DNA of 30,124 bases, from contig JAEXAJ010000072.1 of assembly GCA_023458215.1 (NCBI GenBank), positions 1 to 30,124 on the forward strand, written 5' to 3'. The number at the start of each line of letters is the position of its first letter. Position 1 is the stretch's first letter. Both the position numbers and the translations under genes were made by a program. The stretch is from Bacteroidota bacterium (lineage in GTDB: Bacteria; Bacteroidota; Bacteroidia; Bacteroidales; Bacteroidaceae). The notes beneath the pieces were generated by a model, which was given only the letters and a program-made list of their open reading frames with translations, was not told the origin of the DNA and ran no database searches. Shown here piece by piece: positions 1 to 30,124 of the stretch.

Positions 1-105
1 AAAATGGTGATAGGGTAATAAAGTGATAAGGTGATAAGGTAGCTGCGCTATGTGCCACAGAGTGTTATCCCACTATCACTTTATCACCCAATCACTTTAT
101 CACAT
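1..105. repeat. Degenerate GTGATARR octamer repeats in opposed orientation
   Basis: Positions 6-39 read as head-to-tail octamers (GGTGATAG, GGTAATAA, AGTGATAA, GGTGATAA). Positions 74-105 hold the same octamers in the opposite orientation (TATCACTT, TATCACCC, AATCACTT, TATCAC). The two blocks flank about 35 bases of ordinary sequence and could pair imperfectly. The same octamer family recurs at 5331-5390, at the 3' end of the HTCS gene. No coding role is visible. They may be simple repeats that spread by slippage, or part of an untranslated region of a gene to the left of the window. Confidence 0.7.
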
Positions 106-555
106 TTAGCTCATATCCATATAAAAATGACCTAATTCAACTACTAGTCGCATTTATAGTAAAGATATACGGATTGCCGAAATATATAACGCTTATTATC
201 AGCGAGTAGTAGCTTTACTTATTTTTATTGGTGGTAAAGTGTTACTTTATCCAATAAAAAGTGCCACTTTATTAGTAATACAGCAGTACTTTATTAGTAA
301 TAAAGTACTGCTTTATTGGTGATAAAGTAACACTGTATTCATAGTAAAGTAATGTAAAGTTGTAACTGATTGATTATCAAATTATATTTTTCTCTTTTTC
401 TTCTAGGGATATTCAAGTACTATTTGCCTTTCAGATACTTGAATCATTGCCTATAATATGGGCAAGGTTAAGATTTGTTATACTTTCAATAGACTGCTAA
501 ATTACTTTAAATAAAAGCATTAAATTCGCCTCAACTCTTATATAATTATCCGGAC
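106..555. other. Gene-free region upstream of the histidine kinase
   Basis: No convincing open reading frame is present. The region is AT-rich. Its notable content is the nested palindrome at 238-334 and a few more GTAAAGT-like words up to 360. Between 361 and 555 nothing matches the Bacteroides TTTG/TAnnTTTG promoter well, although a promoter for the kinase gene must lie somewhere here unless it is read through from the left. Confidence 0.5.
238..334. repeat. Nested imperfect palindrome with perfect inner hairpin
   Basis: The outer arms 238-258 and 312-334 are reverse complements (AGTGTTACTTTAT plus CCAATAAA against TTTATTGG plus ATAAAGTAACACT) except for a two-base insertion (GGTG against GG). 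Inside them, 283-311 is a perfect 13-bp inverted repeat (GCAGTACTTTATT and AATAAAGTACTGC) around the loop AGT. A 15-base direct repeat, ACTTTATTAGTAATA, occurs at 266-280 and 288-302. The structure could form a cruciform in DNA or a long hairpin in RNA. No T-tract follows directly, so it is not a typical intrinsic terminator. Confidence 0.8.
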
Positions 556-2505
556 ATGATAAAGCATAGTGCAAAATGTTTTTTTGTGATACTGATTTTG
601 GGAATTTATCCTTTAGTATTGCAAGCAGCTGATATTCATGGAGAAATGAAGGCTCTGGCTGATAGTGCAATGAATATGTTGGGGCAAAAACAATTGCCTG
701 CCGTCAATGCCCGGTGGATGAAGTTGGCTAAGCAACAAAAAGATACCGCACAGATTATTAATGCTTACGACAATCTGACTTCGCACTACTATCAATTAGG
801 AGATATCGACAGCCTGCAAAAGTATACTTACGAATATATGGACTGGTGTATAAAATATAACCATCCCAGCGATCGTTATACATCTTGGCGCCAGTATATC
901 CAGCGTATGACGGAGAAAGGCATGCAGGAAGAGGCTATGGCTGAAACGGCTAAACTGCATGAGGATGCTAAAAATGCAAAAGATAAATACGGGTTGGCTT
1001 GTAGTGAAATGTGTATCGGCTATAATCACCGTATATTCGGTAATAACGTGCAGCTTTGTCTTCAGGCTTACAACAATGCCTTGAAACTCTTTGAAGACGG
1101 TGGTTACTATCGTGATGCATACGTGGTTTCACTAAATATCATACAGACTTACCTTTCGCGCAGTGAGTATGCCGAGTCAGAAGGCTATCTCGACAAGATA
1201 GTTCAGCTTGAAGATAAGATGAACCGAAAGAAGGTTCAAATTGATTCTTCCCTACATTTGCGTTTTCTGGAGTTCCGTGTGATTAGTTTGCTTGCAAACA
1301 AAGGCAAAGCGGTAGCCACCCCTTATATAAAGGAAACGGACGACTTCTATCGGAAGAATCCCGCAAGTACCACCCTTGAAGCTTGGTACGGTTATAAAAT
1401 TATGTGTTGCCGTATACTCGGAGACTTGAAAGGCAATATAGCCTATGTGGATTCTATGATGAATTACCAAAATTCGTTGGGACTATGTTATCCGTATAAC
1501 TATTATATGAAAGCACAGTTGCAGGAACAGTTGGGTGATTATAAGGCAGCCTGCCGGAATTATGCTCAGTATGCTACGGTAAACGACTCGGTACGTACAG
1601 CCGAAATGGATGATAAATTGAGCAAATATACCGCCCAGTTTGAAGTAGACCGCCTAAAGATGGAAAAACTTGAACTGAGTGCAAAGCTGAGCCGCGAAAG
1701 ATTGATAATAGCATTGGCGGCAGGTGGACTGATCTTAATGTTATTGCTGCTTATCACTTATTTATATGTTCGCACCCTTTCAATGAATCATAAACTGAAA
1801 GCCGCACGTTCGGCCGTACATAAGATGAGCCAGGTTAAGAGCTCCTTTATCCAGCATATTACACATGAAATTCGTACTCCGCTGAATTCGATAGTCGGGT
1901 TCTCCACATTATTGTCCGAAGGAGGACTTGACGAAGTGGAGAGGAAGGATTACAGTGCCCAGGTGGAGAGCAATAATACTTATCTGCTGGGACTGATGGA
2001 GAATATACTTATTATTGCGGATATGGATTCTTTGGCAGTAGATAAGCCTCGCGAAGTGGTAGATATCGATGCGTGTATCCGTGAGTGTGCCGGTGAATTG
2101 CGTTCTGTTTTGAAACCCGAAGTCAAATTAGAGTGCATTCCAATGTCGGGCAATTCTACTATTTTTACGGTTCATTCGTGGTTGAAGATCGTATTGTTGT
2201 CTTTACTGGACAATGCCGTGAAGTTTACAGAAAAAGGTTATATCCGCATATCATGCCGTGAAGATAAACCACACCATTTGTTGCGTATCCTGATAGAAGA
2301 TACGGGAATAGGGCTTAGACCGGAAGAGGCCGAACATATTTTTGAACGCTTTTTCAAAGTAGACCTTTTCACGAAAGGTTCCGGTTTGGGACTTGCCATT
2401 GCCCACGAAATAACCGAAATGGTGGGCGGACGCGTCTATTGGGATTCCACTTATCAGGATGGATGTCGTTTTGTGATAGAATGGCCTATGCCGGACAAAC
2501 CTTGA
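556..2505 (+). CDS. TPR-type membrane sensor histidine kinase
   Basis: Predicted inner-membrane sensor kinase of 649 residues. An N-terminal signal sequence (about 1-24, ending near LQAAD) is followed by a long alpha-helical region rich in Tyr and Ala that resembles TPR repeats and should be periplasmic. A transmembrane helix lies at about 383-404. A short coiled linker leads into HisKA with the phospho-acceptor His437 in HEIRTPLN. The HATPase_c domain has its N-box Asn near 553 (DNAVKF), a G1-like DTGIG and a G2-like GSGLGLA. There is no receiver or DNA-binding domain, so it needs a separate response regulator, and none is encoded nearby. The start fits a signal peptide beginning MIKHSAKC. 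The next gene follows after 40 bases on the same strand, so co-transcription is likely. It is similar in architecture to the kinase at 21878-23881. The signal sensed cannot be told from sequence. Confidence 0.9.
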   Translation: MIKHSAKCFFVILILGIYPLVLQAADIHGEMKALADSAMNMLGQKQLPAVNARWMKLAKQQKDTAQIINAYDNLTSHYYQLGDIDSLQKYTYEYMDWCIKYNHPSDRYTSWRQYIQRMTEKGMQEEAMAETAKLHEDAKNAKDKYGLACSEMCIGYNHRIFGNNVQLCLQAYNNALKLFEDGGYYRDAYVVSLNIIQTYLSRSEYAESEGYLDKIVQLEDKMNRKKVQIDSSLHLRFLEFRVISLLANKGKAVATPYIKETDDFYRKNPASTTLEAWYGYKIMCCRILGDLKGNIAYVDSMMNYQNSLGLCYPYNYYMKAQLQEQLGDYKAACRNYAQYATVNDSVRTAEMDDKLSKYTAQFEVDRLKMEKLELSAKLSRERLIIALAAGGLILMLLLLITYLYVRTLSMNHKLKAARSAVHKMSQVKSSFIQHITHEIRTPLNSIVGFSTLLSEGGLDEVERKDYSAQVESNNTYLLGLMENILIIADMDSLAVDKPREVVDIDACIRECAGELRSVLKPEVKLECIPMSGNSTIFTVHSWLKIVLLSLLDNAVKFTEKGYIRISCREDKPHHLLRILIEDTGIGLRPEEAEHIFERFFKVDLFTKGSGLGLAIAHEITEMVGGRVYWDSTYQDGCRFVIEWPMPDKP

Positions 2506-2545
2506 ATATGATTAATTTGTATATAGTAAAAACTAAAACTAGAAA

Positions 2546-4057
2546 ATGAGAGTAAAATCCCTTTTATGTGCATTCCTCCTGTCATTAGTGGCTGGGGGAA
2601 TGTTTGCGCAAGTGCAGCAGGCGTCTGCATATCCTAAACGTGAATTTCGTGCGGCATGGATTCAGTCGGTAAACGGTCAGTTTCGGGGGCTACCTACCGA
2701 GCAATTAAAGAAAACGTTAATCAGCCAACTGAATTCTTTGCAAGGTGCAGGCATCAATGCTATTATATTTCAGGTGCGTCCCGAAGCGGATGCTCTGTAT
2801 GCTTCCCAATTCGAACCATGGAGCCGCTTTCTTACAGGAGTTCAGGGTAAAGCGCCGGAACCTTATTGGGACCCGATGCAGTTTATGATTGAAGAATGTC
2901 ATAAACGTGGAATGGAGTTTCATGCATGGATTAACCCCTATCGTGTAAAGACTACTTTGAAGAGTCAGTTAGCTCCTACCCATGTGTACAATATTCACCC
3001 CGAATGGTTCGTTACGTATGGTGACCAATTGTTTTTTGACCCTGCATTGCCCGAGAGCCGTCGGCATATTTGCATGGTAGTGAGCGATATCGTATCTCGT
3101 TATGATGTGGATGCCATTCACATGGACGACTACTTCTATCCTTATCCTACCAAAGGACTCGATTTTCCGGATGATGCCAGCTTTGCCCGTTATGGCGGCG
3201 GATTCACCAATAAAGCAGACTGGCGTCGCAGCAATGTAAACGTTTTGATTAAGAAGATACACGAGACTGTACGTGAGATTAAGCCATGGGTGAAGTTTGG
3301 TATTTCTCCATTCGGCATTTATCGCAACGAGAGCAGTGATCCCCTGGGAAGTAAAACAAAAGGCTTGCAGAACTATGATGATTTGTATGCCGACGTACTA
3401 TTGTGGGCACGTGAGGGCTGGATTGATTATAACATTCCCCAGATATACTGGCAAATAGGACATCCGGTTGCCGATTATGAAACGTTGGTGAAATGGTGGG
3501 CCAAGAATTCGGAAAACCGTCCTTTGTTTATTGGTCAGTCTGTGATGAATACAGTGCAGAATGTTGATCCGATTGATCCTAAAATGAATCAACTTCCCCG
3601 TAAGATGGCATTGCAACGTGCTTATCAAACCATTGGCGGTAGCTGCCAGTGGCCTGCAAGCGCAGTCGTCGAAAATGCCGGCAAGTATAGGGATGCCCTG
3701 ATTGCCGAATACCATAAGTATCCTGCCATTCCTCCTGTTTTCGATTTTATGGATAATAAGGCACCGGATAAAGTACGTAAGGTGAAACCTGTTTGGACGG
3801 CAGACGGGTATATCTTATTTTGGACTGCTCCAAAGTATAAGGAAGAGATGGATCGTGCGGTGCAGTATGTGATTTACCGTTTCGATGCCAATGAAAAGGT
3901 GAATCTGGATGATCCTTCCCATATCGTAGCCATTACTCGTGATAGTTTTTATAAGTTGCCATACGACAATGGGAAAACTAAATATCGATACGTGGTAACG
4001 GCGCTCGACCGCTTGCATAATGAGTCGAAATCAGTAGCAAAGAAGATCAAATTATAG
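2546..4057 (+). CDS. GH10-like (GHL10) family glycosyl hydrolase, exported
   Basis: A 503-residue exported protein with a signal peptide (about 1-21, cleavage near GMFAQ) and no lipobox cysteine. The fold signature is that of the GHL10/DUF187 group: RAAWIQSV near the N-terminus, FQVRPEADALY, HAWINPYR, an acidic MDDYFYPYP segment, GISPFGIYRN and IPQIYWQIGH, as in a TIM barrel. The C-terminal 90 or so residues look like a fibronectin III-like module (YILFWTAP, YVIYRF, YRYVVTALDR). Family members are probable glycoside hydrolases, some proposed to act on peptidoglycan or related glycans, but the substrate is not established here. It follows the histidine kinase by 40 bases and ends at a strong hairpin, suggesting a two-gene unit. 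Confidence 0.88.
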   Translation: MRVKSLLCAFLLSLVAGGMFAQVQQASAYPKREFRAAWIQSVNGQFRGLPTEQLKKTLISQLNSLQGAGINAIIFQVRPEADALYASQFEPWSRFLTGVQGKAPEPYWDPMQFMIEECHKRGMEFHAWINPYRVKTTLKSQLAPTHVYNIHPEWFVTYGDQLFFDPALPESRRHICMVVSDIVSRYDVDAIHMDDYFYPYPTKGLDFPDDASFARYGGGFTNKADWRRSNVNVLIKKIHETVREIKPWVKFGISPFGIYRNESSDPLGSKTKGLQNYDDLYADVLLWAREGWIDYNIPQIYWQIGHPVADYETLVKWWAKNSENRPLFIGQSVMNTVQNVDPIDPKMNQLPRKMALQRAYQTIGGSCQWPASAVVENAGKYRDALIAEYHKYPAIPPVFDFMDNKAPDKVRKVKPVWTADGYILFWTAPKYKEEMDRAVQYVIYRFDANEKVNLDDPSHIVAITRDSFYKLPYDNGKTKYRYVVTALDRLHNESKSVAKKIKL

Positions 4058-4138
4058 GGCTACACCCTTTTGGTACTAAGGCTACACCCTTTATGCCGGA
4101 TGGCTACACCTTTCGGCATAAAGGGTGTAGCCATTTTT
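4058..4138 (+). terminator. Strong terminator built from three 22-bp repeats
   Basis: GGCTACACC recurs at 4058, 4080 and 4102, exactly 22 bases apart. The second copy (GGCTACACCCTTTATGCC, 4080-4097) pairs perfectly over 18 bp with 4115-4132, followed by ATTTTTAA. It lies right after the stop codon of the GH10-like gene, and the opposing chromate transporter gene ends at 4137. It should terminate plus-strand transcription. The minus-strand side lacks a clear T-run but may still slow polymerase. Confidence 0.88.
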
Positions 4139-4685
4139 AATACAGTATCAGACCCGCTATACCGCATGCTATAATCATCAGAATAGGATTGGCTTTGTAC
4201 TTTTTGGTACCCACAAAGGCTATAACAAAAATGAGGCAACTGATAATGAATGAGTACATGTCATCCTGTGGGGTGCTAAAGTTCTCTGAATTCATAAGTA
4301 CTAATGCTGCGGATGCCAGCAAACCTACCACTGCAGGACGAAGTCCGCTAAATATGGCTTCCACAATTGGATGTTTTTGATATTTTAGAAAAAACTTACT
4401 GATAGTTAGCATCAGGATGAAAGATGGCAATACTACAGCAAATGTAGCTATCACGGAACCCCATACGCTGCCGGACGCAGTAAATCCTACGTAGGTAGCG
4501 GAGTTAATGCCTATTGGTCCGGGAGTCATTTGACTGATAGCCACAATATCTGTAAACTCTTGTGCTGTGAGCCAGCCATAACGGGTCACCACCTCGCCTT
4601 GTATCATTGAAAGCATAGCATAGCCACCACCGAAACCGAATAATCCGATTTTAAAAAAGGTATAGAATAATTGCAGATAGAGCAT
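4137..4685 (-). CDS. Chromate transporter half-protein (ChrA/CHR family), distal copy
   Basis: A 182-residue integral membrane protein with the short-chain CHR family layout: an N-terminal FFKIGLFGFGGGYAML motif, the conserved SQMTPGPIGINSATYVG block around residues 50-67, then several hydrophobic helices. Short CHR proteins are about half of full-length ChrA and usually occur as adjacent pairs that work together, as here with the gene at 4759-5307. The family name comes from chromate efflux, but many gut Bacteroides carry pairs without chromate exposure, so the physiological anion is uncertain. The start at 4685 is downstream of the heptamer array. It is the last gene of a minus-strand run. 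Confidence 0.85.
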   Translation of the reverse strand: MLYLQLFYTFFKIGLFGFGGGYAMLSMIQGEVVTRYGWLTAQEFTDIVAISQMTPGPIGINSATYVGFTASGSVWGSVIATFAVVLPSFILMLTISKFFLKYQKHPIVEAIFSGLRPAVVGLLASAALVLMNSENFSTPQDDMYSFIISCLIFVIAFVGTKKYKANPILMIIACGIAGLILY

Positions 4686-4693
4686 TTTTTTAG

Positions 4694-4749
4694 TTATAAG
4701 TTATTAGTTATAAGTTATAAGTTATAAGTTATAAGTTATAAGTTATTAG
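4694..4749. repeat. Eight tandem 7-bp repeats between the chromate transporter genes
   Basis: Eight uninterrupted heptamers: TTATAAG at 4694, TTATTAG at 4701, five TTATAAG copies at 4708-4742 and TTATTAG at 4743. It lies wholly within the 73-base gap between the two half-transporter genes and covers the 5' leader of the downstream one. Copy number could vary by slippage and change the spacing or initiation of the distal gene. That effect is inference. Confidence 0.9.
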
Positions 4750-4758
4750 TGTGCGGAT

Positions 4759-5307
4759 TTAATTCTTAGCTTTCGGAGACCGTAATCTTCCATATAAATA
4801 GCCGCCTACGCCGGCTGCAATAATAATCCAGATAGGGGAGAAGCCCAATAACCAAATGAGAAGGGCGGAAACAACCGGAATCCAAATTGTATATCGATTG
4901 ATCTTGGCAGATTTGGCCATGCTGAAAGTAGGTGCGGCAATCAATGCAACTACAGCCGGACGAATGCCTTTGAATATACGCTCTACAACAGTATTGTCTT
5001 TGAAATTATGGAAAAATAATGCAATAGTAAGAATGATGAGGAATGAAGGTAATATGGTACCCAAAGCTGTCACTATACTTCCTCTTAGTCCACGCAACCG
5101 GTAGCCTATAAAGATGGATATATTTACGGCAAGAATGCCCGGAGCTGATTGTGAAATAGCGAGCAGATCAATAAAATCTTCCTTGGCTATCCAATTGCGT
5201 TTTGTTACAATCTCATTTTCAATCAGTGGCACCATAGCATAACCACCACCTATCGTAAAAGCTCCAATTTTAAAGAATATGGAGAATGCTTCTAAATAAA
5301 TATTCAT
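4759..5307 (-). CDS. Chromate transporter half-protein (ChrA/CHR family), proximal copy
   Basis: A 182-residue CHR family membrane protein, paralogous to its downstream neighbour: FFKIGAFTIGGGYAMVPLIE near the N-terminus, SQSAPGILAVNISIFIG around residues 50-67, and four or more further hydrophobic segments, ending in a basic tail (RLRSPKAKN). The pair is expected to form a heteromeric carrier in the inner membrane. It begins 50 bases after the HTCS stop codon on the same strand, so it could be read through from that gene or have its own promoter. No metal-sensing regulator is beside it. Confidence 0.85.
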   Translation of the reverse strand: MNIYLEAFSIFFKIGAFTIGGGYAMVPLIENEIVTKRNWIAKEDFIDLLAISQSAPGILAVNISIFIGYRLRGLRGSIVTALGTILPSFLIILTIALFFHNFKDNTVVERIFKGIRPAVVALIAAPTFSMAKSAKINRYTIWIPVVSALLIWLLGFSPIWIIIAAGVGGYLYGRLRSPKAKN

Positions 5308-5330
5308 GTTTGAAATGTTATAATGTTGTA

Positions 5331-5390
5331 GAGTGATAAAGTTGTGAAATCACCCTATCACCCTATCACCTTATCGCTATTATCACTTTT
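5331..5390. repeat. GTGATARR octamer repeats overlapping the HTCS 3' end
   Basis: On the minus strand this stretch reads AGTGATAA, TAGCGATA, AGGTGATA, GGGTGATA, GGGTGATT and so on, the same octamer family as at 1-105. The HTCS stop codon (5358-5360) lies inside it, so the last residues of that protein (about SDNSDKVIG) are encoded by repeat DNA. Confidence 0.75.
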
Positions 5391-8300
5391 GCCTCCGTTT
5401 TCTTTTGCATAGTGGCTGGGGCTGACCTCGAAATGCTTCTTAAAGACTTCACGGAAGTATTTGGCATCACTAAAACCGGTCATCTCCGCTACTTCGGTGA
5501 TAGAATACTTCTGTTCTTTTAATAGTTGGGCGGCACGTTTCAGTCGAATTACCCTGATATAATCTGCCGGCGATTCGTCCGTCAAGGCTTTAATCTTGTT
5601 ATAGAAGCTGGTGCGACTCATGTTCAATAAGTTACAAAGTACATCAACGTTGAAGCTAGGATTGTCCAGATTATCTTCTACATGCTTCTTGACAGTTGCA
5701 ATGAATTTCCAATCCAAGTCGGATGAACAATTGATGCATTCAACATCATGTTCATCGTCATTCAGATCCAAATCTGCGTATTTTCGGCGCAGCAAGGCGC
5801 GGTTGGTCAAGAGGTTGGTTATGGTAGCGCGTAATATTCCGATATTAAATGGTTTCACTATATATTCGTCAGCCCCCACCTGTAAGCCTTCAATCACATT
5901 CTTGTCATTATTCAATGCTGTGAGCAAGATAATAGGGATGTGAGAAGTGTCAATATCATTTTTCAGTGCTTTGCATAACTCGTCCCCTCGCATTTCGGGC
6001 ATCATAATATCTGAAATGATGAGGTCGGGTTGGAACTCTTTCACAATGATAAGCGCCATCTTACCATTGGAGCATATTTGGGTGATATATTGGTCGGACA
6101 ATGTCTTACGCAGATATTCTCTTAATTCATCATTGTCTTCTACAATATGCAATTTCGAGCGTTTGTCGTTGGCCTGTAACATGGTGTCTTCATAACTGTT
6201 TGTAGAGGGCGATGTGGGTAATGGAACGTTAGCGGGTACTCCCGAAGATGTGTAAACCACTCTATCAGTATTGGGCTTAGGTCGTCGGATAGCCTTTCGA
6301 TAATGTTTTTCCCCTTTAGGGAAAGTTACTTTTATTGTAGAGCCTTTTCCTTCTGTACTACTGAAGTTGAGCTTACCTTTGTGCAGACGAACAAGCTTAT
6401 ATACCAACAGTAATCCGATTCCACTTCCTGTTACTTTAGAGTTAATGGCATTACTGCCTCTGAAGTGAATCTTGAATAACTTTTTCTGCTCTGAAGCCGG
6501 AACTCCGATACCGGTATCTTTTACTTCAATACTCCATGAATCTTCCGTATCCGCAGCATAGATACTCACACTTCCTCCATCGGGAGTGTATTTTAAGGCA
6601 TTCGAAATTATATTCTTCAAGATGGAATCCATCTTGTCTTTATCCAGCCAGATATTGAGATATCGGAAGTTACTTTCGTAGGTAAAGTTAATGCGTTTGA
6701 CGTCTGCATACGGACGGAACGCATTCACAGTCTCTTCCATATAAGTGCTTAACTCATATTCCGAAACATATAAAGTGCCCGAATAAGTATCTGCACGTTC
6801 AAAGTTGATTAAGTTAGTTGTAAGGCGCAGCAAAGCATTGACATTACGTAAGGCGGTATTCATGTTATTGCGTCCGCCTTCGGTCAAATTCTCATGATCG
6901 ACAAGCTCTTCTAACGGCGCTTTGATAAGTGTAAGCGGGGTACGGATGTCATGAGCTGTATTAACGAAGAAGCGTATTTTTTCATCAGAAACCTTTCGTT
7001 GTTTTCGTAATATAATGATGCGTAGTGTAATGCTCGCAATAGACACGATGACAATAGCGTAAAGCAGAAGTGCCCATATACTGAACCAAATGGGTTGTTC
7101 TATGATGATGTCCATTGTACGTTCTTCCAAGACAACACGACGATCTTCATTAGAAATGGCACGTACACGCAGCTTATATTTTCCGGGGCTTAAGTTGGTA
7201 AAGCGAATCACATTCTCTTGACCCGGGCGACTCCAACCGTCATAAAAGCCTTCCAGTTTCCAAGAATACAAAACAAGTGACGGGTAATCATAATTAATAG
7301 ACGATACCTGTAATGAAAATATATTCTGATTATATTTCAATTGTAAGGTTTTAGTATCATTGATATCTTGCTCCAGTGGTGAATCTTCATCTTTGGGATA
7401 AACGGTTTGATAAAACAACCGGAGATCACTGAACATCATTTTGAAATCATAATCTCGGGGCAATGTCATGTTTTTGCTGAACTCAACGGCATCGTCTGTG
7501 CTACCAAATATAAAGTTACCGTTTTTTCTTAAAATGCCCGAAGTGGCATTGAAGTGGTCAGTTTTCAACCCTTGTTCTTTGGTCCAGTTATGAAATGTTT
7601 TTTCTATCGGATTAAAACAAGTTAATCCGTTTTCCGTACTTAAAAACAAATCTCTCTTCCCGTCGTATATAATAGTATAAATATTATTTGAGATTAGAGC
7701 GCAGTTATCCCTATGAAAATGCTCGAAAGTATTCTTTGTATGATTGTAGATCAGCAAACCGGCATTATTAGTACCGATATACAATAAACTGTCGGGAGTT
7801 TGAGTTAAAGAATAGATATAGTAAGATTCAACAGGCATCTTGATTTCCTGAAATTTGCCTGTCTTTTTTTCTAATAAGTATAATCCGGTAGCAGTACCAA
7901 TCCACATGTGTTCGGCATCTTTTTCTATGATTGAGGTAATGCCATTAAGCCCGGGGATGTATCTCACTTCCTTGTTTGCGAAGTCTATTTCTTTTAAATT
8001 ATAGTATCCTCCGGACCAAATCATGCCATCGGATGTTTTCATTATCGCTCGGATATATTTGTCAGGACGACCATTTTGACCCCCGAACGGGATGGGTTTG
8101 AAAATGTCAAATGACATGTCTTTCTTGTTTATCTGATAGATACCGGAACTGTAACCGCCTGCCCAAATAACACCGGGAGATACTTCGCAAAGTGATACAA
8201 AAGTATTGTTTTTAACAGGATTACCAACATTAAACACGCTGAAGAAGTTATGCCATTGGTTCGTCTTACTCAAATATAAGCTAATTCCATTGTTGGTGGC

Positions 8301-9398
8301 AAACCATAAGTCGCCCTCTTTATCTTCCATAATTGCATTAACTTGATCGTTGATAAGTGATTGTGGGTTACCAACAGAATGTTTTATCCATTTGTAATCA
8401 GAATAGCGGTTATTGCGTACTGTAATTCCTATCGGATAGTTGGCCATCCAGATGCGTTGCTCATTATCGATATACAAGTCATTAATTGTATTGCCGTTCA
8501 TTGCATTATAGCGATTATAGTCGGCGATAATATAAGGAATGCAATCGTAAGTTTTAGTATTCATCTTATAAACACCGGCACCGTCTGTAGCGATGAGTAT
8601 ATCATCGGTGTAGTAGGAGCGTATGCAATTGATGCTGATATCCATAAGTCCGGCGTCTAAATGCATGGCTTCATGCTTGTTCAGGTCATATACATACATA
8701 CCTCGTTGAAATGTTCCGATAAACACTTTGTTAGAAGGCTGGTGGTAAAACACCTCATTTATTTGAATCTTCAAAGTATCTAATTTGGGACAAGGGTTCA
8801 GCATTAGGGTGTTGTTACTCAATGTTGCATAATGGATGCCGATATCGGTACCGATGAAATAGTGTGTGGGATCTATTTGAGCGATGTCTGTAATGCTTTC
8901 GCCTATTTCATTTTTAATGAGTACTACTTTTTGGGTATTTGTATTATATAGATACAATGCATCTTCATTGCAAAGCCATACAACATTGTTGGTATCAATA
9001 AAGCCATAAGAAATAGGTATCGGACGCCCTTTAACTTCATTTTCGGGTAATTTATATACTAATTGAAAACGGTCGTGCTGGCTGTCATAGCAGAATACAC
9101 GTCCTTTTTTGCCTATTTCCCATAAAGTACCCTTCGTGTCGATATAAAGCCAATTCAAGTTCATCATTGAATTTACTTCTTCGTCACCATCCATTAACTT
9201 GTACTGTTTGAACTCTTTTCCGTTGTATCGGTCGATACCATCATGAGTGAGAAACCACATGTAGCCTTTTTGGTCTTTTTGTATGGCATATACCCGTCTA
9301 TTGCTTAATCCATCTTCTACTCCGATGTATTGGTAGGTCTGGGCAACACTTACAAGTGGAAGTAGTAGCAGTATATAGAAAAAGAGAAACTTTCTCAT
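5358..9398 (-). CDS. Hybrid two-component system regulator (HTCS)
   Basis: A 1346-residue single-chain sensor and regulator. A signal peptide (about 1-19) leads into periplasmic beta-propeller repeats of the Reg_prop type (motifs such as GLSNRRVYAI, MWFLTHDGI and GDLWFATNNGIS) over roughly residues 20-690. A Y_Y_Y domain follows (about 700-765, with LEGFYDGWS and LSPGKYKLRVRA), then a transmembrane helix near 770-795. HisKA has His816 in HDIRTPLT, followed by HATPase_c with DTGIGV and GSGIGL. The receiver domain has Asp1130 in ISDIMMPEMRG, and an AraC-type HTH (about 1240-1335) ends the protein. Such proteins normally detect glycan fragments and switch on a nearby SusC/SusD locus. No susC/susD pair is in the window, so its target is unknown. 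The C-terminal tail is repeat-derived. A good promoter lies at 9455-9489. Confidence 0.95.
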   Translation of the reverse strand: MRKFLFFYILLLLPLVSVAQTYQYIGVEDGLSNRRVYAIQKDQKGYMWFLTHDGIDRYNGKEFKQYKLMDGDEEVNSMMNLNWLYIDTKGTLWEIGKKGRVFCYDSQHDRFQLVYKLPENEVKGRPIPISYGFIDTNNVVWLCNEDALYLYNTNTQKVVLIKNEIGESITDIAQIDPTHYFIGTDIGIHYATLSNNTLMLNPCPKLDTLKIQINEVFYHQPSNKVFIGTFQRGMYVYDLNKHEAMHLDAGLMDISINCIRSYYTDDILIATDGAGVYKMNTKTYDCIPYIIADYNRYNAMNGNTINDLYIDNEQRIWMANYPIGITVRNNRYSDYKWIKHSVGNPQSLINDQVNAIMEDKEGDLWFATNNGISLYLSKTNQWHNFFSVFNVGNPVKNNTFVSLCEVSPGVIWAGGYSSGIYQINKKDMSFDIFKPIPFGGQNGRPDKYIRAIMKTSDGMIWSGGYYNLKEIDFANKEVRYIPGLNGITSIIEKDAEHMWIGTATGLYLLEKKTGKFQEIKMPVESYYIYSLTQTPDSLLYIGTNNAGLLIYNHTKNTFEHFHRDNCALISNNIYTIIYDGKRDLFLSTENGLTCFNPIEKTFHNWTKEQGLKTDHFNATSGILRKNGNFIFGSTDDAVEFSKNMTLPRDYDFKMMFSDLRLFYQTVYPKDEDSPLEQDINDTKTLQLKYNQNIFSLQVSSINYDYPSLVLYSWKLEGFYDGWSRPGQENVIRFTNLSPGKYKLRVRAISNEDRRVVLEERTMDIIIEQPIWFSIWALLLYAIVIVSIASITLRIIILRKQRKVSDEKIRFFVNTAHDIRTPLTLIKAPLEELVDHENLTEGGRNNMNTALRNVNALLRLTTNLINFERADTYSGTLYVSEYELSTYMEETVNAFRPYADVKRINFTYESNFRYLNIWLDKDKMDSILKNIISNALKYTPDGGSVSIYAADTEDSWSIEVKDTGIGVPASEQKKLFKIHFRGSNAINSKVTGSGIGLLLVYKLVRLHKGKLNFSSTEGKGSTIKVTFPKGEKHYRKAIRRPKPNTDRVVYTSSGVPANVPLPTSPSTNSYEDTMLQANDKRSKLHIVEDNDELREYLRKTLSDQYITQICSNGKMALIIVKEFQPDLIISDIMMPEMRGDELCKALKNDIDTSHIPIILLTALNNDKNVIEGLQVGADEYIVKPFNIGILRATITNLLTNRALLRRKYADLDLNDDEHDVECINCSSDLDWKFIATVKKHVEDNLDNPSFNVDVLCNLLNMSRTSFYNKIKALTDESPADYIRVIRLKRAAQLLKEQKYSITEVAEMTGFSDAKYFREVFKKHFEVSPSHYAKENGGKSDNSDKVIG

Positions 9399-9454
9399 AA
9401 TTGTCGAATTGATTTAGAGTGTTGATGTGAATAGGGGGAATTGTAAAATTAACA

Positions 9455-9489
9455 CAAAAGTAGTGATTTTGTTTGAGAAAAGCAAGAAA
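9455..9489 (-). promoter_or_regulatory. Bacteroides-type promoter for the HTCS gene
   Basis: On the minus strand a perfect -7 box TACTTTTG (9455-9462) lies 20 bases downstream of a -33-like TTTCTTG (9483-9489). This fits the Bacteroides primary sigma consensus (TTTG, 19-21 bases, TAnnTTTG). Transcription should start near 9448, giving a leader of about 50 bases. Confidence 0.6.
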
Positions 9490-9512
9490 GTGTATGAAGA
9501 TGTATAAAAACA

Positions 9513-9549
9513 AAGCAGGCGTGAGAATTAGATAAACTCACGCCTGCTT
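9513..9549 (-). terminator. Intrinsic terminator of purL
   Basis: A perfect 13-bp inverted repeat (AAGCAGGCGTGAG at 9513-9525, CTCACGCCTGCTT at 9537-9549) with an 11-base loop. Read on the minus strand it is followed by TGTTTTT, and it lies 26 bases beyond the purL stop. It separates purL from the HTCS promoter. Confidence 0.9.
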
Positions 9550-9575
9550 AAAACTTGTAAAATATAAGATTTTAT

Positions 9576-12500
9576 TTACTTTTTCTTATTTTCTACCCAC
9601 TTTCGTGCATTCACAAAGGCTTCGATCCACGGTGTTACCTGGTCGCTGTTCACACGGTCGGCAGGATAATAAGCGTTCTGCCAAGGGAAGATGGCACGTT
9701 CCAAGTGAGGCATCAAAGCAAGATGACGTCCGTCGGTACTTGCCAAAGCAGCTATTGAATAGTCTGAGTTGTTAGGATTGGCAGGGTATTCGTCATAGCT
9801 GTATTTAGCCACCACATTGTACTTGTCTTCATCGTAAGGCAGTGAGAACTTGCCTTCTCCGTGAGCCACCCAGATACCCAGTTTGCTGCCGCTCAGTGAA
9901 CCGAACATTACGCTGCGGTTGGTGGGGATGGTAAGGCCAAGGAATCTGGACTCGAACTTATGTGATTCATTATGAAGCATAGTACCTTTCTTCTTATGTT
10001 CCGGATTGATGAGGTTGAGTTCCATCATCAGCTGGCAGCCGTTGCACACACCCAGTGATAGCGTATCTTCACGGGCATAATACCTGTCGAGTGCTTCTTT
10101 GGCTTTCGGGTTGAAGAGGAAGGCGCCGGCCCATCCTTTGGCAGAGCCCAACACGTCGGAGTTGGAGAAACCACCGCAATATACAATCATGTTTACATCA
10201 TCCAGTGTTTCACGGCCGCTGATGAGGTCGGTCATGGTGACATCTTTCACGTCGAAGCCTGCCAGATAGAGTGAGTAAGCCATTTCGCGTTCGCCATTGG
10301 TTCCCTTCTCACGGATGATAGCGGCACGGATGCCCGAAGGAGTGCGACGGTTCGGGTCGATGCCGTATTGTGAGAATTTACCTTTAAACTCGGGCATGAA
10401 CGATATTTCCAGCGGTTGCATCTTGTAGTTCTCGAAACGTTTCTTGGCGCAACCGTTCATTGATTGCTTGCGGTCGAGCAAGTAAGAAGAAGAGTACCAA
10501 ACATCGCGCATATAGTCGATGCCGAACTGATAGGTAGCCCCGTCTTTCGATACCAATATGTGGCGTTCGTCCGTCGGCTTGCCGAGTTTTACGTAACCTA
10601 CACCTGCATCTTCCAATATCTCTTTCACAGCTTCTTTATGTTTGTCGCTAATCTGGATTACGATACCCGGGTTCTCGGCAAACAGGATCTTGATGAGGTC
10701 TTGTTCTTTGATTTTATCCAGTTCGATTTCCATACCGCCTTCTACGTTCGAGAAGCACATTTCGAGCAGTGTGGTGATAAGACCACCGGCTGAAATATCG
10801 TGTCCGGCAAGGATCAAACCTTTATTGACTAACTCTTGTACGGCCAAGAAAGCATCGCGGAAGTATTCGGCATCTTGTACGCAAGGTACTTCGTCACCTA
10901 CCTTGCCCAATGACTGTGCAAAAGCAGAACCGCCCAGCTTCAACTGGTCGAAACTGAAATCTATGTGGTAGATGGTTGTCTTTTCATTGTTGACAAGCAC
11001 CGGAGAAACCACTTTCTTTACATCCGAAACTTCACCACCTGCAGAAACGATAACTGTACCCGGAGCAATTACTTTGCTTCCGTCGGGGTATTTCTGAGTC
11101 ATCGAGAGGGAGTCTTTACCCGTAGGCACGTTGATTTGCAGTGCACAGCAGAAGTCGCTTAATGCTTTTACAGCTGTGTAAAGGCGTGCGTCTTCACCTT
11201 CTTGCGAACGGCAGGGCCACATCCAGTTGGCAGAGAGTGATACGCTATCCAAACCTTCGGCAAGCGGTGCCCAAACCAAATTGGTCAATGCTTCGCTTAC
11301 TGAAAGGATAGAACCGGCAGCAGGATCTGCAAGAGCAGCCTGGGGGGCATGTCCCAAAGAGGTAGCGATACCCTTTTCGCCACGATAATCCAAAGCTACT
11401 ACGCCACAGTCGCTCAACGGCAACTGAAGTTCGCCTTGGCATTGCTGGCGGGCGATCTTGCCGGTTACCGAACGGTCCACCTTATTGGTTAACCAGTCTT
11501 TACAAGCAACAGCCTCCAGTTGAAGTACGTTAGTCAGGTATTCGTGTAACTTCGGAAGTTCATATTCAGGCATTTCGTAGTGACGTTCCACGGTTTTGTC
11601 TATCATGTAAGTCTTGGGCGAAGAACCGAACATCTGCTCTACGGCCAGGTCGAACGGACGGACGCCATCAGCCTGCTGGAAAGCGAAGCGATGGTCGCCG
11701 GTGGTTTCACCCACTACGTACATCGGAGCACGTTCGCGCTCGGCTACTTTGCGTACATGCTCGATGGCTTCTTCGTGAATCAACAAGCCCATACGCTCCT
11801 GACTTTCGTTCGCGATGATTTCTTTGGCGGACAAAGTTTTGTCGCCGATGGGCAATTTATCCATGTGGATGACACCGCCACACTCTTCTACCAACTCCGA
11901 CAAACAGTTGACGTGTCCTGCCGAACCGTGGTCGTGGATAGAAACTACCGGGTTGTTTTCTTCTTCACAGAGGGCACGTACTACGTTGTAGGCGCGTTTC
12001 TGCATTTCAGCGTTGGCGCGTTGCACGGCGTTCAGTTCGATGCCGCTGCTATAACGTCCTGTATCTACTGAGGATACAGAACCGCCGCCCAGACCGATAC
12101 GGTAATTGTCACCACCAATAACAACGACTTTGTTTCCTGCTTCGGGAGTACCTTTCAGGCAGTCGCGTTGAGTGCCGTAGCCTACGCCACCGGCCAGCAT
12201 GATTACTTTATCGTAACCATAAACTTCCTCATTCTCTTTGTGTTCGAAAGTAAGTACAGAACCACAAATCAGCGGTTGGCCGAACTTGTTACCGAAGTCA
12301 CTTGCACCGTTGGAAGCTTTAATCAGAATCTGTTCGGGAGTCTGATATAACCATTCACGTACTGGAAGAATATCTTCCCAAGAACGTTCTTCATCCGTGC
12401 GAGGATAAGAAGTCATGTATACAGCAGTTCCGGCAATCGGCATGGAGCCTTTACCACCACCCATACGGTCGCGTATTTCACCACCGGTACCGGTAGATGC

Positions 12501-13280
12501 ACCGTTGAAGGGTTCAACTGTGGTCGGGAAGTTATGAGTCTCAGCTTTCAGAGAGATAACACTCTTGATATCTTTCACCTGGAAGAAATCGGGCTTGGCA
12601 TGATCTGCCGGAGCAAACTGTTCCACTACCGGACCTTCGGCAAAAGCTACATTGTCCTTATAGGCTGAAATAATCTTGTTGGGGTTTTCCTGAGTAGTCT
12701 TCTTTATCATCTGGAAGAGAGACGATTCTTGTTCTACTCCGTCAATAACGAATGTACCGCCAAAGATTTTATGGCGGCAATGCTCGGAGTTGATTTGGGC
12801 GAAGCCAAACACTTCTGAGTCAGTCAGACGGCGACCTAAATCGTTCTCTACCTTCTTGAGGTAGTCCATTTCTTCTTTAGATAGTGCCAAACCTTCTTTT
12901 TCATTGTAGGCTTCGAGGTCTTCGATGTGTACGATTGGTTCCGGTTGACGGTTGGTGGTGAATACATTCTGGTCGAGACCTTTGTACATACGTTGCAACA
13001 TTGGGTCACGATCAGCGTTTTCATCTTTTACAGGGAAATATTCTTCAATACGAAGAATACCGTCCAGGCCCATGTTTTGGGTGATTTCCACGGCGTTAGT
13101 ACTCCAAGGAGTTATCATCTCGCGGCGCGGGCCAACGAAATGTCCTTTCAGGTTGTCTTCACTTTCGGGGGTGGCTTCTCCAAAAAGCCAGCAAAGTTTG
13201 TCGCTATCTGCTTGGGTGAGTTTGTGGTCGCATTCTACGGCCATCACGCTCTTGGAAGGGGTTCTGAAAAAAAGAATCAT
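9576..13280 (-). CDS. purL: Phosphoribosylformylglycinamidine synthase, large single-chain form
   Basis: A 1234-residue FGAM synthase for the fourth step of purine synthesis: FGAR, ATP and glutamine give FGAM in the cytoplasm. The order is an N-terminal PurS-like part, a linker with the FAQINSEHCRHKIFGG motif, two AIRS-type ATP-binding halves (KAETHNFPT, GGEIRDRMGGGKGS, HDHGSAGH, HDISAGGL) and a C-terminal class I glutamine amidotransferase. That last domain has the nucleophile Cys1079 in LGVCNGCQ and His1192/Glu1194 in MPHLERAIFPW. Length and layout match the single-chain enzyme of Proteobacteria and Bacteroides rather than the split PurL/PurQ/PurS form. It stands alone between its own promoter and terminator. 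No purine riboswitch was recognised upstream. Confidence 0.97.
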   Translation of the reverse strand: MILFFRTPSKSVMAVECDHKLTQADSDKLCWLFGEATPESEDNLKGHFVGPRREMITPWSTNAVEITQNMGLDGILRIEEYFPVKDENADRDPMLQRMYKGLDQNVFTTNRQPEPIVHIEDLEAYNEKEGLALSKEEMDYLKKVENDLGRRLTDSEVFGFAQINSEHCRHKIFGGTFVIDGVEQESSLFQMIKKTTQENPNKIISAYKDNVAFAEGPVVEQFAPADHAKPDFFQVKDIKSVISLKAETHNFPTTVEPFNGASTGTGGEIRDRMGGGKGSMPIAGTAVYMTSYPRTDEERSWEDILPVREWLYQTPEQILIKASNGASDFGNKFGQPLICGSVLTFEHKENEEVYGYDKVIMLAGGVGYGTQRDCLKGTPEAGNKVVVIGGDNYRIGLGGGSVSSVDTGRYSSGIELNAVQRANAEMQKRAYNVVRALCEEENNPVVSIHDHGSAGHVNCLSELVEECGGVIHMDKLPIGDKTLSAKEIIANESQERMGLLIHEEAIEHVRKVAERERAPMYVVGETTGDHRFAFQQADGVRPFDLAVEQMFGSSPKTYMIDKTVERHYEMPEYELPKLHEYLTNVLQLEAVACKDWLTNKVDRSVTGKIARQQCQGELQLPLSDCGVVALDYRGEKGIATSLGHAPQAALADPAAGSILSVSEALTNLVWAPLAEGLDSVSLSANWMWPCRSQEGEDARLYTAVKALSDFCCALQINVPTGKDSLSMTQKYPDGSKVIAPGTVIVSAGGEVSDVKKVVSPVLVNNEKTTIYHIDFSFDQLKLGGSAFAQSLGKVGDEVPCVQDAEYFRDAFLAVQELVNKGLILAGHDISAGGLITTLLEMCFSNVEGGMEIELDKIKEQDLIKILFAENPGIVIQISDKHKEAVKEILEDAGVGYVKLGKPTDERHILVSKDGATYQFGIDYMRDVWYSSSYLLDRKQSMNGCAKKRFENYKMQPLEISFMPEFKGKFSQYGIDPNRRTPSGIRAAIIREKGTNGEREMAYSLYLAGFDVKDVTMTDLISGRETLDDVNMIVYCGGFSNSDVLGSAKGWAGAFLFNPKAKEALDRYYAREDTLSLGVCNGCQLMMELNLINPEHKKKGTMLHNESHKFESRFLGLTIPTNRSVMFGSLSGSKLGIWVAHGEGKFSLPYDEDKYNVVAKYSYDEYPANPNNSDYSIAALASTDGRHLALMPHLERAIFPWQNAYYPADRVNSDQVTPWIEAFVNARKWVENKKK

Positions 13281-13373
13281 GCTTATATTTATGAATTATG
13301 ATTTATGATTTATGACTGAAGTGACTTAAACATCAGTCTCTTCAGGGCTTTTCTTCTTTCGAGTGCAAAGATA
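13281..13373 (-). promoter_or_regulatory. purL leader and candidate promoter
   Basis: On the minus strand a perfect -7 box TATCTTTG lies at 13366-13373. The -33 region is a T-run rather than a clear TTTG, so strength is uncertain. The leader of about 80 bases ends in AT-rich near-heptamer repeats (units such as ATTTATG at 13292-13313) just before the start codon. Confidence 0.5.
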
Positions 13374-13421
13374 TACAAAATAGGCGGGTAGGAGAAAAAA
13401 ATGACTAAATAAAAAACAAGG

Positions 13422-13463
13422 AAGAATCTCTTTTCCCTGTATAGTAAGGAAGAAGAGATTCTT
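13422..13463 (-). terminator. Intrinsic terminator of the LruC-domain gene
   Basis: Minus-strand arms AAGAATCTCTT-C-TTCC (13448-13463) and GGAAAAGAGATTCTT (13422-13436) form a 15-bp stem with one bulged base. It is followed by CCTTGTTTTTTATTT. A smaller hairpin, CAGGGTA-ACAT-TACCCTG, lies between it and the stop codon, at about 13483-13500. Confidence 0.8.
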
Positions 13464-13513
13464 CACAATCTTCAGGGTAATGTTACCCTGATGTTATGCA
13501 TTTAAGAATTCGG

Positions 13514-15256
13514 CTATTGCTGGTTGTAAATCAAATTTAAATCTTTATGATCGTTATACCAAGGATAGGATTTGTCCTCAAACCATTTTGAGAAACTGGG
13601 ATATGCTTTAGTGATACTCACTTTTTCTTGCGGCCATCTAAAGTCAGAACCAGGGATACGCATTCCCCATGTGGCTTTTTCCTCTTGGCTATACATATTC
13701 CAATGTATCTTGGTGTCGTTGGCTGTAATATAGAAGTCAATGTCATCTATGTTCAATCCTTCTTTTACATTGTCAAACTCTAATTCGAAAGATTGTGCAG
13801 GATAGAAAGGTTGACCGATTACGGTGTTGATAGGAATATCGGATGTTTCATTCTTTGTCAGAATAAAATGCGCTTCGAGTGGGTTGCCGGTTGGGGTACT
13901 TATTAAAGGCTGGGTTTGACCGGCTACTTCAATGTAAGGAATGATTTTATAGGCAGCACCTACTGCTTTTAGCTGACCTTTGATGGTTAGCGCATCCTCT
14001 TTTTGGGTAGCGGTTAGAGAAACTACAATATCATTCATGTCATAGTCCCCTTGAGTGGGGTACATGTCCTCAATGATGTAGGTGTAAGTACCTAACTCAT
14101 GCTCTTCGTTATTTCCAAAACCGCCGTCGTTGCAAGCAGTTCCAATAATGGTAATCATATCGGAAGCGTCTTCAACAATATTGTCTTGTTTTAAATCCGA
14201 TTCATCACATTCTACAAGTATGTTTTTTCCTACCGTTAGCTTGCTTTCTATTACTATTTTTTCAATTGTAGCTAGACCGGTATATTCTGTATCTCCTATG
14301 GTTGCACCTTCTCCCTGTAGGGTACAAGCACCACCTTGAGTAGCAATTAATTTACCGCATTTGAGCCATGCGCTTGTTTTTAATGTCAGTTTATTGTTGA
14401 CTAGAGTCAACGTCTCACAGGATGTATAACTTCTTTCTCCCAATTCTCTTTTGTCTGAACCATTGCCGTTGCCGTTATTCAGAATAAGATTGTGGGCATA
14501 GAAACAGCCGCCTTCATTCTTTCCTGTCATGGCATTCCCATTTTGGAAGATTGATCCGTTATCAAATTCAATGTCGTAGATATGAACTTCTCCATAATTG
14601 ATTAAATCACTGTTTTTCATATCGAGTTTTGTGCCATTGGCAGCAGTCATCTTTCCGCCATCTTCAATGGTGATTTCCCATTGGAATAGTTCTCCTCCCA
14701 CTTTGAAATTAAGTGTTCCTCCTTCTTTTACAGTGTACTGCTGGAATTTTTCTTTTACTGAGGTGATGTCAATAACTTTACCGTTTTCAACTATTATGCT
14801 CTGTTCATTTCCCCGTGTACTCACACTTCGCATGGTACTGCTATGCCCGAAGGAGCAAGTAAGGCTCTCTCCGTCGATAGCAACTTCTTTTTTAGTGGTT
14901 ACCTCACTGGCATCGGCATTTTTGAATGCCTGAACGATATATAATTTTGTAACGGTAGCCGGGACTACAATTTTCTGAGAAAATGGCAAGTCCTTGTTTA
15001 CTTTACCGGAAGCCGCAACCGGTAGTACACCTTCTCCGGGGGCTTTGTCATAGACGCGTACTGCATAGTAATATTTACCATTGTACTCATCGTTTACATC
15101 CACATTAACAGTTAATGCTTTTGTAGTGGACCAATCAAAATTATCAGGAACGCGTGCACCTAATTCAGGATTATAATTAGGGTCATAAGCATCATTCCGG
15201 CAGCTAGCGAATACACACGCCATTAGCAATAAACCAATTACTCCTTTTTTCATCAT
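13514..15256 (-). CDS. LruC-domain (DUF4842) surface lipoprotein
   Basis: A 580-residue predicted lipoprotein: a signal peptide with lipobox FASC and lipidated Cys19, then an Asn/Asp-rich N-terminus (NDAYDPNYNPELG) typical of exported Bacteroides lipoproteins. The middle section (about 150-350) is rich in Gly, Asn and short beta-strand patterns (for example NNGNGNGSDK) and resembles a beta-helix. The C-terminal third carries the LruC signature TYIIEDMYPTQGDYDMNDIVV, where the acidic D-x-D-x-N-D string suggests calcium binding. The function of this family is not established. It lies 255 bases downstream of the GH20 gene on the same strand but has its own candidate promoter and terminator, so it is probably a separate unit. 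The second Met (13 codon-like position 2) could also be the start without changing the lipobox. Confidence 0.82.
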   Translation of the reverse strand: MMKKGVIGLLLMACVFASCRNDAYDPNYNPELGARVPDNFDWSTTKALTVNVDVNDEYNGKYYYAVRVYDKAPGEGVLPVAASGKVNKDLPFSQKIVVPATVTKLYIVQAFKNADASEVTTKKEVAIDGESLTCSFGHSSTMRSVSTRGNEQSIIVENGKVIDITSVKEKFQQYTVKEGGTLNFKVGGELFQWEITIEDGGKMTAANGTKLDMKNSDLINYGEVHIYDIEFDNGSIFQNGNAMTGKNEGGCFYAHNLILNNGNGNGSDKRELGERSYTSCETLTLVNNKLTLKTSAWLKCGKLIATQGGACTLQGEGATIGDTEYTGLATIEKIVIESKLTVGKNILVECDESDLKQDNIVEDASDMITIIGTACNDGGFGNNEEHELGTYTYIIEDMYPTQGDYDMNDIVVSLTATQKEDALTIKGQLKAVGAAYKIIPYIEVAGQTQPLISTPTGNPLEAHFILTKNETSDIPINTVIGQPFYPAQSFELEFDNVKEGLNIDDIDFYITANDTKIHWNMYSQEEKATWGMRIPGSDFRWPQEKVSITKAYPSFSKWFEDKSYPWYNDHKDLNLIYNQQ

Positions 15257-15356
15257 GTTATGTTTTTTATATATTAATAGTGAAGGTTTGCGGATAGCCG
15301 TAGTCCTCTTGTTTGCAAGAAAAATGAGTGTAATTGTCAGACTCTTAAATTCTATG

Positions 15357-15364
15357 CAAAGTTA
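15357..15364 (-). promoter_or_regulatory. Candidate -7 box for the LruC-domain gene
   Basis: Minus-strand TAACTTTG matches TAnnTTTG exactly, about 100 bases upstream of the start codon, in an AT-rich gap (15257-15511). The gap holds no other feature I can support. The -33 element is not clear. Confidence 0.45.
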
Positions 15365-15511
15365 ATATAAATATTGTATATATATGATGAAGGTTGATTG
15401 TTTTATTTTTGTAATTGGTAATATTAACTATTTGTAGATGTGTTGATCTTCTAATTGTCAGATTATCAATATTATGTTTTGGGGTTTTTAACTCATCGGT
15501 TAGGCTATGAA

Positions 15512-17770
15512 TCACTGTATAATAATTTCATCCGTAAATAAAAATTGCTTTTTACCTTGTGTCGCATGGAACCGTATATAGCGTGCTTGAACCGGTGTTC
15601 CTATCCAGCCGAAATCACGAAATGTGACATCTTTTTTTGTATCTTCTTCGCTGCAAAAATCACTGCCCAGCAGAGTGAAGTCTTTACCGTCTGTCGATAC
15701 CCACACCTCTACTTTGGCGGGCAAGAATACTTGGGGAGTACGGATCTGCATAAAATTAGCTACTACCCGATGGATGGAAGTGATTTTGCCTAAGTCGATG
15801 GTAGCGTCTAAGTCGTTGGGGCAGAAACCTTGCCACCGTCCGTCCATGTAGCTTTTACCTCCGCGAAGTCCATCAAGCAGACCGGTATCGCCTCCTCCTT
15901 TGTAGACTTCCTTGTGTTGATAATAGCCTCCGTTTTCGGCGTAGGTTATTTTCTTTCCTATGCCTTTGTGGTAGTCGGTGCGTAAATGGAGGCTCTTTCC
16001 AAGCGGAGTGGTTCCGTCAAAGAGACGGGCGGTCAGCAGGATGGAATCTTTTATGATAAACGGCTTCTTGTATAGGCGGGACGATGAGGTTGGTTCAGAG
16101 CCATCCATGGTATAGCGGATGTCAATGGGATGCTTTTCGGAAGTCAGAGAGAGGATGATTCTCCTTTTGGCATAATCCACTTCTTGGCTGGTTTGAACCT
16201 GCTCCGATAAGGTGAACGGATTGTATCCTTGGGCTTTGATGTGGCGGATTTCATTGTTGATACGGCGTTTGAAACTTTCCGGATGCTTGTTTTTCAATGG
16301 AGTCCAACCGACTTCTGACAGGGCAATAATACGCGGATAGATCATATATTCAGCATGTTCGGAGGTCGGTATGTATTCTGCCCATACATTGCCTTGTACG
16401 CCTAAAATGTATTTGCTGATATCTGTTCCTAAGGAATCGGGTGCAGGATCATAAGAGTAGGTCTGCCCGAGGGAGACACAGGCGCCGAAAGCAAGTGGCT
16501 GAGTTTCGGGATCATCCTGATAATGATCGAGGTAACAGTGGCTTTCCGGGGTCATGATGGCGTAATGTCCCATGCGGGCGGCAGCAATACCGCCTTCTGT
16601 GCCCCGCCATGACATGACGGTAGCGTTGGGGGCAAGTCCGCCATCCAGTATTTCGTCCCAACCTATGATTTCACGTCCTTTGGAATTGATATACTTTTCG
16701 ATACGTGCGATCATGTAGCTTTGCAGTTCGCTTTCATTTTTGAGTCCTTCTTCCTTCATGCGCTGCTGACATTTCGGGCAAGCTTTCCAGTGTCGCCTGC
16801 TGGCTTCATCTCCGCCAATATGGATGAAGCGGGAGGGGAAGAGGCGTATGACTTCGTCTAATACGTCTTCGAAGAATTTGAAAGTTTCTTCATTACCGAT
16901 GCAGACTTCACCGGAAGTATAGGGTTTGCCTGTACAAGACAGCTGGGGGTAGGCGGCAAGCACTTCGCTTGAATGTCCCGGCATTTCTATTTCGGGGATG
17001 ACGGTGATATGCCGCAGGCGGGCATATTCCAGTACTTCGCGCACATCTTTTTCGGTGTAATAACCTCCGTATGCTCCTTCTTCGTTTTTCTCGCAAAAGT
17101 GGTGGTCGTATTTGCCCCAATCTTGCAGATTGGCGGCTTTGCGCCAGGCAGCAAACTCAGTCAGGCGCGGATATCCGGGAATCTCCAGTCGCCAACCGGC
17201 CCCGTCAGTCAGATGCCAGTGCAGGCGGTTTATTTTATAGGTGGCTATGAGGTCGAGTTGCTTCTTGATATGTGCTGTATTAAAGAAGTGGCGCGATACA
17301 TCCAGATGAAGACCACGGTAAGGGAAACGGGGTTCGTCCTCAATGGTGGTAATAGGGAGATCTTTTCCGTTTCTGGCAAGCTGTGCCAGGGTTTGTAAGG
17401 CATAGAAAGCACCGGTAGCCGATTTAGCCTGAATGTTTACACCTTTCTTGTTTATCACGAGCTTGTAACCTTCTTCGGAAATGGAGCTAATAGGAGAAAC
17501 CTCAATTGTCACGAAAGGCTTGTCATTAGACGAGGTGTCCCTAAGCTGCATCGGAATGGGGTAGCCGGGCAAATAATCCAGCAGATCATCCATGTCAGCT
17601 TGTGGCAAATTGGCGGAGAATGTAACGATAGGGGGAAGATTTACTGTTTTTGAGGTGGTTTTCTCGAACTGTGGATAGGGAATCATGCTCAGTTCTTTGG
17701 ACGTTCCGCAGGCTGCCAGTAAAAGCGCAGCCATAGAAACAATGATTAGGGGGCTTTTCAATAATTTCAT
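15512..17770 (-). CDS. GH20 beta-N-acetylhexosaminidase lipoprotein
   Basis: A 752-residue exported enzyme removing terminal beta-linked GlcNAc or GalNAc from glycans. The lipobox LAAC (Cys21) predicts an anchored lipoprotein. An N-terminal GH20b-like domain (about 35-145) precedes the catalytic barrel (about 148-500), which shows FPYRGLHLDVSRHFF, LHWHLTDGAGWRLEIP, IPEIEMPGHS and the catalytic pair Asp321-Glu322 in HIGGDEASRRHW. A chitobiase-type C-terminal module (about 530-610, ISYTMDGSEPT-like) is followed by an F5/8-type discoidin-like domain (about 620-750, ending IRFHATQGKKQF). Substrates for such enzymes in gut Bacteroides are host mucin or N-glycan sugars. That role is family knowledge, not seen here. 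No SusC/D partner is adjacent. Confidence 0.95.
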   Translation of the reverse strand: MKLLKSPLIIVSMAALLLAACGTSKELSMIPYPQFEKTTSKTVNLPPIVTFSANLPQADMDDLLDYLPGYPIPMQLRDTSSNDKPFVTIEVSPISSISEEGYKLVINKKGVNIQAKSATGAFYALQTLAQLARNGKDLPITTIEDEPRFPYRGLHLDVSRHFFNTAHIKKQLDLIATYKINRLHWHLTDGAGWRLEIPGYPRLTEFAAWRKAANLQDWGKYDHHFCEKNEEGAYGGYYTEKDVREVLEYARLRHITVIPEIEMPGHSSEVLAAYPQLSCTGKPYTSGEVCIGNEETFKFFEDVLDEVIRLFPSRFIHIGGDEASRRHWKACPKCQQRMKEEGLKNESELQSYMIARIEKYINSKGREIIGWDEILDGGLAPNATVMSWRGTEGGIAAARMGHYAIMTPESHCYLDHYQDDPETQPLAFGACVSLGQTYSYDPAPDSLGTDISKYILGVQGNVWAEYIPTSEHAEYMIYPRIIALSEVGWTPLKNKHPESFKRRINNEIRHIKAQGYNPFTLSEQVQTSQEVDYAKRRIILSLTSEKHPIDIRYTMDGSEPTSSSRLYKKPFIIKDSILLTARLFDGTTPLGKSLHLRTDYHKGIGKKITYAENGGYYQHKEVYKGGGDTGLLDGLRGGKSYMDGRWQGFCPNDLDATIDLGKITSIHRVVANFMQIRTPQVFLPAKVEVWVSTDGKDFTLLGSDFCSEEDTKKDVTFRDFGWIGTPVQARYIRFHATQGKKQFLFTDEIIIQ

Positions 17771-17909
17771 TTCGCAGTGTTATTATGTTCGAGGTAAATA
17801 TACAGAATAATCTGTAAAAGTGATAATCTTTACTTTTTAAAATCCTTTTCCGCCGAAAAAACGTTAACACAATTCGTTCGTCTCATAAAAAAGTACGATA
17901 TTTGCAGCC

Positions 17910-18563
17910 ATGATTCAGATAGAGACCATATTTGACATATTGTGGAAAGGGTTCATTATCGGCGTCATTGTGTCGGCGCCATTGGGTCCTGTAGGTGTAT
18001 TGTGCATCCAACGTACTTTGAATAAAGGACGATGGTATGGTTTCGTAACAGGAATAGGTGCTTCGTTGAGCGATATTGCTTACGCCTTGTTGACAGGTTA
18101 CGGAATGAGTTTCGTATTTGATTACGTTAACAAGAATATCTTCTATCTGCAATTGTTAGGCAGTATTATGCTATTGGCATTTGGTATTTATACCTTCCGC
18201 AGTAATCCCGTACAATCTATTCGTCCTATTTCTACCAATAAGGGATCATACTTCCATAATTTCATAACTGCATTTGCCGTTACTCTTTCCAATCCGCTTA
18301 TCATCTTCTTGTTTATTGGCCTTTTTGCCCGTTTCGCTTTTGTTAAGGAGGGCGTATTGGTGTTTGAGGCCGTAACGGGATATTTGGCAATTGCGTTGGG
18401 TGCTTTAGCATGGTGGTTTGGTATTACTTTTTTTGTTAATAAAGTACGTACACAGTTCAATTTGCGTGGCATTTGGATAATGAACCGTATTATCGGTGGT
18501 ATTGTTATGGTGGTATCCGTGCTCGGATTGGTGTTTACATTGATGGGCGAGTCACTGTATTAG
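17910..18563 (+). CDS. LysE-family amino-acid exporter-like membrane protein
   Basis: A 217-residue inner-membrane protein with about six hydrophobic helices and the family signature near the N-terminus (IIGVIVSAPLGPVGVLCIQRTL, cf. the LysE/RhtB PGP region), followed by GFVTGIGASLSDIAYAL. LysE/RhtB proteins export amino acids or derivatives using the proton gradient. The substrate here is unknown. It is the first gene of a compact plus-strand run (27 bases to the next gene). The start at 17910 gives a normal length, and the hydrophobic first helix begins soon after it. Confidence 0.85.
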   Translation: MIQIETIFDILWKGFIIGVIVSAPLGPVGVLCIQRTLNKGRWYGFVTGIGASLSDIAYALLTGYGMSFVFDYVNKNIFYLQLLGSIMLLAFGIYTFRSNPVQSIRPISTNKGSYFHNFITAFAVTLSNPLIIFLFIGLFARFAFVKEGVLVFEAVTGYLAIALGALAWWFGITFFVNKVRTQFNLRGIWIMNRIIGGIVMVVSVLGLVFTLMGESLY

Positions 18564-18590
18564 TTGAAATTTGAGAGTCGATAGTTAAAG

Positions 18591-19133
18591 ATGAAGATTG
18601 CACAACAACTGAAAGAGAAGAATATAGCCGAATACCTTATATATATGTGGCAGGTTGAGGATTTGATTCGTGCCAATAAATGCGATATCGATGAAATACG
18701 TCACAATATTATTTCCCGTTATCCCGCAGAAGAACGTCCGGCATTGGAGGAATGGTATGGCAATCTGGTTGAAATGATGCGTACCGAGGGGGTTGTGGAG
18801 AAAGGACATCTGCAAATTGATCGTAATGTTATTCAGAATTTAATGGATTTGCACGGGGCTTTATTAGCTTCTACTAAATATCCGTTTTATAATGCCGCTT
18901 ATTTCAAAGCATTGCCTTTTATTGTAGAGTTGCGCCGGAAGAATGGTAAGCAGGACTCTGAACCGGAGTTAGAGACTTGTTTTGAGGCTCTTTATGGGGT
19001 ATTGTTGCTACGCTTGCAGAAGAAGGAAATCAGTCAGGGGACTACTAAAGCGATAGAAGCTATCAGCAGTTTCATTTCATTGCTTGCCAATTATTATGAC
19101 AAGGAGAAACGAGGTGAGTTGGAACTGGATTAA
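18591..19133 (+). CDS. DUF4924 family protein
   Basis: A 180-residue soluble, mostly helical protein that I recognise as the Bacteroidetes DUF4924 type from its opening (MKIAQQLKEKNIAEYLIYMWQ) and overall length. No catalytic motif is visible. The segment VELRRKNGKQDSEPELETCFEALYGVLLLRL leads to a C-terminal helix ending in SLLANYYDKEKRGELELD. Function is unknown. It sits 27 bases after the LysE-like gene and 48 bases before rfbD, consistent with one transcript. Confidence 0.75.
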   Translation: MKIAQQLKEKNIAEYLIYMWQVEDLIRANKCDIDEIRHNIISRYPAEERPALEEWYGNLVEMMRTEGVVEKGHLQIDRNVIQNLMDLHGALLASTKYPFYNAAYFKALPFIVELRRKNGKQDSEPELETCFEALYGVLLLRLQKKEISQGTTKAIEAISSFISLLANYYDKEKRGELELD

Positions 19134-19181
19134 GAAAGAATTGTTCATCGTAACATCAATATATTAAGTATAACTTTTTAA

Positions 19182-20030
19182 ATGAATATTTTAGTTACCG
19201 GTGCCAACGGTCAACTTGGCAATGAGATGCGAGTGTTGTCGCAGGAGAATCTTCAACATGCTTATTTCTTCACTGATGTACAGGAACTGGATATTTGCGA
19301 CGAACAGGCGGTACGCTCGTTTGTGGCTGATAATCACGTCGATGTTATTGTGAATTGCGCTGCATATACAGCCGTCGATAAAGCTGAAGAGAATGCGGAA
19401 CTTTGCGATAAGCTGAATCATTTGGCTCCCGGATATTTGGCTGCTGCTGCTGAGGCTTGTGGCGCTGCATTGATACAGGTTTCTACTGATTATGTGTTTG
19501 ATGGGACGGGACATATCCCGTATACAGAGGAGGTGACGCCTTGTCCTAATTCGGTATATGGTGCTACCAAGTTGGCAGGTGAGCAGGCGGTAATGAAGAA
19601 TTGCAGTCGTGCCATGGTTATCCGTACAGCGTGGTTGTATTCTATTTATGGAAATAACTTTGTAAAGACAATGATACGCTTGGGACGCGAACGTGATACT
19701 TTGGGTGTTGTATTCGACCAAATAGGTACGCCGACTTATGCCAATGATTTGGCACGTGCTATCTTTACGGCTATTAATCAAGGTATTGTTCCGGGTATTT
19801 ATCATTTTAGCGACGAAGGAGTTTGTTCTTGGTATGACTTTACATTGGCCATACATCGCATAGCGGACATAACGACTTGCAAAGTAAGGCCTTTGCATAC
19901 TGATGAATTCCCTGCTAAAGCGCCACGTCCCAATTATTCAGTCTTAGATAAAACCAAAATTAAGAAAACATTTAGCATTGAAATCCCTCATTGGGAGGAG
20001 AGTTTGGCGGCATGTATAAAGAGGCTTTAA
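19182..20030 (+). CDS. rfbD: dTDP-4-dehydrorhamnose reductase
   Basis: A 282-residue extended short-chain dehydrogenase of the RmlD type. It reduces dTDP-4-dehydro-L-rhamnose with NAD(P)H to dTDP-L-rhamnose for surface polysaccharides. The Rossmann motif GANGQLG is at residues 7-13, STDYVFDG follows at about 97-104, and the catalytic YxxxK is Tyr126/Lys130 (YGATK). HFSDEGVCSWYDF and the C-terminal RPNYSVLDK block are also typical. The other rhamnose genes (rfbA, rfbB, rfbC) are not in the window, so rfbD is separated from the rest of the pathway. It is followed by a small membrane-protein gene with only a 4-base gap. Confidence 0.93.
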   Translation: MNILVTGANGQLGNEMRVLSQENLQHAYFFTDVQELDICDEQAVRSFVADNHVDVIVNCAAYTAVDKAEENAELCDKLNHLAPGYLAAAAEACGAALIQVSTDYVFDGTGHIPYTEEVTPCPNSVYGATKLAGEQAVMKNCSRAMVIRTAWLYSIYGNNFVKTMIRLGRERDTLGVVFDQIGTPTYANDLARAIFTAINQGIVPGIYHFSDEGVCSWYDFTLAIHRIADITTCKVRPLHTDEFPAKAPRPNYSVLDKTKIKKTFSIEIPHWEESLAACIKRL

Positions 20031-20034
20031 GATA

Positions 20035-20199
20035 GTGGAAAAGAAGAAGAAAACTTATTTAACGTTCGGAACTTGCCTTGCATTAGGGGTTGCTATTGGT
20101 CTTATAATGCATAAACTAGCCATTGGTATAGCTATTGGTTGCGCATTGGGAGTCTATTATGAGAGGAAAAATAAGCAAGATAAAAAAGATGATATATGA
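20035..20199 (+). CDS. 54-residue glycine-rich membrane protein (GTG start)
   Basis: A small gene between rfbD and prfC. The reading frame opens with GTG at 20035, four bases after the rfbD stop, and its TGA (20197-20199) overlaps the prfC ATG as ATGA. The product starts [12 protein letters not shown]. It has two short hydrophobic stretches, [11 protein letters not shown] and [15 protein letters not shown], separated by MHK, and a charged tail ([12 protein letters not shown]). Repeated A-x-G/G-x-A spacing looks like a glycine-zipper membrane segment or hairpin. No in-frame ATG exists before codon 25, so GTG is the likely start. The tight spacing implies translational coupling with prfC. Function is unknown. 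Confidence 0.7.
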
Positions 20200-21764
20200 T
20201 TAATGAAATAGAAAGAAGACGAACGTTTGCGATTATCGCACACCCGGATGCCGGTAAGACATCGTTGACTGAGAAGCTGCTGCTTTTCGGTGGACAGATA
20301 CAGGTGGCTGGTGCTGTGAAGAGCAACAAAATAAAGAAAACGGCAACATCCGACTGGATGGATATCGAGAAACAGCGTGGTATCTCTGTTACCACCTCCG
20401 TGATGGAATTTGATTATCAGGATTATAAGATCAATATCCTCGATACTCCCGGTCACCAGGACTTTGCTGAAGATACCTACCGCACACTGACCGCTGTAGA
20501 TAGTGTTATCATTGTAGTGGATGGTGCAAAAGGTGTGGAAACACAAACCCGTAAGCTGATGGAAGTGTGCCGCATGCGTAATACGCCTGTGATTATTTTC
20601 GTCAATAAGATGGACCGTGAAGCGAAAGATCCTTTCGACTTGCTGGACGAGTTGGAAGAAGAACTTTCCATCCATGTCCGCCCGCTGACGTGGCCTATCG
20701 AGAGCGGTGTGCGTTTCAAAGGAGTTTATAATCTGTATGAACAGAAATTGAACCTATTCCAACCTTCCAAGCAGGTGGTTACGGAGAAGGTAGAGGTGGA
20801 CGTTAATACGGAGGAATTGGATAAACATATTGGTGCTTCATTGGCAGAGAAACTTCGTGGAGAGTTGGAGCTGATAGATGGCGTTTATTCTGAATTTCAG
20901 GTAGAAGAATATCTGAAAGGCGAACTTGCTCCGGTATTCTTTGGTTCGGCGCTCAATAACTTCGGTGTTCAGGAGTTGCTGGACTGCTTCGTAGAGATAG
21001 CTCCCAGTCCTCGCCCCGTGAAGGCGGAAGAACGTGAAGTAGAGCCGGAAGAACCGAAATTCACTGGTTTTGTCTTTAAGATTACAGCCAATATCGACCC
21101 GAACCACCGTTCTTGTATTGCTTTCTGCAAGATATGTTCCGGTAAGTTTGTGCGCAATGCTCCTTATTACCATGTTCGTCATGGAAAGACGGTACGTTTT
21201 TCTTCACCCACCCAGTTTATGGCGCAACGTAAGACGACGGTCGACGAAGCATGGGCGGGCGATATCATCGGTCTGCCGGATAACGGTACATTCAAGATTG
21301 GTGATACGTTGACGGAAGGTGAAATGCTGCATTTCCGTGGCTTGCCAAGCTTCTCGCCGGAAATGTTCAAATACATAGAGAATGCCGACCCGATGAAACA
21401 GAAACAGTTGGCCAAAGGTGTCGATCAGCTGATGGACGAAGGTGTGGCACAGTTATTTATCAATCAGTTTAACGGACGTAAGATTATCGGTACGGTAGGT
21501 CAGTTGCAGTTCGAGGTTATTCAGTATCGTTTGGAGAATGAATACAGTGCGAAGTGCCGTTGGGAACCGTTGAGCCTCTATAAAGCTTGTTGGATAGAGA
21601 GTGATGATGCCGAAGAGTTGGAAGCTTTCAAAAAACGTAAATACCAGTACATGGCAAAAGACCGTGAGGGTAGGGATGTATTCCTTGCCGACAGCGGATA
21701 TGTACTACAGATGGCACAGATGGACTTCAAGCATATCAAGTTCCACTTCACCAGTGAGTTCTGA
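20196..21764 (+). CDS. prfC: Peptide chain release factor 3
   Basis: A 522-residue translational GTPase that recycles RF1/RF2 from the ribosome after termination. The G1 P-loop AHPDAGKTS covers residues 15-23, DTPGHQDF starts at Asp83 and NKMDRE starts at Asn137. [16 protein letters not shown] is the switch I region typical of RF3, and the C-terminal domains are full length. It belongs to the LysE to prfC run, and the start overlaps the stop of the small upstream gene. A strong hairpin terminator follows 29 bases after the stop. Confidence 0.96.
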
Positions 21765-21793
21765 TAAGTTGCGATAGCTTATAAAATAAAGAG

Positions 21794-21843
21794 AGGGCTG
21801 TATCGATGATAGTGGGAACTATTTCGATACAGCCCTTTCCTTT
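21794..21843 (+). terminator. Terminator after prfC
   Basis: AGGGCTGTATCGA (21794-21806) and TCGATACAGCCCT (21824-21836) form a perfect 13-bp stem. The inner ATAGT-GGGA-ACTAT extends it by five more pairs after small mismatches. TTCCTTT follows on the plus strand. The converging histidine kinase gene ends at 21878, and the same hairpin may serve it too, although its minus-strand exit side (CTCTTTATTTTAT) is only moderately T-rich. Confidence 0.85.
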
Positions 21844-21877
21844 GGGGTTATAGCCGGGAAGAGGAGGGGGAGATTGA

Positions 21878-23881
21878 TTAGTTGATAGGCAACGTCACAA
21901 TCATGCGTGTACCTTCCGTATATTCAGGATCTATTCTGATGTCTCCGGCCAGTCGTTTTACAATGAGCTGGCAGAGGTACAATCCTAACCCGTTGCCCGG
22001 AATAAAAGTATTTAGTTTGTAGAAACGCTCAAATACATTCTCTTGTCTCTCCTTCGGGATTCCGCAACCGGTATCTGTGACGCTGATTATGATCTTTTTC
22101 TGAACTTCGTCCTTTTGGTAACTTAAGGAGATTTCTCCTTTTTCCGTAAACTTATTGGCATTGTTCAGCAAATGTTCAATGACCTGTGTCAGATAATGTT
22201 CATTGGTAATAATGAACATGCTGTCGTCTGTGATATCCAATCTATATTCTATTCCGGCTTTCCTTTGCAGTTGTTCCATTTGCTGGACGCATATACTTCT
22301 TAAATCAGTGGATTGGCAAGGTAGCTTTTCTTCGGAAACGTCCAGGTTGGCTACTTCCAGCATGCTATTGACGAGGTTTGTCAACAATGCTGTGCTCTTT
22401 TGTATTTCTCCGGGGAACTCCCGGCGCATCTCAATATCGATATCTTCATTCATGATTAAATCCGAGAAGCCTACGATCGCATTGAGTGGGGTGCGTATCT
22501 CGTGACAAATGGAGTTGATGAATTCTTGTTTCATCTTCTCGCTTTCCTGTGCTTTGCCGTGCAACACTTTTAGCTCTGTTTTCATCCTCTTTTCTTTTTT
22601 CCAGGAGAAGTAGAAGTAGGAGCTGATAGAGACTAAGATAATCAGTAGGATAGTGAGGAAAACCAGCAAGATTTGTTTGTTCTTTATCTCCAGCATGGTT
22701 TTCTCATTGTTGAGTGTATTGAGGTCATATTTTACCTGCAATTCATTAAGTTGCTTATTGGCTGCTGCTGTGTTCAGAGAGTCCTGTATCTGATGTGAAA
22801 ATTTCAGGTACTCCAAAGCTTTAGGATAGTCGTGTAAAGCCTCATAAAGTTGGGAATTTACATTATATAGTCCGGGGAGATTTTGCGGAGCCAGCTTGTG
22901 AGCTATTTTGATAAGAGAATCATTAGATGCTATAGCTTTGGGATAGTCGGTTTTGGTACGGTTATTGGAATAATAATTATTGGCGCACAGATAATAACTA
23001 TATTTATCAGCGTCATCAGTCAGTGCTTTACTTATTTCCTGGATTCTGCCCCAATAATAGGTCTCCTCCTCCAATGTCAGAAAAGGCATGTTTGCTGAAA
23101 TAAATGCATAGCATTGGAGTAAGTCCAATTCTATGTGATAGAATGGACGTTGTGTCTGATAATCAGTCTTATATTTTTCTTCTTGAAGCGCAATAAGATT
23201 TTTTATCATTGTGATAGATTCCTTATTTCTTTGACTTTGAGCATAAGCAAGTAACTGTCGCCAGAGAATAAATTTTTGATACATGAATTTAAGCTCTTTA
23301 GGCAGTGTTTCAGTCAGCTTCATAGCTTCGTCCAGATAGGGAATAGACTTCTCGAATTGATCGTTCGCATAAAAACTGTTTCCCATGATATATAATGAAG
23401 CAATTTTCTTGTAAATATCGTTGGCTTCATCCGTATTGGTATCCAAGAAACTCAATTCTTTATTGATAGCTTCATCCCTGTCGCCTGTGTAACATAAAGA
23501 ATCGAAAAGGCGCATGCGATAAAATGGCAATAAAGATTTCAGCTCTTCGGGAGTAGCTACTTGTTTTACATATTCAGTATATTTAGCGACGGAGTCTTTT
23601 TCGTTTGCTTTAGCTGCGTCAATAATTATGTCATTGAGGGCATTCAGCATACTCTTGCGATCTTTGACCTTCGAAGCTTCCTGATACATCTTCCATAAGT
23701 AGTTTTTAATTTCAAATCTGTCGAGTGCAATATCTGCCAGGTTTCTATATACTTGGATTTTCTGTTTGGGAGAATTAGATGTATTCAGTAAAGATAATAG
23801 GCTGTCCGTTGCCTGAGTGGTATTGGAGGCAACCATAACAGTACTAATGAATATGAAGATAGTAGTGAGTATATGTCTCAT
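21878..23881 (-). CDS. TPR-type membrane sensor histidine kinase
   Basis: A 667-residue kinase with the same plan as the one at 556-2505. A signal peptide (about 1-24) precedes a long helical, TPR-like periplasmic region that includes LYIMGNSFYANDQFEKSIPYLDEAMKL and ALHDYPKALEYLKFSHQI. A transmembrane helix lies near 400-420 (ILLVFLTILLIILVSISSYF). HisKA has His460 in HEIRTPLN, and HATPase_c has the N-box Asn574 (NNANKF), DTGCGIP and GNGLGLYL. No receiver domain or neighbouring response regulator exists. The -7 box TAGATTTG at 23907-23914 is a plausible promoter. The divergent neighbour is the membrane HTH protein at 24135, which could be functionally linked. That link is inference. Confidence 0.9.
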   Translation of the reverse strand: MRHILTTIFIFISTVMVASNTTQATDSLLSLLNTSNSPKQKIQVYRNLADIALDRFEIKNYLWKMYQEASKVKDRKSMLNALNDIIIDAAKANEKDSVAKYTEYVKQVATPEELKSLLPFYRMRLFDSLCYTGDRDEAINKELSFLDTNTDEANDIYKKIASLYIMGNSFYANDQFEKSIPYLDEAMKLTETLPKELKFMYQKFILWRQLLAYAQSQRNKESITMIKNLIALQEEKYKTDYQTQRPFYHIELDLLQCYAFISANMPFLTLEEETYYWGRIQEISKALTDDADKYSYYLCANNYYSNNRTKTDYPKAIASNDSLIKIAHKLAPQNLPGLYNVNSQLYEALHDYPKALEYLKFSHQIQDSLNTAAANKQLNELQVKYDLNTLNNEKTMLEIKNKQILLVFLTILLIILVSISSYFYFSWKKEKRMKTELKVLHGKAQESEKMKQEFINSICHEIRTPLNAIVGFSDLIMNEDIDIEMRREFPGEIQKSTALLTNLVNSMLEVANLDVSEEKLPCQSTDLRSICVQQMEQLQRKAGIEYRLDITDDSMFIITNEHYLTQVIEHLLNNANKFTEKGEISLSYQKDEVQKKIIISVTDTGCGIPKERQENVFERFYKLNTFIPGNGLGLYLCQLIVKRLAGDIRIDPEYTEGTRMIVTLPIN

Positions 23882-23906
23882 ATTGCATCATGTTTTAATA
23901 CTACTG

Positions 23907-23914
23907 CAAATCTA
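23907..23914 (-). promoter_or_regulatory. Candidate -7 box for the second histidine kinase
   Basis: Minus-strand TAGATTTG fits TAnnTTTG exactly, about 26 bases from the start codon. The -33 region shows only TTTA, so this is a moderate call. Confidence 0.45.
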
Positions 23915-24063
23915 CACTTTTTTTAGTAATAAATGCTGTTTTCGAATAATTTTCACAATTTCAAGAATGAGTTATGGTGGATAGCTTTAATGGGAGATAT
24001 AAAAGGGCGACGCAATAATAAAAACTTTGCACTTCTTTGTGGTATTATGTAGATAGAAAATAC

Positions 24064-24071
24064 TACCTTTG
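24064..24071 (+). promoter_or_regulatory. Candidate -7 box for the membrane HTH gene
   Basis: TACCTTTG fits TAnnTTTG exactly, 63 bases before the start codon. A TTTG occurs at 24036-24039 but the 24-base spacing is longer than the usual 19-21. The 253-base gap 23882-24134 otherwise holds only this divergent promoter region. Confidence 0.45.
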
Positions 24072-24134
24072 TGTTGATAACGGCCGATGGGTCTTGATGA
24101 TGAAAACAATAGCATTGAATGCTTATCAGATTAA

Positions 24135-25112
24135 ATGAAAATAACTACTTATTTGCTTTTGACCCTTCTGCTGGGTCTGGTAGCCTGCTCTGCCCCTGCC
24201 GACAAGAACTTACTACATTATGAACAATCCCTCTGCCGGGCCGATTCATTGGCTCAATCCGGTACTGTGGATAGTGCCCGTGCCGCCTGTCTGTTGACGG
24301 ATTTACGTCGTGAATATCTTCAGGTAAAAGAGCATTCCGAGGGGAAGGCTCTCCGCCTGATGCCTCCCGACGCTACGAAACGTTTCTTTTGGTTGGTGTT
24401 TGTGGGGCTGATGATAGGTTTGAACGTATGGCTTTCCATCAAGGATATCAAGTTTGCGAGCGAGCGTAAGCACCGCCGTTACCTGGTAGATTTGAGCGAG
24501 AATGAACAGCGTTTGCGCAATAATGAGTGCGAACGGGCGGAACTGGAGGAATGCCTGGCGGAAATGTCGCTGGCGGATGACGAACGGGAAGAGGTGCGTC
24601 AGTCGTTGACTAACCTGATGGCGCATGATAATCTGCTGCGTAGTGAGAATGATTCCCTCCGCCTTCGCCTCAAGGAGTATGAGAAGCGTCCTGTACCCCG
24701 CGAACTGGAACTTTTGAAGAAACGCGACGAGCACATTCATGCCTTGGGTGAACAAGTGCAGACGCTTTCTTCCGCTTTGATAGAGCGTGATGAGGTGATG
24801 GAGCATCTTCGCCGGCAACCCAAGTTCCTGGCAGATGCCGACTGGGAGCACTTGCAGCAACTTGCCGACCGTGTGTATGGCGGCTTCACTGCCCGTCTTT
24901 CCGAGCGCTTCGCTCTGCTGACTCCTGCCGACTTACAACTCTGCCTGCTCATCCGTCTGCATTTTACCAATACGCAGATTGCTACGCTCATAGCCGTGTC
25001 TCCTGCCTCGGTATCGCAGCAGAAGTTCCGTTTGAAGAAACGGTTGATGCAAGCCGACGAGACCTTGTTTAGGGGAGGGGAGACGCTGGATGCGGTGATT
25101 GCGCTATGCTGA
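24135..25112 (+). CDS. Membrane-anchored coiled-coil protein with C-terminal HTH
   Basis: A 325-residue protein with a lipobox-like signal (LVAC, Cys18), a short outside segment of about 60 residues and a transmembrane helix at about 84-104 (FFWLVFVGLMIGLNVWL). A long charged coiled coil follows (about 110-240, many Glu/Arg/Leu heptads). The C-terminal helix-turn-helix starts near Leu262 (LTPADLQLCLLIRLHF, TNTQIATLIAVSPASVSQ, then KFRLKKRL), similar to LuxR/sigma-4 type HTHs. Related Bacteroides proteins carry a long periplasmic TPR sensor before the membrane helix. Here that region is almost absent, so the sensor may be reduced or supplied by a partner such as the divergently encoded kinase. 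The likely role is membrane-tethered transcription control, which is inference. Its GC content seems higher than that of its neighbours. Confidence 0.65.
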   Translation: MKITTYLLLTLLLGLVACSAPADKNLLHYEQSLCRADSLAQSGTVDSARAACLLTDLRREYLQVKEHSEGKALRLMPPDATKRFFWLVFVGLMIGLNVWLSIKDIKFASERKHRRYLVDLSENEQRLRNNECERAELEECLAEMSLADDEREEVRQSLTNLMAHDNLLRSENDSLRLRLKEYEKRPVPRELELLKKRDEHIHALGEQVQTLSSALIERDEVMEHLRRQPKFLADADWEHLQQLADRVYGGFTARLSERFALLTPADLQLCLLIRLHFTNTQIATLIAVSPASVSQQKFRLKKRLMQADETLFRGGETLDAVIALC

Positions 25113-25191
25113 AAGCATCAATGTCTTTTCAAAGATTTGCGTAATGTAGGCATGTGTTTCAGAATTTTTGTTGACACACTCTCAGCCGAAG

Positions 25192-25986
25192 TTATTCCGC
25201 ATACTTTATTGTCCGTTTGACCAGTTGTTTGTAGTACCCGTTTGTCTCTGACCTTTCCTCGGTCCAGTTGCCATGTTTGTCGTACAGGTGGTGCGAAACG
25301 GTGGTTGTCGTTGTATCATTTCCCTCGATATGTACGTTTTCTATCATATTACCGTCTTTATCGTACTTCATGGTATTTATTTGTTCTAAAGTATGGGTAC
25401 CGTTGGAAAATTCCACTTCGTTACTTATCACCAGAAACCTTGTTCGGATGATATTATGATGGTCGTCGGCCCAGGTTTCATCCGTTGTAGTTCCGGTTTC
25501 GCTGGTCGAGGACTCCAGATGATATTTCCCGGTGGTTTTTATTTTCCTTAGCCCCTCTTGCCGGGAATCGTTGCTCTCTTTATATAGAAGAGTGTCGTTG
25601 TCGGTACCGATCAGCTCCATGCTATATGACAAAACATCTTCTCCTATATGCGTTTGCCCCTTGCCGGAGAAGAGGATGTTGTCTTTGTAAACAGAGCTAT
25701 AAATGGCGACGTAACTGGAGTCTGCGTTATGTTTAATTATTTTTATAGCATTGCCTTCCGCATCAAAATCAATTGCCTTTACTTCCATAAGCTTCCCGGA
25801 GCCTGCATTGAAGCCGGTCAGCGTGTAATCGTAGGTGGTGTCCCGGATGCATGCTACTTTGCCTTTCAGCCCCATGTACTTTTTCGGCGTATAGTCTTCT
25901 TGGGCACAGGCCGATGCCGAGAACAGGAGGCTACCGAGGCAGAAGTTCAGGACAAGTGTCGTAACTTTAGTGTGAAATGTTTTCAT
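25192..25986 (-). CDS. Exported YD-repeat-like protein of unknown function
   Basis: A 264-residue protein with a signal sequence ending near SASACAQ. The Cys could be lipidated, but the -3 residue (Ala) is atypical. The mature part has beta-strand-rich stretches with repeated Y-D-x-x-G-N patterns: DFDAEGNAIKI, MKYDKDGNMIENV and LYDKHGNWTEE. These resemble single Rhs/YD-type or wall-associated repeats often found in Bacteroides exported proteins. There is no catalytic motif. It converges with the HTH gene, whose stop is 79 bases away, and no clear terminator lies between them. The -7 box TATCTTTG at 26080-26087 may drive it. Confidence 0.65.
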   Translation of the reverse strand: MKTFHTKVTTLVLNFCLGSLLFSASACAQEDYTPKKYMGLKGKVACIRDTTYDYTLTGFNAGSGKLMEVKAIDFDAEGNAIKIIKHNADSSYVAIYSSVYKDNILFSGKGQTHIGEDVLSYSMELIGTDNDTLLYKESNDSRQEGLRKIKTTGKYHLESSTSETGTTTDETWADDHHNIIRTRFLVISNEVEFSNGTHTLEQINTMKYDKDGNMIENVHIEGNDTTTTTVSHHLYDKHGNWTEERSETNGYYKQLVKRTIKYAE

Positions 25987-26079
25987 ATTGTTTGATTATT
26001 CTATCGGATTAATCTATTATTTGGGAGTTTCTTGGCCGTTTCTCGATTTCCTTAATCCTAATGGGGTATGAACTTGATA

Positions 26080-26087
26080 CAAAGATA
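26080..26087 (-). promoter_or_regulatory. Candidate -7 box for the YD-like exported protein
   Basis: Minus-strand TATCTTTG fits TAnnTTTG exactly, about 94 bases upstream of the start codon. Around 20 bases further upstream lies TTGTTAG, only a partial -33 match. Confidence 0.45.
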
Positions 26088-26242
26088 ATATATAAATTGC
26101 TTCTTTCCTAACAACAGGATACATTTTAGAATACGTTTATGAATTCATAACGAACATAAACTTTAATCCCGGTCTTGAAAGATTTGTAGGAAATTTCACA
26201 ACAAAGTGCTTTTGAGAAATCTCTTATCTCGATGGAGGCAGT

Positions 26243-26319
26243 CTCAGTCGTTATGTTAGGCTATCTCAGTCGTTAGGTTAGGGTGCCTCAGTCGTTATGT
26301 TAGACTACCTCAGTCGTTA
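26243..26319. repeat. 3.5 tandem 22-bp repeats
   Basis: Units start at 26243, 26265 and 26287, with a partial copy at 26309. All begin CTCAGTCGTTA; the first three continue TGTTAGGCTAT, GGTTAGGGTGC and TGTTAGACTAC. There are no spacers. The hairpin at 26330 follows 10 bases after the last copy. The 22-bp period places repeats on one face of the helix, as expected for protein binding, but slippage alone could also explain it. Confidence 0.9.
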
Positions 26320-26329
26320 CCTTTGATTA

Positions 26330-26362
26330 CCCCGTCCAGAAGTACTCCTGAACGGGGATTTT
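26330..26362 (+). terminator. Terminator-like near-palindrome after the 22-bp array
   Basis: The 28-base segment 26330-26357 is a near-palindrome: CCCCGT, CAG and AGTACT pair with their mirror images, with two symmetrical mismatches. ATTTTTG follows on the plus strand. No plus-strand gene ends nearby, so it would terminate an unannotated plus-strand transcript crossing the repeats. On the minus strand no T-run follows. Confidence 0.6.
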
Positions 26363-26442
26363 TGTACTTATATGAAGGAAAATCTCTTTTGACATCTCTT
26401 GTCCCGTTTGCGATAAAAAATTACATGGAGGGCTTGTCTCCG

Positions 26443-26901
26443 TTATTCTTCCTCCTTTGTTTCTTGCAACAAATACTTCACGTTCTCTATGTGCGTCCGA
26501 AAGATATTGGCCAGTAATCTGGCATTGCCGCTTTCTTTCATTATATCCAATAAGAATTTTACTTGATAGCCAATGTTTTCGCCTGTGCATCTGCGGCTTT
26601 TGCTTGAAAGATGTGGCTGTGCTATATACAATCCGAATCCCTCAATCAGTTGCCTCACTCCTAAAGTATGATAACTACCTAAAAGATCGACAAAGTATTG
26701 AAACTTACCAAGTGCTACGAGCAAATTCTCCAACCGTTCAACATCCGGCCTCTGCACAAAGTAAGTTCCCATATTAACAAAGCGGTTCAGTGTAAGATAG
26801 AAGGTCATCATTTCTTCGTCTGAAGTGAAGATTGCGTGCATAAACTGAGTTTCGTCCCCGGGGCGAACCTGCTCATTGTCCAAAATAGCTTCCATAAGCA
26901 T
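26443..26901 (-). CDS. Small helical protein of unknown function
   Basis: A 152-residue predicted cytoplasmic protein. Met3 (26895) is an equally good start and gives MEAILDNEQ. It has no signal peptide or membrane helix. Secondary structure looks mostly helical with aromatic-rich segments (MMTFYLTLNRFVNMGTYF, FQYFVDLLGSYHTLG) and an acidic end (ETKEEE). I do not recognise the family. The only known upstream promoter with a full consensus (27145-27176) lies beyond the structured element at 26960-27139, so this gene may be expressed from a transcript that begins with that structure. Confidence 0.6.
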   Translation of the reverse strand: MLMEAILDNEQVRPGDETQFMHAIFTSDEEMMTFYLTLNRFVNMGTYFVQRPDVERLENLLVALGKFQYFVDLLGSYHTLGVRQLIEGFGLYIAQPHLSSKSRRCTGENIGYQVKFLLDIMKESGNARLLANIFRTHIENVKYLLQETKEEE

Positions 26902-26959
26902 TAAATTTTTGAATAGGTGAATAAATAAGGTTTAATGGGAAGAACGGAAGAGTGGATTT

Positions 26960-27139
26960 ATAGAAATAAAAGAAGCGGTTTCGCCTGTCCCATTGCATTC
27001 CACCAGCATACCGGCAGTAGGTGCATTAACACTCTACATGGGGGTGCGAAACCGCCATATAGAATGAACACAAACAGGCATAAAAATGCCTGCCGCGTCA
27101 ATAAGGCAGGTTTCCCCGCCGGTATGCTATAATAGAATG
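26960..27139 (-). ncRNA. Candidate structured RNA or leader with pseudoknot
   Basis: On the minus strand a predicted start near 27138 begins almost at the outer stem TGCATTC (27141-27135), which pairs with GAATGCA (27000-26994). After an internal loop comes a perfect 10-bp stem, GCATACCGGC with GCCGGTATGC (27127-27118 and 27015-27006). Inside are two hairpins that share bases and exclude each other: CCTGCC/GGCAGG (27110-27105 with 27094-27089) and CAGGCAT-TTTT-ATGCCTG (27092-27075). A second 10-bp perfect stem, GCGGTTTCGC (27055-27046) with GCGAAACCGC (26984-26975), crosses the first stem, is reinforced by CCCAT/ATGGG, and is followed by TTCTTTTATTTC. This is either a free RNA of about 180 nt or a regulatory leader. 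I cannot match it to a known family. Confidence 0.5.
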
Positions 27140-27144
27140 CATCG

Positions 27145-27176
27145 CAAATGTACAACATATATCTGATAAAGCCAAA
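27145..27176 (-). promoter_or_regulatory. Consensus Bacteroides promoter before the structured element
   Basis: Minus-strand TTTG (27173-27176) and TACATTTG (27145-27152) are exactly 20 bases apart, a full match to the Bacteroides primary sigma consensus and the best promoter seen in the window. It points into the structured element, with a predicted start at about 27138. Confidence 0.75.
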
Positions 27177-27250
27177 AAGGAGCACTGAAATATAAGTCTT
27201 TCAACCAACTTCGGAAACTCTTGAGTAATGTATAGTCAGTGCTCCTTAAT

Positions 27251-27388
27251 TTGTAGAGATATTGAAGATTGTAGAGATACTGAAGAATGCTATCATTCAT
27301 TATCAGTGAGTTATGCTTCTTGGTTGTAGAGATGGTCATGCTGACTATAACTTTTCACGTTTTGCGGTCTTTGTTGCCTTGTAGAGAT
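27251..27388 (+). repeat. TTGTAGAGAT repeats upstream of the HU-like gene
   Basis: TTGTAGAGAT occurs at 27251, 27269, 27324 and 27379, with a degenerate copy (CTGTAGAGG) near 27434. The first two are part of an 18-bp tandem duplication (TTGTAGAGATATTGAAGA and TTGTAGAGATACTGAAGA). All have the same orientation and lie between the structured element and the HU-like promoter. They could be binding sites or members of an interspersed repeat family. Confidence 0.75.
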
Positions 27389-27449
27389 GCGTGTTTGTTA
27401 AACTATTGATAATTAGAAGATTAGTTGAAATAGCTGTAGAGGCCGTTTT

Positions 27450-27481
27450 CTTGCTTTTCTTTGTTTCCCACCCTAACTTTG
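27450..27481 (+). promoter_or_regulatory. Promoter of the HU-like gene
   Basis: TAACTTTG (27474-27481) fits the -7 consensus exactly, and CTTG (27450-27453) lies 20 bases upstream, close to the -33 TTTG. Transcription from about 27488 gives a long leader of roughly 168 bases. Confidence 0.6.
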
Positions 27482-27487
27482 CAACAT

Positions 27488-27655
27488 CGAATCTGAGAGA
27501 AACGAAAGACTGAATCGTTGAGGCCTCACGGTGAAATTCTTTTTTATACCTCTTAAAGGAGATGGGGCTTCGGTCAGCCCTTAACCCGACCGGTCAAAGC
27601 AGTGATGACTGGCTCACTTGCAACTATATTCTATTTACTTAATACATTATTAATT
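27488..27655 (+). promoter_or_regulatory. Long structured leader of the HU-like gene
   Basis: The leader contains a palindrome, TGAGGCCTCA (about 27518-27527), and a compact pseudoknot candidate. The stem GGGCT/AGCCC (27565-27569 with 27576-27580) has loop TCGGTC, whose CGGTC (27571-27575) can pair with GACCG at 27588-27592. No known riboswitch is recognised. A role in controlling the HU-like gene is inference. Confidence 0.45.
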
Positions 27656-28117
27656 ATGTTTTATAAGAAGACTCAACAGAAAATCAATGGCTTGTGGTAT
27701 CCTCAATCTATTACATGGGGCAAAGCCATTACGACCGATCAGGTAGCGGACCAATTGGCGTTCGTCTCTACCGTAACCCGTGGTGATGCGTATGCCATCA
27801 TGAAGAATTTTGGAAATGTACTTTCTCTCTATATGGGACAAGGGCGTACGGTGAAAATAGATGGAGTAGGTACCTTTTATTATACGGCTGCTGCAAATAA
27901 GAAAGGAGTACAAACAGCTAAAGAGGTAAGTGCTTCCCAGATAGTGGGGGTGCGTGTCCGTTTTATTCCCGAGGTTGAACGCGATGTTAATAACAAGGTC
28001 GTTACCCGTAGCATGGTGGACAATAAGATTTGTTGGGAAGAGTGGGGCAAAACCTCCGGTAATGAGAGCGGAAATACCGGTGGTGCAGGTGACGAGAACG
28101 ATAATCCTTTGGGATAA
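27656..28117 (+). CDS. HU-like DNA-binding protein
   Basis: A 153-residue protein of the Bacteroides HU/HU-HIG type. The HU-like fold covers about residues 1-115: MFYKKTQQKINGLWYPQS, then a helix region (TTDQVADQLAFVSTVTRGDAYAIM), then the conserved GRTVKIDGVGTFYYTA strand pair. The C-terminal tail is Gly/Asn/Glu-rich and probably flexible (GNESGNTGGAGDENDNPLG). The frame is open upstream to 27602, but the Met at 27656 matches where these proteins normally begin, and the extra residues would overlap the structured leader, so 27656 is chosen. Such proteins bend and package DNA. It is followed by a terminator, so it is probably transcribed alone. Confidence 0.82.
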   Translation: MFYKKTQQKINGLWYPQSITWGKAITTDQVADQLAFVSTVTRGDAYAIMKNFGNVLSLYMGQGRTVKIDGVGTFYYTAAANKKGVQTAKEVSASQIVGVRVRFIPEVERDVNNKVVTRSMVDNKICWEEWGKTSGNESGNTGGAGDENDNPLG

Positions 28118-28158
28118 TCCCCTCGGCCTTCCGTCTTCAGTGATGCTTCGCTTATAGT

Positions 28159-28206
28159 AAATAGCTCCGTGCAACCTCCTTTGGGAAGTACGGGGCTATT
28201 TCTTTT
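28159..28206 (+). terminator. Terminator of the HU-like gene
   Basis: AAATAGCTCCGT (28159-28170) and ACGGGGCTATTT (28190-28201) pair over 12 bp with one T-G wobble, followed by CTTTTA. It begins 42 bases beyond the stop codon. Confidence 0.85.
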
Positions 28207-28407
28207 ATGGATTAACCGATAAGGAAATAGAATTCATAAATAGTGTAGTAACAGAGATGGCATAAATGATTGTATGAAAAGCCCTTTTATACCCTTCTTA
28301 TGTTGATTTATAATTTTTTAGGCTTTACGACCGCTAACCTTTAACGGATTATCGCTAATTTCGAGCGATTTTTTATAAAACCGACTGAATAACTAATAAT
28401 TTATAAT
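28207..28407 (+). other. Intergenic region upstream of oadG
   Basis: No gene is seen. It is AT-rich and should hold the promoter of the oad operon, but I found no clear TTTG/TAnnTTTG pair. The nearest -7-like word, TAATTTCG (28352-28359), has one mismatch. Confidence 0.4.
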
Positions 28408-28665
28408 ATGGAAAACTTGAATACAGCGCTTCTGCTGATGATGGTAGGTATGACAACTGTTTTTGCTATCCTACTGATTGTGATTTACTTAGGAAAAGCT
28501 CTTATCGCACTTGTGAATAAATATGCGCCCGAAGAGGTAGCGCCGGTTAAAGCCGGTGCCAGTGGTCAGGCACCCATCCCGGGTAATATATTGGCCGCAA
28601 TCAGTGCTGCTGTTACAGTGGTGACACAAGGTAAGGGTAAAGTGTCGAAAGTCGAAAAAATCTAA
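28408..28665 (+). CDS. oadG: OadG family sodium-pump decarboxylase gamma subunit
   Basis: An 85-residue small membrane protein: one N-terminal transmembrane helix (LLLMMVGMTTVFAILLIVIYLG, about 8-30), a short Pro/Ala-rich linker with PVKAG and ASGQAPIPG, and a C-terminal basic tail. The length and the GMTTVF motif fit the gamma subunit that assembles membrane decarboxylases. It starts 42 bases before the carboxyltransferase gene, as in Bacteroides oad-type operons. The beta subunit and biotin carrier are not visible, probably because the window ends. Confidence 0.82.
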   Translation: MENLNTALLLMMVGMTTVFAILLIVIYLGKALIALVNKYAPEEVAPVKAGASGQAPIPGNILAAISAAVTVVTQGKGKVSKVEKI

Positions 28666-28706
28666 AGTAATTAATCTTATATAAAACACACACCGAATTA
28701 TTTAGT

Positions 28707-30124
28707 ATGAAAAAAGAAATCAAATTCAGCTTGGTATTCAGGGATATGTGGCAAAGTGCCGGAAAATATGTACCCCGAGTTGACCAACTGGTAAAAGTAG
28801 CTCCTGCCATTATTGAAATGGGTTGTTTTGCACGTGTAGAAACCAATGGCGGAGGTTTTGAACAAGTTAATCTATTGTTTGGGGAAAATCCGAATAAAGC
28901 CGTGCGTGAGTGGACGAAGCCGTTCCACGAAGCAGGTATTCAAACTCACATGCTGGATCGTGCATTGAATGGACTTCGCATGAGCCCCGTTCCTGCCGAT
29001 GTGCGCAAACTCTTCTATAAAGTAAAGAAAGCGCAAGGTACCGACATCACCCGTACTTTCTGCGGACTGAACGATACACGTAACATTATCCCTTCCATCG
29101 GCTACGCCAAGGAGGCGGGAATGATTTCGCAGTGCTCGCTCTGTATTACTTGCTCGCCCATTCATACGGTGGAGTACTACACTGACATGGCCTTGAAGCT
29201 TATCAAGGCAGGCGCCGATGAAATATGTATCAAGGACATGGCAGGTATCGGACGTCCCGTATCGCTGGGTAAGATTGTAGCTAATATCAAGGCGGCTCAT
29301 CCCGATATTCCTGTTCAGTATCATAGCCATGCCGGTCCGGGCTTCAACATGGCAAGTATTCTTGAAGTATGCGAGGCCGGTTGCGACTACATCGACGTAG
29401 GTATGGAACCGCTTTCCTGGGGTACGGGACATGCCGATTTGCTCAGTGTGCAAGCCATGCTGAAAGATGCAGGCTTCCAGGTTCCTGAGATCAATATGGA
29501 GGCATACATGAAGGTGCGTTCGCTCGTTCAGGAGTTTATGGACGACTTCCTCGGTCTCTATATCAGTCCGAAGAACCGCTTGATGAATTCCCTGCTGATA
29601 GGCCCCGGACTTCCCGGCGGTATGATGGGTAGCTTGATGGCTGATTTGGAATCAAACCTTGAATCTATCAATAAATATAAGGCAAAACATAATCTGCCCT
29701 TCATGACACAAGATCAACTGCTTATCAAGTTGTTCAATGAAGTGGCTTATGTATGGCCACGTGTAGGTTATCCTCCATTGGTAACTCCGTTCAGCCAGTA
29801 TGTCAAGAACTTGGCGATGATGAACGTTATCGCTATGGAAAAAGGCAAAGAACGCTGGGGTATGATTGCTGACGACATTTGGGATATGTTGCTCGGTAAA
29901 GCCGGTAAGCTACCGGGTGAATTGGCTCCTGAAATTATAGAGAAGGCAGAACGCGAAGGACGTAAGTTCTTCACCGGTAATCCGCAAGATAACTATCCTG
30001 ACGCTCTTGACAAATATCGCAAGATGATGAAAGAGAATAAATGGGAACTTGGTGATGATGATGAAGAACTCTTCGAATATGCCATGCATCCGGCACAATA
30101 TGAAGCCTATAAGAGTGGTAAAGC
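28707..30124 (+). CDS. oadA: Biotin-dependent carboxyltransferase alpha subunit (OadA/PycB-like), 3' truncated
   Basis: The gene runs off the right edge after 472 codons, so its end is not seen. The start ATG at 28707 gives MKKEIKFSLVFRDMWQS, the usual N-terminus of the family (cf. TLRDAHQS). Metal and catalytic residues are placed as expected: Asp13 in FRD, Lys176 in IKDMAG, and His206/His208 in YHSHAGPG. The C-terminal half (GYPPLVTPFSQYV, MLLGKAGKLPGEL, then EGRKFFTGNPQDNYPDAL) matches the PYC_OADA conserved domain. Such subunits move carboxyl groups between oxaloacetate or pyruvate and biotin. Sequence alone does not tell a sodium-pumping oxaloacetate decarboxylase from a related carboxylase, but the preceding oadG favours the first. 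It is atypical in having FRDMWQS and HSHAGPG in place of the usual LRDAHQS and HxHDTSG. Confidence 0.87.
   Translation, partial: MKKEIKFSLVFRDMWQSAGKYVPRVDQLVKVAPAIIEMGCFARVETNGGGFEQVNLLFGENPNKAVREWTKPFHEAGIQTHMLDRALNGLRMSPVPADVRKLFYKVKKAQGTDITRTFCGLNDTRNIIPSIGYAKEAGMISQCSLCITCSPIHTVEYYTDMALKLIKAGADEICIKDMAGIGRPVSLGKIVANIKAAHPDIPVQYHSHAGPGFNMASILEVCEAGCDYIDVGMEPLSWGTGHADLLSVQAMLKDAGFQVPEINMEAYMKVRSLVQEFMDDFLGLYISPKNRLMNSLLIGPGLPGGMMGSLMADLESNLESINKYKAKHNLPFMTQDQLLIKLFNEVAYVWPRVGYPPLVTPFSQYVKNLAMMNVIAMEKGKERWGMIADDIWDMLLGKAGKLPGELAPEIIEKAEREGRKFFTGNPQDNYPDALDKYRKMMKENKWELGDDDEELFEYAMHPAQYEAYKSGK

Follow-up and report, generated by a model that had tools for sequence, protein, structure and literature searches.

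Layout of the Locus

The window analyzed here is the whole 30,124-nucleotide stretch of DNA from a genome of the family Bacteroidaceae (contig JAEXAJ010000072.1). Read on its minus strand from 27176 to 26443, it holds in order a promoter, a structured RNA with its U-rich run, 56 nt, and a gene of 152 codons:

27145-27176, minus strand: Bacteroides-type promoter TTTG-20-TACATTTG from a pattern search (TTTG 27176-27173, 20 nt, TACATTTG 27152-27145)
26958-27144, minus strand: structured RNA with the boundaries of the covariance model; predicted 5' end in 27138-27144 or shortly past it
26958-26974, minus strand: U-rich run 3' of the last pseudoknot strand; at least four T in 50/53 non-redundant copies
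26443-26901, minus strand: downstream gene of 152 aa; alternative start possible at 26895

The promoter named in the first-pass annotation is in place on the minus strand (27176-27145), as is the U-rich run that it had set after the last stem (26974-26958). By itself, the promoter string is poor evidence. The pattern occurs three times in the window, where 0.97 occurrences would be expected, and at least three sites arose in 8/100 shuffles. The call is credible because relatives have the same placement at the RNA start, where TAnnTTTG is present in 35/53 non-redundant copies and CAnnTTTG in 11 of the 18 misses.

Several repeats lie upstream of the RNA. Immediately next to its promoter, 27177-27247 holds a perfect 12-bp inverted repeat (AAGGAGCACTGA/TCAGTGCTCCTT, 47 nt apart) with a weak Rfam match to Plastid-psbA-2 (E 0.09). 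Within 27251-27389, TTGTAGAGAT(A/G) occurs four times at spacings of 18, 55, and 55 nt, possibly as operator sites. Loci L001 and L003, which carry the gene and the RNA in a neighborhood unlike the window's, have different repeats in place of these copies. Upstream on the plus strand, a gene for an HU-family DNA-binding protein (27602-28117; TIGR01201, E 4e-24) is divergent from the RNA.

Fold and Covariation

Pairing at this site had been judged denser than is likely by chance, and the nested fold of 26950-27140 bears this out, with −82.4 kcal/mol against −51.7 ± 4.2 in shuffles (z = −7.3, 0/200 as good). Both perfect 10-bp stems of the first reading exist on the minus strand, GCATACCGGC with GCCGGTATGC and GCGGTTTCGC (27055-27046) with GCGAAACCGC (26984-26975). 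Since the two stems cross each other, they stand in pseudoknot order. The pairing of the 5' end, TGCATTC (27141-27135) with GAATGCA (27000-26994), is likewise present. The elements of the fold are as follows:

27135-27141, minus strand: P1a 5' strand TGCATTC; pairs with 27000-26994, with both-sided change at 6/7 pairs in relatives
26994-27000, minus strand: P1a 3' strand GAATGCA; in many relatives its alternative partner is the downstream start-codon region
27118-27127, minus strand: P1b 5' strand GCATACCGGC; perfect pairing with GCCGGTATGC
27006-27015, minus strand: P1b 3' strand GCCGGTATGC; match with the GCATACCGGC region 11 bp in all
27105-27120, minus strand: small hairpin GGCGGG-GAAA-CCTGCC; competes with P1b for GGC (read by eye from the sequence and relatives)
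27074-27093, minus strand: P2 hairpin GCAGGCAT-TTTT-ATGCCTGT; both-sided change at 8/8 pairs and pairing in 91.6% of cells, P2 in the model
27047-27055, minus strand: PK1 5' strand GCGGTTTCG; both-sided change at 9/9 counted pairs under a model without the pseudoknot
26975-26983, minus strand: PK1 3' strand CGAAACCGC; partner of GCGGTTTCG
27038-27042, minus strand: PK2 5' strand CCCAT; 100% of cells paired
26989-26993, minus strand: PK2 3' strand ATGGG; partner of CCCAT
27017-27037, minus strand: P4 hairpin GTAG-A-GTG-TTAATG-CAC-CTAC; 7/7 pairs change on both sides, P4 in the model

The small hairpin at 27105-27120 is a possible folding intermediate.

Two covariance models were used. Model R1, built from 12 sequences, includes P1a, P2, and P4 and leaves out the pseudoknot (PK1 and PK2), and model R2 leaves out P1. 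The window copy, which is in the seed of both, scored 198.7 bits with R1 and 167.6 bits with R2 in cmsearch. Many homologues were found. A set of 79 model matches was reduced to 74 by removing L113, L114, and L115 (copies of L112 and L111), L098, and the partial match L122:5090. Locus L133 failed the anchor in the exact-match test and L124 failed it in the alignment-free pairing test, leaving 73 rows in each, and redundancy clustering gave 53 copies.

Across 76 distinct rows aligned to R1, 95.7% of cells were paired and 33/36 pairs changed on both sides, with 0/500 shuffles as good; partners slid along the same alignment reached at most 51.2%. As judged from these relatives, P1a, P2, P4, PK1, and PK2 are conserved with covariation. 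P1a also held in the alignment to R2, whose model lacks P1 (92.5% of cells paired, 6/7 pairs changed on both sides). P1b columns were ragged in that alignment, at 35-68% paired. An alignment-free test found P1b pairing of at least 7 bp in 60/73 copies against 4% in re-paired controls, and at the same length P1a in 62/73 against 3% and PK1 in 42/73 against 11%. The covariation sought in both 10-bp stems was thus found, for the PK stem under the pseudoknot-free model and for P1b by the alignment-free test. By eye, PK1 recurs in very different sequences (GTATCCGTG/CACGGATAC; GACAGAAAG/CTTTCTGTC), and PK2 swaps CCCAT/ATGGG for CCCGT/ACGGG, with CCCTC/GAGGG in a Porphyromonas phage copy. At one PK2 pair, 56 of 74 rows have G-C and the other 18 have A-U; 2/5 of the PK2 pairs are invariable.

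A further stem, P3 (CTATATGG/CCATGTAG), can be drawn in the window and was set aside. Relatives give it little support, and the well-supported P4 overlaps its bases. On alignment A6, P3 had 70.9% of cells paired against 68.8% in shuffles and 5 both-sided pairs against 4.9. Its covariation score of 0.116 was above the shuffles (0.091) and barely above the best slid version (0.098).

The near-invariant bases of the family include the C run, the GGG of the RNA tail, and the P4 loop UUAAUG (identical bases in 75-77 of 77). The AUG of this loop opens a 22-codon frame in the window and could in principle start the leader peptide of an attenuator. Over 52 copies the frames range from 3 to 287 codons, and the 25 peptides compared have little in common beyond their first residues. 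On these two grounds the leader peptide was rejected as scarcely credible.

Distribution in Bacteria and Phages

With the RNA as a DNA query, 19/158 genomes of the genus matched. Model R1 matched 44/158 Bacteroides genomes, with up to six copies per genome, and 14/393 genomes drawn from the order Bacteroidales; R2 matched 28/399 genomes drawn from the family and 4/316 drawn from the phylum. A profile of the downstream protein matched 12/158 genomes in the genus and 2/399 in the family. The genome draws contain the centre genome, G003, itself, and the large scans ran with stricter filters, under which weak matches are lost. The RNA is found in more genomes than the protein profile, which makes it more widespread than the gene family of the window. 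In three Bacteroides loci that have the window gene, L001 and L003 among them, the RNA stands just upstream of it.

Copies also cluster, with three within 775 nt in genome G631 and two within 564 nt in G875. Degenerate RNA copies that lack a clear promoter were observed at L117 (7006-7172) and L136 (7835-8003), each directly upstream of an intact copy. At L062 (1501-1857), an RNA copy is followed by a 38-codon ORF that diverges from its relatives right past the start and is perhaps the remnant of a lost gene.

The RNA also occurs in phages. An exact pattern search gave six IMG/VR contigs, all of which R2 matches (6/6). Among phage records, it is present in BS-TP3 (a phage of Bacteroides salyersiae), MT835542 (from faeces), and one Porphyromonas phage record. 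In BS-TP3, the RNA is unannotated, with the lysis region on one side of it and the small gene gp17 on the other. This gene starts 14 nt past the model match and is followed by an integrase gene on the opposite strand. In L115, the RNA is two small ORFs ahead of the tape-measure gene. DNA searches of phages and plasmids with the window region gave no matches.

Genes Following the RNA

A same-strand ORF of at least 60 codons starting no more than 139 nt past the tail motif follows the RNA in 47/53 non-redundant copies. Such an ORF is present in 8/51 cases upstream on the other strand (two of the 53 copies have too short a flank and were omitted) and in 8/53 shuffled downstream sequences. With ORFs of at least 35 codons, the counts were 51/53 downstream against 22/51 upstream on the other strand and 10/53 shuffled, and the two exceptions are positioned ahead of another RNA copy. 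The first-pass annotation had left two roles side by side, a new small RNA or a leader of the 26443-26901 gene. These counts favor the leader, and the separate small RNA is the less favored of the two.

A free small RNA would end at the U-rich run, measure 160-190 nt, and act in trans, with the gene reached by read-through only. Its own promoter and the U-rich run that follows the last stem in nearly every copy suit such a molecule, and FopS is a precedent for a multicopy trans-acting sRNA in Bacteroides, as far as the description in PMC11697453 goes. We nevertheless regard this reading as rather unlikely, given the gene that regularly follows on the same strand and pairing targets that, where they can be read, are the RNA's own downstream gene. 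Both roles could also be held at once by analogy with RCd22-abiF, whose short and read-through transcripts are reported to share a start (PMC12373285).

The window gene product has 57 homologous proteins at E ≤ 0.001 and no Pfam or NCBIfam match. AlphaFold predicts it to be all-helical with moderate confidence (helices only, mean pLDDT 77), and fold searches against the PDB gave no match at E ≤ 0.001 and generic helical matches otherwise. For the family, 50 downstream proteins were listed and 41 were scanned as set A7. These 41 are very diverse, with a mean column identity of 12%. A domain scan that reports counts for the set as a whole gave Bro-N domains in three, a KilAC domain in one, and a SymE toxin family match in one; PHROGs assigned antirepressor families to three of the 41. 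By eye, the first residues of the next protein at some further copies resemble the same antirepressor type. The downstream genes indicate no common pathway or input.

The order of promoter, pseudoknotted RNA, U-rich run, and small gene is similar to that of systems in which the RNA is a partner of the encoded protein, either as an RNA antitoxin of the type III or AbiF kind or as a protein-binding autoregulatory leader. The single SymE family match among the 41 proteins points the same way. Against it stand the diversity of the downstream proteins, PADLOC with 0/41 matches, and a window protein predicted to be all-helical. The start-site match described below would also require another reason. 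A protein partner is improbable in our estimate.

Potential Pairing with the Downstream Start Site

The P1a 5' strand is repeated downstream as an exact match of at least 8 nt in 22/73 copies, against about 1.9 expected from re-pairing. Counted as pairing, the P1a 3' strand can form at least 7 bp (range 7-11) with the downstream region in 22/53 non-redundant copies against 7% in re-paired controls. This pairing overlaps the start codon (−20 to +20) in 19 of the 22 matching copies, often at −12 to −2 or +1 to +11. The same was seen in copies outside the seeds of both models. In a set of 24 further, unclustered copies found by R2 (26 less L162 and L168, both of which failed the anchor), 14/24 had at least 7 bp against 5% in controls, and all 14 lie within −21 to +11. 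The Porphyromonas phage copy has a 10-bp start-site match within ATGCCTTACAC.

The match is specific to each copy. One clade of 14 copies has 12 different P1a strands, and in 12 rows the strand matches its own start region with 8-10 bp. Matched pairs averaged 8.5 bp against 3.65 for mismatched ones, of which 2/178 reached at least 7. The remaining two rows, L117_7613 and L076, scored 4 and 3, the start-codon rule having picked another ATG; their longest matches in the exact-match test were 7 and 11 nt. Three copies of one genome gave 10, 10, and 9 on the diagonal against 2-4 off it, so that each fits its own gene only. This coupling of three strands (P1a 5', P1a 3', and the start region) is what a regulatory alternative pairing predicts.

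Direct repeats flanking the RNA, here the P1a 5' strand and its downstream copy, could also be read as the insertion footprint (target-site duplication) of a mobile RNA cassette, and the RNA copies are indeed dispersed and partly phage-borne. A footprint does not fit the behavior of the P1a 3' strand, which lies within the RNA, is complementary to the two copies, and changes along with both. In addition, homologous genes in one genome and similar context have different triplets, and the repeat-to-repeat distance varies. We hold this origin to be highly improbable.

The pairing is not universal. A downstream match of at least 7 bp is absent in 31/53 copies, the window included, and in 10/24 further copies. 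The window copy has no clear start-site match (best 5 bp), and its close relatives L058, L060, and L061 have an 8-bp match at −24 to −15. Copies before GYGHY-type genes (L072, L073, L074, L137, L148, L161, and L163) are without a start-site match. In 51 copies, predicted start-site access changed by a small amount, from 0.526 unpaired with the arm free to 0.572 with it withheld (p = 0.008); compared with a shuffled arm (0.545), the difference was not significant (p = 0.065). For the PK2 strand, downstream matches in 6/53 copies were not above the 7% expected from controls. Single loci (L085 and L136) do have a striking PK2-strand match.

In the Porphyromonas phage locus L173 (3686-4255), the annotated start of gene DBA55287.1 precedes the RNA, which the reading frame then crosses. 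The start-site match points to an in-frame ATG, at 3923, as the likely true start.

Comparison with Known RNA Families

Rfam 15 gave no match at the gathering cut-off for the whole window and 12 homologous loci, the outcome of a check that the first-pass annotation had named. At E ≤ 10, six weak matches were obtained in 26850-27450, of which NEAT1_2 (E 8.1) and psRNA2 (E 9) overlap the RNA on its strand and are taken as chance. Our literature search found no paper describing the RNA. The 3161 candidate RNAs of PMC8040213 lay outside its reach, and an earlier unnamed listing among them is possible.

The closest comparison is with Pedo-repair (RF01715), an orphan motif for which PMC2864571, the only paper found for the name, lists Pedobacter and the entries RNA 'y', cis-reg '?', and switch 'n'. 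The full Pedo-repair model (1-211) aligns in register to two phage-type copies in L118 and one in L136. The promoter, both parts of P1, a hairpin where P4 would lie, GGUG, CGGGA, and the U-run fall into line in this alignment; the printed pieces of the Pedo-repair consensus have two 9-bp P1 helices, with 81 positions outside the comparison. Scores on these copies were 15.6-19.5 bits against a cut-off of 150 (E 0.05-0.5 in small searches; 0.05-0.4 in stretches of under 700 bases). Unrelated families in the same small searches did similarly or better, with E 0.006 and 0.01 outside the RNA and 0.25 for Termite-leu. Pedo-repair had no match in the window stretch (E ≤ 10) or in L057, and none in 18 further loci, a search of low power for such scores. 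Three whole genomes, including that of L118, likewise had none where their RNA copies lie (0/3 over the cut-off), again with little power, the E-values being for far more sequence. Pedo-repair is thus not the same family by Rfam's rule; we regard it as a possible, perhaps probable, distant relative.

Like translational riboswitches, the family has a conserved core upstream of a gene and, in many copies, a strand with two potential partners, one of them at the start codon. In both the family and the window copy, the structured leader is directly upstream of the gene. Unlike in those riboswitches, the proposed switching helix P1a varies greatly and is specific to each copy, the genes that follow have no pathway in common, and the family is not known to have a ligand. 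The FopS/GibS sRNAs of Bacteroides are similarly multicopy, have the Bacteroides promoter, and are noted in a phage in the sections of PMC11697453 that concern them. That description sets FopS apart: its conserved 5' seed is single-stranded and is followed by a terminator hairpin, whereas the 5' end here is variable and paired in P1a. RCd22-AbiF resembles the family in that a phage-borne RNA stands ahead of a gene and its transcripts either end early or read through (PMC12373285). RNAs of the RCd22-AbiF and type III toxin-antitoxin systems are toxin binders with short motifs in repeated copies, in contrast to this family, which has a single large domain and is followed by proteins of great diversity. 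A direct-repeat array, the type III hallmark, was absent from 26958-27144.

Proposed Mechanism and Implications

From the fold, conservation, position, and, in many relatives, a covarying start-site match, all of them read by sequence comparison, this RNA appears to be a real, conserved, pseudoknotted leader that is best read as a cis-acting translation switch. Acting in cis, it probably switches expression of the gene behind it. For the window copy, the switch is suggested by kinship, because the start-site match there is not clear. Which way the switch works, whether transcripts terminate, and what the input is (it may be a metabolite, a protein, or the timing of co-transcriptional folding) are matters of inference. 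Two findings go beyond the first-pass annotation: the alternative pairing close to the start codon of the following gene and the distribution in phages.

In the proposed mechanism, transcription would start just past the promoter at 27145-27176, and the RNA would fold as a pseudoknot in which P1 closes the domain, P2 and P4 form hairpins, and the segment preceding P4 base-pairs with the 3' tail (PK1 and PK2). The P1a 3' strand would have two possible partners in the family, either the RNA's 5' end or the repeat of that end at the following gene's start codon. With a stable core, bound or fully folded, P1a would form and leave the start site free. When the core is not stable, the P1a 3' strand would cover the start site and translation would fall. 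The U-rich run past PK1 may also terminate part of the transcripts. Translation control of this kind has background in the phylum. Shine-Dalgarno sequences are absent from Bacteroidota, and one member of the phylum, Flavobacterium johnsoniae, tunes translation through the structure of the mRNA around the start codon (PMC6847099).

A broader and more tentative proposal is that the family constitutes a new sensor RNA class disseminated by phages of the Bacteroidales. The core might read a single signal, possibly the state of the host or an infection, and a strand of 8-10 nt that evolves freely might couple it without cross-talk to each copy's own antirepressor, toxin, or accessory gene, with bacteria having kept copies such as the window's for chromosomal genes.

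The RNA is a widespread structured RNA in the chromosomes and phages of major gut bacteria, absent from Rfam at the cut-off where tested. Some copies precede phage antirepressors, and the RNA may therefore contribute to the choice between lysis and lysogeny in gut phages. With a copy-specific switching strand and a constant core, it looks like a natural modular switch. One search for the input would serve the whole family, and the tandem copies would be ready-made regulators that each fit their own gene only.
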